From Bacteroidia bacterium (GTDB lineage: Bacteria > Bacteroidota > Bacteroidia > Bacteroidales > JAPLDU01), in the NCBI GenBank assembly GCA_026391255.1, contig JAPLDU010000018.1, forward strand, positions 1 through 64,000: 64,000 bases of DNA, read 5' to 3'. The position numbers were made by a program, and so were the translations under genes. The notes beneath the pieces are model-generated. The model made no database searches, was not told the DNA's origin, and saw nothing but the letters and a program-made list of their open reading frames with translations. Below are positions 1 to 64,000 of this stretch, one piece after another; position 1 is the stretch's first letter; every line of letters begins with the position of its first letter.

Positions 1-392
1 TTAATTCCAGTTATTTTGCTGCTGCAACCGGCATATTAAATGTAAGTACATCCTCCTGTAATGCGGGAACATGGATAGGCGGAACGAGTACCGACTGGAA
101 TACAGCATCCAACTGGTGTGGCAGTGCAGTACCGACTTCTGCGACAAATGTAATTATTCCTGCAGGAGGTAATCAACCGGTGATCGGTGCATCAGCCGTT
201 TGTAATAATCTTACCATTAATACAGGTGCTTCGCTGACCGTAAGCGGTTCAAATATTTTGACCATTAGTGGCAACTTTTCGAACAGTGGAAGTTTTACAG
301 CTAATAACAGCACGGTAATTTACAATGCTGCAGGAGCCCAGTCATGTGCCGGTGTTGCATATTACCATCTGCATTATCAGGTACCGGAATAA
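1..392 (+). CDS. Giant repeat adhesin, upstream fragment (open at window start)
   Basis: The reading frame beginning at base 3 is open from the window edge and carries a module with the motifs GTWIGGTSTDWNTASNW and VIIPAGGNQPVIGASAVC, followed by Gly/Ser/Thr/Asn-rich beta-strand repeats. The same module recurs near 1998 and 4612, so this is the continuing body of one very large surface protein whose start lies outside the window. The frame ends in a stop at 390-392. The expected continuation (LSGTGIKTL) sits in another frame starting at about 374. Comparison with the parallel site near 1045 (codons for YHLILSG) suggests that a single base is missing around 372-373. No catalytic motif is visible; the role is inferred to be structural or adhesive. 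Confidence 0.8.
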   Translation, partial: NSSYFAAATGILNVSTSSCNAGTWIGGTSTDWNTASNWCGSAVPTSATNVIIPAGGNQPVIGASAVCNNLTINTGASLTVSGSNILTISGNFSNSGSFTANNSTVIYNAAGAQSCAGVAYYHLHYQVPE

Positions 393-3300
393 AAACACTG
401 ACATCAGTAAGCACAGTCAACGGTAGTTTGTTTATGAGCGGATCGGCAACAGCAACTACAGCTACCACATTGACAGTGGGTGTTAATGTTAGTCTGAGCG
501 GAACTTCCAACCTGACTACGGGAGCAATCTTATATATTACGGGAACTCTTTCAATAGGTGATGGTACAACCTTCACTGCAGCCGGCTACGATTTAACGGT
601 GGCAGGTGCCACGAATATTGGAACAGGAACAAGCGGCACATTAACCATTTCATCTGCAGCAGGTTTAAAATTATTTACAGGCCTTGTTACCATTGCTGCC
701 GGAGGGACATGGAACAATTCCGGAAATTCTGCAGTCGAATTCAGGGGTGGTATTACGAACAATTCTACTTTTACCGCAGGTTCCGGAGTTTATTTATTTA
801 GCACAAACGATCAGGCACTTAACGGAACATGTTCGATTCCAAGCATGACTGTTTCAGGTATAACTCTGATTAATAATAATACGTTGACAGTTAATACTGC
901 TCTCAGTGGTACAGGTGGTTTGACGCAGGCCTCTAACGCGACCCTTAATCTCGGCGGAACATCAGGCATAAGTACATTAACAACAGGTAATGGCGTTAAT
1001 ACAATAAATTATACCGGTACCGGCCAGACGCTGAAAGTAACTGCTTATTATCACCTCATATTGAGTGGCGGAGCAGAAACCTTTGGTGCAATTACAACAA
1101 TTAACGGCAATCTGATACTAAGCGGTACTGCAACAGCAACGACCGGGGCAAACCTGACTGTTAGCGGTAACCTTTCAGTTGGAGACGGTACAACGTTAAC
1201 TATTGGTGCTTATACTTTCAGTGTCAGTGGAACAACAACCATTGGCACAGGAACAAGCGGAACGCTCGCGATATCTTCGGCAACGGGTACCAAGACCTTT
1301 ACAGGCGCAGTAACGATCAATAGCGGTGGTGCGATTACAGAAAGTGCGGCTGCCCAGCTTGCATTTGTTTCGGATGTTACTATAAATGGTACATTGACGG
1401 AGAATGGGACTGCAATTGTTGGTTTTAGCGGAAATTTAAGTAACAACAATTCATACAATGCCAGTTCTGGTATTCATACTTTTTCAGGTACAGGCAATAC
1501 AATCGCAGGAAACTTGACTATTCCTTCCGTGACAATCAGCGGAACCATCCAGAATACTGGGACCCTCGCAATTTCCTCAGCTCTGGATGGATCAGGTGTA
1601 TTTACCAATGGAGCCACCGGTATTTTAAATATTAATTTCACGGGGGCAATGAATCTCACCAATCTGGTTGCAAGTACTTCCGGAAACACAGTTAATTACG
1701 GATTTGCCGGTACCCAGACAGTAAAACCGGTAACTTATAATGACCTCATATTATCCGGATCCGGAGCGAAGTCTTTTTCCAATGCAACCACCATCAATGG
1801 AGACTTGTCAATGTCTGGTAATGTTTCAGCCAATCTGGGAACTTACACATCTTCATCCAACACATTAACGCTCAGTGGATATGGCCAACCTTCCGGTTCA
1901 TGGGGAGGCACCGGTTCGGGCGCAACATATATTAACCCGGCTTATTTTGCATCAGCAACCGGAATATTAAATGTGAGTTCATCAACCTGTATAGCAGGAA
2001 CATGGATCGGAGGAACCAGTACCAGTTGGAATACTGCATCCAACTGGTGTGGCAATGCAGTACCAACCTCTTCAACTAATGTTATAATTCCTGCAGGAGG
2101 AAATCAACCTGTGATCGGTGTATCAGCAGTTTGTAACAATATTACCATCAATACAGGTGCATCGCTGACCATCAGTGGTTCCAATACATTATCCATCAGT
2201 GGTAACTTCACAAATAACGGAAGTTTCACACCAAATTCAGGTACGGTAATTTATAATGCCGCCGGAGCCCAGACATGTGCCGTGTTAATATACAACAATC
2301 TTACCGTATCAAACTCCGGAATAAAGTCATTTGCCACTTCACCCACGATAGATGGCATACTATCAATAGAAGGGACTGCAACAATCGATATAGCAACGGG
2401 TGTGGTAACCTATGGTGCAAACGCGACACTTCAGTACAACACATCAACTGCAAGGACAACTTCGCCTGAAGAATGGATAAGCACTTTTACGGCGACAGGC
2501 GGGGTTATCATTGCCAACACCGGAACCATCACCATGGATGCTGCTAAAGTTTTTAACAGTTCCGCTTCACTCACCATTAATAATGGCGCAACATTAGCCA
2601 TGTCGACTTATTTACTTACCCTGAATGGTGATTTTATCAATAACGGCGGGTCAACAAGTGGCTCAGGTGGGGTGACAATTTCAGGTATGATCTCTCAGAA
2701 TATTGGCAGCTTTACGAATACTGGCCTGGTATCCATGACTAAAACAGGAGGCATGGCAACGTTTCAGGGCAATGTGAACGGAGGCGGGCTCACTATCAAT
2801 GGTTCGGGAGGAACCCTGAATCTTGGCAACGGACTTACACATTCGTTTACCGGGGCTGTGACACTTACTGCAGGCTCATTGATCGGAGGGTCCAGCATAC
2901 TCAATGAAAATATGGTAAGTGTTACAGCATGGAGTGGTACCGGGGCATTATTCACTGCCGGAACAGGAACAGTAAATTTCGGAGCAGCAGGTGCCCAAAC
3001 GATCTCTGCGACAACAACCACATTTAATAACCTCACCCTGTCCGGTTCAGGTGTTAAGACCTTTAGCAATGCCATTACTGACGGCGGAATTTTATCCATT
3101 GAAGGAACTGCAACAGCTAGCTTTACAGGAGTTCTGACATACGGATCCGGAGCAACTCTGCAGTACAAAACTACTGATGCACATACCGCAGGGGCAGAAT
3201 GGTCAAGCCCATTTACAGCGACCGGTGGCGTCATCATAGCAAATACAGCCGGATCAGTGATACTTAATGGCGCCAAAGTGCTAAATGCTTCTGTTCCCCT

Positions 3301-4975
3301 AACGATCAACAGTGGTGCAGTTTTTGAGACATCGACTTTTTTACTGACCTTAAATGGTGATCTTATCAATAACGGAGGAACCATAAGTGGTTCGGGTGGA
3401 GTGACAATTACAGGAACAGCAAACCAAAGCATAGGCAGTTTTTCGAACACTGGTACAGTGACCTGCTCCAAAAGCGGTGGTATCGCCACATTGACAGGTA
3501 CAATGAATGCAGGATTGCTGACAAACAGCGCTGCAGGAGGGACATTGAATCTTGGAACCGGGTTGACACATTCAGTAACAGGTGCATGGACAAGAACAGA
3601 CGGTACCATTGATTGTAACACGAGCACATTGAATATCGGTGGTTCGGTATCCAATACTGCGGGAACGTTTATTGCAGGTACAGGAACCGTTAACTACAAT
3701 GGCACGGTTGCTCAGACTATCGCTACTGTTAACTATAATAATTTAGGTTTCTCCGGTGTACATACCTCAAATAGTATCACAATTAACGGGGCAGTTGGAA
3801 TTGCAGGAACCCTGACAAATACTGCATCGTTCTCTTCAGGTAACTTTGTACTTGCAGGAAGTACTGTAACGTTTAACGGAACAGGGAACCAGACTGTTTT
3901 ATCGTTAAATAATGTAACATATCCTAACCTGACCATCAACAAAATAAGCGGTACAGCCATCCTCGGCAGTGCTGTAACAACCACCAGTTTTACTAACACA
4001 GCCGGAACCTTTGATGCAGGTACCTATTTGCTGACGGCTGCAACACCGACACTTACTGCCGGGAAACTAAGAGTAGGAGCAACGACCTGGGCGGCTAATT
4101 ATTCGTTTACCCCGGTACCTCCCTCCGGATTTACCATCGAATATTATAATGACAATCCGAATATCAATGGGGCAATCACCTATCAGAATCTGATTTTCAG
4201 CGGAACAGGAACAGCGGGTGCAAGCACTTCACTGATTATCCAGGGTGATTTGCTGAACACAGGAGGTGGCAACTTAAATTTTGGTGCCAACAATGTGACT
4301 CTGAGTGGTGCAATTACCACAAACAACATTGCAGGATTTATTACAACAGGAACGATTAGTTGCACAAAGACAAGCGGAACGGCAACATTCACCGGCGTTG
4401 TCACATCAGGTCCGTTTTCAATTAGTAACACAGGAGGAACACTTAGTTTAGGCAATTATACTTCATCAGCAACCACACTAACCTTGGGAGTATATGGCCA
4501 GCCTGCAGGTTCCTGGGGTGGACTGACATCAGGTGCAACATTTATCAATACAAGTTATTTTGCGTCGGCAACAGGAATTATTAATATCAGTTCAGGATCA
4601 TGTTCGGCCGGAACATGGATTGGAGGAACAAGTACAGATTGGAATACAGCCTCTAACTGGTGTACAAATGCGGTACCTCTTTCTTCGACTAATGTTGTGA
4701 TTCCTATGGGTGGCAATCAGCCGGTAATAGGTGCCTCGGCTGTATGTAACGACCTGATTATCGGTACAGGTGCATCACTGATCATAAATGGTACAAATAC
4801 ATTGACCATCAGCGGTAGCTGGACGAACAATGGAAGTTTTACCGCAAACAACACTAACTGTTTCAAATTCAGGAATAAGAACTTTTGCAACCACACCCAC
4901 CGTAAATGGCGTACTGTCCATAGAAGGAACTGCGACAATAAATGTAACATCCGGAGTAGTTACGTACGGCGCTAA
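344..4975 (+). CDS. Giant repeat adhesin, middle fragment (frameshifted at both ends)
   Basis: This frame continues the protein from about 374. It consists almost entirely of short beta-strand repeats with recurrent phrases such as NNLTLSGSG, GTVNYNGTGAQT and LTNNGSFTANNG, as in the beta-helix or beta-strand-repeat surface proteins common in Bacteroidota. Two GTWIGGTST modules lie near 1998-2270 and 4612-4850. The annotated first methionine is only the first ATG in this frame and is not a genuine start. The frame stops being meaningful at about 4853: the last roughly 40 codons before the stop at 4975 are out of frame and basic, and the true continuation is the 4830 frame. Compared with the parallel site at 2240-2310, about 62 bases are missing there. 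Long antisense reading frames across it are composition shadows. Confidence 0.8.
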   Translation: MCRCCILPSALSGTGIKTLTSVSTVNGSLFMSGSATATTATTLTVGVNVSLSGTSNLTTGAILYITGTLSIGDGTTFTAAGYDLTVAGATNIGTGTSGTLTISSAAGLKLFTGLVTIAAGGTWNNSGNSAVEFRGGITNNSTFTAGSGVYLFSTNDQALNGTCSIPSMTVSGITLINNNTLTVNTALSGTGGLTQASNATLNLGGTSGISTLTTGNGVNTINYTGTGQTLKVTAYYHLILSGGAETFGAITTINGNLILSGTATATTGANLTVSGNLSVGDGTTLTIGAYTFSVSGTTTIGTGTSGTLAISSATGTKTFTGAVTINSGGAITESAAAQLAFVSDVTINGTLTENGTAIVGFSGNLSNNNSYNASSGIHTFSGTGNTIAGNLTIPSVTISGTIQNTGTLAISSALDGSGVFTNGATGILNINFTGAMNLTNLVASTSGNTVNYGFAGTQTVKPVTYNDLILSGSGAKSFSNATTINGDLSMSGNVSANLGTYTSSSNTLTLSGYGQPSGSWGGTGSGATYINPAYFASATGILNVSSSTCIAGTWIGGTSTSWNTASNWCGNAVPTSSTNVIIPAGGNQPVIGVSAVCNNITINTGASLTISGSNTLSISGNFTNNGSFTPNSGTVIYNAAGAQTCAVLIYNNLTVSNSGIKSFATSPTIDGILSIEGTATIDIATGVVTYGANATLQYNTSTARTTSPEEWISTFTATGGVIIANTGTITMDAAKVFNSSASLTINNGATLAMSTYLLTLNGDFINNGGSTSGSGGVTISGMISQNIGSFTNTGLVSMTKTGGMATFQGNVNGGGLTINGSGGTLNLGNGLTHSFTGAVTLTAGSLIGGSSILNENMVSVTAWSGTGALFTAGTGTVNFGAAGAQTISATTTTFNNLTLSGSGVKTFSNAITDGGILSIEGTATASFTGVLTYGSGATLQYKTTDAHTAGAEWSSPFTATGGVIIANTAGSVILNGAKVLNASVPLTINSGAVFETSTFLLTLNGDLINNGGTISGSGGVTITGTANQSIGSFSNTGTVTCSKSGGIATLTGTMNAGLLTNSAAGGTLNLGTGLTHSVTGAWTRTDGTIDCNTSTLNIGGSVSNTAGTFIAGTGTVNYNGTVAQTIATVNYNNLGFSGVHTSNSITINGAVGIAGTLTNTASFSSGNFVLAGSTVTFNGTGNQTVLSLNNVTYPNLTINKISGTAILGSAVTTTSFTNTAGTFDAGTYLLTAATPTLTAGKLRVGATTWAANYSFTPVPPSGFTIEYYNDNPNINGAITYQNLIFSGTGTAGASTSLIIQGDLLNTGGGNLNFGANNVTLSGAITTNNIAGFITTGTISCTKTSGTATFTGVVTSGPFSISNTGGTLSLGNYTSSATTLTLGVYGQPAGSWGGLTSGATFINTSYFASATGIINISSGSCSAGTWIGGTSTDWNTASNWCTNAVPLSSTNVVIPMGGNQPVIGASAVCNDLIIGTGASLIINGTNTLTISGSWTNNGSFTANNTNCFKFRNKNFCNHTHRKWRTVHRRNCDNKCNIRSSYVRR

Positions 4976-7900
4976 TGCGACACTTCAGTACAATACATCA
5001 GTGGCAAGGACAGCATCGTCAGAAGAATGGATAAGCACATTTGCAGCAACAGGAGGGATCATCATTACCAATACAGGAGCCATCAACATGGATGCTGTCA
5101 AAGTATTTAACAGCACAGCTCCGCTTACCATCAATAATGGTTCGGCATTAACTTTGTCAACTTATTTACTTACTCTGAACGGTGATCTTATCAATAATGG
5201 CGGAACTATTAGTGGATCAGGAGGGGTTACGCTGGCAGGAACATCAACACAAAGTATAGGTAGTTTTACAACAACGGGTGCTCTTTCTGTCTCAAAAACT
5301 TCAGGAACAGCTACATTAATGGGAAATGTAAATGCAGCCTCACTGGCATTTAATACTTCCACCAACGGTTCAACTATTCTTGCCCTGAATTCGTCAGGTG
5401 TCACACTGACAATATCCGGAGGTATCACTATCAACCAGCCCAGTGCCAATAATACCTCAAATACCCTTCAGGTTGGAGCAGGTAATGTAACATGTTCAAC
5501 AATAAGCCTTTTAGGAACAACTGGTACTGCCTGTAATTCAAACCTGAATATTTCTACCGGAACAGTTACTGTATCAGGAGATATCACTTCCTCAGGGGTT
5601 TGTTCACGTATCATTTTTTCTGACGCGGGGAATTTTATGGGTGGATCTGCAGGTACATTCACTGCATCAACGAGTACTGTTGTTTTCAACCTTACCGGTG
5701 CACAGACAGTTGCCCCATTTGCCTATACATTTAATAATGTTACGCTTACCGGTTCCGGAGCAAAGACAACCACCAACGCTACCATCAATGGTATTCTCTC
5801 GATGGAAGGAACTGCTACAACAACCGGAATAGTCCCCACTTATGGATCAAACGCAACTTTGCAATATAAGGGATCCGCTGCTCAAACCACAGGCATAGAG
5901 TTTCCTGCAACGTGGAGTGGTGCGGGAGGCGTTATTATTGCCAATACAAGTGGCTATGCCGTTACACTTGGAGCTGCCAAGGTTGTCAATGCGCCGCTTA
6001 TCATTAATAATGGTGCAATTTTTAATACGAGCGCAGCCAATAACTATGCACTTACATTCGGAGACGACTTTATCAATAATGGAACATTTACTGCTAACGG
6101 ATCTGCAATAACTATTGCCAATACAAAAATAGTACAAAGTATTGCGGGATTTACCACAACCGGTACTGTTCAAATGACAAAAACTTCAGGTACAGCGACT
6201 TTACAGGGTGCAACTTCGGGCGGAGTTCTTACATTAAACGGTATTAGTGGAACACTTAATCTTGGTGTCGGGTTTACACACAATGTTAACGGAATCATAT
6301 TTACCAATGGCATATTGAATCTTGGGACATGTACAATTAATATTGCGGGGGCAGTGGCGCTTACGACCGGGACATTAAATCTAAGTTCCGGTACAATGAA
6401 TCTCACCGGCAATTTTACAGGTACCGGAACCCTTATCGGTGGTACAGGAACCATCAATTTCAATGGAACGTCGGCTCAGACAGCAGTGGGAAATACCGGT
6501 TATTATATAGTTAAGATAAATAATGCTGTCGGGGTTACCCTCACCGGCGCTGCCACATTGTATACACTCACAATAGGTGATGTAACATCAGGCAGTATAT
6601 TTAATGACGGAGGATTCCAGCTTACCAGTACAGGAAACTTTAATCTTACATCCGGAATTTTCAACCTTGGTACAACCACCACAGCAACGACATTCCCTGC
6701 ATTTACAGTAATAAATTATGGAACAGGTTCCACAGTTGCTTTTATTTCGGGGGTTGCTCAGACCGTTGCAGCAGCTACATATCCAAACCTTTCTTTTTCA
6801 GGCGCCGGAACAAAAACTACGGCTACCGGTACATTAACTGCGGTTGGTAACTGGATCATAAGTGGTGGTGTAGCTAACCTGGCCGTCAATAACAGCAACA
6901 TAACAGTTACAGGTAATATCACATTTACAAGTGGAATCACATCCGGAACAGGAACAATTATGCTGGGAGGAAACTGGACGAACACCGGGGGTACATTTAC
7001 AGTGGGGACCGGCACTGTAACATTTAACGGAACAGCTGCCGAGGTAATCACAGGGACACCCGTTACCCAGACTTTCTATAACGTGATCATATATAAAACT
7101 GCAGGCACTTTATTAAGTGTAACCGGAAGCACCACCACGCTTACGGTTAATAAGCTCACGGAAACTTCAGGTGATTTTAATGCACCTTTAACCTTGAATA
7201 TCAGCGGAACACTTACCCTGACTTCAGGTACTTTTACTGCAGGACAAAATATTTATATCGGAGGCGATTGGACGAATAACGGGGGAATATTTAACTACGG
7301 ATTCGGTACCGTAACATTTAACGGAACTTTATCACAGGCAATAAACGGCATAGCAACCAGCCAGTCATTTGATAACGTTATTATTGCTAAGACTGCAGGA
7401 ACAATGCTGAGTGTTAGCGGCAACACCAGCACATTATCTGTGTACAACCTTACCCAAACTACAGGAAACTTTACAGCCCCGGCAACTTTGAGAATAAACG
7501 GGAATGTTGTACTGACTTCAGGAATTTTTTCTGCCGGAACATCTGTGATTTGTTTAGGTAACTGGACAAATAACGGAACTACAGTGAACCCGGGTACCAG
7601 TACGGTCACATTTAATGGTACAGGTTCCCAGACAATAAACGGAACAGCAACAAGCCAGATTTTTTATAATTTGATTCTGAATAAAAATTCCGGAACATTC
7701 ATCTGCACAAGCGGAAGTACCATATCAGTTACGATGAATGACCTGACCCTGATAAAAGGTACTTTTCAGGTGAATGATGCCACAAATGTCAAACGTACAA
7801 TAAATGTAAACGGAGATGTACTGGTTGAAAGTAACGGAAATATTACCACCGGAACCGGCAATCCAAATACAGGTGGCTACACTCTCCCTTCCAACTTACC

Positions 7901-10900
7901 TCCGGTAGGACAATACCATTCCATTTTTCATGAACTGATTATAAGAGGTAATTTTACCAATTACGGCAATGTGAATTTTTCTAACCTGACGGCTCCCAAC
8001 TACGGGGCATTTACTACCACAGGCTCCGTTACTGTAAGGTTGATCGGGCCAACTGATAATACCATCGATTTGAATGGCCCCACTAATTTCTATAATCTTG
8101 TGATTGACAAGGGTACAGATAAGACATTTATTGTGACGCTAATTTCATCAGATATTGCCTACTTCGCCCTTTATGGTCCGACATTATTAGGCCGTGTAGA
8201 AGCATCTCCTTTTACTTCTGATAACCCCGAAATCAGGAAATCTCTCTGGATTAAAAATGGCACCTTAAAATTTACAGGCGAACTGATGATACCCACTCTT
8301 ACTGAAAGTGATAATAATACCGGGAATGGCGATTATGCCATTGGTTCAAACTCAGAGATGTGGATAGATGGACCAGATGTGACAGTATATACTACAGCCA
8401 CCGACAATACAGGTTTTCCCCAGGCTCCTGTGGGTTCATCAGGCGTACTAGCGACATCAGGTTACCAGGCGCTTTCAGTTTATGGAACATTCAGGATTAC
8501 CGAAGGTTTTTTTGGTACACGTAACAGTGCCGGTTTTATTTTCTGGGATACACCTAACTCAACTGCAATAGTGCTGTTTGAGGGAGGATTAACGAATACC
8601 AGTATTTTTCGTGAAGGTGAATCGGATGGAAAAGCGGCTTATATTCAAACAGGAGGAACTGTTATTATCCGCGGGAATGAAACCGAACCGGGAGAAGTGA
8701 CCGATTATCCGGTATTTAATATTCCTAATCCGGCTACTTCATTTATCATGTCTGGCGGAGTAATGATCATAGAAGATAAGGACAACGGGACCGCTGATGG
8801 GAACGGGTTTTATGTAAATTCAAGTCCTGAGAATTACTCTGTGACCGGTGGTACTGTCATTTTTCAGACAAATCCTGTCAATACCCCATCTATTGATATT
8901 AATTCCACGGCTAATTTCTGGGACCTTGAAATTAATAATCTGACCACCACAGGTAATCCTGTAATGAACCTGATGAATAACCTTAAAGTTTCAAATGATC
9001 TGACAATCTATTCAATTGCCACACTTTATTCAGGAACAGGAAATTATAATGTTACGGTTGGTGGTAATTTTTATATTAATGCTGGCGGAACTTATTCCCC
9101 TGGAACAAATACTACGATTTTCACGGGAACCGAAAGTGATTATTTATGGAATGACGGCACCATAACAAACGGGTTATATAACCTGCAGATTAATAAAACA
9201 TCAGGATCAGTGATACTGGGCGGATCCGTTACCTCATTTACTATCAGAAACGACCTGACAATCGGAAATGCTTCATTAGCGGACGGAGGAAAAGTGATTT
9301 ATGTAAACGGAAATATTTACAATAACGGAACTATTTTAGGTCCGGGCAGGATTTCATTAAATAATTCGACTACCAGCCAAACGATTACCGGCGATGGTTC
9401 CGGAAGTTTTCAGAATATCGAATTAAATAATACGTCCGGGTCAAGCGGATCAGCCACTGTTTATTGTACTGCTGATATCCAGGTAACTGGTAACCTTTCA
9501 CTTACTAATGACCGGATATTCGACATTTCAGATAACCTGTTGTCGCTTACATCAACGGCTGCTTTTTTGGGAACATTCAGTAATCAACGTTTTATCCGTA
9601 CTGCAGGCTATCCGACGAATAAAGGTGTAATGAGAATTTTTAGTGATACGATAGCTTTTACCTATCCTCTGGGTACAGGCACAAATTATACCCCTGTTAC
9701 TCTTCATGTAAACAGTGCACCTGTCGGATATGGCAGTGTGGCTGTAATACCTGTTCCGGCCAAACATCCGCTGGCTACAAATACAACATGCCTGGCATAC
9801 TATTGGAAACTTATTGACTCAGATTTTTCGGGAATTGTACCCGGATCAATCCAGATGATATTCAATTATGGAAACCTGCCTGATAATACTTCATATGTTC
9901 CGGGGAAATATTCTGCATTAGCCTGGTCATATATTAATGATGTCACGCTGGTTGATGAATCTGCAAAAGAGATCAGGTTCAATACGGCCAGCAGTATATC
10001 CGGTGATTATACCGCCGGAATTCCTGCTGCATTTGCAGCAATTACTTCCTATTACAGCCGGACAAACGGTGCATGGGATACACCTGCCACCTGGTCGAAC
10101 ACAGGTTTTGGAGGACCAGCAGCCACAACCATCCCGGGAGCTTCCAATATTGTTTATATTGGAGATGGGGCAACTTATAACCATACTGTGACGGTTCCTA
10201 ACGGAACTGCATTGTGCGGTAATCTCACACTTTCAAACGGTTCGGTACTGGATTTGGGAACTTCTACGGGTAATAATTTCGGAACTGTTATTTCGGGTAG
10301 TAACGGAACATTGCGTATATCGGCCAATACTGGTACAGCAGTTTTCCCTGCCGGAGATTTTTCTGATTTCCTCGGATCAGGCGGAGGAATAGTTGAATAT
10401 TATACAACCGGATCACAGGATTTTACTATTCCGGCCGTCACCGCTTCGCCCAGTTCGATGAATATTGCGGGTTATCATTATTTAAAGCTTATTCCGGCAT
10501 CGGGCAGGTCAATTACCATGCCCAATTCTAACCTTGAAATATATAGTGATATGACAGTTCAGGGAGCTTCATCCACTGCCCTGGCAAGGTTGAACTCGTC
10601 AAATGCCCGGAGCCTGACCATTGATAATAACCTGTATGTGAACGGTGGAAATCTCCTTTTTCAAAATGGAACTGTGCAAACATTGATAATAAATAATGAT
10701 CTGACAATTTCTTCCGGAGCGATATTCAATGTGGCGAATTCAGGTATTGCAGTAAACAATTCGCTAAGTATTGGTGGTGATCTTACCAATAACGGTACAT
10801 TCGATATGAGCGTTGGAAGCAGTCGTTTATGTAACGTAACATTTACCGGCAGTAACAATGCATTCATTTCCGGAACCGGATCAACTACTGACTTTTATTC

Positions 10901-13900
10901 TATCACACTTGATAAAGGTAACTCTGCAACTAACATTTTGAATATTACTTCATCCGCATTCACATTTTCAAACAATACCACTCCCCTTATTCTGATCAAT
11001 GGAACATTCAGACTTACCAGTTCATTATCAGTAACTGTTTCTGCTGTCTCAATCAGCATTCCTGCCTCAACCTGTCTTTCAGCTAATGGAGGAACAATTG
11101 TAATTGCTACCACAGCAAGTGACAACGCAGATGTTGATCTTTCCGGCAAGATAGAAATTATTTCAGGAGCGGTCACTGTCGGGAATTCAGCCAATAATAA
11201 CAACAACGATATTGTATACGCAGGAGCAGGTTCTCCCACTTTAGATTTACAGGGAGGTACTTTGTTTGTTAACGGACAGATAAGGCGTAGTACCGATGAT
11301 GGAATGGGCTCTCTTATTTATAAACAGTCCGGTAACAGTGCAGTGACTATCAACGGCAGAAATTCTCAGTCCTCACGTGCAAAATTAGAGATACTGAATC
11401 TCGGTAGTGAGTTTGATATGTCAGGTACCAGTACACTTACAATTGTCAGAGGTGCAGGAGTAACATTTTACGATCTGTATATTTCTCCTACAAATTCCAC
11501 CGTTACCGGGGGAACCATTATTTTTGGAAATGCTTCAACAGAAAATACCAACCAGGCTAATATTTTTACTATTGGCACTCTGGTACCACTTAATAATCTG
11601 ACTATTGATGGTACAACATATCCAAAAACCGTAACTCTGTCAAATCATTTTCTTTATCTTTATGGAAATCTGACAATTAATTCAACTTCTATTTTTAAAG
11701 CAAATAATTTTGATGTTACGATTAACGGGAATTTTACCAACCTGAATACGGATGCAAATACAGGAATCAGCACCGGTGGTTACCAGGCCGGATCGCTAAT
11801 GCAAACCACGACTTTCAGTGGTTCTTCATCTAATCAGAGTATTACAGGAACTTCCGGCAATCTGACAAATTTTGCAAACCTGGTGATTGATAATACATTT
11901 TCAGCAGGGACGGTTACCCTTCAGACCAACAGTAATCTTCGAGCAAACAGCAGTCTCACCTTGTCCCAGGGAATACTTGCTGATGGGGGTAATGTAATTA
12001 CTGTAATTGGAAATATTGAAAATTCTGCGACTCATTCCGGTTCTGGACATATTACATTAGCTGGTTCGGGAATTCAGGTACTTTCAGGAGATGGAACCGG
12101 GAAATTCAGCAATATGTATCTCAACAGCAATTATGATGTTCAGATGACTGCGTCAATGGAATATACGGGAACGCTGACATTTAATTCCAAAATGCTGTAT
12201 ATTGGAGGAAACCTGCTCAATCTTAGCAGTACATCAAGTGGTTCTACTGCAGGATATTCCTCCACAAGTTATATTATTTGTGATGGTTTGACTGATGATG
12301 CCGGAGTGCAAAAATCATATCCTGCATCAGCTCTTGATTATACATTTCCAATTGGGGTTGCAGGTAAATATACACCTGCCAGGATAAATGTAACGGCAAA
12401 TTCCGCAGCAGGTACTGCAAAAGTTGTACCGGTCAATACGAAGCACCCGGCAACCACCAACCCGTTTGATAAGCAACTGTTATATTATTGGACTGTTGTT
12501 AAAACCGGATTTAGCGGGTTGCAGGTAAATCATGTCTATACATATGTACCATCTGATGTGACAGGTATTGAAAATTATTATGATGCAGCACGTTTCTACA
12601 ATAATTCATGGGATTACGGTCCTTCAACCTCAGTAAACCCGGCAACTCACACTGCAAATTTCACTAGTGTGAATTATATTGATGGTGATTTTACGGCTGG
12701 TGAGTCTTCTGAATTCAATGCGATTTATACTTTTTATAGCCGCAATGCCACATCCGGAGGAAACTGGAATGATGTTAACACCTGGTCAACCACTTCACAC
12801 AGTGGTGATCCTGCCACTACATATCCAAACGGACAACCTGTGGATATTGCTGCAGGGCATACAGTACATGCAAACGGAACAGGTCGCTATGCTTACTCTG
12901 TTGTCCTGAATGGCACACTCGATCTGGCAAGTTACATCAGTCATAGTTTAGGGAATGTATCAGGCACTGGAACAATAAAGATGAATCCGTTTACGTCAGG
13001 TGATTTCATCTTTCCATCGGGTAATTTTAGTATTTTCAATAATACCGGGGGTGGAACAGTCGAACTTAACAATTCATCAGGAACGGCGGCAATTCCATAT
13101 GTTTTGACTTATAACAATTTATCACTTACAGGGGCGGGCACAAAGCAAATGATCGAGGCCAATATCCGGGTCAAAGGAGACCTGACTAATGGAAATGGAA
13201 GTACATTTATAACCTCGGATTATTTCACGCTGATCCTTGAAGGAAACCTGATTGATAATGGCACTTTTGTCCAAAATAACGGAACTACTGAGTTTAATGG
13301 TAACACTACCATGAGCGGTGTTTCCGGAACTACATTTCACGATATTGTAATCAATCCTGATATGATATTAACCGGAAAATCCTCCGCAAGCTTTAGTATC
13401 ACTGGTAACTGGAACAATAATGGAATATTTAATCATAACTCTGGAACAGTCATATTTAATGGTAATACTACAATCTCTGGTTCAGAAATCACCACCTTCA
13501 ACAATATCAGCATCACCCAGGGAAGTATTCTCACCGGTTATTTCGGAAATATTATCATGACTGGTAACTGGGTCAATAATGGGATATTTGAACACAACTA
13601 TTTGGGAACGATGAATATATTCCTTAATTTTATTGATAACGGCACTTTTACACACAATCTGGGTACGGTTGTATTTAATGGATACACACAAACCATAGGC
13701 GGATCGGCACATTCAGATTTTAATAACATGGTAATAGACGATTTTAGCAATACTACCATCAGTACAGCAGGACAAACATTAATGGGAATTTTGCTTTGTA
13801 ACGGCACTCTGAATGCAAATTCAAATCTGACATTACTTTCCGCATCTGACCAGACTGCTTTGATTGATGGATCAGGAACCGGCCAGGTCTATGGTGATGT

Positions 13901-15230
13901 CACCATGCAGCGTTACCTGCCGTCTGGATTTGGTTATAAATACTGCAGTTCTCCATTTCAGGACGCAATAGTTAACGAATTTTCCGATGAAATGAACCTG
14001 TATGCTGATTTTCCGACCTTTTACCGTTATGATGAAAACAGGCCATATACGGGGTGGGTGGTATATACTAATCCATCAAATCCATTGGTGCCAATGGCAG
14101 GTTACGCAGTAAATTTCGGACCATCCGATTCGCCTTTAACTATTGATATTATTGGTATAGTCAATAACGGAGCCCTTCAATCTCCGGCATTATTCAATCA
14201 TAATAGAACCTATACCATGGGATTTAATCTCATTGGAAATCCTTACCCTTCGCCTGTTGATTGGAATGCTTCACAAGGGTGGATACGGCAAAATATCGAT
14301 AATGCATTGTACTATTTTAATGCTGGTACTACCAATCAATATACCGGGTCATATAGTTCTTATATCAATGGTGTTTCAAGTGATGGTATTGCCAACAATA
14401 TTATACCTGCCATGCAGGGATTTTTCGTTCATGTTTCCAATGGTAATTTTCCGGTATCAGCGACACTAATATTTAATAATACGGTCAGAATTAACAATTT
14501 GTCCCCTCATTATCACAAATCTGCAAAAGATGATACAAGACCATTATTGCGGTTCTCGGCAGCTTACACTGATTACAGCAATCTTACAGATCCTTTGGTT
14601 GTTTACTTCAATGATTCCGCCACCCTTGGTTTTGACAACAAACTGGATGCACTTAAATTAATGAATACAGACAATAAATTGCCAAATGTATTTACAGTAA
14701 TCTCAGATACCTGCTTCCTATCAATCAACTCAATACCAATTCCTGCTGACACATTTACCGTTATACCGGTTGGTTTAAAAACTATTTATGACGGGGAAAT
14801 TATTTTTAATGCACAGGATTTTAATAATATTCCGGATGATATGTATATTTACTTATCTGATAATCAGACAAAACAATTTCACAGAATTCAAAAAAACCAG
14901 TCAGTTATTAAAAATATTATTGCAGGTACAGACCTTCATCGTTTTGCACTGATATTCAGTTTACATGAACTTAATTACCGGCCTGTTTCGGGTGAATTAT
15001 TTTATGCATATGAAAGCGGAGGTAAAATATTTGTTTATCTTAATCTGGAACAGGGTGAAAGAGGGCTACTATCCATTTATAATCTGTTGGGCCAGATCGT
15101 GTATAAAGAGGAGCTGACCGGCAATGGCTACCATGAAATACAACCTGGATTTATTTCCGGTATATATATTGTCAGCCTTACTTCAGGTAAAAATGTATAT
15201 GCAAGGAAAGTGCTCATAAATAATCAATGA
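4830..15230 (+). CDS. Giant repeat adhesin, C-terminal part with T9SS sorting domain
   Basis: This is a 3,466-codon frame whose real entry is about 4853, where it resumes the preceding fragment at LTVSNSGIRTF. Beta-strand repeats fill most of it. Three tandem units of about 98 aa can be aligned on VTFNGT at 7018, 7311 and 7605. Further G8-like NGAWDTPATW and GGNWNDVNTW modules lie near 10060 and 12750. From about 13860 a cap region (GDVTMQRYLPSG, GFNLIGNPYPSPVDW, AMQGFFVHVS) precedes the C-terminal domain at about 14990-15230. That domain contains LLSIYNLLGQIVYKEEL, GIYIVSLTSG and ARKVLI, the usual type A Por-secretion sorting signal. The protein is therefore expected to cross the outer membrane by T9SS and remain surface-anchored. 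The next gene begins only 10 bp later, suggesting an operon. Confidence 0.85.
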   Translation: MEVLPQTTLTVSNSGIRTFATTPTVNGVLSIEGTATINVTSGVVTYGANATLQYNTSVARTASSEEWISTFAATGGIIITNTGAINMDAVKVFNSTAPLTINNGSALTLSTYLLTLNGDLINNGGTISGSGGVTLAGTSTQSIGSFTTTGALSVSKTSGTATLMGNVNAASLAFNTSTNGSTILALNSSGVTLTISGGITINQPSANNTSNTLQVGAGNVTCSTISLLGTTGTACNSNLNISTGTVTVSGDITSSGVCSRIIFSDAGNFMGGSAGTFTASTSTVVFNLTGAQTVAPFAYTFNNVTLTGSGAKTTTNATINGILSMEGTATTTGIVPTYGSNATLQYKGSAAQTTGIEFPATWSGAGGVIIANTSGYAVTLGAAKVVNAPLIINNGAIFNTSAANNYALTFGDDFINNGTFTANGSAITIANTKIVQSIAGFTTTGTVQMTKTSGTATLQGATSGGVLTLNGISGTLNLGVGFTHNVNGIIFTNGILNLGTCTINIAGAVALTTGTLNLSSGTMNLTGNFTGTGTLIGGTGTINFNGTSAQTAVGNTGYYIVKINNAVGVTLTGAATLYTLTIGDVTSGSIFNDGGFQLTSTGNFNLTSGIFNLGTTTTATTFPAFTVINYGTGSTVAFISGVAQTVAAATYPNLSFSGAGTKTTATGTLTAVGNWIISGGVANLAVNNSNITVTGNITFTSGITSGTGTIMLGGNWTNTGGTFTVGTGTVTFNGTAAEVITGTPVTQTFYNVIIYKTAGTLLSVTGSTTTLTVNKLTETSGDFNAPLTLNISGTLTLTSGTFTAGQNIYIGGDWTNNGGIFNYGFGTVTFNGTLSQAINGIATSQSFDNVIIAKTAGTMLSVSGNTSTLSVYNLTQTTGNFTAPATLRINGNVVLTSGIFSAGTSVICLGNWTNNGTTVNPGTSTVTFNGTGSQTINGTATSQIFYNLILNKNSGTFICTSGSTISVTMNDLTLIKGTFQVNDATNVKRTINVNGDVLVESNGNITTGTGNPNTGGYTLPSNLPPVGQYHSIFHELIIRGNFTNYGNVNFSNLTAPNYGAFTTTGSVTVRLIGPTDNTIDLNGPTNFYNLVIDKGTDKTFIVTLISSDIAYFALYGPTLLGRVEASPFTSDNPEIRKSLWIKNGTLKFTGELMIPTLTESDNNTGNGDYAIGSNSEMWIDGPDVTVYTTATDNTGFPQAPVGSSGVLATSGYQALSVYGTFRITEGFFGTRNSAGFIFWDTPNSTAIVLFEGGLTNTSIFREGESDGKAAYIQTGGTVIIRGNETEPGEVTDYPVFNIPNPATSFIMSGGVMIIEDKDNGTADGNGFYVNSSPENYSVTGGTVIFQTNPVNTPSIDINSTANFWDLEINNLTTTGNPVMNLMNNLKVSNDLTIYSIATLYSGTGNYNVTVGGNFYINAGGTYSPGTNTTIFTGTESDYLWNDGTITNGLYNLQINKTSGSVILGGSVTSFTIRNDLTIGNASLADGGKVIYVNGNIYNNGTILGPGRISLNNSTTSQTITGDGSGSFQNIELNNTSGSSGSATVYCTADIQVTGNLSLTNDRIFDISDNLLSLTSTAAFLGTFSNQRFIRTAGYPTNKGVMRIFSDTIAFTYPLGTGTNYTPVTLHVNSAPVGYGSVAVIPVPAKHPLATNTTCLAYYWKLIDSDFSGIVPGSIQMIFNYGNLPDNTSYVPGKYSALAWSYINDVTLVDESAKEIRFNTASSISGDYTAGIPAAFAAITSYYSRTNGAWDTPATWSNTGFGGPAATTIPGASNIVYIGDGATYNHTVTVPNGTALCGNLTLSNGSVLDLGTSTGNNFGTVISGSNGTLRISANTGTAVFPAGDFSDFLGSGGGIVEYYTTGSQDFTIPAVTASPSSMNIAGYHYLKLIPASGRSITMPNSNLEIYSDMTVQGASSTALARLNSSNARSLTIDNNLYVNGGNLLFQNGTVQTLIINNDLTISSGAIFNVANSGIAVNNSLSIGGDLTNNGTFDMSVGSSRLCNVTFTGSNNAFISGTGSTTDFYSITLDKGNSATNILNITSSAFTFSNNTTPLILINGTFRLTSSLSVTVSAVSISIPASTCLSANGGTIVIATTASDNADVDLSGKIEIISGAVTVGNSANNNNNDIVYAGAGSPTLDLQGGTLFVNGQIRRSTDDGMGSLIYKQSGNSAVTINGRNSQSSRAKLEILNLGSEFDMSGTSTLTIVRGAGVTFYDLYISPTNSTVTGGTIIFGNASTENTNQANIFTIGTLVPLNNLTIDGTTYPKTVTLSNHFLYLYGNLTINSTSIFKANNFDVTINGNFTNLNTDANTGISTGGYQAGSLMQTTTFSGSSSNQSITGTSGNLTNFANLVIDNTFSAGTVTLQTNSNLRANSSLTLSQGILADGGNVITVIGNIENSATHSGSGHITLAGSGIQVLSGDGTGKFSNMYLNSNYDVQMTASMEYTGTLTFNSKMLYIGGNLLNLSSTSSGSTAGYSSTSYIICDGLTDDAGVQKSYPASALDYTFPIGVAGKYTPARINVTANSAAGTAKVVPVNTKHPATTNPFDKQLLYYWTVVKTGFSGLQVNHVYTYVPSDVTGIENYYDAARFYNNSWDYGPSTSVNPATHTANFTSVNYIDGDFTAGESSEFNAIYTFYSRNATSGGNWNDVNTWSTTSHSGDPATTYPNGQPVDIAAGHTVHANGTGRYAYSVVLNGTLDLASYISHSLGNVSGTGTIKMNPFTSGDFIFPSGNFSIFNNTGGGTVELNNSSGTAAIPYVLTYNNLSLTGAGTKQMIEANIRVKGDLTNGNGSTFITSDYFTLILEGNLIDNGTFVQNNGTTEFNGNTTMSGVSGTTFHDIVINPDMILTGKSSASFSITGNWNNNGIFNHNSGTVIFNGNTTISGSEITTFNNISITQGSILTGYFGNIIMTGNWVNNGIFEHNYLGTMNIFLNFIDNGTFTHNLGTVVFNGYTQTIGGSAHSDFNNMVIDDFSNTTISTAGQTLMGILLCNGTLNANSNLTLLSASDQTALIDGSGTGQVYGDVTMQRYLPSGFGYKYCSSPFQDAIVNEFSDEMNLYADFPTFYRYDENRPYTGWVVYTNPSNPLVPMAGYAVNFGPSDSPLTIDIIGIVNNGALQSPALFNHNRTYTMGFNLIGNPYPSPVDWNASQGWIRQNIDNALYYFNAGTTNQYTGSYSSYINGVSSDGIANNIIPAMQGFFVHVSNGNFPVSATLIFNNTVRINNLSPHYHKSAKDDTRPLLRFSAAYTDYSNLTDPLVVYFNDSATLGFDNKLDALKLMNTDNKLPNVFTVISDTCFLSINSIPIPADTFTVIPVGLKTIYDGEIIFNAQDFNNIPDDMYIYLSDNQTKQFHRIQKNQSVIKNIIAGTDLHRFALIFSLHELNYRPVSGELFYAYESGGKIFVYLNLEQGERGLLSIYNLLGQIVYKEELTGNGYHEIQPGFISGIYIVSLTSGKNVYARKVLINNQ

Positions 15231-15240
15231 TTGATATAAA

Positions 15241-15753
15241 GTGAATTTGTTAAATGTTTTAAAAGTCATAAGGCGGATACTCGTATTCAGCACATTTTTA
15301 TTATTTTATATTGGAGTAAAAGCGCAGGAAATGCCGCCACGACCCTTGGCTGTATATGTTAATCCGGCACTGGGTCTGGTTTTTGGGCAATTTACACATG
15401 GCCCTTCAGGTGGAACAATCATTATTAGTCCATCTGGTTCAAGATCAGCTACAGGAAGCGTGATACCACTCAACGGGGAATCATATTCCACTGCTATTTT
15501 TGAAATAGAAGCAAACCCCGGAACAATTGTCTCTATGGTTTTTGGACCTGATGCGATACTTACAGGCAGTAATGGTGGTTCCATGACGCTTCAGATTGGT
15601 GGATCATATCCCTCATCACCTCTGGTTACCAATGCCGTACCTCCATTGCGTACCCTGGTGTATGTTGGAGGTACTCTGCTGGTTGGAGGCCCGTTGGCAA
15701 ACCCGCCGGGAAGTTATTACGGTACCTTTTATGTCACTTTTTTCCAGGAATGA
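15241..15753 (+). CDS. Exported DUF4402-like protein, candidate pilin-type subunit
   Basis: This encodes 170 aa with a signal peptide (hydrophobic stretch FSTFLLFYIGVKA, predicted cleavage before QEMPP). The mature part contains LGLVFGQFTHGPSGGTIIISPSGSRSATG, here described by its key elements: FGQ, a Gly-rich turn, TIIISP and SRSATG. These, and a later AIFEIEANPG, match the DUF4402 family of small exported beta proteins. The start is GTG at 15241; the nearby ATG at 15227 runs into a stop. It lies 10 bp after the giant adhesin and overlaps the start of the usher-like gene by 4 bp (ATGA), so translation of the two is probably coupled. The subunit role is inferred from size, export signal and neighbours; DUF4402 itself has no settled function. 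Confidence 0.75.
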   Translation: MNLLNVLKVIRRILVFSTFLLFYIGVKAQEMPPRPLAVYVNPALGLVFGQFTHGPSGGTIIISPSGSRSATGSVIPLNGESYSTAIFEIEANPGTIVSMVFGPDAILTGSNGGSMTLQIGGSYPSSPLVTNAVPPLRTLVYVGGTLLVGGPLANPPGSYYGTFYVTFFQE

Positions 15754-18455
15754 CCAGTGAGCTATCTTCAATTGACCGGTTTGTAATGGTTAGCTATAGA
15801 AAAAATAGTACCGCAGAGTGCAATCATAATTACTTCAACCCGAATTGTTTTCTTTCACTGATTATTACCGGGATTCTTTCCATCTCGCTGGTTGGGAAAG
15901 CCTATTCCCAGGATTTGAACAACTTTGATGAAATCTCAGTATACCTGAATGTTCAGGGTGTCGGTGGGCTTGATGTATCTGCCATTACCAATAGTCATGA
16001 TCTGTTTCTGTCAGTGAATGAGGTATTTGATTTCCTGAAGATCAGGAATGTGGCAAGTCAGGGTTACGATACATTATCCGGTTTTTTTATCAACCAGGAA
16101 TCAGAATACCTGATTGACAGGATCAATCATGAGATTACCTACCAGAATACCGTATATGACCTGAAACCGGAGGATATCATGCATACAGAGACAGGCCTGT
16201 ACCTGAAACTAAACTACTTTGGTGAAATTTTCGGTCTGGAATGTACCTTTAATTTCAGAAGCCTGTCAGTGAACCTCAAAACCAAACTTGAACTGCCCGT
16301 GATCAGGGAGATGAAAATGAAACAATTGCGGAATAATATCAGCAGGTTAAAAGGAGAAATAAAAGCTGATACGGTGATTCACAATAACTATCCACTCTTT
16401 AAGCTGGGAACTGCCGATTGGTCGGTGAATGCAACCCAGGAAATAAATAAAAGGAAAGATGCTCGTCTGGGATTGAACCTGGGATCCATTCTCCTGGGTG
16501 GAGAAACAAATATGTCTGTAAATTACCAGACTGGTTACTCGATAAGCGAGAGACAACTGAATTATAACTGGCATTATGTCAATAATGAAAATACTGCATT
16601 AAGGCAGGTATTTGCCGGAAAAATAAGTGCGAGGGCAATATCTACAATATATGCCCCGGTTCTTGGATTACAGTTTACCAACACACCCACCACCTACCGC
16701 AGGTCATTTGGAACTTATACCCTAAGCGATTACACCGACCCGGGTTGGTTAGTGGAATTGTATGTGAATAATGTGCTGGTGGATTATATTAAAGCTGATG
16801 CATTAGGATTTTATTCTTTTGAAATACCGCTTGTATACGGGAATACCACCATTAAACTCAGGTTCTACGGGCCTTGGGGTGAAGAACGTTCTAGTGAACA
16901 AAACATTTCAATACCATTTGAATTCCTGCCTGTCCATGAATTTGAATATTCGGTCAACGGTGGTATGGTAGAAGACGGGCACAACAGCATATATTCCCAG
17001 ACAAATATCAACTATGGACTGAACCACCGGATAACAATGGGAGGGGGCATGGAGTATCTTTCATCAGTTAGTTCAGGGAAATTCATGCCTTACCTGGGTT
17101 CTTCGGTAAGGCTTACATCAAATATCCTGCTTAACGGTCAGTATGTGAACAAGGTGCTATCAAAAGCGATCATGACGTACCATCTGCCATCCAGTGCCCA
17201 GTTAGAATTCGATTATATCCGGTATGCAGAACACCAGACCGCCATAAATAATAATATGCTGGAAGAACGTAAGGTGATTATATCATTTCCCCTGAAAGTA
17301 AAGGAATTTTTAATATCCTCAAGACTGAAACTAGGCCAGGCTTTTGTTCCGGGGACCAAATATGAAAATGCGGAATTATTACTTTCGGGCCTTGTGGCAG
17401 GAGTCAGCACAAATCTGACAACATCGGCCGTGTTTCTTGAACAGGTATCGCCCAATGTCAACAGCAATCTGTTTCTGGGATTCAGGCTCCCCAAAGGTGT
17501 ACTAATGACAACCCAGACGCAGTACGACTTCCAGCAAAATCAATTTATGTCCTTGAAGCTGTCATTTGAAAAACATTTTATTGGAAATGGGTTTATGAAT
17601 GTTAGTTATGAAAAATTTTTAAGTACCAATGCTCAAACCATTGAATTTGGTTTAAGATATGATTTTAATTTTGCAGAGACTGATTTCTCTGTCAGGAGTG
17701 GTACAAATTCCACATTATTTGTTGAATATGCTAAGGGAAGCCTTTTAAATGAAGGCCGGAAAGGGCATATTAAACTCAGCAACAGGAGCAGTGTTGGCAA
17801 GGGAGGACTCATCATTGTTCCATTCTTTGATCTGAACAACAACGGACAAAGGGATCCCGGTGAATCTAAAGTGGCTGGCCTTACCATGCATATGAACGGA
17901 GGACGTACAGAACTCCGGCCAAATGATACCACGATTCTCGTGAATGATTTAGAGCCATATACAAATTACTTCATTGAGATTGATCCGGCAAGTCTGAATA
18001 ATATAGCATGGCATATCAGGAAACCTGTCATAAGTATTTCTGTTGATCCTAATTGCTTCAGATTGCTTGAAATACCGGTGAATATTGTAGGAGAAGTTTC
18101 AGGTACAGTATACTTGAACGACGAAAACGGGAAAAAGGGACAGGAACGCATCATTGTAGGAATCTATGATGAAAAAGGCCAGACACTTGCGAAAGTGATG
18201 ACTGAATCAGACGGATTCTTCAGTTATCTGGGCCTGGCACCCGGATCATATCTTGCCAGAATTGATTCTGCTCAATTACAGAAATTACAAATGACTGCCA
18301 TTCCGGCTTCATCTAAATTCAGTATTAAAATGTCAATGGATGGAGACGTGGTTGATAATCTGGAATTTATTATTGAACATATCACCAAAACGCCGGATCA
18401 CGGAACTAAACCAGATGAAAAAGAACCGGTTGAAAAAGAAAAGGAAGAAAAATAA
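15750..18455 (+). CDS. Usher-like outer-membrane beta-barrel protein
   Basis: This encodes 901 aa. A hydrophobic signal segment (LSLIITGILSISLVG, cleavage probably after AYS) follows an unusually long N-terminus; Met-13 (15786) is an alternative start. Residues about 40-200 form a small N-terminal domain. About 290-390 holds RSFGTYTLSDYTDPGW, VELYVNNVLVDYIKAD and IKLRFYGPWGEER, resembling the pattern around the plug of fimbrial ushers. A long run of amphipathic strands follows (about 400-660, including YSQTNINYGLNHRITMGGG). Near 690 is an SdrD_B-like FFDLNNNGQRDPGES segment, then a carboxypeptidase-regulatory-like domain (about 775-860) and a charged Lys/Glu tail. It overlaps the DUF4402 gene by 4 bp. 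I infer secretion or assembly of small subunits at the outer membrane. No PapD-like chaperone gene is visible in the window. Confidence 0.6.
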   Translation: MTSELSSIDRFVMVSYRKNSTAECNHNYFNPNCFLSLIITGILSISLVGKAYSQDLNNFDEISVYLNVQGVGGLDVSAITNSHDLFLSVNEVFDFLKIRNVASQGYDTLSGFFINQESEYLIDRINHEITYQNTVYDLKPEDIMHTETGLYLKLNYFGEIFGLECTFNFRSLSVNLKTKLELPVIREMKMKQLRNNISRLKGEIKADTVIHNNYPLFKLGTADWSVNATQEINKRKDARLGLNLGSILLGGETNMSVNYQTGYSISERQLNYNWHYVNNENTALRQVFAGKISARAISTIYAPVLGLQFTNTPTTYRRSFGTYTLSDYTDPGWLVELYVNNVLVDYIKADALGFYSFEIPLVYGNTTIKLRFYGPWGEERSSEQNISIPFEFLPVHEFEYSVNGGMVEDGHNSIYSQTNINYGLNHRITMGGGMEYLSSVSSGKFMPYLGSSVRLTSNILLNGQYVNKVLSKAIMTYHLPSSAQLEFDYIRYAEHQTAINNNMLEERKVIISFPLKVKEFLISSRLKLGQAFVPGTKYENAELLLSGLVAGVSTNLTTSAVFLEQVSPNVNSNLFLGFRLPKGVLMTTQTQYDFQQNQFMSLKLSFEKHFIGNGFMNVSYEKFLSTNAQTIEFGLRYDFNFAETDFSVRSGTNSTLFVEYAKGSLLNEGRKGHIKLSNRSSVGKGGLIIVPFFDLNNNGQRDPGESKVAGLTMHMNGGRTELRPNDTTILVNDLEPYTNYFIEIDPASLNNIAWHIRKPVISISVDPNCFRLLEIPVNIVGEVSGTVYLNDENGKKGQERIIVGIYDEKGQTLAKVMTESDGFFSYLGLAPGSYLARIDSAQLQKLQMTAIPASSKFSIKMSMDGDVVDNLEFIIEHITKTPDHGTKPDEKEPVEKEKEEK

Positions 18456-18502
18456 ATAATTGGAAGAAAATATGGATAGTCTTTCAAAATTATTCCGGGT
18501 TT

Positions 18503-19081
18503 CTAATCTCCGCTGGCCTGGGTCAAAGTAAGATAAACAGTCACAACAATACCTTCGTTGGCTTCAATCAGACCAAAATTGACTGACGGATTCACCAGTG
18601 ACCAGGTATAAACCATTTGATAACCGTCATTAGGACCGGTTCCTGTATAACAGCTGCGGATATCAGAAATGATATTTTGATCAACTGCAGAAAGTACAAC
18701 CGGTGAACTGACCGGTGTACCCAGATTGCCTCCGCTGTTGGTACGTGTGGCCGGTAATGGTTGTAATGTCAGCTTTGTCCCGCGTGGCACAGCACCTACA
18801 ATTTTTGCCTTGATATCACGGTGCGAACCACTGGGAACCACTGATGTAACTTTCACCCAAAGGTTGTCATTTGTAGCACTGACAGTAATGGATGATCCTG
18901 CAGTTGAGGTGGTAAGTGTCATGGATACAGGAGCATTGTTGGTCGAAATCAGTGAAACCTGAGGTATATTAAGCACCAAAGCATCGCCGGCAGTGATCTG
19001 GTCAGGTATAATCTGGGCCTGCAATACACCGGTCATAAAACTTGCTCCGATAAAGCTTAATATTACTGCTGATATTTTCAA
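18503..19081 (-). CDS. Exported pilin-sized protein, paralogue A
   Basis: This encodes 192 aa with a clear signal peptide (MKISAVILSFIGASFMTG, cleavage near LQA-QI). The mature protein is Thr/Ser/Val-rich and predicted all-beta. It shares with the gene at 19289-19840 the block GNLGTPVS, then a hydrophobic strand, then Q-x-II-x-x-I-x-SCYTGTG, then G-x-Q-x-x-Y-x-W, and a beta-strand C-terminus. The two are therefore paralogues of one small exported family. It is convergent with the usher-like gene, leaving 47 bp between stop codons. I do not recognise a named family with certainty; size, export and location suggest a subunit or accessory protein of the same surface system. Confidence 0.65.
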   Translation of the reverse strand: MKISAVILSFIGASFMTGVLQAQIIPDQITAGDALVLNIPQVSLISTNNAPVSMTLTTSTAGSSITVSATNDNLWVKVTSVVPSGSHRDIKAKIVGAVPRGTKLTLQPLPATRTNSGGNLGTPVSSPVVLSAVDQNIISDIRSCYTGTGPNDGYQMVYTWSLVNPSVNFGLIEANEGIVVTVYLTLTQASGD

Positions 19082-19288
19082 CTTGATTTATTCCTGGTTA
19101 ATACGCAATATACTATTTCCAGTATAGAATATTTTCAGTGTACAAACATATTTGATTAGTTACAATGAGAACTAAGCAAATTGCTGAATTAATGGTTAAG
19201 AATGCTGATTTATTTTATCGGAATACTGAAGTAAGCTATTCCGTTGAATTCAAATATGAACTCCAGAGGGTATTTCCTGCGATAATAT

Positions 19289-19840
19289 TTATTCAGACGA
19301 TAAAATCGTATAAGTAAGTGCAATTACATTGCCACTATCCGATTCATTATTGCTATAATTCTTATCAACGATCCAGGAATAAGTAAGCTGATGTCCTTTG
19401 AGCAGTCCGGTTCCTGTATAGCAACTTCCTATGTTAGTGATGATATCCTGAGGTGATTCAGAAAGGGTAATCTCGCTTACAGGTGTTCCAAGGTTACCTG
19501 CTCCATCCCCAACATAATTTCCTGTCATGAGCTTTATACTTGTCGATTCAGGCAGTTGGCCAGAGCTGATATTTACTGTAATTTTATTGGAAGTACCACT
19601 GTTAACAACAGAGGAATAATTTATCCAGCTGTTTTTTGATGATTCAGGAGTAATGACAACGCCTACCTGGGATGGGGATGAAAATGATATTGTATTGTCG
19701 GTTTCAATAGCAAGGATTGCAACAGGAGGAATTGAAAAATTCAGATTGCTGACTGCAGTATTGCTCTGGGCAACACTATTGTTACCGTGAAGCATAATTA
19801 CCGCCACAAAAACAATCAGAAGATTCTTACTTATATTCAC
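19289..19840 (-). CDS. Exported pilin-sized protein, paralogue B
   Basis: This encodes 183 aa with a signal peptide (KNLLIVFVAVIMLHG, cleavage near SVA-QS). It carries the same GNLGTPVS and IGSCYTGTG-G-x-QLTYSW signature as the 18503-19081 product, with most other positions different, so the pair is an old duplication. It lies upstream of its paralogue on the same strand with about 207 bp between them, so the two may be co-transcribed or have separate promoters. The mature sequence begins NLNFSIPPVAILAIE and ends in a hydrophobic strand (VIALTYTIL), as in many beta-sandwich pilin-like proteins. Function is not established. Confidence 0.65.
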   Translation of the reverse strand: MNISKNLLIVFVAVIMLHGNNSVAQSNTAVSNLNFSIPPVAILAIETDNTISFSSPSQVGVVITPESSKNSWINYSSVVNSGTSNKITVNISSGQLPESTSIKLMTGNYVGDGAGNLGTPVSEITLSESPQDIITNIGSCYTGTGLLKGHQLTYSWIVDKNYSNNESDSGNVIALTYTILSSE

Positions 19841-20735
19841 CGATTTATTATTTTAAAATCGGTGCGAACGTAATGATACTGAAGCAGAATGATAAAATTA
19901 TTTGACCAAGCTCAGTTTTTTATCCACGAACTGCATAATTAGTTACACTAATAAATTTAAGTGAATTTTCAGAGTCTGTGCATTTTGTTCATATTTATGA
20001 ATTCAGAATCATTATTTACTCACAATTATTTTTTAAGGTGTTCGTGAGATCGCTTCGCTAAGTTAACGATAAATGATTTAAGATGTGACTGGTAACCTGA
20101 AATCTAAAACTTAACCAAAAAATGGAAAGAATTGGAAATAACAATTTCCTGACTCCAGGGCCGGTGAAATTGTACTGTTATTGTTTTATCCCAGGCATGC
20201 GATACTAACAGCGGAAATGTAAATTGCCCGGAGGGCATAAATTTCAATAGAAAAATGAACCAATAAATCATTAATTGTCCGTAGGACATTAATTAACAAC
20301 ACGATGGCAAATACCTGTTCACATATTTGATAATTGTTAATCTCCTGACGGGGAATCCATTCTGTTAGCTATCTCCATGCTATTGAAATTGATCTCCTCT
20401 GGAAAAGGTAATTTTATTCATGAGACTAAATTTTCAGGAACAAAGTGAACTGAAAATTTAAAGTTGAACCATCCCGACGAAGGCGGAGGGTAAATACCCC
20501 GCTGCTCTGCGGCAGAACTTGGGTTGAGATGTTCTGGTACTTTAAAGCAATATCGCTCAATTGACAATAATCATAAGCAATTTACATCAATCCCAAATTC
20601 TGGAACATACCCAAAAAGATTAATAGTTGCGGGTAATTCTTTTTCTTTAATCATTACATGTGATTTTAATAATAGGGCACTGAATAACCTGAAAAGGTAC
20701 TGGCAAAAAGAAAAAAATAAAAAGCGGAGACAGAA
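19841..20735. other. Long intergenic region with REP-like hairpins
   Basis: No convincing gene is seen in this 895-bp gap; the short frames lack family features. It holds small GC-rich palindromes of the type common between Bacteroidota genes: GCCCGGAGGGC at 20226-20236 and GTCCGTAGGAC at 20277-20287 inside an AT-rich palindromic context. An 11-bp perfect stem (20428-20438 with 20450-20460, 11-base loop) and a CCGC/GCGG hairpin near 20500-20515 follow. These could be transcription ends or dispersed repeat elements. Confidence 0.5.
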
Positions 20736-21380
20736 CTACAGAGATGCAATTCCCTTTTTCAGTGCATATTTTATCAGGTCGGTATTGGTATTCAAGCCTA
20801 ATTTTACAAGGATATTTTGTTTATGTGTACCGACTGTTTTTATACTGATGAATAAGATTTCACCAATTTCACGGGTACTTTTCCCCTCTGCAATCAATTT
20901 TAGTATTTCAAGTTCCCGTTCCGTAAGATTCGGGGTATTATCGTGAATGGATTCTTCTTTGTGAAGATAGTCGTGGATCAATCCTTCCGTAATTTCATTT
21001 TCCAGATAAATCTTGCCACTATTTACTGAATTAACAGCTTCAATCAGTTGATTATATGTGCAATTTTTAAACAGGTACCCCGAAGCACCTGCTTCAAGCA
21101 TACCTTTAATATATTGTCTGTCTGAATGCATTGAAAGTGCGATGATTTTTATATCCGGCAATTCTTTTAACAATAATTTGGTAGCCTCCACACCGTTGAG
21201 AACAGGCATTCCAATATCCATAATGACAACATCAGGCTTAAATTCTTTCGATTTGGTGATCGCATCATGGCCATTTTCGGCTTCAGCAACAATTTCTATA
21301 TCATTCGAATCCAACAGAAGGTTTACCAAACCTTCCCTGAATAATCTATGATCATCGACAATAATTACTTTGATTGGCAT
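20736..21380 (-). CDS. NarL/LuxR-family response regulator
   Basis: This encodes 214 aa. The N-terminal receiver domain (about 1-120) shows the acidic pair VDDH, the phosphoacceptor region VVIMDIGMPVLNG, and the switch Thr/Ser-Lys region ALSMHSD and GYLFKN. A C-terminal GerE/LuxR helix-turn-helix (about 148-210) contains LTERELEILKLIAEGKSTRE and ISIKTVGTHKQNIL. It should act as a DNA-binding transcription factor activated by phosphorylation. It starts 4 bp after the stop of the sensor kinase on the same strand, so the pair is an operon and a cognate system. The regulated genes cannot be read from the sequence. Confidence 0.93.
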   Translation of the reverse strand: MPIKVIIVDDHRLFREGLVNLLLDSNDIEIVAEAENGHDAITKSKEFKPDVVIMDIGMPVLNGVEATKLLLKELPDIKIIALSMHSDRQYIKGMLEAGASGYLFKNCTYNQLIEAVNSVNSGKIYLENEITEGLIHDYLHKEESIHDNTPNLTERELEILKLIAEGKSTREIGEILFISIKTVGTHKQNILVKLGLNTNTDLIKYALKKGIASL

Positions 21381-21384
21381 ATTA

Positions 21385-22911
21385 TTAATTTTCTAAGGGG
21401 ATTCTCACAATTGCTTTCGTTCCTTTATTCTTCTTGGATTCAAACTGCAACAAACCCTGAATGGAATCTAATCTTTCGCTGATATTAAACAAACCAAAAC
21501 CACCCTGGTCGGAAAACTTTATGTTTGATTTATATTTAAATCCTTTTCCATTATCTGTCACTGATACGCACAAGTAATACAGGTCTTTATGTATCTCCAC
21601 TTCAATAATTCCGGCTCCGGAATGTTTAATCGAATTAACAATCAACTCATTGGCAATTCTATATATTAAAATTTTCAGATCGTTGCTTAAATAACGGGTG
21701 TCAGTGGTGCATTTGAGCTTGGTTTCAATCATATGTTTTTCTTCCAGTATTTCGAGGCGCCACCTGATGGCAGGTAACAATCCCAGCTCGAATAATATGG
21801 GCGGACTGAGCTCATAAATCAGGGTTCTTGCCTCTTTGATGGCAGTATTAATCAGGTCGACCGATTCTCTGATCGTTTTACCTGTTTTGGGATGGAGTTC
21901 TGAGTTCAGTAATGAAGTCAGCTTAATATGAACAAGAGAAAGGGTCTGGCTCATACCATCGTGTAGGTACTCCGCAATCCGCCGTCTTTCTTTTTCTTCC
22001 ACATCGGTCAGATCAGCATTCAGTTTTTTTAGTTTTTTCTGGTATTCTTTTATTTCTTCCATTCTTTCCTGAAGATCAGTCTCTGCCTTTACACGTTCAG
22101 TAATATCCTGACATACTCCCCTGTAACTGATCAACTCATTATTTTCATTGAAAACAGGGAACCCACTTACTGACATCCATATTTTTTTACCATTACGATG
22201 CCGGAATATCAGCTTTTCATCTTTAAAGTTAATAGCATTTTTTTTGTCAAGATTCAGTAACGATGATAATCGTTTTGTTTTCCTGAAATATGGAATGATG
22301 ACATTGAACATTTTACCGATGATTTCATCAGGCGTTATTCCCAGAATTTTTTCTAACGAAGAACTAATATATGTGATGTGGCCATCTGAATTGACCTCCC
22401 ATAAGAATTCGAGGGCATATCCTGAAATCTGTAAGAATCTGTCTTCTGCCTGATGACTTTCAATAATTTGATTTCTAATATAATTTTCAAGTTCCTGATT
22501 TTGTTTTCTGAGTTTATCTTCAGCGTTTTTAATTCTCAGCATTACATTTACCAAAGCAATGAACTCAAATTTACTAAATGGTTTTGAAATAAAAGCATCA
22601 GCCCCCGTCTCCAGACCTTTTGCCCTGACTTCAGGATTATTCCCCAATGTCGACAACATGATCACAGGAATCAGGCTGGTGGTTTCGACAGATTTAATTT
22701 TCTGACAAGTCTCAAAACCATCCAGTCCGGACATTAAAATATCAAGGATAATGATTTCCGGGTTATCCGATATTGCCAGTTCAAAGCCTTCCTCTCCGGA
22801 ATGTGCCAGTAGCACAACATAATCCGGATGGCTTTTGTGAAGTATATTCTGAATCAGCTTAAGAGTAATTTCTGAATCATCAATAACCAAAATCTTCTTC
22901 ACAGAATTCAT
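21385..22911 (-). CDS. REC-PAS-HisKA_3 hybrid sensor histidine kinase
   Basis: From the ATG at 22911 this encodes about 508 aa; a TTG-initiated extension to 22947 exists but is less likely. Domains in order are: receiver (about 5-120; VIDDSE, IIILDILMSGLDG, FISKPFS), a short coiled linker, a PAS domain with PAC-type end (about 155-275; GYALEFLWEVNSDG, ISYRGVCQDITERVKAE), a HisKA_3 dimerisation/phosphoacceptor segment (ERRRIAEYLHDGMSQTLSL, His in YLHDG), and HATPase_c (ANELIVNSIKHSGAG, VTDNGKGF, GGFGLFNISERL). No transmembrane segment is visible, so it should be cytoplasmic. Its own receiver domain suggests it is the target of another kinase or part of a relay. It is co-transcribed with the downstream NarL-type regulator. 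Confidence 0.92.
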   Translation of the reverse strand: MNSVKKILVIDDSEITLKLIQNILHKSHPDYVVLLAHSGEEGFELAISDNPEIIILDILMSGLDGFETCQKIKSVETTSLIPVIMLSTLGNNPEVRAKGLETGADAFISKPFSKFEFIALVNVMLRIKNAEDKLRKQNQELENYIRNQIIESHQAEDRFLQISGYALEFLWEVNSDGHITYISSSLEKILGITPDEIIGKMFNVIIPYFRKTKRLSSLLNLDKKNAINFKDEKLIFRHRNGKKIWMSVSGFPVFNENNELISYRGVCQDITERVKAETDLQERMEEIKEYQKKLKKLNADLTDVEEKERRRIAEYLHDGMSQTLSLVHIKLTSLLNSELHPKTGKTIRESVDLINTAIKEARTLIYELSPPILFELGLLPAIRWRLEILEEKHMIETKLKCTTDTRYLSNDLKILIYRIANELIVNSIKHSGAGIIEVEIHKDLYYLCVSVTDNGKGFKYKSNIKFSDQGGFGLFNISERLDSIQGLLQFESKKNKGTKAIVRIPLEN

Positions 22912-23448
22912 TATCTGATCTGATAAAAAATGATTTTGCAAAGGCAAAAACGTATATTGGATAAAAACAACATATTTGTCAATTATTTAACGATAGCCTT
23001 TAATTTATCATAAAATACTGGGTCAAAGATATTAATCATTTCTATATTAATAAATTATTTTTGAACATAATGGGTTAATTTATTAACCAAAAATAAATAT
23101 TATAAACTCAGGTCATTTAGACTATTAGGCACTAGGCATTAGGCATTAGGAAACTGACATTTTAACTTTTAGCTATAATACTGTAATCTTGACAGGTAAG
23201 TAGAAAATTGCAATTCAAACACTCCTCATTTTTCAATAATCTGAATCGATATAGTAACTGAAAAATTACGACCTGTTTTCTAATGCCTGGTGCCTATTGC
23301 CTATTGCCTGTTAATTTTTGAATTTATGTTTAATAAAAGGTTTGCTCATTTTTATGTTTAAAAGGCTTTTTATGTATTAGCAGAATTTCAAACTTTGCAG
23401 CCTGTAGGAAGCTACAATTAATTAACCTTAAAAAGACAAAAAGAATAT
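22912..23448. repeat. Divergent intergenic region with inverted heptamer-like arrays
   Basis: This gap lies between the divergent kinase and hdrC genes. It contains a degenerate array of TAGGCAT-type units at 23124-23150. A complementary array (TGCCTATTGCC type) lies at 23281-23310, about 130 bp away, so the two could pair. Promoters for both directions must lie here. The closest match to a Bacteroidota -7 box on the plus side is AAACTTTG near 23389-23396, one mismatch from TAnnTTTG. No gene is seen. Confidence 0.5.
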
Positions 23449-24030
23449 ATGTCAGGCACTACTCATCAAACAACCGAAGATAATTCGCTTTCCGGCGAAT
23501 TGCTGATGCATACGCATGTGGAATCCATGCGGTGTTACCAGTGTGGCAAGTGTTCGGCAGGTTGCCCGATGGCTTTGGATATGGAGTATCCTCCAAGCGT
23601 GGTTATGCGCATGCTGCAAACCGGAGATCCTGAATTGGAAGATAAATTACTCCGCTCATATGCAATCTGGGTTTGCGTTACCTGCGAGACCTGCTTTGCC
23701 CGTTGTCCCATGGAAATTGACATTCCAAAGGTTATGGATTACCTGAGAGAGAAATCATTGAAAATGGGAATTTCAAGTCCGAAAGCTAAGCATATCATCG
23801 CTTTCCATAGGGCTTTCCTCGATATGATTGACAAAACAGGCAGGATGTACGAACTGGGTCTAACGGTAGATTATAAAATGCGTTCTATGACGCTGGGACA
23901 GGATGTTGGTCTTGCCCCGGGCATGATGTCGAGAGGTAAACTTGGCTTGTTTCCTGAAATGATCAGGGATAAAAAGCATATTGCCGGGATATTTTCCAAA
24001 ACCATTAAAAGGAAGGAGGGCGGACAATGA
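23449..24030 (+). CDS. hdrC: Heterodisulfide reductase-like subunit C (HdrC)
   Basis: This encodes 193 aa with two [4Fe-4S] ferredoxin-type motifs: CYQCGKCSAGCPMALDM (about residues 26-42) and CVTCETCFARCPMEIDIP (about 78-95). The second Cys block is followed by PKVMDYLREK, as in HdrC proteins. HdrC wires electrons from HdrA to the catalytic HdrB subunit. It is the first gene of a seven-gene set (hdrCBA-flxDCBA) and overlaps hdrB by 4 bp. The length is normal for the family. A weak promoter-like box precedes it in the repeat-rich gap. The protein is soluble, with no membrane cytochrome partner in the window. Confidence 0.92.
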   Translation: MSGTTHQTTEDNSLSGELLMHTHVESMRCYQCGKCSAGCPMALDMEYPPSVVMRMLQTGDPELEDKLLRSYAIWVCVTCETCFARCPMEIDIPKVMDYLREKSLKMGISSPKAKHIIAFHRAFLDMIDKTGRMYELGLTVDYKMRSMTLGQDVGLAPGMMSRGKLGLFPEMIRDKKHIAGIFSKTIKRKEGGQ

Positions 24031-24941
24031 AATTAGGTTTTTATCCGGGCTGTTCCATGAAGGGAGGCTCAAGGGAATACAAGGAGTCGGTTGCTGCAGT
24101 TTGTAAAGCATTTGATATAGAATTGGTTGAAGTGCCCGACTGGAATTGCTGTGGTGCCACCGCTGCCCATAACCTGAATAAAGAGCTTGCTCTTTCATTG
24201 CCCGCACGTATTCTCGCACAGGCTGAGAAAGCAGGCCTTTCAGAAATTCTTATTCCCTGCGCTGCCTGCTATAACAGACTCAGTGTTACCCAGCACGAAC
24301 TTAATGAAAATGACAAACTGAAAGAAAGGGTCAAGTCTATCCTGGGTATGGATTACCAGGGAACATCTTCGATTATTAATATCATCCAGATGATTGATAA
24401 ATATGTACTTCCCAATCTGGATGGAAAAGTAGTCAAATCCTTTAACCACCTTGCGGCGTGTTATTACGGCTGCCTGCTGGTGAGGCCCCATGGCATCCTG
24501 AAATTTGACCGTCCGGAAGATCCGGTGACTATGGATAATGTAATCAGGAAGATAGGCGGAAGCCCGGTAGAATGGGCATATAAAGTGGAGTGCTGTGGTG
24601 CAGGATTATCTGTTTCAAAAACCGAAGCGGTAGCCAGGTTGTCAGGTAAAATAGTGGAAGATGCCGCCGACAGGGGATCACAGGTCATCGTTGTTGCCTG
24701 TCCGATGTGTCATCTGAACCTTGATATGAGACGCCCGGAATCAAACAAATACCTGAAGAGAAATATCGATATTCCTGTAATATATATCACACAGGCCATA
24801 GGAATTGCCCTGGGAATGAGCGGCAAAGAACTCGGACTTCAGAGACATTTTGTTCCGGTAATTTTAAAGGAAAAACCGGAGGAACCTGCACCTGTCAAAC
24901 CGGCAAAGAAAGTAGTACAAACTCAAGAAATGGAGGCATAA
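24027..24941 (+). CDS. hdrB: Heterodisulfide reductase-like subunit B (HdrB)
   Basis: This encodes 304 aa with two complete CCG (DUF224) motifs. The first runs from FYPGCS through DWNCCGATAAHN to CAACYNR; the second from HLAACYYGC through KVECCGAGLS to CPMCHLN. In characterised HdrB proteins these hold noncubane [4Fe-4S] clusters that reduce a disulfide, so this is the likely terminal reductase subunit. The natural disulfide in a bacterium without methanogenesis is unknown; DsrC-like or small-thiol disulfides are possible. A strong GGAAGGAGGG ribosome binding site lies just upstream of the ATG at 24027. The last 30 residues are a Lys/Pro-rich tail beyond the usual family end. Confidence 0.92.
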   Translation: MKLGFYPGCSMKGGSREYKESVAAVCKAFDIELVEVPDWNCCGATAAHNLNKELALSLPARILAQAEKAGLSEILIPCAACYNRLSVTQHELNENDKLKERVKSILGMDYQGTSSIINIIQMIDKYVLPNLDGKVVKSFNHLAACYYGCLLVRPHGILKFDRPEDPVTMDNVIRKIGGSPVEWAYKVECCGAGLSVSKTEAVARLSGKIVEDAADRGSQVIVVACPMCHLNLDMRRPESNKYLKRNIDIPVIYITQAIGIALGMSGKELGLQRHFVPVILKEKPEEPAPVKPAKKVVQTQEMEA

Positions 24942-24942
24942 A

Positions 24943-26949
24943 ATGGCACGTATAGGAGTTTTCATATGTCATTGCGGAGAAAATATCAGCGCGACCGTTG
25001 ATTGCGGCAAGGTTGCTGAGGTTACTTCCAGGTTGCCCGGCGTTGCTTATAGTACCGACTATAAATATATGTGTTCCGACCCTGGTCAGACCAAGATTAA
25101 AGATGCCATCAGGGAATTTCACCTGACCGGAGTTGTGGTAGCAGCATGTTCGCCAAGGATGCATGAACCAACTTTCAGGAAAGCATGCGCAGAAGCAGGC
25201 CTGAATCCATATCTGTGTGAGATGTCAAATCTACGTGAGCATTGTTCATGGGTGCATCCAAAAGGTGATGTTACTACCGAAAAAGCCATTGACCTGGTCA
25301 GGACACTTGTGGAGAAAGTTAAGAAAAACGAATCTCTGATGCCGATCAAAGTGCCGGTTACCAAAACTGCACTCGTCATCGGAGGTGGTGTGGCAGGTAT
25401 CCAGGCAGCGCTTGATATTGCTAATTGCGGTCATAAGGTGATCATGGTCGAAAGGGACCCATCCATCGGCGGCCATATGTCGCAGCTTTCGGAAACTTTC
25501 CCCACACTTGACTGTTCACAATGTATACTTACCCCCAGGATGGTGGAAGTTGCCCAGCATCCGAATATTACTCTTTATTCCTATTCCGAAGTTGAGTCAG
25601 TGGAAGGCTTTATCGGCAATTTTAAAGTGAAGATCAGGAAAAAAGCCAAATGTGTGGATGAAAAGGATTGTACAGGCTGTGGATTATGCACAACTTTATG
25701 TCCTCAGAAAAAAATCCCCAGTGAATTTGAACAGGGGCTTGGATTCCGTCCCGCCATTTATGTTCCGTTCCCGCAGGCAGTTCCCAATAAACCGGTGATA
25801 GATAAACCTAATTGTACTTATTTCCAGAAAGGTAAATGCCGGATATGCGAAATTAAATGTCCAACCAAGGCCATTCGATTCGACCAGCAGGATGAGATAC
25901 TCGAAGTGGAAATCGGCGCTATAGTTCTTGCAACCGGATTCAATATTCTTAAAACAGATTTTTTCCCTGAATATGGCTATGGCAAGTTTAAAGATGTAAT
26001 TGACGGTTTGCAGTTTGAACGACTTGCTTCTGCATCAGGGCCCACGCTTGGTGAAATTAGGCGACCGTCCGATGGTAAAGTGCCTGAAAAGATCGTGTTC
26101 GTGGCTTGTGCCGGCTCACGCGACCCTGCAAAAGGAATCCCGTATTGCTCAAAGATATGCTGCATGTACACAGCCAAACATGCCATGCTGTACAAACATA
26201 AGGTCCACGAAGGTAATGCCTATGTGTTTTATATGGACATCCGTGCAGGCGGAAAGATGTACGAGGAATTTGTTCGCCGGGCGATAGAAGAAGACCATGC
26301 ACACTATATCCGGGGCAGGGTTTCAAGAATTTATGAAAAGAATGGCAAACTCATCGTGAAAGGCGCTGACACATTGCTGAATTCAATGCCGGTGGAAATT
26401 GAAGCTGACATGGTGGTTCTGGCGACAGCCGGTGTGGCTAACGATGGAGCTGAAGAACTGGCTCAGAAATTTCATGTTTCTTACGACGGATATAAGTTCT
26501 TTGCTGAAGCCCATCCCAAGTTAAGGCCCGTAGAAACCAATACTGCCGGTATTTTCCTGGCAGGGGCATGCCAGGCTCCCAAGGATATACCCGATTCTGT
26601 TGCTATGGCTTCCGGCGCTGCTTCCAAAGTAGCTGCCTTATTCTCCAATGACGAACTTACCCGTGAGCCCCTGATTGCTGAAGTGAATCGTTGTGCACCT
26701 CCCTTGTTCTCAACATGTACAGGTTGTTTCCTTTGTCAGTTGGTTTGCCCGTATAATGCCATCGAACGCGAACAGATCACCGACCGCTCCGGCAAGCTCA
26801 TTAAGGAATTGGCAAAGATCAATCCGGGATTATGCCAGGGCTGCGGTACCTGCGTGGCGCTATGTAAATCAAAATCCATTGATATACACGGATACACCAA
26901 TGCACAGGTACATACCGAGGTTCTCGCTTTACTGAATGAATATGCATGA
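24943..26949 (+). CDS. hdrA: Heterodisulfide reductase-like subunit A, flavin-containing (HdrA)
   Basis: This encodes 668 aa. The N-terminal part has the ICHCGENI start typical of HdrA. An FAD/NAD-fold Rossmann motif follows (about 146-172; VIGGGVAGIQAALDIA and VERDPSIGGHM), then the conserved LDCSQCILTPRM. Cysteine clusters are CTGCGLCTTLCP (about 244) and CRICEIKCP (about 300), and at the C-terminus CTGCFLCQLVCP (about 590) and CQGCGTCVALCKS (about 630). HdrA is the electron-bifurcating flavoprotein of Hdr complexes. It follows hdrB with 1 bp between. An 81-bp gap with a heptamer array and hairpin separates it from flxD, unlike the overlaps elsewhere in the cluster. Confidence 0.93.
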   Translation: MARIGVFICHCGENISATVDCGKVAEVTSRLPGVAYSTDYKYMCSDPGQTKIKDAIREFHLTGVVVAACSPRMHEPTFRKACAEAGLNPYLCEMSNLREHCSWVHPKGDVTTEKAIDLVRTLVEKVKKNESLMPIKVPVTKTALVIGGGVAGIQAALDIANCGHKVIMVERDPSIGGHMSQLSETFPTLDCSQCILTPRMVEVAQHPNITLYSYSEVESVEGFIGNFKVKIRKKAKCVDEKDCTGCGLCTTLCPQKKIPSEFEQGLGFRPAIYVPFPQAVPNKPVIDKPNCTYFQKGKCRICEIKCPTKAIRFDQQDEILEVEIGAIVLATGFNILKTDFFPEYGYGKFKDVIDGLQFERLASASGPTLGEIRRPSDGKVPEKIVFVACAGSRDPAKGIPYCSKICCMYTAKHAMLYKHKVHEGNAYVFYMDIRAGGKMYEEFVRRAIEEDHAHYIRGRVSRIYEKNGKLIVKGADTLLNSMPVEIEADMVVLATAGVANDGAEELAQKFHVSYDGYKFFAEAHPKLRPVETNTAGIFLAGACQAPKDIPDSVAMASGAASKVAALFSNDELTREPLIAEVNRCAPPLFSTCTGCFLCQLVCPYNAIEREQITDRSGKLIKELAKINPGLCQGCGTCVALCKSKSIDIHGYTNAQVHTEVLALLNEYA

Positions 26950-26995
26950 ATAGTCAATAGTCAATAGTCAATAGGCTTCCGCCACGGCGGAGGCA
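26949..26995. repeat. Heptamer tandem array plus GC hairpin inside the hdr-flx operon
   Basis: Three exact AATAGTC units and a partial fourth start at the hdrA stop. They are followed by a hairpin whose arms are GCTTCCGCC and GGCGGAGGC with a 2-base loop. It fills most of the only sizeable gap in the operon. Confidence 0.7.
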
Positions 26996-27030
26996 GTAAG
27001 GACAACTTTATGAACTTTATAAACTAAAGA

Positions 27031-27431
27031 AATGTCGGAATTTGAACCAAAAATTGTGGCTTTTGTGTGCAACTGGTGCACTTATGCCGGTGCAGATCTC
27101 ACTGGTACCAGCCGCATCAAATATTCCTCCAATGTAAAGATCATCAGGTTCCCTTGTACCGGGAGGTTCCGGATGTCATCCCAATGATTGTCATTACTCC
27201 ACCGGGAATTTCCATGCCCGACGCCGCTGGATGGTGTTCAGGCATCTTCTCGGTTTTTCAGGAGTCGATCTCAGGCGGATCACATTCTCTTGGGTATCAG
27301 CTGCCGAAGGTGCCAAATGGGCTGATATCGTAAACAGTACCAGCGAAACTATTAAAAAACTAGGTCCATATGATTCATATCATGCAGTTGCCGGTTTAAA
27401 AGAAAAGGAGGCTGAATATGTTGGAAATTAA
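27031..27431 (+). CDS. flxD: MvhD/FlxD-like [2Fe-2S] subunit, broken by internal deletion and frameshift
   Basis: The ATG at 27031 opens MSEFEPKIVAFVCNWCTYAG and continues to IIRFPCTGR, the N-terminal half of MvhD/FlxD proteins with the CNWC and C-TGR cysteines. The C-terminal half resumes in another frame at about 27171 as GCHPNDCHYSTGN and continues through FSWVSAAEGAKWADIV and IKKLGP to the stop at 27431. Family members have about 20 residues (typically D-P-x-x-V-x-x-A-F-x-x-G-A-D-G-V) between these parts. They are missing here, so roughly 60 bases, not a multiple of three, appear to be deleted at about 27163-27171. The intact protein passes electrons between HdrA and the Flx or hydrogenase module. 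Its end overlaps flxC by 14 bp. Whether the lesion is real or an assembly error cannot be decided from the sequence. Confidence 0.82.
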
Positions 27432-28221
27432 GCAAAAAGCCAGAGAACTGCTGGAAAGTGGTAAAGCCCAGGTCGTTATTGGCTATGGCAAAGGCCCGAA
27501 TAATACTACCAGGGCAATATTTGTACGCAAACCTGAAGATGCTGATAAATTGGTTCTTGATGATACCTGTGTCCAGAATCTTGCATTATATATCTACAAG
27601 CACGAGGTCAGACACTTTGGAAAAGAAGCTGTTGTAGCTACTCTTCCGGTACTCAGAAGCTTACTTCAACTGGCAAGCGAAAACCAGGTGAAAGACAATG
27701 AAATAATCGCTATTGCAATAACCCCTGATAACAAGGTTGTTGAACTGGATTCGTTCGCAGCCATTGAAGAACATGTCAGATTATTTAATACAGGACTCAC
27801 GGAAGATGAAAAGGATTTGCTGAAAAAGATCAACGCAATGGGTTTGGAAGAAAGGTGGGCTTTCTGGAATAAAGAGTTTTCAAAATGCATCAAGTGTTAT
27901 GCGTGCCGGCAGTCCTGCCCGATGTGCTATTGTCCGCGCTGTGCGGCAGAAGTGAATCAGCCTCAGTGGATACCTGTAGCTGCTCACCAGCACGGAAACA
28001 TCGAATGGCATATCATGAGGGCTATGCACCTGGCAGGAAGATGTATCAATTGCGGCGATTGTGCCCGTGCATGCCCTGTGGATATCCCCCTCAACCTTCT
28101 TACATATAACCTGATTGAAGAACTGAATAACGAATTCAAATATACCGCCGGGTTGAGCGCTTCTCAGACTTATGTGTTATCTACCTGGAAATTAGAAGAT
28201 AAAGAAACTTTTATCAGATAG
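27418..28221 (+). CDS. flxC: FlxC-like iron-sulfur protein
   Basis: This encodes 267 aa. The N-terminal ~145 residues contain KAQVVIGYGKGP, as in FrhB/FdhB-adjacent and Flx iron-sulfur proteins. The C-terminal half carries CIKCYACRQSCPMCYCPRC (about 157-175) and CINCGDCARACPVDIPL (about 210-226), giving two [4Fe-4S] sites plus an extra PMCYC cysteine set. In the flxABCD-hdrABC clusters described from sulfate reducers, FlxC bridges the NAD(H)-oxidising FlxA/FlxB module to FlxD and HdrA. It is packed between flxD (14-bp overlap) and flxB (3-bp gap), supporting one complex. The name is by gene order and domain content. Confidence 0.8.
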   Translation: MLEIKQKARELLESGKAQVVIGYGKGPNNTTRAIFVRKPEDADKLVLDDTCVQNLALYIYKHEVRHFGKEAVVATLPVLRSLLQLASENQVKDNEIIAIAITPDNKVVELDSFAAIEEHVRLFNTGLTEDEKDLLKKINAMGLEERWAFWNKEFSKCIKCYACRQSCPMCYCPRCAAEVNQPQWIPVAAHQHGNIEWHIMRAMHLAGRCINCGDCARACPVDIPLNLLTYNLIEELNNEFKYTAGLSASQTYVLSTWKLEDKETFIR

Positions 28222-28224
28222 AAG

Positions 28225-29244
28225 ATGGATACGGAAAATAAATTATTGAAAAAGGCTTCCCTGCAAAAGCTGATCGAAAAGCTGAATGCCGACGGGAAAA
28301 AAATACTTGCCCCTGTGATTAAAGGAAAACGCGTGGAATTTGGTTTAATCACATCTTCTGATCAAATGGCAGATGATTACATCGTTACTAACCAATCTGT
28401 CAAATCAGTCGCTTTTCCGAAATTTGAAAAACTCTTCAGTTATGAAGTGACTAAAGAAGGAATTACCCAGGCAGATACAGGGTACAGTACATTTCCCGAA
28501 TTTGTGATTCTTGGTGCAAGACCTTGCGATGCGAATGCCCTCGGATCAATTGGCGCTATCTTCAACTGGGATTACCACGATAAACTTTACTTTGACAGGC
28601 TTGAAAAGACCACAATGATCAGTACGAGTTGCAGCAAATGCGATGATTATTGTTTCTGCACATCTGCCGGCGGTCATCCGGGCAGTACCAAAGGCAGCGA
28701 CATTCAACTGACCAGGTTGGAAACAGGGGATTATTTTGCAGAAATTCTGACTGAAAAAGGGAAAAAACTAACATCTGTTTCTCCTGATCTTTTTGAAACT
28801 GCACCTTCTGTTGATAAATCAAAATACCTGGCCGAAGTCCCTGTAAAATTCAAGGTAGACGAGGCCGTCGCAAAGGTAAAAACGGTATTTGAGAACGAAT
28901 TATGGCTTGATCAGTCACTCAGGTGCATTGGCTGCGGCGCCTGCGCTTTCGTATGTCCTACCTGTGCTTGTTTTGACATTCAGGACGAGACAAAAGGGAA
29001 GAATGGTATCAGGCTGCGCTGCTGGGATTCATGTGGACTCTCACTCTTCACTCTGCATACTTCAGGGCATAATCCCAGGGAAGTGCAAAGCCAGCGCTGG
29101 AGACAAAGGATCATGCATAAATTTGCTTATATGCCCGAACGACAGAATGTCACGGGTTGCGTGGGTTGCGGGCGTTGTTCACGTGCCTGCCCGGTCGATA
29201 TGAATATTATGGAACATTTGATAAATATTGTGGAGGTAAAATAA
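28225..29244 (+). CDS. flxB: FlxB-like (AsrA-type) iron-sulfur subunit
   Basis: This encodes 339 aa of the 4Fe-4S dicluster family that includes anaerobic sulfite reductase subunit A and hydrogenase beta subunits. It shows FVILGARPCDANAL, a Cys-rich CSKCDDYCFC (about 137-146), CIGCGACAFVCPTCACFDI (about 234-252), RCWDSC, and a final CVGCGRCSRACPVDMNI (about 312-328). The family commonly transfers electrons between a flavin subunit (FlxA or AsrB) and a partner redox enzyme. The stop overlaps the flxA start (TAATG), so expression is coupled. No sulfite reductase siroheme subunit is present, which argues against an Asr operon. Confidence 0.82.
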   Translation: MDTENKLLKKASLQKLIEKLNADGKKILAPVIKGKRVEFGLITSSDQMADDYIVTNQSVKSVAFPKFEKLFSYEVTKEGITQADTGYSTFPEFVILGARPCDANALGSIGAIFNWDYHDKLYFDRLEKTTMISTSCSKCDDYCFCTSAGGHPGSTKGSDIQLTRLETGDYFAEILTEKGKKLTSVSPDLFETAPSVDKSKYLAEVPVKFKVDEAVAKVKTVFENELWLDQSLRCIGCGACAFVCPTCACFDIQDETKGKNGIRLRCWDSCGLSLFTLHTSGHNPREVQSQRWRQRIMHKFAYMPERQNVTGCVGCGRCSRACPVDMNIMEHLINIVEVK

Positions 29245-30075
29245 TGAACAACCAGAATATCTACCTGCCTTATTTAATGACCATCGAGAAAATAACCGAT
29301 GAAGCGCCTCTGGTAAAGACATTTCGGTTAAAATTCAAGAATGAGGAGGAAGGAAATAACTTCTCTTTTCTGACCGGTCAGTTTGGTGAGTATTCAGTTT
29401 TTGGTGAAGGAGAATCGACATTTTGCGTGGCTTCACCTTCTACCCGCAAGGGATATATTGAATGTACCTTCAGGCAGATGGGACGAGTTACCAACGCCCT
29501 GGCAGGCCTTGAAGTAGGAGAGACCGTAGGATTTCGCTGCCCCTATGGACCCGGTTGATCAGTGGAAGGGAAAGAACCTGCTGTTCGTTGCCGGTGGTAT
29601 TGCTTTGCCACCCATGCGCAGCCTCATCTGGACCTGCCTCGATACCCGTGAAAATTTTAAGGATGTCACTATTTTATATGGAGCGCGTACTGTTGACCAA
29701 CTCGTGTATAAACATGAGCTGAAAGAATGGGAGGACCGAGCTGATGTTAATCTGGCTGTAACGGTTGATCCCGGGGGTGAAACTCCCGACTGGAAGGGAC
29801 ATATCGGCTTTGTACCTACCATCCTCGAAAAACTTGCCCCAAAGGCCGAAAATACCATTGCTATCGTTTGCGGCCCACCTGTCATGATTAAATTTTCTTT
29901 TCCTGTCCTGAAAAAGCTCGGCTTTCCTGACGAAAACATCTTTACAACACTTGAGAACAGGATGAAATGCGGACTTGGTAAATGCGGTCGCTGCAATGTT
30001 GGCAAAGTGTTCGTTTGTAAAGACGGCCCTGTATTTACCCTGAAAGAATTAAATGAATTGCCGGCTGAATATTGA
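29244..30075 (+). CDS. flxA: FlxA-like (AsrB-type) FAD/NAD-binding reductase subunit, frameshifted
   Basis: The ATG at 29244 follows GGAGGTAAAATA. The N-terminal part is a ferredoxin-reductase-type FAD domain (FLTGQFGEYSVFGEGE, FCVASPSTRKG, RQMGRVTNAL) and ends at GFRCPYG. The NAD-binding half resumes in another frame: PVDQWKGKNLLFVAGGIALPPMRSLI, IVCGPPVMIKF, then the [2Fe-2S] cysteine set CGLGKCGRCNVG and VCKDGPVF. Family members usually read G-x-Y-G-N-G-F-P at the joint, so about 8 bases seem to be missing at 29549-29550. The start of the second frame at 29545 is not a real initiation site. Intact, it would exchange electrons with NAD(H) and feed the Flx-Hdr complex. Confidence 0.84.
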
Positions 30076-30082
30076 TCGATAG

Positions 30083-30165
30083 GCAAAAGTAATAAGTAAG
30101 AAGTGATATGAGATGACTAGTCATTTTATATTTTTTCACTTATTACTTATCACTTATCGCTTTTA
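30083..30165. repeat. Large imperfect inverted repeat after flxA
   Basis: A left arm rich in AAGTAATAAGTAAGAAGTGA units is matched by a right arm TCACTTATTACTTATCACTT. The centre holds the perfect 12-bp palindrome ATGACTAGTCAT (30113-30124). It separates the hdr-flx genes from nuoA and could end or attenuate transcription. It also resembles the octamer-type repeats in other gaps. Confidence 0.6.
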
Positions 30166-30242
30166 ACTAATCATTTACGTGTCATGTGTTAAAAATGTTA
30201 ATTATTTGGTAAAAAAATAAATTTTTGGTATTCAGAATAAAT

Positions 30243-30250
30243 TATTTTTG
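30243..30250 (+). promoter_or_regulatory. Putative -7 promoter box for the nuo operon
   Basis: TATTTTTG matches the Bacteroidota -7 consensus TAnnTTTG, 33 bp before the nuoA ATG. A TTTG at 30224-30227 lies upstream, but the 15-bp spacing is shorter than the usual ~19-20 bp, so the -33 assignment is weak. Confidence 0.45.
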
Positions 30251-30282
30251 CAGCCTGATAATTCAAATTTATATATGTAAAT

Positions 30283-30633
30283 ATGAGTAGTGCATCACTG
30301 ATTTTGTTCTTTATCGTCGCTGTGGTTTTGGTTGGCGGCGCACTTATTTTTTCCAGTTTTATTCCTCCTACCTCCACCAATGTTCAGAAATCAGAACCCT
30401 ACGAATGTGGTATCCCAACTACCGGTCTCACATGGCTGCAGTTCAATATTGGTTATTATCTGTTCGCCATCTTATTCCTGATATTCGACGTGGAAACAGT
30501 GTTTATTTTTCCATGGGCTGTTGTGATGAAGGAGCTTGGGATGGTGGCTTTTATTGAAATCCTGATTTTCTTTATCATTCTGGGTCTGGGTCTTCTGTAT
30601 GCCTGGAAAAAACATGCTTTGATATGGGAGTAA
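30283..30633 (+). CDS. nuoA: NADH-quinone oxidoreductase subunit A (complex I)
   Basis: This encodes 116 aa with three hydrophobic segments and the family signature YECGIPTTG followed by F[18 protein letters not shown]. It is a small membrane-arm subunit near the quinone site. It is the first of eleven genes in the order A-B-C-D-H-I-J-K-L-M-N. Its 3' end overlaps the annotated nuoB start by 10 bp. A promoter-like box lies 33 bp upstream, so the nuo genes probably have their own promoter in addition to any read-through from flxA. Confidence 0.95.
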
Positions 30634-31238
30634 AAATAAAGTCAATGAAATTTGACGAGTTCAGGGACAACGATTCCCTTGAACTTTTTAAGAAACCCGG
30701 GGGTAATATTTTACTTACCACAATTGACGACATCATCGACTGGGGCAGATCCAACTCAATCTGGCCTTTGACTTTTGCCACAAGTTGCTGTGGTATTGAA
30801 ATGATGGCGACAGGCGCTTCCCGTCATGATTTTGCCAGGTTTGGTATTGAAGTATACCGTGCAAGTCCCCGCCAGGCCGATGTGATTGTAGTGGCCGGAA
30901 CTATTGTACGCAAAATGGCGCCCGTACTGAAAAGACTATATGATCAGATGTCGGAACCCAAGTACGTGATTGCCATGGGAGCGTGTGCCGTATCCGGCGG
31001 GCCATTTTACTATAATTCATACAGTGTGGTCAGGGGAGTAGAAGAAGTGATTCCTGTTGATGTGTATATTCCCGGATGTCCTCCGCGCCCCGAGGCACTG
31101 TTATATGGCGTGATGCAACTGCAACGTAAAATTAAACTTGAAACCATGAGCGATCCCCGCACTGCAGATACTCAACGCCCTAAAAAAGAAATCGACCCTG
31201 AAACGGATTTTAACAATTACCAATTTGGTATACGATGA
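30624..31238 (+). CDS. nuoB: Complex I subunit B, N2-cluster protein
   Basis: This encodes 204 aa, soluble, with the N2 [4Fe-4S] ligand pattern: adjacent cysteines in [10 protein letters not shown], then GACAVSGG and [13 protein letters not shown]. NuoB passes electrons to quinone. Two starts are possible: 30624 (overlapping nuoA) or the ATG at 30645, which has GGGAG 14 bp upstream; I cannot separate them. It overlaps nuoC by 4 bp. The C-terminal extension after KLETM is charged and less conserved. Confidence 0.95.
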
Positions 31239-31690
31239 CAAACGACCAGTTAAAAGAAAAAATAACAGCCATCGAACCGGAGGCAGTATTCAGTGAGAAT
31301 AAGCAATATCTCACATTAAGCATTCCAAAGGAAAAACTATTTGCCTTTGCTGAAAAGCTCAAAGGATCAGAAGCCCTGAAGTTCGATTTCCTGTTTAATA
31401 TTACCGGGGTGGACCGTCAGAAAAGCCTCGAAGTGGTATATCACCTCGATTCTTCGGTTTACAGGCATGTGCTGGTTGTAAAAACAGAAACCACTGACCG
31501 CGAAAATCCACGGATTGATTCGGTTTGCAGTATATGGCACACGGCAGAATTTCATGAGAGGGAAGTGTTCGAGTTGTTTGGAATAAAGTTTAACAACCAC
31601 CCTGACCTCAGGAGATTATTACTTGAAGATGATCATGTTGGTTATCCTTTCCGTAAAGATTATGTTGATGATAATATAGTTCAACGATAG
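31235..31690 (+). CDS. nuoC: Complex I subunit C (30-kDa type)
   Basis: This encodes 151 aa. It contains the family core [11 protein letters not shown], then [17 protein letters not shown], and the signature [33 protein letters not shown]-like block (read as W[18 protein letters not shown] and L-R-R-L-L-L-E-D-D). It is part of the peripheral arm and pairs with NuoD; the two are separate genes here, not a NuoCD fusion. It overlaps nuoB by 4 bp and lies 3 bp before nuoD. Confidence 0.95.
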
Positions 31691-31693
31691 AAT

Positions 31694-32866
31694 ATGACTG
31701 AACTGATAAATGTGACAGAGCCGGATAAGCTCACAGATCAACCTGAAGACCAGGATAAGCTTACCGAGCAACTCGAAGAACAGGAATATATCATAAATAT
31801 GGGGCCTCAGCACCCGTCTACTCATGGTGTGCTCAGGTTGGTACTGTCCCTGAAAGGCGAGATTGTAAAAAACATTCAGCCTCATTGCGGATATATCCAC
31901 CGTGGCATTGAAAAAATGTGTGAAAGGCTGACTTACCAGCAGATCATACATCTTACCGACAGGCTCGATTACCTGTCAGCCCACCATAATAACGAAGCTG
32001 TTTGCCTGTGCGTCGAGAAAGCCCTTGAAGTTGAAGTTCCGGAAAGGGTTAAATATATTCGTACCATTATTGATGAATTGGGCCGTCTGGCTTCTCACCA
32101 GTTGTGGTGGTGTTCTTTCGGGATGGACCTGGGCGCTCTCACTGCTTTTTTCTATGGCCTGCGCGACAGGGAAAAAATCCTCGACATATTTGAAGAAACC
32201 ACCGGCAGCAGGTTGCTCCAGAGCTATAACTGCCCCGGAGGCCTGATGAATGATATCCACCCGAATTTTCAAAAGAGGGTGAAGGAATTTATCACCTACT
32301 TCCGCAAAAAGCTACCCGAATATGATGAACTGCTGACCGGTAACGTGATCCTGATGGAGCGTACAAAAGGTGTCGGCTTTTTATCCCTGGAAGATGCCAT
32401 TTCATATGGTGTGACAGGGCCATCAGGCCGTGCTTCGGGCTTTGCCTGCGACGTGCGCAAGCATCATCCTTACAGCGCTTACGATAAAGCTGAATTTAAA
32501 GAAATATTGTACACCACCGGCGATACATTCCATCGTTACAAAGCACGTATCGATGAGATGTGGGAGTCAATGAAGATTCTTGAACAGCTTATTGATAATA
32601 TTCCGGAAGGGGATTATTCAGCTAAAATGAAACCTGTGCTCCGGCTTCCAGAAGGTGAATATTACCAAAGGGTTGAATCATGCCGTGGTGAATTTGGCGT
32701 GTATATCATCAGCGATGGAAATAAAACTCCTTACAGGATCAAATTCAGATCGCCCAATTTCAGCAACCTGTCGGCACTGAATATCATTGCCAGAAATTTT
32801 AAGATTGCCGACCTGATTGCCATTGGCGGTTCCTTAGACCTAGTTATTCCTGATATTGACAGATAA
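31694..32866 (+). CDS. nuoD: Complex I subunit D (49-kDa type)
   Basis: This encodes 390 aa. It carries NMGPQHPSTHGVLRLV, CGYIHRGIEKMCE, DYLSAHHNN, GRLASHQLWW and MERTKGVGFL, all typical of NuoD. The C-terminal end DLVIPDIDR replaces the usual D-P-V-x-G-E-V-D-R but keeps the Asp-Arg ending. The N-terminus has a short charged Asp/Glu-rich extension (about 30 residues) before the conserved core. It forms the quinone-binding pocket with NuoB. It lies between nuoC and nuoH in one operon. Confidence 0.95.
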   Translation: MTELINVTEPDKLTDQPEDQDKLTEQLEEQEYIINMGPQHPSTHGVLRLVLSLKGEIVKNIQPHCGYIHRGIEKMCERLTYQQIIHLTDRLDYLSAHHNNEAVCLCVEKALEVEVPERVKYIRTIIDELGRLASHQLWWCSFGMDLGALTAFFYGLRDREKILDIFEETTGSRLLQSYNCPGGLMNDIHPNFQKRVKEFITYFRKKLPEYDELLTGNVILMERTKGVGFLSLEDAISYGVTGPSGRASGFACDVRKHHPYSAYDKAEFKEILYTTGDTFHRYKARIDEMWESMKILEQLIDNIPEGDYSAKMKPVLRLPEGEYYQRVESCRGEFGVYIISDGNKTPYRIKFRSPNFSNLSALNIIARNFKIADLIAIGGSLDLVIPDIDR

Positions 32867-32880
32867 TTAATCACCAGATT

Positions 32881-33905
32881 ATGGCTTTTAGCATATACGA
32901 TTTCACTTCATTTACCCATGCGGTCGATAAAGCGCTGTATACCAGTATGTCTCCATTTTGGGCATTGATCGTTGAAATGACGATCATCGGTCTGGTCTTT
33001 TTGTTATTTTATGCTCTGGTGGGTCTCTTTCTTGTGTATGCCGAAAGGAAGGTATGTGCATTCATGCAGAATCGGATTGGACCAAACAGGGTAGGACCTT
33101 ACGGGATCTTTCAGACTATTGCCGATTTTATTAAATTGCTGATGAAAGAGCTTATCTATATTAAGAATGCCGATAAGTTGTTATTTAACCTTGCCCCTTT
33201 CATCGTGATTATTGCATCTTTTATGGCTATTGCAGCCATCCCGTTTGCAAAAGGGCTGCATGCCATTGATTTTAATATCGGTATATTTTATGTTATTGCG
33301 GTTTCCTCGATGGGTGTTATCGGAGTATTACTTGCCGGCTGGTCCAGTAACAATAAGTATTCATTGATCGGAGCCATGAGAAGTGGCGCTCAGATTGTCA
33401 GTTATGAATTATCTGTCGGCTTGCCAACGGATGGTTTATTTTCAAAGGACATATCCCTGCTATCATTGCATTTATCATTTACCTGGTTGCTTCAACCGCC
33501 GAAACTAACCGTGGTCCTTTTGACCTGGCAGAAGCAGAATCAGAACTTACGGCCGGGTTTCATACCGAATATTCCGGGATCAAATTTGCATTCTTCTTCC
33601 TGGCCGAATACATGAATATGTTCATTGTTGCTTCCATTGCTGCCACAGTATTCCTGGGTGGCTGGATGCCGTTTCATGTAGGAGGGCTGGCAGCATTTAA
33701 CAATATCATGGACTATATTCCACCGTTCGTGTGGTATTTGGGTAAAACGGCCTTTGTCATTTTCATCATGATGTGGTTTAAATGGACATTCCCCCGCCTC
33801 AGGATCGACCAGTTGCTCACCCTTGAATGGAAGTACCTCCTTCCGATCAACCTGGTAAATATAATCCTGATGGCATTTGTAGTATTAACGGGTTGGCATT
33901 TTTAA
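32881..33905 (+). CDS. nuoH: Complex I subunit H, with internal deletion and frameshift
   Basis: The N-terminal frame encodes [29 protein letters not shown]-type sequence (key: A-E-R-K and Q-x-R-I-G-P-N-R-V-G) and continues to [11 protein letters not shown] at 33423. The rest is in another frame from about 33429: [59 protein letters not shown] and the last helices to 33905. The sequence normally between the S-Y-E helix and the GWFIF segment is short or absent, so a deletion that is not a multiple of three is likely at 33424-33429. The annotated ATG at 33612 is internal. NuoH connects the quinone site to the proton-pumping arm, so a real loss would disable the enzyme; an assembly error should be considered first. 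Confidence 0.85.
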
Positions 33906-33908
33906 GAT

Positions 33909-34388
33909 ATGAACAGCATAGTCAAATATATTACTGATGTTTACAGGGCTGTGAAAAGTCTTGTTACCGGGATGAAAGTAACCGGATATTACTTTGTACA
34001 TCCCGGAGAAATAGTTACCCAGCAATATCCTGAAAACAGGAAGGAACTGGTCATGTTCGAAAGGTTCAGGGGCGAAGTAATTATGCCGCACGATGATAAC
34101 AACCAGCATAAATGCACGGGTTGTGGAATTTGCCAGATCAATTGCCCCAACGGTTCCATTGAAGTGAAATCGATTCAGGTGGAAACTGAAGATGGCAAAA
34201 AGAAAAGGGTTCTTGACCAGCATATATATCATTTATCAATGTGTACTTTTTGTGGCCTGTGTATTAAAACTTGCCCGTCCAATGCACTCAAATTCGGGAA
34301 TGAGTTTGAACATGCAGTTTTTACAAAGAGTAAACTTACCAAAGTATTAAACCGTCCGGGTTCTACATTAATGAAGGGGGTTCAGTGA
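33909..34388 (+). CDS. nuoI: Complex I subunit I (two [4Fe-4S] clusters)
   Basis: This encodes 159 aa with two ferredoxin motifs, CTGCGICQINCPNGSI (about 72-87) and CTFCGLCIKTCPSNAL (about 112-127). It also has the family-typical QQYPENRKELVMFERFRGE lead-in. In a complex without NuoEFG, NuoI is the most exposed iron-sulfur subunit and the natural docking point for ferredoxin or an alternative donor. It overlaps nuoJ by a shared TGATG. Confidence 0.95.
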   Translation: MNSIVKYITDVYRAVKSLVTGMKVTGYYFVHPGEIVTQQYPENRKELVMFERFRGEVIMPHDDNNQHKCTGCGICQINCPNGSIEVKSIQVETEDGKKKRVLDQHIYHLSMCTFCGLCIKTCPSNALKFGNEFEHAVFTKSKLTKVLNRPGSTLMKGVQ

Positions 34389-34900
34389 TGGAATCAAATA
34401 AATTGATGTTCATATTATTTGGAGCAATGATCATTGTTTTCTCCATTTTGTCGGTTACTTCAAGAAGAATTTTGCGCGCTGCCGTTTATCTGTTGTTAGT
34501 TCTGATCTCTACTTCAGGACTTTACTTCATGCTCAATTACCAGTTCCTGGCTGCTGTCCAGTTGACTCTTTATGCCGGAGGCATCGTTGTTCTGATCATC
34601 TTTTCTATTTTGCTCACCAGCCATATCAATGAACGTATGGAAAGTATCGGTTGGAAAAAAGCTGCATTTTCTGCCATATCAGTCATCATCGGTATCATAT
34701 TATGCTGCACCACCATTTTACAATTCAGATTCAACGCCAGTACAATCGCAGCAAAGGAAATAAACATGGGTGTAATAGGGCGGGAACTGTTGGGATACAG
34801 TCAGAATGGTTATGCCCTGCCTTTTGAAGTGATCAGTATCCTTCTGCTTGCTGCTATGGTGGCAGCAATTGTTGTTGCTAAAAAAGAAAAAGCCAGTTGA
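34388..34900 (+). CDS. nuoJ: Complex I subunit J
   Basis: This encodes about 170 aa from the ATG at 34388; a GTG at 34385 in the same frame is possible. Five hydrophobic helices are visible. The central one contains AAVQLTLYAGGIVVLIIFSILLT, summarised by the conserved Q-L-x-x-Y-A-G-x-I-x-V-L motif of NuoJ. It is a membrane-arm subunit next to NuoK. The gap to nuoK is 1 bp. Confidence 0.93.
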   Translation: MESNKLMFILFGAMIIVFSILSVTSRRILRAAVYLLLVLISTSGLYFMLNYQFLAAVQLTLYAGGIVVLIIFSILLTSHINERMESIGWKKAAFSAISVIIGIILCCTTILQFRFNASTIAAKEINMGVIGRELLGYSQNGYALPFEVISILLLAAMVAAIVVAKKEKAS

Positions 34901-34901
34901 T

Positions 34902-35222
34902 ATGTTAAATTACGGTATTCCTTTACAGTATTTTCTGATTGTTGCCACAATTATGTTTTTTGTTGGTGTTTACGGGTTTCTTACACGTAAAAACCTGATA
35001 ACAATACTTATGTCTATCGAATTGATGCTGAATTCTGTGAACATCAATTTCGTGGCATTCAATAAGTATTTATATCCTGATAAACTGCAGGGTCATTTCT
35101 TCGCCCTGATCGTTGTGGCCGTTGCTGCTGCCGAAGCGGCTGTGGCAATTGCAATCATCATTAATATTTACCGCCGCTTCTCCAATATCAATGTGGAAGA
35201 AGTAAATGAGATGAAGTACTGA
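34902..35222 (+). CDS. nuoK: Complex I subunit K
   Basis: This encodes 106 aa starting at the ATG at 34902 (MLNYGIPLQYFLIVA); an in-frame upstream ATG at 34848 lies inside nuoJ and is unlikely. Three helices are visible, with the conserved MSIELMLNSVNINFVAF and VAAAEAAVAIAIIINIYRR containing the membrane glutamates. It is an ion-pathway subunit. A 190-bp repeat-bearing gap separates it from nuoL. Confidence 0.94.
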   Translation: MLNYGIPLQYFLIVATIMFFVGVYGFLTRKNLITILMSIELMLNSVNINFVAFNKYLYPDKLQGHFFALIVVAVAAAEAAVAIAIIINIYRRFSNINVEEVNEMKY

Positions 35223-35412
35223 TAATTTGAAGATTTGAAAATTTGAAGATTTGAAAATGATTAATAACCAAGAAAGATACTTAATGTAAAGATTATTACG
35301 TGTTTTAATTCTTTAGATATTACGGTATTAGCATATTGATTCGATAATTAATTATCCGATATATAAATTCAGAGATCCGACAAACAGACAATAACTATTC
35401 AAATTTCAGATA
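35223..35412. repeat. nuoK-nuoL gap with TTTGAAGA/TTTGAAAA octamer array
   Basis: An array of about four alternating octamers lies at 35226-35258, right after nuoK. The same unit appears on both sides of the mrr gene. The rest of the gap is AT-rich with no gene. It interrupts an otherwise tightly packed operon. Confidence 0.6.
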
Positions 35413-37341
35413 ATGATTGATTTCAGTTATACCATACTGATCCCGTTGATTCCCTTCTTTATGTTCGTATTCCTCGGACTGGCAGGTTGGAAATTCAAAC
35501 CCATGGTTTCAGGAATTTTAGGAACAACAGGATTATTTGTTGCTGCATTATTGTCGTATTATACAGCATTTGAATATTTTTTCCACACCGAAAAAATCCT
35601 TGGCGCTTACCAGAAACTAACAGGGTTTAACACAGTTTGGTTACAACTTACCGACAAACTGCATATTGATCTCGGAGTGTTGCTTGATCCGATTTCCGTG
35701 ATGATGCTGGTTGTGATCACCACTGTTTCATTTATGGTGCATCTTTACAGTCTCGGATACATGAAAGGGGATACAGGATTTGTAAGATTCTATTCATTTC
35801 TTTCCCTGTTCAGCTTTTCAATGCTCGGGTTGGTGGTTGCCACAAACATTTTCCAGATGTACATCTTCTGGGAGTTGGTCGGTGTTTCATCCTACCTGCT
35901 TATCAGTTATTATTATGATAAACCAACCGCTGTGGCTGCCGGAAAAAAAGCCTTTATTGTCACCAGGTTTGCCGACCTTGGCTTTTTAATAGGGATATTA
36001 TTGCTGTCATGGCTTACCGGAACTTTTGATTTTAAAACATTAACAGGAGCTCACAGCCCGGTAATTACCCAGGGCGCCGGAGTTGCATTCATGGGATTAT
36101 CTCTGATGACCTGGTCGTTGATCCTGGTTTTCATCGGAGGAGCCGGAAAATCAGCTATGTTCCCGCTACACATCTGGTTGCCTGATGCCATGGAAGGCCC
36201 TACACCGGTTTCAGCTCTTATTCATGCTGCTACCATGGTTGTTGCCGGTGTTTATATGGTTGCACGACTATTCCCCATTTATTTTATGGCGCCCGGTGCA
36301 GGAGCAGGCCTCGAAGTGGTTGCTTATGTCGGCGCTTTTACTTCTCTTTTTGCAGCGGTGATTGCATGCACACAATTTGATATCAAAAGAGTTCTGGCAT
36401 ATTCCACTATGTCACAAATCGGTTATATGATGCTGGCATTAGGTGTGTCGGGATATGGCGGACATGAAGGTCTTGGTTTTATGGCTTCCATGTTCCACCT
36501 TTTTACCCACGCTATGTTCAAGGCATTACTCTTCCTTGGCGCCGGAGCAATCATACATGCTGTTCACAGCAACGTGATGCAGGATATGGGAGGCTTGCGC
36601 AAATACCTGCCCATCACTCACATTACATTTCTTATTGCCTGTCTTACCATTGCAGGTGTTCCGCCTTTCTCTGCTTTCTGGAGTAAAGATGAAATATTGG
36701 CGGCTGCTTTCCATCACAATAAACTGCTGTTTTTAGTAGAATATATCGTGGCAGGATTAACAGCATTCTATATGTTCAGGCTTTATTTCAACGTGTTCTG
36801 GGGAAAAGAGAAACAATATCATCATACTCCCCACGAAGCTCCCTTTACCATGACCATTCCCCTGATGATACTTGCTGTGGCTTCGATATTTACCGGGTTT
36901 ATTCCTTTCAGTAAATTAGTTACTTCTGATGGAGTGGCCTTTGCCTCTGAAACTGAGATGATGATTGCCATTCCCTCGGTAGTGATAGGCTTGCTGGGAA
37001 TAGGGATTGCCTGGCTGCTCTATAAAAAAGAATCGTCCCTTCCTGACAGGATTGCAGCCGGTCTCGGTGGCTTCCATAAATGGGCGTACAATAAATTCTA
37101 TTTTGATGAAATCTACCTGTTTGTCACCAAGAAACTCATTTTCGCCCGCATATCGAGGCCAATCGCCTGGTTCGACCGTCATATTGTCGATGGATCCATG
37201 AATGGGATTGCCTGGGTCACAACTACGACTTCCGAGAAGATAAAGGGGTTACAGTCGGGTCAGTTGCAGCAGTATGGATTCGTGTTTATTTCAGGAGCAA
37301 TCATCCTGGCGCTGGTGTTTGGGTATTTATTGATTTTTTAA
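35413..37341 (+). CDS. nuoL: Complex I subunit L, antiporter-like
   Basis: This encodes 642 aa, highly hydrophobic with about 15-16 predicted helices. Family landmarks are YSLGYMKGD, FWELVGVSSYLLI, the pumping-channel segment PLHIWLPDAMEGPTPVSALI-HAATMVVAG, KRVLAYSTMSQIGYMM, HLFTHAMFKALLFLGAG, and a C-terminal lateral helix region. It is one of three Mrp-type ion-pumping subunits. The length is usual. Confidence 0.96.
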   Translation: MIDFSYTILIPLIPFFMFVFLGLAGWKFKPMVSGILGTTGLFVAALLSYYTAFEYFFHTEKILGAYQKLTGFNTVWLQLTDKLHIDLGVLLDPISVMMLVVITTVSFMVHLYSLGYMKGDTGFVRFYSFLSLFSFSMLGLVVATNIFQMYIFWELVGVSSYLLISYYYDKPTAVAAGKKAFIVTRFADLGFLIGILLLSWLTGTFDFKTLTGAHSPVITQGAGVAFMGLSLMTWSLILVFIGGAGKSAMFPLHIWLPDAMEGPTPVSALIHAATMVVAGVYMVARLFPIYFMAPGAGAGLEVVAYVGAFTSLFAAVIACTQFDIKRVLAYSTMSQIGYMMLALGVSGYGGHEGLGFMASMFHLFTHAMFKALLFLGAGAIIHAVHSNVMQDMGGLRKYLPITHITFLIACLTIAGVPPFSAFWSKDEILAAAFHHNKLLFLVEYIVAGLTAFYMFRLYFNVFWGKEKQYHHTPHEAPFTMTIPLMILAVASIFTGFIPFSKLVTSDGVAFASETEMMIAIPSVVIGLLGIGIAWLLYKKESSLPDRIAAGLGGFHKWAYNKFYFDEIYLFVTKKLIFARISRPIAWFDRHIVDGSMNGIAWVTTTTSEKIKGLQSGQLQQYGFVFISGAIILALVFGYLLIF

Positions 37342-37371
37342 ATAAGTGAATTAGATGTATTTAAAATCCTA

Positions 37372-37456
37372 GTCCTAATCCTGGTCTTAGACCTAGTTAA
37401 ATTCAGACTAAGACTTACGACTAATGACTAATGACTATTGACTAACGACTAACAAA
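37372..37456. repeat. nuoL-nuoM gap with GACTAAT-type heptamer array
   Basis: The gap carries degenerate CTAGTCC/CTAATCC-like units, then repeated GACTAAT, GACTAAT, GACTATT, GACTAAC, GACTAAC-type heptamers running up to the nuoM ATG. No gene is present. Confidence 0.6.
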
Positions 37457-38950
37457 ATGAACGTATTAAATCTGTTTATTCTGATTCCGGTATTGACGAT
37501 GATCTCGATCATCCTCGCAAAGGAAATCAGGTATGTCAGGGTGATAGCGGCAATCGGAATGGGATGTCAGTTGGTACTGGCTGCAGTATTGATTTTTACT
37601 TATCTGGCTATCAGAAGGGCAGGAAATACTGACGAAATGGTTTTGACACAAACCTTAAACTGGTTTCCTTCCCTTAATATCACTTACGCTATCGGGGTTG
37701 ACGGAATATCTGTAGCTATGATCGGACTGACGTCCATCGTAATCTTTGCCGGTATTTTTGCCTCCTGGGAAGTGTCGGATCTGACCAAGGAATTTTTTGT
37801 TTCACTCATCCTTTTATCTACCGGCGTTTTTGGCTTTTTTATCAGCCTCGATTTATTCACGATGTTCCTGTTTTACGAGGTGGCTGTAATCCCGATGTAT
37901 CTTTTGATCGGTATCTGGGGAAGCGGACCTAAGGAATATTCTGCAATGAAGCTTACTATAATGCTGATGGGTGGGAGCGCACTGCTACTTGTTGGAATTC
38001 TCGGTATATATTTCTATTCGGCTTCTGATGGAGGTCCGTTAACTTTTAACATTCTTCAGATTGCCAAAGTGCATATTCCGCTGGTCGTCCAGAAGTTCTT
38101 TTTCCCGTTTACTTTCATCGGATTCGGAGTACTTGGCGCTTTGTTTCCGCTGCATACCTGGTCACCCGATGGTCATGCTTCTGCGCCTACCGCTGTTTCT
38201 ATGCTTCATGCAGGTGTGCTGATGAAACTCGGAGGATACGGATGTTTCAGAATTGCTATGTTTTTACTGCCGGAAGCTGCACATGAAATGGCCTGGATAT
38301 TTATCATTCTTACTGCTACCAGTGTCGTTTACGGAGCATTTGGCGCTATCATGCAGAAAGACCTTAAATATATCAATGCTTATAGTTCTGTGAGTCATTG
38401 CGGACTTGTTCTTTTTGCATTGCTGATGATGAATAAAACAGCCATGGACGGCGCTATCATCCAGATGATCTCCCACGGTATAATGACAGCCCTTTTCTTT
38501 GCCTTAATCGGTATGATCTACGGTAGAACCCATACCCGTTACATTGATGAAATGGGTGGTCTGATGAAAATTATTCCTTTCCTGGCAGTCTGTTATGTGA
38601 TTGGTGGCCTTGCTTCTCTCGGATTACCGGGATTCAGCGGCTTTGTGGCTGAAATGACGATTTTCGTGGGTGCGTTCCAACATGCCGATACTTTCCACAG
38701 AATTGTCACCATTGTCGTATGTTCTTCTATTGTTATTACTGCAGTGTATATCCTGAGAGTTATTGGTATTTTGTTACTTGGCCCGATCAAAAATAACAAC
38801 TTCCTGAGCTTTAAAGATGCCACCTGGTTTGAAAAGATTTCTACTGTTACACTGATTGCAGGCATTACCGGTATCGGGCTTGCACCTCTCTGGCTTTCAA
38901 ACATGATTTCCGGTTCGCTCAGTCATATTATTGAACGCCTGACGATGTAA
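37457..38950 (+). CDS. nuoM: Complex I subunit M, antiporter-like
   Basis: This encodes 497 aa with about 14 helices. Landmarks are YAIGVDGISVAMIGLTS, FLFYEVAVIPMYLLIGIWG with the membrane Glu, PLHTWSPDGHASAPTAVSM-LHAGVLMKLGGYG, DLKYINAYSSVSHCG, and LPGFSGFVAEM near the C-terminus. It is an Mrp-type ion-pumping subunit of the distal membrane arm. A copy of the ~200-bp palindromic repeat separates it from nuoN. Confidence 0.96.
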   Translation: MNVLNLFILIPVLTMISIILAKEIRYVRVIAAIGMGCQLVLAAVLIFTYLAIRRAGNTDEMVLTQTLNWFPSLNITYAIGVDGISVAMIGLTSIVIFAGIFASWEVSDLTKEFFVSLILLSTGVFGFFISLDLFTMFLFYEVAVIPMYLLIGIWGSGPKEYSAMKLTIMLMGGSALLLVGILGIYFYSASDGGPLTFNILQIAKVHIPLVVQKFFFPFTFIGFGVLGALFPLHTWSPDGHASAPTAVSMLHAGVLMKLGGYGCFRIAMFLLPEAAHEMAWIFIILTATSVVYGAFGAIMQKDLKYINAYSSVSHCGLVLFALLMMNKTAMDGAIIQMISHGIMTALFFALIGMIYGRTHTRYIDEMGGLMKIIPFLAVCYVIGGLASLGLPGFSGFVAEMTIFVGAFQHADTFHRIVTIVVCSSIVITAVYILRVIGILLLGPIKNNNFLSFKDATWFEKISTVTLIAGITGIGLAPLWLSNMISGSLSHIIERLTM

Positions 38951-38956
38951 TAATCC

Positions 38957-39158
38957 CCTAACCTGGACGAGCCAGAACCAAACAAGAAATCACAAATATC
39001 AAAATACAAATTACAAATAAATCCGAATCAATAAAATAATAAATTCAAAACCAGACATATGCATTTCGTATTTGAAATTTTGATATTATTTATTATTTGT
39101 TTTTTGCTATTTGATTTTTGGAATTTTTTGCCAAAACGCGTTAAGATTTCAGAAATAA
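38957..39158. repeat. ~200-bp interspersed palindromic element, copy A
   Basis: It begins CCTAACCTGGACGAGCCAG and ends with GCCAAAACGCGTTAAGATTT followed by CAGAAATAA. It shares this order of segments with copies at 54059 and 57714. The left half contains CACAAAT and AATACAAATTACAAATAAA. The right half contains complementary TTATTTGT and ATTTGTTTT-like stretches, so the element can fold into a long imperfect hairpin. It sits between nuoM and nuoN. Confidence 0.75.
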
Positions 39159-39191
39159 AATACTAATAAATTACTATAAGAAAACTGATAT

Positions 39192-40613
39192 ATGGCTTTA
39201 AGTGATTTTTTATTGATGCGTAATGAGTTATTATTGACTCTTATCGCCATCATTATTGTGGTTGCGGAACTTGCATTTTCCCCACAAAAACAGCATAAAA
39301 TCGTTTCCATGACTTTATGGCTCTTTTTTGCCATCACTATTGCAGGATTTATCCCTGCTGCCAAAGGAGTCCTGTTCGGCGGAATGTTTCATAATTCCGA
39401 ACTGACCATCCTCATGAAGAATATTCTGAATATCGCTGTGCTGATCGTGTTTATACAGTCATATTCATGGATTAAAAAACCTGAGAATAATTATAAAATT
39501 GCGGAATATTTTCTTCTCATAGTTTCTACTCTGATCGGGATGAATTTCATGATCTCATCAGGTGATTTCCTGATGTTCTACCTTGGCCTTGAGCTTGCCA
39601 CCATTCCCGTTGCCGCCCTTGCCGCTTACGACAGGTATAAAAATAAATCTGCAGAAGCAGGAGTGAAACTCATCCTTTCCTCGGCGCTGTCTTCAGCAAT
39701 TCTCCTGTATGGTATTTCAATGATATACGGATCAACCGGTTCGATATACTTCGCTGAAGTAGTACCCCGGATTTCAAGCAATCCATTACAAACCCTTGCT
39801 TTTATTTTCTTTTTTGCGGGAATGGCATTTAAAATCTCCCTGGTTCCTTTTCATTTATGGGCAGCCGATGTTTACGAAGGCGCTCCGATAAACATTACTT
39901 CGTATTTGTCAGTTGTATCAAAAGGTGCTGCGGTGTTTATTTTTACTATCATTCTGTTCACCGTTTTCAGCCCTGTGATGGCCATGTGGAAAGATGTGCT
40001 GTATATTATTTCCATTCTTACCATGACCGTTGGTAACCTGTTTGCGCTGCGCCAGCAGAACATGAAGAGGTTTCTTGCATTCTCATCCATAGCACAAGCC
40101 GGGTTTATACTCCTTGGAATTATAGATGGCAGCCAGTTTGGTATGACATCAGTCATCTATTTTGTTCTTATTTATGTCTTCTCCAATCTCGGAGCCTTCG
40201 GAGTTGTGGCTGCTATTTCCAATGTCACCGGTAAAGAAACCATGTCTGATTATAATGGATTTTACCGCACCAATCCAAAACTCAGTTTAGTGATGATGCT
40301 ATCCCTGTTTTCATTAGCCGGGATTCCTCCGGTTGCCGGTTTCTTCGGGAAATTCTTCCTGTTTGCCTCAGCAGCCCACCAGGGATATTACTGGCTGGTC
40401 TTCATTGCAGTTCTGAATGCCACCATTTCATTGTATTATTATCTGATGCCGGTAAAAGCAATGTTCATTAATAAATCTGATTCTCCAATTGTATTTTTCC
40501 GCAGCGATGGTATGACACGCCTGGGTTTGCTCATCTGTGTTGCAGGTATGGTGGTGGTGGGTTTTGCCAGTGCAATTTACGAATATATCAGGATGTTAAG
40601 TTTCGGAGGCTGA
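39192..40613 (+). CDS. nuoN: Complex I subunit N, antiporter-like
   Basis: This encodes 473 aa with about 14 helices. Landmarks are FLMFYLGLELATIPVAALAAYD with the membrane Glu, FKISLVPFHLWAADVYEGAP, KRFLAFSSIAQAGFILLG, and FSLAGIPPVAGFFGKFFLF. It is the last complex I gene. No nuoE, nuoF or nuoG follows; the next gene is convergent mrr. The complex thus has 11 subunits, as known for Bacteroides-type complex I lacking an NADH module. Confidence 0.96.
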   Translation: MALSDFLLMRNELLLTLIAIIIVVAELAFSPQKQHKIVSMTLWLFFAITIAGFIPAAKGVLFGGMFHNSELTILMKNILNIAVLIVFIQSYSWIKKPENNYKIAEYFLLIVSTLIGMNFMISSGDFLMFYLGLELATIPVAALAAYDRYKNKSAEAGVKLILSSALSSAILLYGISMIYGSTGSIYFAEVVPRISSNPLQTLAFIFFFAGMAFKISLVPFHLWAADVYEGAPINITSYLSVVSKGAAVFIFTIILFTVFSPVMAMWKDVLYIISILTMTVGNLFALRQQNMKRFLAFSSIAQAGFILLGIIDGSQFGMTSVIYFVLIYVFSNLGAFGVVAAISNVTGKETMSDYNGFYRTNPKLSLVMMLSLFSLAGIPPVAGFFGKFFLFASAAHQGYYWLVFIAVLNATISLYYYLMPVKAMFINKSDSPIVFFRSDGMTRLGLLICVAGMVVVGFASAIYEYIRMLSFGG

Positions 40614-40619
40614 AAACCA

Positions 40620-40654
40620 ATTTGAAGATTTGAAAATTTGAAAATTTGAAGATG
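40620..40654 (+). repeat. Left arm of 35-bp inverted repeat flanking mrr
   Basis: This is built of TTTGAAGA and TTTGAAAA octamers. Its reverse complement matches 41674-41708 at 34 of 35 positions. It starts 7 bp after the nuoN stop. Confidence 0.8.
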
Positions 40655-40691
40655 AAAGTTAATAAATTGAAAATTCATTTAACAATATACT

Positions 40692-41573
40692 TTATTTCTT
40701 AATATATTGATCGAAGAAGCTATATTCAACCTCAAAAACAGTTTTTGGTCTGACTCCAAGATGTACAGCTTCAAAAAGTTCAACAAGTTTATTACCATCA
40801 ATAAGTTCAATTGGAGGTGCCCCGTCTCTGGAAGCTTCTCTTTTTGCATCCTCTGAAAAAGTACCTGTTGTAATTATTATTCCTTTTTCAGCCCGACCTA
40901 ACATAGCATTTCTAAAATCACCAACTTCTGCCCGAGAGACCTTTCCTTTATATCTTTTACATTGGAATAGAACCTTAATGCTAACAAAAGGATTTAACTC
41001 TAATATACCGTATCCATCAATTCCTCCGTCTCTGGTAGCTTGAGTAACTACTACATTTTCAAATCCATGTTCTCTAAGTAATCTTTTAGAAATTTGTTCA
41101 AAACCAATTGGTGACAGAGTTTGTAATACTTCCAGCAAAGTTGGAGTAATTTCGGATTCTAAATGTTCTGGTTCTTCCTCCAATTGAATTATATCTACTT
41201 TGGTTTTGGGTAAAGTCTTTTTTGTTTTTTTGTGAAAACTTCCCCATTTCAAAAATACCTCTCTTGATTGTTCAAGTGACAATGTAGAATTTTGCCCTTT
41301 TGGAGTAAGTGTCCAAATACCATGTTTAGAGTCGTCCACAAGTCCTTCCCAAACTAAATATTGTCTCGCCCATGCAACTTGGTTTTGAAATCGTAATATT
41401 CCTGATTTCATTGTTTCTTCAAGTTGTTTGTCAGGTATATTTAAATCTTTGGCAATTTGTGCTGCCACTTCTTTGGGTTTTCCGGAACCACCAAGTTCTT
41501 TTAACCCATTTATCAAAGGACCAAACCATTTGATAAATTCTGCATTTGCCGATTTTTTCGTTTTATTTATCAT
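40692..41573 (-). CDS. mrr: Mrr-type restriction endonuclease
   Basis: This encodes 293 aa. The N-terminal Mrr winged-helix domain (about 1-105) includes FNPFIKG-region equivalents such as WFGPLINGLKELGGSGKPKE, RFQNQVAWARQYLVWEGL and GIWTLTPKG. A charged linker follows. The C-terminal Mrr_cat nuclease domain (about 150-270) contains LSPIGFEQISKRLLREHGFE, the catalytic core TRDGGIDGYG then VLFQCKRYKGKVS (Asp and Q-x-K of the PD-(D/E)xK fold), and KGIIITTGTFSEDAKREA. Mrr enzymes cut modified DNA; no partner methylase is present, fitting a modification-dependent enzyme. It is convergent with nuoN, single, more AT-rich than its neighbours, and bracketed by inverted repeats, which suggests acquisition. 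Confidence 0.9.
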   Translation of the reverse strand: MINKTKKSANAEFIKWFGPLINGLKELGGSGKPKEVAAQIAKDLNIPDKQLEETMKSGILRFQNQVAWARQYLVWEGLVDDSKHGIWTLTPKGQNSTLSLEQSREVFLKWGSFHKKTKKTLPKTKVDIIQLEEEPEHLESEITPTLLEVLQTLSPIGFEQISKRLLREHGFENVVVTQATRDGGIDGYGILELNPFVSIKVLFQCKRYKGKVSRAEVGDFRNAMLGRAEKGIIITTGTFSEDAKREASRDGAPPIELIDGNKLVELFEAVHLGVRPKTVFEVEYSFFDQYIKK

Positions 41574-41673
41574 AATGTATTATTTTTGTAATAAGTACGA
41601 ACACAACCATTGAATAATCGAATAAAATTATTGTATTTCAGTATGTTCCAATGATTTCTTTTTTAAATTTCCA

Positions 41674-41708
41674 CATCTTCAAATTTTCAAATTTTCAAAT
41701 TTTCAAAT
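41674..41708 (-). repeat. Right arm of 35-bp inverted repeat flanking mrr
   Basis: This is the complement of the left arm with one mismatch. It extends into the last codons of the flavodiiron gene, whose stop codon (41703-41705) is formed by the repeat itself. Confidence 0.8.
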
Positions 41709-42893
41709 CATCTTCACTACCAGCGACTTACCATAATTAATACATTCCTCAATTTCTTTCACACCTGGTTCCCAGTTGATTTTCAGGCCTTCAGAAATAA
41801 GCCCGAAACCTGCTTTTTTCAGACAATCATCTATAATGTTCACACATTCGGCATGCCAGCCATAACATCCGAAAGAAGCAGCCATTTTATTATTAAAAGA
41901 TAAGCCTCTGATCATCTCCAATATGCCGGCGATGGAATACATGATTCCCTTATTGATTGTTGGCGAGCCAACCAAAATCAACTTTGACCTGAAGACCTCG
42001 GTAATCAGGTCATTCTTATCGGTTTCCGATGCATTGAATATTTTAACCCGGATATTATCATCTGCGATATTGATCCCTTTCGCAATGTTTTCGGCCATTA
42101 ATTTTGTTCCATTCCACATGGTATCATAAAGAATGGTAACCTGGTCTTCCTGATAGTCTGATGCCCATTCGGCATATTTTTGCACGATCTGCGAAGGATT
42201 ATTTCTCCAGATCACACCGTGGCTCGGGCAGATCATTTCGAGCGGCAGGTTGAATCCTGCTATCTCATTAATCTTTTTCGAAACAAGGTGACTATATGGT
42301 GTAAGAATATTGGCGTAGTATTTTATTGCTTCATCCCAGAGATCATCCTGGTTAACTTCATCGTTAAAAACTGAATTTCCGCAATAATGCTGGCCGAAAG
42401 CATCATTGCTGAATAATATGGCAGCTTTTGTGTAATAACAGAACATACTGTCGGGCCAGTGTAACATAGGAGCCTGGATGAAAACCAACTGCCCTTGCCC
42501 AAGATCAAGCTTGTCGCCTGTTCTGACCGGGATAAAATTCCAGTCTTTATGATGGTGTCCTTTAATAATCTTTATTCCATGTTCGGTGCAATAGATAGGA
42601 ATGTCAGGTATTTGTTCCATCAGTTCGGGCATTGCACCACTATGGTCAATTTCTGCATGATTGACAATAAAATAGTTAATCTTTTTAAGGTCAATTTCTT
42701 CGGCGAGATTCTTTACAAATGCCTGGGCAAAGGGTTTCCAGACCGTATCGATGAGCGCTGTTTTTTCATCTCTCACCAGGTATGAGTTATAGGTTGTACC
42801 GTGGTAAGTGGAATATTCATTTCCGTGAAACATTCTGAGTTTACCATCATTTACCCCAACCCAGAAAATGTTATCTTTAATGCGAATGTTCAT
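41703..42893 (-). CDS. Flavodiiron protein (A-type flavoprotein; O2/NO reductase)
   Basis: This encodes 396 aa, the normal length for the two-domain family. The metallo-beta-lactamase-like domain (about 1-250) shows the diiron ligands in NHAEIDHSGAMPEL, then APMLHWPDSMFCYY, FSNDAFGQHY and CPSHGVIWR. The flavodoxin domain (about 255-395) shows ILYDTMWNGTKLMAENIA, GSPTINKGIMYSIAGIL and SFGCYGWHAE. Such cytoplasmic enzymes reduce O2 to water or NO to N2O with electrons from rubredoxin or F420-type donors; the donor gene is not adjacent. It transcribes away from an array-filled gap. The final residues (KMI) are encoded by the inverted-repeat sequence, so the original C-terminus may have been altered slightly. 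Confidence 0.95.
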   Translation of the reverse strand: MNIRIKDNIFWVGVNDGKLRMFHGNEYSTYHGTTYNSYLVRDEKTALIDTVWKPFAQAFVKNLAEEIDLKKINYFIVNHAEIDHSGAMPELMEQIPDIPIYCTEHGIKIIKGHHHKDWNFIPVRTGDKLDLGQGQLVFIQAPMLHWPDSMFCYYTKAAILFSNDAFGQHYCGNSVFNDEVNQDDLWDEAIKYYANILTPYSHLVSKKINEIAGFNLPLEMICPSHGVIWRNNPSQIVQKYAEWASDYQEDQVTILYDTMWNGTKLMAENIAKGINIADDNIRVKIFNASETDKNDLITEVFRSKLILVGSPTINKGIMYSIAGILEMIRGLSFNNKMAASFGCYGWHAECVNIIDDCLKKAGFGLISEGLKINWEPGVKEIEECINYGKSLVVKMI

Positions 42894-43368
42894 AATTCTT
42901 TAAGTTCGTAAAGTTTATAAAGTTTGTAAAGTTTGTAAAGTTCGTAAAGTTCATAAAGTTCGTAAAGTTCATAAAGTTTGTAAAGTTTATTAAAATTATA
43001 AATTAATGCCGAGTGCCTAAACGCTTAGGAAACAAAACTTACCAACATGTTGTCGCTGATCTTATTCCCGTGAAACAGATTTAATTTTCAAATTTGCACA
43101 TTTTCAAATTAATTTAGTCTCTTCGTCTCCTAGTCTCTCAGTCACTTCGTCGCTTGTAGCCTATTGCCTGATTCAGCAAAGATACTATGAATACTAATAA
43201 GTTACGCCTCAATATAATTATTATTGAAAGACATACTACAAACATCATAAATACCACTTGTTTACGTTCATTCCTTGTTAATCAGAACATTTTTTTTCAT
43301 TTTTGTAAATCTTTTCTATATAAAAATGTTGTATTTTTACGGCAATTTATAATAAATTAGTGTATTAT
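42894..43368. repeat. Divergent gap with ~10-copy GTAAAGTTY 9-mer array
   Basis: 42902-42990 is a tandem array of GTAAAGTTC, ATAAAGTTT and similar 9-mers. After it come TTTTCAAATTT stretches and an octamer-like run near 43118-43155 (CTTCGTCTCCTAGTCTCTCAG type). A short GCCTATTGCCTG unit lies at 43159-43170. Promoters for the flavodiiron gene and the porE-like gene must lie here. No gene is seen. Confidence 0.6.
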
Positions 43369-45521
43369 ATGAAAATAACAAGGATCGTCCCGGTATTGGT
43401 TTTTTTGTTTTTTGCAGGATTCCAGAGCATTGCTCAGCGTGATCTTGAAAAGGGTGAAGAAGCCTTTAAGATGGGACAGTATTCAACAGCAAAGGATTTC
43501 CTGAAAGAAGCCCTGACTAAAGTGAAAGACAAGGAAAAGAAGGCTGAGATCACTTTTAAAATTGCTGAATGTTACCGGTATCTTCTTACTCCAAAGATTG
43601 CTGAATCGTGGTATGATAAAGCGATCAAGAAAGGATATCCTGATCCGCTGGCTCATCTTTATTTTGCCGACGCTATGAAGATGAATGAGAAATATGATGA
43701 AGCCATTGTGGAATACAAAAAATACCGCCAGCAGATTCCTGATGATCCGCGTGGCGAGTTTGGCGAAAAATCCTGTGAACTGGCTTCCGGATGGAAAAAG
43801 AATCCAACCCGTTATCAGGTGGAAAATATGGCATTCTTTAATTCAAAAGAAGAGGACTTCAGTCCCACTTATGCAAAAAAAGATTTTAAAACGGTGTATT
43901 TCACATCTTCAAGGGAAGGTGTAAAAGGTGATAAGAAAAGCAACATCAGCGGACAAAATTTTACTGATATATTCCAGACTTCTCTTGACCGCAAAGGTAA
44001 ATGGAGCGTACCTACTCCGCTGGGCGAACCCGTTGATACTGAAAATGACGAAGGCGCCTGCACACTGAACCAGAAAGGTAATACCATGTATTTCACCCGT
44101 TGCCCTGCCGAAAAGAATAAAGCATTGGGTTGTCATTTATATATGACTGCAAAAAAAGGAAATAACTGGGATACTCCCGTTGAAATCAGGATCCCGGGAA
44201 TTGCCGACAGTGTCACTATTCAGTATCCAAGCATTTCACCCGATGAAAAAACCCTCTATTTTGCTGCTAATTTGCCTGGTGGATACGGTGGAAGTGATAT
44301 CTGGATGGTGACCAAATCCAAAAAAGGCAAGGGAGAATTCGGCGAACCGGTAAACATACGCCCTGAAATCAAGAAGACGCTACTTTCTATTTTGCCTCTG
44401 ATGGCCAGCTCGGAATGGGCGGACTCGATATGTTCAAGGCCAAAAAGGGAGCCGATGGTAAATATAAAGTTGAAAATCTCCAGTACCCCTTAAATACTTC
44501 GGCAGATGATTTTGGGATCATTTTTGAAGGAAATTCCGAACGTGGGTTCTTTACTTCCAACAGGTCCGGCGGAAAGGGCCAGAGTGATATTTATTACTTT
44601 GAAATTCCCGGACTCCAGCTCACAGCCCAGGGTTTTGTCAAAGATGAAAAGACAGGAACTCCTGTTATTGGCGCATTGGTGAAAATTCTCGGAGACGACG
44701 GTTATACTCTTGAAATGAATACCGAAGCCGACGGTTCCTACAAATTTAAACTACGTGAAAATGTTGATTATTCGATATCGGCATCTTACAAGGATTATTT
44801 TACAAATAAAGGACTTGTCTCTACCAAAGGCGTAAATCAAAACCAGCTTTTTAAACAGGATATCACCTTGTCAAAGATTGTAAAGAATGTGGGGATTACA
44901 TTGCCCAATATCGAGTATGCATTTAATGACACCACTCTCAGGCCGGAATCAATGGTTGAGCTTGATAAACTGGTGGAAACGCTGAATGACAATCCCACTA
45001 TTACCATTGAATTAGGTGCAAATACTGATTTCAGGGGAAAAGATGATTATAATATGAAATTATCTTTCGGCCGTGCAAGATCAGTTGTTACTTATCTTAT
45101 TTCAAAAGGGATTGAAGCTGAACGTCTCACCTGGAAAGGATATGGAAAATCACAGCCGAAAGTGGTAACGGACACCCTTGTTAAAGCTCATCCATTCCTT
45201 AAAACAGGAGATGTGCTTACTGAAGCATTTATCACTGCATTAAAGGATGACAATCAAAAGGAAGAATGCAACCAGATCAACCGCCGCACAGAATTCAAAG
45301 TGCTAAGTACAGATTTTATCTCAAAGATTAAATCTGCTTCAGATGAAGAACAACCTGACCAGCAGAATACCGATCAAAAGCCTCCGCAGAATGCACCTGA
45401 TCAAAATAACATACAGAACCCGACGCCTCAGGATCAGGTTCCTCAACAACAACCGCCAGCTAAAAGCAAGCCACAGCAACAACAGGGGACTACTAAGCCA
45501 AACCAGGGGAGAGTAAAGTAA
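43369..45521 (+). CDS. TPR / beta-propeller / CRD / OmpA protein, PorE-like; frameshifted
   Basis: The start is the ATG at 43369 (MKITRIVPVLVFLFFAGFQS, signal peptide, cleavage near IAQ); GTG at 43360 is unlikely. Domains in order are: TPR-like repeats (about 25-130; KGEEAFKMGQYSTA, LYFADAMKMNEKYDEAI), PD40 beta-propeller blades (FSPTYAKKDFKTVYFTSSRE, PSISPDEKTLYFAANLPGG, GGSDIWMV), a carboxypeptidase-regulatory-like domain (44630-44830), an OmpA C-terminal peptidoglycan-binding domain (44900-45310; YAFNDTTLRPESMVELDKL, GRARSVVTYLISKGI), and a Gln/Pro-rich tail. This is the PorE architecture of T9SS, though similar paralogues exist. Propeller coding shifts frame at about 44370-44376: NIRPEIKK is followed by DATFYFASDGQLGMGGLDM in the next frame, and about 15 residues usual between them are missing. 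Confidence 0.85.
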
Positions 45522-45582
45522 CTTTGTTTTGATGTGAATAATACCTGAGAATGAATTGAATGTTTTTTAATTCCTGATAATT

Positions 45583-45619
45583 AAAGAAAAACGTTCCGCA
45601 TTCCGGAACGTTTTTCTTT
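45583..45619 (+). terminator. Intrinsic terminator after the porE-like gene
   Basis: A perfect 16-bp stem (AAAGAAAAACGTTCCG at 45583-45598 paired with 45604-45619), a 5-base loop, and a T-rich 3' side. It lies 61 bp after the stop codon. The A-tract/T-tract symmetry means it could also work from the other strand. Confidence 0.9.
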
Positions 45620-45835
45620 TAATAACCGGGAAATCAAAATAACTGTAACAATAATAAGAATAAGAATTGTTATTATGTCTGAGAGCTCTAAATAGAGTCT
45701 GTCCATAATATTCAATATTTTGAATAACGAATATCGATTAACGATATTAGATTTTTGATGATATCATAAAATCAGATGATTACACTTACTTCATAAATCA
45801 TAAATCGTTGATCCTTGTTCTTAAATCAAAAAAGA
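45620..45835. other. Gap before purM
   Basis: AT-rich sequence without a convincing gene. It contains scattered AACGAATATCGATTAACGATA-like palindromic stretches near 45725-45747, and presumably the purM promoter. Confidence 0.35.
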
Positions 45836-47011
45836 ATGACTTTAAAGACAAACGCTAAATATGACCTTCGTGGTGCTTCTTCACAAAAAGAAGATGTTTA
45901 CAATGCTATCAAAAACCTTGACAAAGGCCTGTTCCCATGGTCATTTTGCAAGATTTTACCTGATTATTCGGCCAATGATCCTGATTATTGCAGCCTGATG
46001 CATGCCGATGGAGCCGGTACCAAGTCTTCACTTGCATATATGTACTGGAAAGAGACAGGTGATTTGTCTGTGTGGAAAGGAATTACACAGGACGCGGTGG
46101 TAATGAATACCGATGATCTGCTTTGTGCCGGAGCAACCGGTCCTTTTATTATATCTTCCACCATTGGCAGGAACAGGAACCTGATCCCGGGAGATGTCGT
46201 TTCTGCTATTATCAACGGAATGGAATTGTTCCTTGAAGAACTCAGATCGCTTGGTCTTTCAATATTTTCAGCCGGTGGGGAAACAGCCGATGTGGGCGAC
46301 CTGGTAAGGACTGTAGTTGTTGATTCAACCGTTTTCTGCCGCATGAAAAGAGCAGAAGTAATTTCCAATGACAATATCATGCCGGGCGATGTGATCGTAG
46401 GTTTATCATCCTCCGGTCAGGCAACCTATGAACATGAATATAACAGCGGTATTGGCAGTAATGGTCTGACTTCTGCAAGGCATGATGTTTTTTCTCATGA
46501 ATTGTCAGCAAAATATCCTGAAAGTTACGATCCGGCTTTGTCCCAATCCTTAGTATATATAGGAAAAAACAGGCTTACGGATTTTATAGGAGATAGCGGC
46601 CTTACAGCAGGGAAACTGGTACTGTCACCCACCAGGACCTATGCTCCCGTTATTCTTACAATACTTAAGAATTTCAGGAGTGTAATACATGGAATGATTC
46701 ATTGTACCGGCGGCGGGCAGACAAAAGTACTTCATTTTGTTGATCACCTTCATATCATTAAAGATCAACTTTTTGATCCACCCCTGGTTTTTGAAATGAT
46801 TAAGCAATCAACCGGAAGCAATGATGAAGAAATGTTCCGTGTTTTCAACATGGGACACAGGTTCGAAATATACCTGCCTGAGAAGTATGCGTCTGAAATT
46901 ATCGCAATTTCACAGGGCTTCGGTATTGATGCAAGGATCATCGGGCATTGTGAAGCATCTGATAAACGCAGGTTGAGCATCATTCATCATGGAAACACAA
47001 TTGAATACTAA
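45836..47011 (+). CDS. purM: Phosphoribosylformylglycinamidine cyclo-ligase-like protein
   Basis: From the ATG at 45836 this encodes 391 aa; the upstream TTG extension is not needed. It contains AIR-synthase landmarks: ADGAGTKSSLAYMYW near the N-terminus, VVMNTDDLLCAGATGPF, FSAGGETADVGDLV, GDVIVGLSSSGQATYEHEYNSG, and MIHCTGGGQTKVLHF. The last replaces the more usual H-I-T-G-G-G-L motif and is typical of the long Bacteroidota form. PurM closes the imidazole ring in de novo purine synthesis using ATP. It is followed by prfA in the same direction with 138 bp between, part of it a repeat, so co-transcription is uncertain. Confidence 0.88.
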   Translation: MTLKTNAKYDLRGASSQKEDVYNAIKNLDKGLFPWSFCKILPDYSANDPDYCSLMHADGAGTKSSLAYMYWKETGDLSVWKGITQDAVVMNTDDLLCAGATGPFIISSTIGRNRNLIPGDVVSAIINGMELFLEELRSLGLSIFSAGGETADVGDLVRTVVVDSTVFCRMKRAEVISNDNIMPGDVIVGLSSSGQATYEHEYNSGIGSNGLTSARHDVFSHELSAKYPESYDPALSQSLVYIGKNRLTDFIGDSGLTAGKLVLSPTRTYAPVILTILKNFRSVIHGMIHCTGGGQTKVLHFVDHLHIIKDQLFDPPLVFEMIKQSTGSNDEEMFRVFNMGHRFEIYLPEKYASEIIAISQGFGIDARIIGHCEASDKRRLSIIHHGNTIEY

Positions 47012-47024
47012 CAGGCAATAGGCA

Positions 47025-47068
47025 TGAAAATGTGAAAATGTGGCAATGTGTTAATGTGATAATGTATC
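47025..47068. repeat. Degenerate AATGTG-type tandem repeat between purM and prfA
   Basis: Units such as GAAAATGTG, GAAAATGTG, GCAATGTG, TTAATGTG and ATAATGT follow one another after the purM stop. A GGCAATAGGCAT unit of the family seen at 23124 and 51226 lies just before it. Confidence 0.6.
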
Positions 47069-47149
47069 AATTTGGAAATAATTCGTAATTCGTACTTCGT
47101 AAATCGTAACTTGATGACTGATACTATAATTTAAAAATTATTAAAATAA

Positions 47150-48232
47150 ATGACCGATCTTATTTTAGAAAAGCTGGAAGCAGTGTACAGAAGGTTTCTT
47201 GATATTACAGCAGAGGTAAATAACCCTGATGTAGTTTCGGATATGAAGAGATATGTAAAACTCAGCAAAGAGCACAAGAGCCTGAGACCGGTGATCACAG
47301 CCTATAACGAGTACATGAACATACTCAGCAATATTGATTCCACCAAAGAAATGTTATCTGTTGAAAAAGATGACGAAATGAAAGAAATGGCAAAGGCAGA
47401 ACTGGAGGAATTATACCGGAAGAAAGAAGAAATGAATGAAAAGATTAAACTGTTGCTGATACCTGCTGACCCGGAGGATGAGAAGAATGCCATACTTGAG
47501 ATACGAGCAGGGACGGGTGGTGACGAGGCAAGTATTTTTGCAGGTGACCTCACACGCATGTACACTAAATTTGCCGAGATAAAAGGATGGAGACTTGACA
47601 TTACTACCATGACCGAAGGAACTGTGGGAGGATTTAAGGAAATTATCATGAAGATCAGTGGTGACGGCGTTTATGGGCTGATGAAATACGAATCCGGTGT
47701 GCATCGTGTTCAGCGGGTTCCTCAGACTGAAACCCAGGGAAGAATTCATACTTCGGCAGCAACTGTTGTTGTTCTGCCTGAAGCCGAAGAGTTTGATATT
47801 GAGGTTAAACCGGAAGATGTAAGGAAAGATACTTACTGTTCTTCAGGCCCGGGAGGCCAATCGGTGAATACAACCTATTCAGCTGTCAGGCTTACTCATA
47901 TACCCACGGGAACCGTTGTTACCTGCCAGGATCAGAAATCCCAGATTAAAAACCTCGATAAAGCAATGGCTGAATTAAGAACCCGTTTGTACAATATTGA
48001 ATATCAGAAGTACCTGAATAATATTGCCTCTCAAAGAAAAACGATGGTTTCTACCGGCGACAGGTCCGCAAAAATCCGTACTTATAATTATCCTCAGGGA
48101 AGAATGACTGATCACAGGATTAACCTGACATCGTATAACCTGGGCGCTATTCTTAATGGTGATATCCAGGATATTATCGAAAAACTCCAGATGGCCGAGA
48201 ATGCCGAGCGTTTAAAAGTCAGCGAATATTGA
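47150..48232 (+). CDS. prfA: Peptide chain release factor 1
   Basis: This encodes 360 aa, the standard RF1 length. It shows the coiled N-terminal domain, [19 protein letters not shown], the domain that reads UAA/UAG stops ([20 protein letters not shown]), the catalytic GGQ loop in [17 protein letters not shown] (Gln at about residue 237), and the RF1 signature [17 protein letters not shown]. It hydrolyses peptidyl-tRNA at the ribosome. The unusual [14 protein letters not shown] (for S-G-A-G-G-Q-H-V-N-T-T-x-S) is a common Bacteroidota variant. Confidence 0.97.
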
Positions 48233-48528
48233 TTATTATTTTGATGAACGCAATAAATAATCAGTTTTACATTGTGTAACTTTGTGCAACCCTTTGTGTT
48301 CCTTTGTGGTTAAGATAAGTATAATATAACCACAAAGGACACTAAGTATGTCACAAAGGTTCACAAAGAAAATTTGTTTTAATATTATTATGAATTATAG
48401 CTTTAAATGAATTTTATTTGAAAACATAAGTAATTATTATTGGCTCCAAAAAACAAACTTTTATAATTTAATATTTTAGAATATTAGAATTATTCTCCAT
48501 AATAGTTAAAAACACAATAAATTAAGAT
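48233..48528. repeat. Gap with CCTTTGTGGTTA palindrome
   Basis: A perfect 12-bp stem, CCTTTGTGGTTA at 48301-48312 with its complement at 48327-48338, lies inside a longer imperfect inverted repeat of AACTTTGTG and CACAAAG units (about 48278-48370). It may act as a transcription end for prfA. The remaining sequence is AT-rich with no gene. Confidence 0.6.
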
Positions 48529-50580
48529 ATGAGCTTCTTGTTCCCGGGTTTTCTGTTTGCATTATCAGCGGTTTCTATCCCGATAATTATTCATTTATTC
48601 AACTTCAGAAAATATAAGACTGTATATTTCAGTAACATTAAATTCTTATGGAATATAAAACAGGAAACCAAAGCAAAGTCGCAACTCAAGCACCTGCTTG
48701 TTTTATTATGCCGGATATTAGCTATTGCCTCACTGGTATTGGCTTTTGCTCAGCCTTATATTCCTGTTTCAGGTAAAATAAAATCAAATGCAAAAGAAAT
48801 AGCCGGAATTTATCTCGATAATTCTTTCAGCATGGAAGCGGAAAGCAGCGATGGCAATGTGCTCGAAGTTGCCAAAAATAAAATCCGAAACATCACCGGC
48901 GCATACAGGGCTGGTACTGAGTTTCTCTTTCTCACCAATGATTTTGATCCCAGGCACCAGCATTTAGTTAATAAAAACCAGTTATTTGAATTTTTGAATG
49001 AAGTAAAAGTCAGTCCGGATGTGAGAAAAATGAGTGAGATCGTTTCAAGGATGACTGATTTTATGAACCGGGAAAAATTGGATAACCGCACCCGCTTTCC
49101 TTTATACCTGGTCTCTGATTTTCAAAAAACAACCGCAAATATCAGCCAGATTAAAAACGATACATCATTTCAGATATCTCTCATTCCTGTATCTGCGCAA
49201 TCTGCCAATAACCTGTATATCGATTCCTGCTGGTTTGAAGCACCCGGCAGAAAGTACAACCAGGCTGAAGAACTGCTGGTCAGGATTGTTAACAAATCGG
49301 GGGAATCCTACCAGAACATCCCGGTAAAACTGTATATCAATGATTCACTTAAATCGCTGAGTAGTTTTAATATTGAAAAGAACACCTCTGAAAACCTGAA
49401 ACTTTCCTATGTCTGTACTACCAAAGGGATTATCAATGGCAGGATAGAGATAGTCGATTACCCTGTTACCTATGACAATACCTTTTATTTCAGTTATTCT
49501 CTGGCTGATAAAATCAGGGTGCTCACCCTGAGTGACAATACTGCCAGCAAGTATTTGAATGCCTTGTTCTCAAAAGATAATTATGTGGATCTGACGAGCT
49601 CCAATTCCAATAATATCAATTATTCCGGTATGCCGGGTTACAACCTGATCATTCTTGATGAGATCAAAAGCTTATCATCCGGATTTGTTCAGGAACTGGT
49701 GAGCTTTATCGGCAATGGCGGAACGGTACTGTTCTTTCCTTCATCCAATGGTGATATTGAATCTTATAACCGCCTGTTTTCTTCGATCAGGGCAAATATA
49801 ATTACAGGTATCAGTTCTGATAAGATCAACATTGATAAAGTTAATTTTGATGCCGATATTTACAGGGATGTATTTACTCATATTGAAGAAAAGGTTGATT
49901 TACCTGTGGTTTACAAGCATTTTGTATTTACAAAATATTCTCATACCAGCCAGGAAGCAATATTATCTGCCCGGGATGAGAATATTTTCTTCAGATCTGA
50001 TTATCAAAAAGGAAGAATTTATATCTCTGCTGTTCCAACTGATGAACATAGCAGCACTTTTGCCAAACACCCGGTATTTGTACCGACTGTGTTTAATATA
50101 GCGCTTAACAGCCAGACATCGGGCAGGCTATATTTTACGATCGGCAATGACGAAAGTATTGATATCAGTAACCTTACAGTAAATGATTATAATCTGTTGC
50201 ATATCTCTAATCTTTCCGGAAAATTTGACTTTATTCCGGAGCATAAGGCATCTGAAGGATCAGTCAGGTTATTTGTTCACGGGGTGATACGAATGGCAGA
50301 TAATTATCTGGTGAAAAGTCAAAGTAAGCCTGTAACAGGAGTTTCATTCAATTACAACCGCAGTGAATCTGACCTTGCCTGTTATGATAGCAATGAACTG
50401 AAAGAGATCATTGCAAAAAACGACCTTAAGAACTTTAACATTATTGATGCTAAAGACCAGTTGCTTACCAATGCTATTCAGCAAACCAGGCAGGGTAAAC
50501 AGTTATGGAAGATTTTCATCATTTTAAGCCTTATTTTTATTGGCTGTGAAATTGCAATTCTCAGACTTTGGAAGAAGTGA
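48529..50580 (+). CDS. BatA-like membrane protein with N-terminal double-TM domain
   Basis: This encodes 683 aa. The first 85 residues (FLFPGFLFALSAVSIPIIIHLFNFRK then LKHLLVLLCRILAIASLVLAFAQPYIP) form the BatA/aerotolerance-type N-terminal double-transmembrane domain. A region resembling a von Willebrand A fold follows (about 95-240; IYLDNSFSMEAESSDGN, FLFLTNDFD, LYLVSDFQKT). A beta-rich periplasmic part comes next, then a DUF4159/glutamine-amidotransferase-like stretch (about 330-420; NLIILDEIKSLSSGF). A single C-terminal helix is at about 655-675. In related genomes such proteins accompany MoxR-Bat genes, but none are here. The function is unknown; envelope stress or aerotolerance is only by family name. 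Confidence 0.8.
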   Translation: MSFLFPGFLFALSAVSIPIIIHLFNFRKYKTVYFSNIKFLWNIKQETKAKSQLKHLLVLLCRILAIASLVLAFAQPYIPVSGKIKSNAKEIAGIYLDNSFSMEAESSDGNVLEVAKNKIRNITGAYRAGTEFLFLTNDFDPRHQHLVNKNQLFEFLNEVKVSPDVRKMSEIVSRMTDFMNREKLDNRTRFPLYLVSDFQKTTANISQIKNDTSFQISLIPVSAQSANNLYIDSCWFEAPGRKYNQAEELLVRIVNKSGESYQNIPVKLYINDSLKSLSSFNIEKNTSENLKLSYVCTTKGIINGRIEIVDYPVTYDNTFYFSYSLADKIRVLTLSDNTASKYLNALFSKDNYVDLTSSNSNNINYSGMPGYNLIILDEIKSLSSGFVQELVSFIGNGGTVLFFPSSNGDIESYNRLFSSIRANIITGISSDKINIDKVNFDADIYRDVFTHIEEKVDLPVVYKHFVFTKYSHTSQEAILSARDENIFFRSDYQKGRIYISAVPTDEHSSTFAKHPVFVPTVFNIALNSQTSGRLYFTIGNDESIDISNLTVNDYNLLHISNLSGKFDFIPEHKASEGSVRLFVHGVIRMADNYLVKSQSKPVTGVSFNYNRSESDLACYDSNELKEIIAKNDLKNFNIIDAKDQLLTNAIQQTRQGKQLWKIFIILSLIFIGCEIAILRLWKK

Positions 50581-50584
50581 TGTA

Positions 50585-50673
50585 TCAGGTATCAAGAACC
50601 AGGAACCAGGAATCAGGAACCAGGAACCAGGAATCAGGAACCAGGAATCAGGAACCAGGAACCAGGAATCAGG
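50585..50673. repeat. AACCAGG/AATCAGG heptamer tandem array
   Basis: About a dozen 7-bp units alternate between GAACCAG and GAATCAG with very little drift. It begins a few bases after the BatA-like stop. The antisense frame through it is low-complexity and not a gene. Confidence 0.85.
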
Positions 50674-50817
50674 ATAAATCAACATATGTAAGTCATATCT
50701 AATAAACATTTTCAAATTCTCAAATTCTTAATACCTAATTCCTGATACCTGATAATTGATACAATTTTTTTCATTTCCAGGAATTTTTTAATCTTGTTGT
50801 TTTAATTTAACCGTTAT

Positions 50818-51177
50818 ATGAGTTACGAATTTACAGGTGTTCTACTTGAAAAACAGGATGTTATCCAGGTTACCGATAAATTTCGCAAATGCGAATTTGT
50901 ACTTGAGAGAAAAAGCCAGGGTGATTTTACAGATTTTGTCAAATTCCAGCTTACACAGGACAGGACTTCTCTGATAAAAGGCTGTAATCCCGGTGATCAA
51001 TTGAAAGTAAGCTTTGTAATACGAGGCAACCGCTGGGAAAAAGATGGCCGCGTCAGTTATTTTACCAACCTGGAAGCCCTGAAAATTGAGAAAATTGGCG
51101 CCGAACCGGAAATACCTGTGAATGATAATTTCCAGTCTGTTGAAGGTTCCATGCCTGATGATGATCTGCCTTTCTAG
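50818..51177 (+). CDS. DUF3127 OB-fold protein with SSB-like C-terminal tail
   Basis: This encodes 119 aa. An OB-like beta domain (YEFTGVLLEKQDVIQVTDKFRKCEFVLE, then FVKFQLTQDR, KGCNPGDQLKVSFVIRGNRWEK, YFTNLEALKI) matches the Bacteroidota DUF3127 family. After an acidic linker it ends in MPDDDLPF. That ending is very like the acidic Phe-terminal tip by which single-stranded DNA-binding protein recruits partners. Monocistronic; upstream and downstream gaps are repeat arrays. A DNA- or RNA-binding role is inferred from fold and tail and has not been shown. Confidence 0.82.
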   Translation: MSYEFTGVLLEKQDVIQVTDKFRKCEFVLERKSQGDFTDFVKFQLTQDRTSLIKGCNPGDQLKVSFVIRGNRWEKDGRVSYFTNLEALKIEKIGAEPEIPVNDNFQSVEGSMPDDDLPF

Positions 51178-51225
51178 ACTATTAGGTTGTAGACTATCAG
51201 GCTGTAGGTAGTTCAGAGTTCAGAG

Positions 51226-51270
51226 TAGGCAATAGGCATTAGGCAATAGGCATTAGGCAATAGGCATTAG
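51226..51270. repeat. CAATAGGCATTAGG 14-mer array
   Basis: Three copies of the 14-bp unit (two alternating heptamers) follow one another, ending 14 bp before the next ATG. The same unit family appears at 23124, 23281 (inverted), 43159 and 47013. Confidence 0.85.
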
Positions 51271-51283
51271 TGAGATTTCAAAT

Positions 51284-51796
51284 ATGAGTACATTTTACAC
51301 ATATTCAACTGAAAACTTAATCTTTAAATTATTTATCAAAAACGGAAAGATTTTTCATCTTTTTTTTATTTTACCCTACATCTTAATTTTCATAAATCGA
51401 ATAATAATTGTATTTATTTTACCGCTGACAATTATTTTTATCATTATATTTATTTTTGAATTACTACTTATAAAAAAACTTAAACCTAATGGTACTATTG
51501 AGGTTTCAATTGATAAAATAAATTGGATATCAGAAAATATTTTCTTGCAAATTGATAAAGAGGAAATTGAGAATATCAAAATCGTAAAGAAAATATCAAA
51601 ATCTTTTATTTTTTCTGTTGATTATAATAGTTATGTTTTGGTCAATATCTTTAAAAAGGATAATTCATTGAAACAATTTCTAATAAAAATATATTCAATT
51701 GATAATGAAAAATATAATATCATAAATAATTTAAAATTGTTTTCAATTAAAAATGGAATTATATTTGATCAAAATAATATTAAATTCGTTAACTAA
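51284..51796 (+). CDS. AT-rich orphan membrane protein
   Basis: This encodes 170 aa. Two adjacent hydrophobic helices lie near residues 25-68 (IFHLFFILPYILIFINR, IIIVFILPLTIIFIIIFIFE). A soluble Lys/Ile/Asn-rich part (about 70-170) follows, with a strand pattern reminiscent of PH-like bacterial membrane proteins, but I cannot name the family. Codons are almost all A/T-ending, and the gene is visibly much more AT-rich than its neighbours, suggesting transfer. It is framed by a 14-mer array upstream and a short inverted pair downstream. It could be an expressed cassette-like orphan; a spurious frame is less likely given its length and domain-like organisation. Confidence 0.6.
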   Translation: MSTFYTYSTENLIFKLFIKNGKIFHLFFILPYILIFINRIIIVFILPLTIIFIIIFIFELLLIKKLKPNGTIEVSIDKINWISENIFLQIDKEEIENIKIVKKISKSFIFSVDYNSYVLVNIFKKDNSLKQFLIKIYSIDNEKYNIINNLKLFSIKNGIIFDQNNIKFVN

Positions 51797-52033
51797 TAAT
51801 CCATCCATAAGCAATGGCAATGGTTTCAGACAATTCAACATTCCAGCACGCAGGAATGTCAAACAAATGTGTAAGACAAATTCTTTGCAATCCGCGACTG
51901 CTCATAACGGCGGGTCTTTAGTACATAACATTATGAATTAAAATAACTGACAGCCTTACACCTTATTATACAATCAAATAAACAAATAAACAAATAAACA
52001 TCAGCCTAACAGTCTACAGTCTAAAAGCCTAAT
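51797..52033. other. Gap with short inverted pair, possible recombination-site remnant
   Basis: Locally GC-richer text (about 51835-51935) follows the AT-rich orphan. It includes CATAACG at 51903-51909 and CATTATG at 51929-51935, which pair with one mismatch around GGCGGGTCTTTAGTA. This is only loosely like an integron-type attC core. An AAACAAAT repeat follows at about 51973-52000. No gene is seen. Confidence 0.3.
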
Positions 52034-54052
52034 ATGAAAAAAATGCCGAAAAAGCCTGCTGTCCGGGTAGCAAAAGCACAAATTCCTTTAATCAAAAAGG
52101 ATTCCTGGCGTTGGTTGATTTATGCAATCATTATCGCATCGGGCTTTGCCCTTTACGGGAACACCATTTCATTCAAATATGCTTTCGACGATACCATTGT
52201 CATTACCGGCAATAAATTCGTGAAACAGGGATTTTCGGGCATTCCTGATATCATGTCCACTGATATGTTTACCGGTTATTATGGCAAGGATATGAACATG
52301 GTGGTCGGGGGCAGGTACCGTCCCCTGTCAATTGCCACTTTCGCCATTGAATACCAGCTATTTGGCGAGAATCCTTCGTTAAGTCATGTAGTCAATATTC
52401 TGTTGTATGGTTTAACCGGTTTTCTGATTTTCATCATTCTGTCTTTTTTATTGAAAAGTTCCGGCATCAAAAAGAACTGGTATCGGTCAGTGCCGCTGAT
52501 TGCTGCACTTTTATTCATGTTCCATCCATTGCATACCGAAGTAGTTGCTAATATTAAAGGCAGGGATGAGATACTTGCACTTTTGTTATCCCTGTTCACT
52601 TTGTGGATGATCCTGAAATATCTTGAAACTCGAAGACTGTTGTATATTTTTTATGCGACTGTCAGCTTTTTTCTTGGTCTGCTTTCCAAAGAAAATACCA
52701 TCACTTTCCTGGCTGTGATACCACTTACGATTTACTTTTTTACCGGCTTTTCACTGAAGAAGAACTATTATTTCATATTTCCGTTGTTGTTCGTTACCTT
52801 ATTGTTCCTGGTCATCAGGCAGAGTTGCATTCATGTTGGCAAAACCGGACTTGAAAATGACCTGATGAATAATCCATTTGTCGAAATGAATTTTATACAG
52901 AAATATGCCACTATATTTTATACTCTCGGACTTTACCTCAAACTCCTGTTTTTTCCGCATCCGCTCACCTATGATTATTATCCCTATCATATTCCTATTG
53001 TAAACATTACTGAACTGAAAGCGCTGATTCCCCTGGCTGCCTACGTAATTCTTATTGTACTGGCTGTAACCGGATTCAGGAAGAAAAGTGTGTTGTCGTA
53101 TGGAATATTATATTACCTGGTAACGCTTTCCATCGTTTCCAACCTGCTTTTTCCCATCGGGGCCTTCATGAATGAAAGGTTTGCATATATGTCGTCCATT
53201 GGTTTTTGTCTTGTCATACCTCAATTGCTGTTAGTCGATCTGAAGAAAATCGTAAAACCGGATGTTCTGAACTTAAGCGTTGCCGGAGTATTGTTGCTTT
53301 CGTATTTTTTCTTTTTTTATATAAAAACAGTCACACGCAACCTTGACTGGGAAAACAGTTTTAAGCTCTTTACAACGGATGTTAAAGTGTCTGAAAACAG
53401 CGCCAAAGGTAACTCACTGGCAGGAGAGTACCTGATTTATGCTGCCAAAGAAGAAAAAGATCCTGCACTGAAAGAAAAAGACCTGAAAGAAGCCATCGTC
53501 TACCTGGAGAAGGCCATTCAGATTTACCCGAAACATGTGCTCGCTCTCTTCAACCTTGCCGCTGCACACTTTCAACTCAATAAGGATTATCCGGCAATTG
53601 TCAAAGTGTACCGGAGACTGCTCGATATTAATCCTGACGGTGATATTATTTTTCAGAATCTTTTTACAGTGATGAATACCGTGACAGATGTTGATTATAA
53701 GCTAAGTGTATTTATGGACTTCTATAAAGTCAATCCCCGCCGTTTTGATCTTACTATGCAGATTGGCATGGCCCTGAACCAGAAACATGATTATTATGCT
53801 GCAATTCAGTATCTTGAAAAAGCCATCGCGATAAATGACCGTAATTATGATGCTTTTAACAACCTGGGTTATGCCTATGCCCAGCTGAATCGTCATGATA
53901 TAGCCCTGGGCGCTTTTCAGAAGGCCGAGAACCTCAAACCCAACGAACCTCAGATTCTAAGAAACCTGGCCATTACCTGGCAAAACCTGGGTGATATGAA
54001 AAAATCAAACGAATATCTTGAAAAAGAGAAACAGGCAAAATCACATAATTGA
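52034..54052 (+). CDS. Multi-spanning membrane protein with C-terminal TPRs (TMTC/GT-C-like)
   Basis: This encodes 672 aa. After a basic N-terminus there are about 10-11 hydrophobic helices (residues 30-430). The first loop has FKYAFDDTIVITGNKFVKQG and YRPLSIATFAIEYQLFG, and a later loop reads HPLHTEVVANIKGRDEILALL. These motifs are shared by bacterial relatives of the DUF1736/TMTC and GT-C glycosyltransferase families. The C-terminal part (about 440-665) has at least four TPR units (AIVYLEKAIQIYPKHVLALFNLA, AIQYLEKAIAINDRNYDAFN). Its role is inferred to be protein or lipid glycosylation, or assembly of envelope proteins. It stands alone. Confidence 0.8.
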   Translation: MKKMPKKPAVRVAKAQIPLIKKDSWRWLIYAIIIASGFALYGNTISFKYAFDDTIVITGNKFVKQGFSGIPDIMSTDMFTGYYGKDMNMVVGGRYRPLSIATFAIEYQLFGENPSLSHVVNILLYGLTGFLIFIILSFLLKSSGIKKNWYRSVPLIAALLFMFHPLHTEVVANIKGRDEILALLLSLFTLWMILKYLETRRLLYIFYATVSFFLGLLSKENTITFLAVIPLTIYFFTGFSLKKNYYFIFPLLFVTLLFLVIRQSCIHVGKTGLENDLMNNPFVEMNFIQKYATIFYTLGLYLKLLFFPHPLTYDYYPYHIPIVNITELKALIPLAAYVILIVLAVTGFRKKSVLSYGILYYLVTLSIVSNLLFPIGAFMNERFAYMSSIGFCLVIPQLLLVDLKKIVKPDVLNLSVAGVLLLSYFFFFYIKTVTRNLDWENSFKLFTTDVKVSENSAKGNSLAGEYLIYAAKEEKDPALKEKDLKEAIVYLEKAIQIYPKHVLALFNLAAAHFQLNKDYPAIVKVYRRLLDINPDGDIIFQNLFTVMNTVTDVDYKLSVFMDFYKVNPRRFDLTMQIGMALNQKHDYYAAIQYLEKAIAINDRNYDAFNNLGYAYAQLNRHDIALGAFQKAENLKPNEPQILRNLAITWQNLGDMKKSNEYLEKEKQAKSHN

Positions 54053-54058
54053 GATCAA

Positions 54059-54260
54059 CCCTAACCCAGACAAGTCAGAACCAACCAAGAAATCACAAAT
54101 CTCAAAATACAAATAACAAATAAATATCAATCAACAAAATGACAAATTCAAAGTAATTTGTTTCGTATTTGAAAATTTGATATTGTTTATTATTTGTTTT
54201 TTATTATTTGTTTTTTGGAATTTTTTGCCAAAACGCATCAAGGTTTCAGAAATAAGATAT
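54059..54260. repeat. ~200-bp interspersed palindromic element, copy B
   Basis: Same order of segments as copy A: CCTAACCCAGACAAG at the left, CACAAATCTCAAAATACAAA and complementary TTATTTGT stretches inside, GCCAAAACGCATCAAGGTTT at the right. It lies just after the membrane TPR gene. Confidence 0.75.
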
Positions 54261-54369
54261 TAAGGGTAGATATTAATTATTCTGTTAGTAGCAGTGATTT
54301 TAATTATCCTTTAATTTTAATCACTATTGTCTGGAGAAAACATTTATAAGCATCTTAAATCCATCGGCT

Positions 54370-54550
54370 GTATTAGTTTCCCAAAGATTTCGCCCTTACA
54401 GGGCTTATTTTTGTCAGAAATATTTTTCTACAAAGATTTCACCCCTGACGGGGTTTATCTGACACATCAAAACTTTAATCCCGTAGGGATGGAATCTCTG
54501 TAGCAAGAAATAAATTGTGGCATGTAAGTCACGTAGTGACGACATAAAAA
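54370..54550. repeat. Cluster of REP-like GC hairpins
   Basis: In order: CGCCCTTACAGGGC (near 54391), CACCCCTGACGGGGT (near 54440), CCCGTAGGGATGG (near 54479) and GTCACGTAGTGAC (near 54528). Each is a small palindrome in an AT-rich context with recurring AAAGATTTC lead-ins. Such motifs are widespread between Bacteroidota genes. Confidence 0.6.
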
Positions 54551-54621
54551 TATAACCGGACAATAGTGAATAATAATATTAAACTATGCAAAACCTGAAA
54601 GAGAAATTTAGGAAATTCCAG

Positions 54622-54629
54622 TACATTTG
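54622..54629 (+). promoter_or_regulatory. Putative -7 box for bcp-recA
   Basis: TACATTTG fits TAnnTTTG and lies 24 bp before the bcp ATG at 54654, giving a short leader. No clear -33 TTTG is seen at the right spacing. Confidence 0.5.
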
Positions 54630-54653
54630 CGAATCGACCATAAATTAAATATT

Positions 54654-55133
54654 ATGACGCAACTTGCTGAAAAACAAAAAGCTCCGGCAATTGAGACAAA
54701 AGATCAGTTTGGCGGGGATTTTTCGCTGGAAAAATTGAAGGGTAAGAAAGTGATTTTATATTTCTACCCTAAAGATGATACGCCCGGCTGTACGGCAGAA
54801 GCCTGCAGTCTGCGCGATAATTATGAACCTCTTAAAAAGCTGGGATTTGAAGTGGTGGGCATCAGCCCCGACAGCGACAAGTCGCATAAGAAGTTTATGG
54901 AAAAGTACCATCTTCCTTTCATTTTACTTCCCGATACTGACAAAAAAATCGTAAAAGATTATGGCGTATGGGGCGAAAAAAAATTGTACGGAAAAGCATA
55001 TGAAGGCGTGCTTCGTACGACTTTTGTCATTGATGAAAAGGGTCATATAGAGAAGATCATTGATAAAGTGAGGACCGGCGATCATGCAGCCCAGATCATG
55101 GAAGAACTGAATTTGAAGATGTCTAATAATTAA
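54654..55133 (+). CDS. bcp: Thioredoxin-dependent peroxiredoxin, Bcp/PrxQ type
   Basis: From the ATG at 54654 this encodes 159 aa; the TTG at 54627 overlaps the promoter-like box and is rejected. It has [23 protein letters not shown] with the peroxidatic Cys in TPGCT and a resolving Cys five residues later (EAC), the atypical 2-Cys PrxQ pattern. [13 protein letters not shown] and [18 protein letters not shown] follow. It reduces hydrogen and alkyl peroxides. It is 11 bp upstream of recA, so the two are probably co-transcribed, linking peroxide defence and DNA repair. Confidence 0.95.
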
Positions 55134-55144
55134 ATTATAAAATC

Positions 55145-56164
55145 ATGGCAAAAGAAGAAAAAGACCAAAACCAGGAAAAGAAAAAGGTACTGCAACTTGC
55201 CCTCGATAAAATCGAGAAAAACTACGGCAAAGGTACCATTATGCGTATGGGCGACAAAGCTGTGGAAAACATTCCAACCATTTCGTCAGGATCGATAGGG
55301 CTTGATATTGCAATGGGAGTTGGCGGATATCCTCGCGGCAGGGTGGTTGAAATATTCGGCCCTGAATCGTCTGGTAAAACAACCCTTGCTATTCATGCCA
55401 TTGCTGAAGCCCAGAAAGCGGGCGGAATTGCAGCATTCATTGATGCAGAGCATGCCTTCGACCGTTTTTATGCCGAAGCTCTGGGTGTCGACATTGAAAA
55501 CCTGTTGATATCACAACCCGATAATGGTGAGCAGGCGCTCGAAATAGCCGACCAGCTTATCCGTTCAGGAGCTATTGATATCATTGTGATTGATTCAGTG
55601 GCAGCACTAACTCCGAAAGCTGAAATAGAAGGCGAAATGGGTGATTCGAAAATGGGACTGCAGGCCAGGCTGATGTCACAGGCTCTCAGAAAACTGACAG
55701 CCACTATTAACAAGACAGGTACCTGTTGCATGTTTATTAATCAACTGAGGGACAAGATTGGAGTGATGTTCGGCAACCCTGAAACTACAACCGGCGGGAA
55801 TGCCCTTAAATTTTACGCTAGTATGCGCCTCGATATCCGCAAGATAAGCCAGATTAAAGAAGGTGAAGATGCCACAGGAAACAGAACACGGGTAAAAATA
55901 GTAAAAAATAAAGTAGCTCCTCCGTTTAAAAAAGCAGAATTTGATATCGTTTTTGGTGAAGGTATCTCTAAAATTGGCGAGATCATCGATCTTGGCGTCG
56001 ATCTCAATATCATAAAGAAAAGCGGATCATGGTTCAGTTACGGTGAAACCAAGTTGGGACAAGGCCGCGATGCTGTAAAATTATTGCTGCTTGATAATCC
56101 TGAACTGACGGCAGAACTTGAATTGAAAGTGAGGGATGGCCTGATTAAATCTGAGAAAAAATAA
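55145..56164 (+). CDS. recA: Recombinase RecA
   Basis: This encodes 339 aa. It shows Walker [37 protein letters not shown], Walker [23 protein letters not shown], the L1/L2 DNA-binding loops ([39 protein letters not shown]), and the C-terminal domain. The common A-E-x-A-L-D-P reads [11 protein letters not shown] here, as in other Bacteroidota. It drives strand exchange and SOS-type responses. It is second in the bcp-recA unit. Confidence 0.98.
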
Positions 56165-56225
56165 TTAATTTAATAATCAGGCAAAGTCTTATTACAGAAT
56201 CTTATCAATTCAGGCAACCTGACTA

Positions 56226-56662
56226 TTAAAAAATTATTTTGAATTTTAAACTATTTCTATTATGTTGTTCATATTCAACTTCTTTTGCTTGCCCAAAAGA
56301 AGCAAAAGGGCACCACGAACGAGAATACAACATGCACTTTCGCACAGGCCAGCGCTATCGGGTCAGTGCATATTGTATTCCGCACCGTTCGTGGACAGCC
56401 AACGCACATGGCTTTTATGGTCAAATTTATGTAAAAAATTATGTGAAAACAAACCTTTTTTCATTCATATTGCTGAAATTAATGGGTGCGAAGCATAAAA
56501 CATAAAATTCCTTATCAACGAATTGCTGTTCGAGTGAAGTCGAGGAACGAGACGGAACGAGTTCAATTCGTTAAGTCTTTTTTGCATACTTTTTGTGACG
56601 ACAAAAAGTATGAAGAAAAAAATACAAAAAATCATATGGCAAAAATTCAAAACAGTTTCTAA
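56226..56662. repeat. MITE-like element 1 with three internal hairpins
   Basis: The right end (56642-56662, AAAATTCAAAACAGTTTCTAA) differs by one base from the right end of the element at 60989-61223. A degenerate complementary end containing TTTTGAATTTT is at 56226-56247. Inside are three folds. One pairs CTTTTGCTT (56282-56290) with 56300-56308. A large imperfect fold runs from 56312 to 56393, with ATGCACT (56332-56338) pairing with AGTGCAT (56364-56370). A perfect 12-bp stem CATACTTTTTGT (56585-56596) pairs with 56601-56612. Short frames through it look like shadows. Confidence 0.55.
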
Positions 56663-56667
56663 ATCAA

Positions 56668-57684
56668 ATGATAAAATATATTTTTATAATTTGTATCCCG
56701 GTGATGGTTGCGGGACTTTTTTCCTGCAACCATTCTGCTGAAAAAAAAGCCCCCGTAAAGGATAGCCTGACCATTGAAAAGCTGACAGCGCAAATCAGAA
56801 CCAATCCCAAAAATGCTGAGCTTTTCTTTCAGAGAAGTAAACTTTACCATTCCAAAAAGCAGATAACAGATGCTGTGAATGATGCCGAGATCGCCGTAAA
56901 GCTTGATTCACTGAAACCTGATTACTATCTTGCTATATCTGATTATTATCTGGAACAGGGAAAATCAGGCAGTTCAAAATCCTCTCTTGAAAAATGTATC
57001 CGCCTTATCCCGGGAACTATTGCAGCTTATGTAAAACTGGCCGATATTTATTTTTATGTAAAGGATTATCAGAAATCAATGGATTATCTTCTTAAAGCCC
57101 AGCAGATCAATAAAGCAAATCCGGAGGTTTATTTTACAAAAGCCCTTATATATAAGGAAATGGGCGATACGGCCAGGGCAATTGATAATTTGAGAACCAG
57201 CATCGAAAATAAATCGGATTATTATGATGCTTATATAGAACTTGGACATCTCTGCCTGCTTAAAAATGACAGTCTGGCCGTTGCTTACCTTGAAAATGCC
57301 ATTAATATTTTATCCGGAAGCACAGAAGCACGGTATTATATTGGCCTTTATTACCAGCAGAATGGCAAGTATGATAAAGCATTTTCTTACTTTAACACAA
57401 TTATTACAACAGTTGACAAAACATATCCATATGCCTATTATAATCTTGGTTATATCAGCATGGAAGTACGACATGATTACAATGCTGCCATTGATTATTT
57501 CACCAGAGCCATTGAAAATAAAACCAATTACTATCAGGCGGTCTATAACCGCGGCCTGGCCTATGAAATGCTGAAAGATTATGACCAGGCTGCCATTAAT
57601 TATAAGCAGGCACTTAATTTATTACCAAATTACAACCTGGCTGTTGCCGGCCTTAACCGGCTTGACAAAAAGAGAAAACAGTGA
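56668..57684 (+). CDS. TPR-repeat lipoprotein
   Basis: This encodes 338 aa with a lipoprotein signal (hydrophobic run then GLFSC; lipid-modified Cys at about residue 18). About eight TPR units run from 35 to 335, for example AYVKLADIYFYVKDYQKSMD, AIDNLRTSIENKSDYYDAY, YPYAYYNLGYISMEVRHDYN, AIDYFTRAIENKTNYYQAV and AAINYKQALNLLPNYNLAV. TPR proteins are scaffolds; the partner is unknown. It starts 6 bp after MITE-like element 1, so its promoter may be provided by, or disrupted by, that element. Confidence 0.88.
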   Translation: MIKYIFIICIPVMVAGLFSCNHSAEKKAPVKDSLTIEKLTAQIRTNPKNAELFFQRSKLYHSKKQITDAVNDAEIAVKLDSLKPDYYLAISDYYLEQGKSGSSKSSLEKCIRLIPGTIAAYVKLADIYFYVKDYQKSMDYLLKAQQINKANPEVYFTKALIYKEMGDTARAIDNLRTSIENKSDYYDAYIELGHLCLLKNDSLAVAYLENAINILSGSTEARYYIGLYYQQNGKYDKAFSYFNTIITTVDKTYPYAYYNLGYISMEVRHDYNAAIDYFTRAIENKTNYYQAVYNRGLAYEMLKDYDQAAINYKQALNLLPNYNLAVAGLNRLDKKRKQ

Positions 57685-57713
57685 TTATATGGATTTACAA
57701 ATTGTGCCATAAG

Positions 57714-57922
57714 CCTAACCTGACCGAGCCAGAACCAAACAAGAAATCACAAATTTCAAAATACAAATTACAAATAAATTCGAATCAATAAAATGACAAA
57801 TTCAAAACCGGTGTATGCATTTCGTACTTGAAATTTTGATATTGTTAATTATTTGTTTTTTGTGATTTGTTTTTTGGAATTTATTGCCAAAACACATCAA
57901 GATTTACGACATAAGGCATTAA
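57714..57922. repeat. ~200-bp interspersed palindromic element, copy C
   Basis: It begins CCTAACCTGACCGAGCCAG and ends GCCAAAACACATCAAGATTT. The inner A-rich left half and TTATTTGT/ATTTGTTTT right half are complementary, as in copies A and B. It lies between the TPR lipoprotein and the ABC ATPase. Confidence 0.75.
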
Positions 57923-57958
57923 GTACCACATGAATTTCAAAAAGAATTGCCTGATATA

Positions 57959-58606
57959 ATGATCAGAATAGAAAAGATTACCAAGTCCTATGGAAACCTG
58001 AATGTACTGAAAGGTATTGACCTTGAGATCAGGAAAGGTGAAATTGTGGCAATTGTCGGGGCCAGCGGAGCAGGAAAAACCACCCTGCTCCAAATTATCG
58101 GTACACTTAACAGACCTGATACAGGAAAGATATACTTCAACCAGGTGGATGTTAATTTGTTAAAGGAAAAACAGTTATCGAAATTCCGCAACCGGAATAT
58201 TGGTTTTGTCTTCCAGTTTCACCAGCTATTGCCTGAATTTACCGTGCTGGAGAATATTTGCATCCCGGCTTATATTGCAGGAAGTAGGAAGGGTGAAACA
58301 ATAAAGCGAGCGGAAGATATTTGCCGTTTTCTTGGTATGGAAGAGAGAATTAATCATAAACCCAATGAATTATCCGGTGGCGAACAGCAAAGGACAGCTG
58401 TAGCAAGGGCTTTGATCAATAACCCCGATATAGTCCTTGCCGATGAACCTTCAGGTAACCTCGATTCAAAAAACAAAAAGGAATTGCACGAACTCTTTTT
58501 CAGCTTGCGGGATAATTTTAACCAGACATTTGTGATCGTTACCCACGACCATGAATTGGCGGGAATGTCAGACCGCATTGTTACAATTAAAGACGGTAGA
58601 ATTTGA
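57959..58606 (+). CDS. ABC transporter ATP-binding protein, LolD-like
   Basis: From the ATG at 57959 this encodes 215 aa; the TTG at 57947 is less likely. It shows Walker [11 protein letters not shown]-loop [13 protein letters not shown] signature [16 protein letters not shown], Walker [13 protein letters not shown], and the switch His in VTHDHELAG. It belongs to the MacB/LolD family (the [15 protein letters not shown] stretch is typical). In Gram-negatives this family works with LolCE to release lipoproteins or with MacB/FtsX-type permeases. No permease is adjacent, as often for Bacteroidota LolD. Confidence 0.88.
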
Positions 58607-58675
58607 GAATTTGAGAATTTGAAAATGTTAATCAATCATCTGATATTAATAATTAAAGCCTGATACCTGATACCA

Positions 58676-58722
58676 ATAAAACTCATAACTCATAACTCAT
58701 AACTCATAACTCATAACTCAGT
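58676..58722. repeat. ATAACTC heptamer array
   Basis: About six copies of CATAACT in a row run up to the start codon of the peptidase gene (ATG 58723). The array would lie in its leader or promoter. Confidence 0.85.
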
Positions 58723-60867
58723 ATGTGCCGCATAAAGTCGTATTTCGTTGTGTTCCTGATTTTATCGGGAATCACCGGTTTCTCGCAGACAAAGGAATTG
58801 ACCATTGAAGATGTAAGCACCGGCAGCAGGCAGTTTACACCTAAAACCCTGAAACAGTTACAGTGGAGATACGACCTGCCGGAATTCACCTGGGTCAGGA
58901 ATGATCAGCTAATGCAAAATAATCTGAAAGATACTGTTACTACTTATCTTTTAAAAGTTTCTGACCTGAACAATGTACTTAAAGCCGAGGGCATGGAAGA
59001 ATTGAAAGCTTTTCCTGCTGTTACATGGAAAAGCAATAACAGCTTTGAATTTAGTACAAAAGATTATTGCTTATCTTACAATATCCTGACTAAGAAACTT
59101 CGCAAAATTCTGAAATTTGACGAGAATGCTGAGAATTATCTGGCAAATGTGAATGGCGTATATGCATATACTGTTGACAATAATCTGTTTATATCCGATT
59201 CAACAGGAAAGGTAAGCCAGGTGACCAAAGATACTGACAAAGGCATCGTGAACGGAGCTACTGTTTCACGCGACGAATTTGGAATTAACGGAGGTATTTT
59301 TTGGTCTCCCAAAGGTAATTACCTGGCCTTTTACAGGAAGGACGAAACAGAAGTTGCAGAATATCCGCTGGTCGATATCACTGCTCCTGAAGCAACATTG
59401 AAGGAAACCCGGTATCCGATGACAGGTTCAAAAAGCGAACATATCACCGTGGGTGTGTATGATCCGGTGAACCATAAAACATTGTTTCTTGAAACCGGCG
59501 GCCCGGATGATCAGTACCTGACCTGTGTTACCTGGAGCCCCGATGAAAAATACATATTTATTGCCCACCTGAACAGGGAGCAGAACCATCTGAAACTGAA
59601 CTGCTACAATGCATCGACGGGTAAATTTGTTAATACACTTTTTGAAGAAACAAGTGATAAATATGTTGAGCCCCAGGATCCTTTGTACTTTCTGAAAACC
59701 AGGCCTGACCAGTTTCTGTGGTTCAGCAGGCGTGACGGCTACAGGCATCCGTATCTTTATGATACTTCGGGCAAAATGATCAGGCAGCTTACCAAAGGCA
59801 ACTGGGAAGTGACAGATATCATCGGAACTGATTCAAAAGAACAGAATCTTTTTATCAGGACTACTGCCGATAGTCCGCTGGAACGCCAGGTGTACAAAGT
59901 AAATCTTATCAATGGCAAAATAAAGAAACTGACAACTCAGGACGGGACTCATTCTGCGATTCCTGATAAATCAGGTAAATATTTTGCAGATATTTATTCA
60001 TCTGTCAAATCTCCAAGGATTATTAACCTGATGGATGCCGATGGCAAATTAATGAGAAACCTTCTGACAGCAGATAATCCATTCAAAGATTATAAAATGG
60101 GAGAGATGAGTATTTCTACTATCAAAGCAGCCGATGATACAACAACTCTGTATTGCAGGATGATCAGGCCTCCTGACTTTGATGCTTCAAAGAAATACCC
60201 TGTGATCGTATATGTTTATGGCGGTCCGCATGAACAACTGATCAGGGATACATGGCTTGGAGGAGCATCAATGTTTGACTGGTTCATGGCTCAGAAAGGG
60301 TATATTATTTTTACCGTTGATAACCGTGGTTCGGCTAACCGCGGCCGGGATTTTGAGAACGTTATTCACAGGAATCTCGGGGTAAACGAAATGGCCGACC
60401 AGATGAAAGGCATTAAGTACCTCGAATCTCTGGGATATGCCGATATGAAACGCATTGGTGTTTCGGGTTGGAGTTTCGGCGGGTTCATGACCACCTCACT
60501 GATGACTCACTATCCCGATGTTTTCAAAGTCGGAGTTGCCGGTGGTGCCGTTACCGACTGGAGATATTATGAGGTGATGTATGGCGAGCGCTACATGGAC
60601 AAACCGGACGAAAACCCTGATGGTTATGAAAAAACCAGCGTGATCAGTGCGGCTAAGAATTTGAAAGGAAAATTGCTGCTTATTCATGGCGCTATGGATA
60701 AAACGGTAGTATGGCAGAATACCTTGTCGTTCCTGCGCGAATGCATCAAGCAAAATGTCCAGGTGGACTACTTCGTATATCCTTTGGCCGAGCATGGAGT
60801 AGGAGCAAGGGATCGTCTTCATCTCAATACCAAAATAATGGAATATTTTGATCAGAATCTGAAATAG
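58723..60867 (+). CDS. S9 family peptidase, dipeptidyl-peptidase IV type
   Basis: This encodes 714 aa with a signal peptide (VVFLILSGITGFSQ, cleavage after FSQ or nearby). The N-terminal DPP-IV beta-propeller (about 80-450) has WSPKGNYLAFYRKDETEV and WSPDEKYIFIAHLNRE repeats. The C-terminal alpha/beta hydrolase domain (about 480-714) has the nucleophile Ser in GVSGWSFGGFMTTSL, Asp in HGAMDKTVVW and His in AEHGVGARDRLHL. Such periplasmic or surface peptidases remove X-Pro dipeptides. The His loop GVGARD replaces the usual V-x-G-R-D spacing only slightly, so activity is expected. Monocistronic, preceded by a heptamer array. Confidence 0.93.
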   Translation: MCRIKSYFVVFLILSGITGFSQTKELTIEDVSTGSRQFTPKTLKQLQWRYDLPEFTWVRNDQLMQNNLKDTVTTYLLKVSDLNNVLKAEGMEELKAFPAVTWKSNNSFEFSTKDYCLSYNILTKKLRKILKFDENAENYLANVNGVYAYTVDNNLFISDSTGKVSQVTKDTDKGIVNGATVSRDEFGINGGIFWSPKGNYLAFYRKDETEVAEYPLVDITAPEATLKETRYPMTGSKSEHITVGVYDPVNHKTLFLETGGPDDQYLTCVTWSPDEKYIFIAHLNREQNHLKLNCYNASTGKFVNTLFEETSDKYVEPQDPLYFLKTRPDQFLWFSRRDGYRHPYLYDTSGKMIRQLTKGNWEVTDIIGTDSKEQNLFIRTTADSPLERQVYKVNLINGKIKKLTTQDGTHSAIPDKSGKYFADIYSSVKSPRIINLMDADGKLMRNLLTADNPFKDYKMGEMSISTIKAADDTTTLYCRMIRPPDFDASKKYPVIVYVYGGPHEQLIRDTWLGGASMFDWFMAQKGYIIFTVDNRGSANRGRDFENVIHRNLGVNEMADQMKGIKYLESLGYADMKRIGVSGWSFGGFMTTSLMTHYPDVFKVGVAGGAVTDWRYYEVMYGERYMDKPDENPDGYEKTSVISAAKNLKGKLLLIHGAMDKTVVWQNTLSFLRECIKQNVQVDYFVYPLAEHGVGARDRLHLNTKIMEYFDQNLK

Positions 60868-60988
60868 GTTATTGCATTTGAATGATAATAATTTCGGTTT
60901 GAATAAGGTAATAAGGTTATTTTCCGGGGTGTAGTTTCTACTATGGTTTTGAGTAAGACATAAGGGTTCAAGGTATATTATTAAAATA

Positions 60989-61223
60989 TTAGAAGCTGTT
61001 TTAAATTTATTAATATCTTAAAATTTTGCCATATTTTACTTTTTACCCACCCCTAACCCCTCCCTGCGAGCAAGGAGGGGGGACTGAGTTCTGCCAATTT
61101 AGTACATATAACATAACGGACAATCCCCTCCCTGCCAGCAGGGAGGGGACGAAGGGGAGGGTACATAAATTAAAATTATATATTAATAATCAAACACTTA
61201 ATAAAATTCAAAACAGCTTCTAA
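60989..61223. repeat. MITE-like element 2 with 21-bp terminal inverted repeats
   Basis: The left end (60989-61009) and right end (61203-61223) are complementary at 19 of 21 positions, with GAAGCTGTTTT at the outside. Inside are two GC-rich hairpins: ACCCCTCCCTGC..GGAGGGG near 61053-61080 and CCCTCCCTGC with GCAGGGAGGG near 61125-61148. The element is about 235 bp and has no gene, as expected for a non-autonomous mobile element. Confidence 0.65.
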
Positions 61224-61363
61224 GAAAAAGAAATAATAATATTAATGATAATGAAAACCTTATCTTTCAATCAGACCTTAGTAGAAAATAACGCTATCAT
61301 CGGTAATTTTACCTTATTACCTTATTTGTGTTATTTTAAGATGGTAACAGTAAATTCAGGGTT
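61224..61363. other. Gap before mfd
   Basis: AT-rich, with no gene. It presumably holds the mfd promoter. Confidence 0.3.
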
Positions 61364-64000
61364 TTGACAATTGTTGATCTGTTGGAAATATTTAAAGCTC
61401 AGCCTTCGGCCAATGAGTTTGTGAGCTTTTTACAGGATCAGCCACGGGCAAATGTCCATCTGAAAGGACTTTCAGGCTCGTCTGCAGCCGTGGTATGCGC
61501 TGTTTCATTCCTGTCCTTGCACCGTCCGACTTTAGTGCTCGCCACCGACAAAGAAGAAGCCGCCTACTTTTATGATGACCTGGTTGCCTTTTTGGGTGAG
61601 CAGGATGTATTGTTTTTCCCATCGGTGTATAAGCGCTCTGTCCATTATGAACAGGTCGATCCGGTGAATATTGTCATGCGGACAGAGGTACTGTCGCGTT
61701 TCTCCAATGCTGATTCAACTCCCTTCATCGTGGTCTCTTTTCCTGAGGCCATCATGGAAACTGTTCTGTCACAGAAAGATCTCGCTGATAATACCCTGGG
61801 TCTGAAGGTCGGCGAAAAGCTGAATATTGAATTTATTACCGAAGTACTGCATGAATATAATTTTGAGAAAACCGACTTCGTATTTGAACCTGGCCAGTTT
61901 GCCGTAAGAGGAAGCATCATCGATATTTATTCATTTTCCAATATCCTGCCTTACCGCATTGATTTGTTTGGAAACGAGGTGGAATCAATCCGTACTTTTG
62001 ATGTCGAAAACCAGCTGTCAAAGGAAAAACTTCAGTCTATCTCCATCATTCCTGATACCCAGGCCAGCCGGGTGAAAGAAGAGCGTCAGCCATTTTTCAG
62101 CTTCATTCCTGCCGGAACTCTCATCTGGACAAAAAACCTGGCTTATCTGGCAGAAATTGTTGATCATCATTTTGACCAGTATCTTGCTAAATCATTTATA
62201 GGTGAATCAGGAGAGGAAGATAAACAGGAACAGCATCTGATCTCCGGCAGGTCTTTTCTCAGTCACGCCGGGAAATTCAGTATAGCAGAATTCAGTCATC
62301 AGAATGCTGTTAAAGCCGAAAAGGTAATCATGTTCAGCGCCTCGCCGCAACCCGCATTCAGCAAGAATTTCAGCCTGCTCAGTACAAATCTGAGGGAAAA
62401 TTCTAACAATAATTATCTGAATTACATCTTATCCGACAGTGAGAAGCAGATAGAAAGGTTGCAATCCATCTTCAATGAACTGAACAACGACGTAGAAGAA
62501 TTCACTCCGGTTAATGGCACGCTGCACGAGGGATTCATTGATCACCAGCTGAAAATATGCTGTTATACCGACCACGAGATATTTGAGCGATATCATAAAT
62601 TTCATCTCAAAAGCGGGTTTATACGCAAGGATACGATTACCCTGAACGAGATTGCAGGATTGCACAAAGGCGATTATGTGGTACATGTGGATCATGGCAT
62701 TGGCGTATTCGGCGGCCTTGACCGTATCGAAATCAATGGGAAGATGCAGGAAGCCGTAAGATTAGTCTATAAAGACGGTGATATTCTTTACGTCAATATT
62801 CATTCGCTTCATAAAATCTCGAAATATAAAGGGAAAGACTCTGAGTCACCTAAGATATACAAACTGGGAACAGCAGCCTGGCAGAAACTGAAGCAATCGA
62901 CCAAACGGAAGATCAAGGATATTGCCCGTGAACTCATTGCATTGTATGCCAGGCGCAAAAACGAAACAGGCTTTCGCTTTTCAACGGATACTTATATGCA
63001 ACAGGAGCTTGAGGCTTCTTTTATTTATGAAGATACACCTGACCAGATCACATCCACACAATCCATCAAGAAAGACATGGAATCAGAGATGCCAATGGAC
63101 AGGCTGATATGTGGCGACGTTGGGTTTGGTAAGACAGAAGTGGCGATCAGGGCTGCGTTTAAAGCTGCTGCAGATTCAAAGCAGGTGGCAGTGCTCGTTC
63201 CTACCACTGTCCTGGCATTCCAGCATTTTCATACATTCAGGGACAGACTGAAAAACTTTCCGGTTACAGTGGATTATATCAGCCGTTTCAGGTCGCCAAA
63301 AGAAATAAAGCAGATTATTGAAAAAGCCGGGGAGGGAAAAATTGACATTCTGATTGGCACTCATCGTATTGTCGGGCAGGATATTAAATTCAAAGACCTG
63401 GGTTTGCTGATCGTGGATGAAGAACAGAAGTTTGGAGTTGCAACCAAAGAAAAACTGAAGAAGATGAAGATAAATGTAGATACTCTGACGCTTACTGCCA
63501 CACCAATTCCCCGTACTCTTCAGTTTTCACTGATGGGCGCACGTGATTTGTCTATTATCAATACCCCGCCTCCCAACCGTTATCCCATCATCACCGAATT
63601 GCACCAGTTCAATGCCGATATTATCCGCGAAGCCATTGAATACGAGGTTTCCCGCAACGGACAAGTTTTCTTTGTTCATAACCGTGTGCAGAACATCAGG
63701 GAAGTGGAAGTGCTGGTAAAAAAATTAGTTCCCAAAGCCCGTGTGGTCGTTGGTCATGGCCAGATGGAAGGCAGGGAACTCGAAAATGTAATGCTCGATT
63801 TTATCTATGGAGATTACGATGTATTAATAGCCACCACCATCATCGAAAATGGCCTCGACATCCCGAATGCAAACACCATCATCATTAATGATGCCCATCA
63901 TTTTGGCCTGAGCGATTTATACCAGTTAAGGGGCAGGGTCGGAAGATCGAATAAAAAAGCATTTTGTTACCTGCTGGCGCCACCCATGTCTATGCTCACT
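61364..64000 (+). CDS. mfd: Transcription-repair coupling factor, 3' end beyond window
   Basis: 879 codons run to the window edge without a stop. The frame has no ATG before 61678 while homologous sequence begins at about 61375 ([19 protein letters not shown]), so the TTG at 61364 is the likely start, with an in-frame stop upstream at 61337. Domains are: a UvrB-like N-terminal part ([37 protein letters not shown]), the RNA-polymerase-interacting CarD-like domain ([20 protein letters not shown]), and the translocase with Walker [32 protein letters not shown], the TRG region and QLRGRVGRS. Mfd removes stalled RNA polymerase and recruits UvrA. The C-terminal part is missing because the window ends. 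Confidence 0.95.

What the first reader, a model, noticed from the sequence alone, without database searches (positions are those of the whole stretch)
40620..41708. mrr gene bracketed by a near-perfect 35-bp inverted repeat
The two arms match at 34 of 35 positions, start 7 bp after nuoN and reach into the flavodiiron stop codon. The defence gene is AT-rich and convergent with both neighbours' ends. This is compatible with a mobile or exchangeable defence cassette inserted between core genes. The arms are octamer arrays also seen after nuoK, so they may instead be general repeats recruited by recombination.
Basis: seen in the sequence. Interest (0 to 1): 0.58.

Follow-up and report, generated by a model that had tools for sequence, protein, structure and literature searches.

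The report
Restriction gene between common inverted repeat arrays
A probably acquired DNA-cutting defence gene does sit between two nearly perfect mirrored repeats, but those repeats are a common, strictly oriented kind of gene-spacer in this genome rather than the ends of a defence cassette; the same kind of mirrored array often brackets a different small gene family (four-helix-bundle 'intervening sequence' proteins) across the phylum, a link for which no description was found.

Summary
The inverted repeat is real: 40620-40654 and 41674-41708 match at 34/35 and bracket a complete Mrr_N+Mrr_cat gene (40692-41573, minus strand) between nuoN and a flavodiiron gene. Mrr is codirectional with the flavodiiron gene, not convergent with both neighbours.

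The arms are not mrr ends. They are two of 128 TTTGAARA arrays in 1.75 Mb of this genome, and are no more alike than random array pairs (P=0.10). None of 47 close Mrr relatives checked has octamer arrays; one (L156) has an unrelated 43-bp inverted repeat. Single-gene brackets of this type number 5 against 2.1 expected by chance, and two of the five are IVP genes.

The arrays are polarised: they mostly start a few nt after a stop codon and point into the gap. Neighbouring arrays within 1.5 kb are inward 24 times, outward 0 times.

The strong association is with PF05635 (23S rRNA-IVP) genes: 9/13 in this genome are bracketed by inverted 7/8-mer arrays, against 28/1233 other genes (p=4e-12). It persists in the order (10/25) and phylum (8/29), against 4/214 controls. 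Three spacers in the window are copies of such an element without its IVP gene.

Best reading: mrr is a horizontally acquired passenger within or between ordinary octamer-array spacers. The empty-site test could not be done.

The parts
40620..40654 (+). left arm, TTTGAARA octamer array pointing away from nuoN
41674..41708 (-). right arm, same octamer array inverted, overlapping the flavodiiron stop codon and pointing away from that gene
40692..41573 (-). mrr: solitary Mrr_N + Mrr_cat (type IV-like) restriction endonuclease, 293 aa; GGIDG...QCKR motif readable in the translation
40655..40691 (.). 37-nt inner flank between left arm and mrr stop
41574..41673 (.). 100-nt inner flank with the mrr 5' region; not repeated elsewhere in the genome
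39192..40613 (+). nuoN, left neighbour
41703..42893 (-). flavodiiron protein gene (ODP lactamase + flavodoxin), right neighbour, same strand as mrr
38957..39150 (.). nuoM-nuoN spacer: copy of a PF05635 (IVP) element without its ORF (related comparison element, not part of the mrr bracket)

Best explanation
The two arms are ordinary members of a genome-wide class of polarised octamer arrays that form the ends of gene-to-gene spacers. An array typically starts a few nt after a stop codon and points into the gap, and a second, inverted array often closes the other end of the same gap. Inverted 7/8-mer arrays of this kind, each with its own unit, are the usual borders of PF05635 (23S rRNA-IVP, four-helix-bundle) genes here, and in another family ORF-less copies are scattered widely. 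I infer that the nuoN-flavodiiron gap carried such array ends and that a horizontally acquired mrr gene came to lie between them, either by insertion into an array-bordered spacer or because two single arms flank it by coincidence. The arms do not define a transferable mrr unit. Shown: the arms, their number, polarity and lack of specificity, and the IVP association. Inferred: the order of events, and that in RNA the arms could form a 35-bp stem placing mrr in a loop, as in 23S rRNA intervening sequences.
For: 435 octamer hits genome-wide, 0 in control. Of 34 consecutive array pairs under 1.5 kb: 24 inward, 0 outward, 10 same-strand; where a stop codon lies behind an array the median distance is 6 nt. 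Both arms in one gap: 18 observed against 3.3 expected; single-gene brackets 5 against 2.1 expected, P=0.057, two of the five being IVP genes. Mrr's arms are no more alike than random arrays (P=0.10), and arms of pairs in general are not either (p=0.72). Ordinary genes such as tsf, a KdpE-like regulator and tadA (named from their sequences) are also bracketed. For genes of 160 aa or more inverted and direct flank matches are about equally common (19 inverted, 28 direct at score >=18). No octamer arrays at 47 close Mrr relatives. Mrr is patchy and has low GC3. IVP association: 9/13 against 28/1233; order 10/25, phylum 8/29, controls 4/214. IVP element without its ORF. Arms pair at 34/35 positions in the predicted fold of either strand.
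Against: No nuoN-flavodiiron gap without mrr could be found, so insertion into an existing spacer is not shown. Interiors of the octamer elements are not conserved, so they are not simply copies of one mobile element. One mrr relative (L156, 72% identical) is bracketed by a 43-bp perfect inverted repeat that is almost unique in its 2.2 Mb genome, which leaves open that mrr is sometimes carried between inverted repeats.
Confidence: 0.6

Rival explanations
1. Coincidence: two independently placed single arms happen to lie in the gaps on either side of mrr; nothing links them.
For: Simulation expects 2.1 such genes and 5 are seen, including two IVP genes; the arms are no more alike than random ones; many single arrays exist (128 arrays, 24 inward pairs).
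Against: Both arms in one gap are strongly over-represented (18 against 3.3), so a pre-existing pair split by mrr is also plausible; the topology is that of the IVP elements.
Confidence: 0.3
2. The arms are the terminal repeats of a mobile mrr cassette that moves as a unit.
For: Mrr is patchy and compositionally foreign; L156 shows a second Mrr bracketed by a near-unique 43-bp inverted repeat; of 89 Mrr loci only these two have a flank match of 20 or more.
Against: No octamer arrays at 47 close relatives; the L156 arms are unrelated in sequence; the arms here occur hundreds of times without mrr and sit against the neighbours rather than against mrr.
Confidence: 0.08
3. The arms are 3' regulatory elements (terminator-like or mRNA-stabilising) of nuoN and the flavodiiron gene and have nothing to do with mrr.
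For: Of 117 intergenic arrays 75 have a stop codon behind them, 50 of these within 15 nt; both arms here directly follow stop codons.
Against: The other 42 have a start codon behind them; in codirectional gaps the second arm lies just before the next gene's start; no G+C-rich hairpin with a T run is visible in the arms (inspection).
Confidence: 0.15

Closest known systems
23S rRNA intervening sequences (IVS) with the S23p/IVP ORF, e.g. Coxiella burnetii (PMC4990558)
   Same: An ORF held between inverted-repeat arms that can form a stem (28 bp in Coxiella, 35 bp here); the same protein family (PF05635/TIGR02436) sits between the arms in the related elements of this genome
   Different: Here intergenic rather than in rRNA; arms are arrays of 7/8-mers; in the focal case the ORF is mrr, not IVP; no RNA excision shown
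MITEs with internal tandem repeats in Bacteroidota, e.g. BrickBuilt of Porphyromonas gingivalis (PMC4596501)
   Same: Intergenic, multicopy, inverted ends, short tandem repeats
   Different: BrickBuilt has short IS-like terminal repeats and 23-nt internal repeats; here the inverted ends are themselves the arrays, interiors are not conserved in the octamer family, and no transposase was identified
Abundant intergenic heptamer direct repeats (TAACTGA; PMC4679880)
   Same: Intergenic arrays of a 7-nt unit, also present in some Bacteroidetes
   Different: Single unit, direct repeats near start codons; no inverted pairing or IVP link reported in the passages read
Solitary Mrr-type (type IV-like) restriction endonucleases
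   Same: Mrr_N + Mrr_cat architecture, patchy occurrence
   Different: Nothing unusual in the protein; only the location between arrays is unusual

Membership tests
Mrr-type restriction endonuclease | Mrr_N and Mrr_cat domains above gathering score | tested here: met
   107.6 bits (cut-off 21) and 68.7 bits (cut-off 29.5)
Mrr-type restriction endonuclease | cleavage of modified DNA | not testable with these tools
   needs biochemistry
IR-bounded mobile cassette (transposon-like) | arms travel with the gene in relatives | tested here: not met
   no octamer arrays at 47 close Mrr relatives; one relative with unrelated arms
IR-bounded mobile cassette (transposon-like) | empty site with target duplication | tested here: inconclusive
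   no relative has the nuoN-flavodiiron junction
IVS-like element | inverted-repeat arms able to form a stem around an ORF | tested here: met
   arms pair at 34/35 positions in the predicted fold of both strands; duplex -41.8 kcal/mol
IVS-like element | encodes a PF05635/S23p protein | tested here: not met
   the ORF is Mrr; two other octamer-armed elements at C23 do encode PF05635
IVS-like element | lies in 23S rRNA and is excised by RNase III | tested here: not met
   lies between protein-coding genes; excision not testable
MITE | conserved ends with copies lacking the ORF of a larger element | tested here: inconclusive
   met for the AAATCAC family; not met for the TTTGAARA family, whose interiors are unrelated

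The most novel reading that the evidence does not exclude
PF05635 (IVP) four-helix-bundle proteins belong to a phylum-wide class of intergenic IVS-like mobile elements whose ends are inverted arrays of element-specific 7/8-mers, with ORF-less derivatives; such elements sometimes carry or trap other genes, and mrr between TTTGAARA arms here (and between a 43-bp inverted repeat in L156) is a defence gene housed in one of them.
Probability: 0.15. Interest if true: 0.8.

Novelty: new variant of a known kind. Interest (0 to 1): 0.5.

Why it matters
It stops a repeat-bordered defence gene from being called a mobile defence cassette on the strength of its arms. It also shows that the arms belong to a strongly polarised spacer class, and that inverted short-unit arrays are a statistical hallmark of PF05635 genes well outside rRNA. 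If that link holds, the old question of whether intervening sequences are mobile elements becomes testable in intergenic DNA, where hundreds of copies per genome are available, and the origin of the abundant intergenic heptamer and octamer arrays of Bacteroidota has a concrete candidate.

Tried and rejected
Empty-site test: nuoN loci of 29 order relatives have no flavodiiron or mrr gene within the held flank (up to 1.5 kb) and no octamer arrays; the window's genome is alone in its family among those held. Pairing by common descent of the two arms: rejected, arms of one pair are no more alike than random arrays. One conserved mobile body for the octamer family: rejected, interiors do not align beyond the two IVP paralogues and one shared 45-73 bp end sequence. 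Repeated mrr flank: rejected, the 100 nt upstream of mrr is unique. Rfam families in the window: none. First pattern search used a meaningless pattern and is ignored. Literature searches gave no description of PF05635 genes bordered by inverted short-unit arrays; the library lacks most subscription journals. No Mrr structure by sequence in the PDB.

Full report
Observation. The inverted repeat is as described: 40620-40654 and 41674-41708, 34 of 35 positions, 1019 nt between. The left arm begins 6 nt after the nuoN stop and the right arm covers the flavodiiron stop codon. The ORF between is a complete 293-aa Mrr_N + Mrr_cat protein, related to PADLOC type IV and candidate defence models. It runs on the minus strand: convergent with nuoN, but downstream of and codirectional with the flavodiiron gene. 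Its GC is 34.6% (9th percentile) and its GC3 19.7% (0.8th percentile). Relatives are patchy: 12 of 295 order genomes at E<=1e-20, with the closest (78%) in freshwater Bacteroidetes genomes. This fits horizontal acquisition.

The arms. Both are arrays of TTTGAARA. The three-unit pattern has 201 forward and 234 reverse hits (up to 2 mismatches) in the 4.08 Mb genome and none for the reversed control. Most order relatives lack it (22 of 198 have any). In 1.75 Mb taken as stretches there are 128 arrays. Where the gene edge behind an array is a stop codon (75 of 117 intergenic arrays) the median distance is 6 nt, and the array points into the gap. Of consecutive arrays closer than 1.5 kb, 24 pairs are inward (+ then -), 0 outward and 10 on the same strand. 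A gap holds both arms 18 times against 3.3 expected. So the typical unit is a spacer closed by two inverted arrays. Interiors of such spacers are AT-rich and mostly unrelated.

Does mrr stand out? Weakly. Its arms score 32 against each other, which 10% of random pairs of arrays reach. In a scan of 1241 genes, inverted and direct flank matches of score 18 or more are about equally frequent for genes of 160 aa or more (19 and 28), and the bracketed genes include what look by sequence like tsf, a KdpE-like regulator and tadA. Genes bracketed by single octamer arms number 5 against 2.1 expected (P=0.057): mrr, two IVP genes and two genes without Pfam matches. None of 47 close Mrr relatives with usable flanks carries octamer arrays. 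With 1-kb flanks, of 89 Mrr loci only the window and L156 have an inverted match of 20 or more. L156, a Sphingobacteriales genome with a 72% identical Mrr, has a 43-bp perfect inverted repeat of different sequence, nearly unique in its genome. One such case does not establish a cassette, but it is recorded.

What the arms belong to. Two inward octamer pairs on contig C23 enclose PF05635 (23S rRNA-IVP, four-helix-bundle) genes 82% identical to each other over 263 bp. This led to all PF05635 genes of the genome (18). Most are bracketed by inverted arrays of 7- or 8-mers, each with its own unit: TAGGCAA/TTGCCTA, GTGAATG/CATTCAC, TACGAAT/ATTCGTA and others. At flank score 18 or more this holds for 9 of 13 with usable flanks, against 28 of 1233 other genes (Fisher p=4e-12). 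In the order 10 of 25, and across the phylum 8 of 29, pass score 16, against 4 of 214 small control genes. Three spacers of this window (38957-39150, 54062-54260, 57712-57920 approximately) align at both ends with an IVP element of the same genome but lack its ORF; the left end of this family has 80 forward and 80 reverse hits in the genome. These look like internal-deletion derivatives of a multicopy element; the direction of change and mobility are inferred, not shown.

Mechanism. Known intervening sequences place a PF05635-type ORF in the loop of a stem formed by terminal inverted repeats, 28 bp in Coxiella, cut by RNase III (PMC4990558). The anatomy here is the same outside rRNA, with arrays as arms. 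For mrr, the predicted fold of either strand pairs 34 of 35 arm positions, so a read-through transcript could hold mrr in a loop. Whether this occurs, and whether it matters, is unknown. The most likely history is that mrr arrived by horizontal transfer in a gap that has such array ends. A pre-existing pair split by mrr and two independent single arms cannot be told apart without relatives that share the junction; none was found.

Limits. Genes were called as longest ORFs of 80 aa or more. The genome is a draft in 161 contigs (97.5% complete, 2.9% contamination). The sampled 1.75 Mb partly favours contigs with octamer hits. PF05635 loci in other genomes were those with the best E-values, not a random draw. 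Flank scores use 250-nt windows (400 or 1000 nt for Mrr relatives). The literature library is incomplete.

Verdict. Observation confirmed with one orientation error. Cassette reading not supported, general-repeat reading supported. The wider association of inverted short-unit arrays with PF05635 genes is the part worth following.

Noticed in passing
38957-39150, 54062-54260, 57712-57920 (approximate): Three intergenic spacers align at both ends with a PF05635-encoding element elsewhere in the genome but lack its ORF; the left end has 80+80 hits genome-wide.
   Followed up: partly
37406-37452, 42902-43002, 50586-50674, 51226-51270, 58680-58720: Many further intergenic arrays of different 7- to 9-mers (GACTAAT, TAAAGTTTA, GAACCAG, TAGGCAA, AACTCAT) in the same window.
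   Followed up: no
L156:106-164 and 1281-1354: Mrr relative bracketed by a 43-bp perfect inverted repeat nearly unique in its genome, with parS-like TGTTCCACGTGAAAC palindromes just outside each arm and an mnmG-like gene next to it.
   Followed up: partly
L274-L302, L333-L361: PF05635 genes across the order and phylum are often bracketed by inverted 7/8-mer arrays whose unit differs from locus to locus.
   Followed up: partly
G000:C28:8946-9587 and G000:C82:17574-18047: Two ORFs without Pfam matches are bracketed by the same octamer arms as mrr.
   Followed up: no
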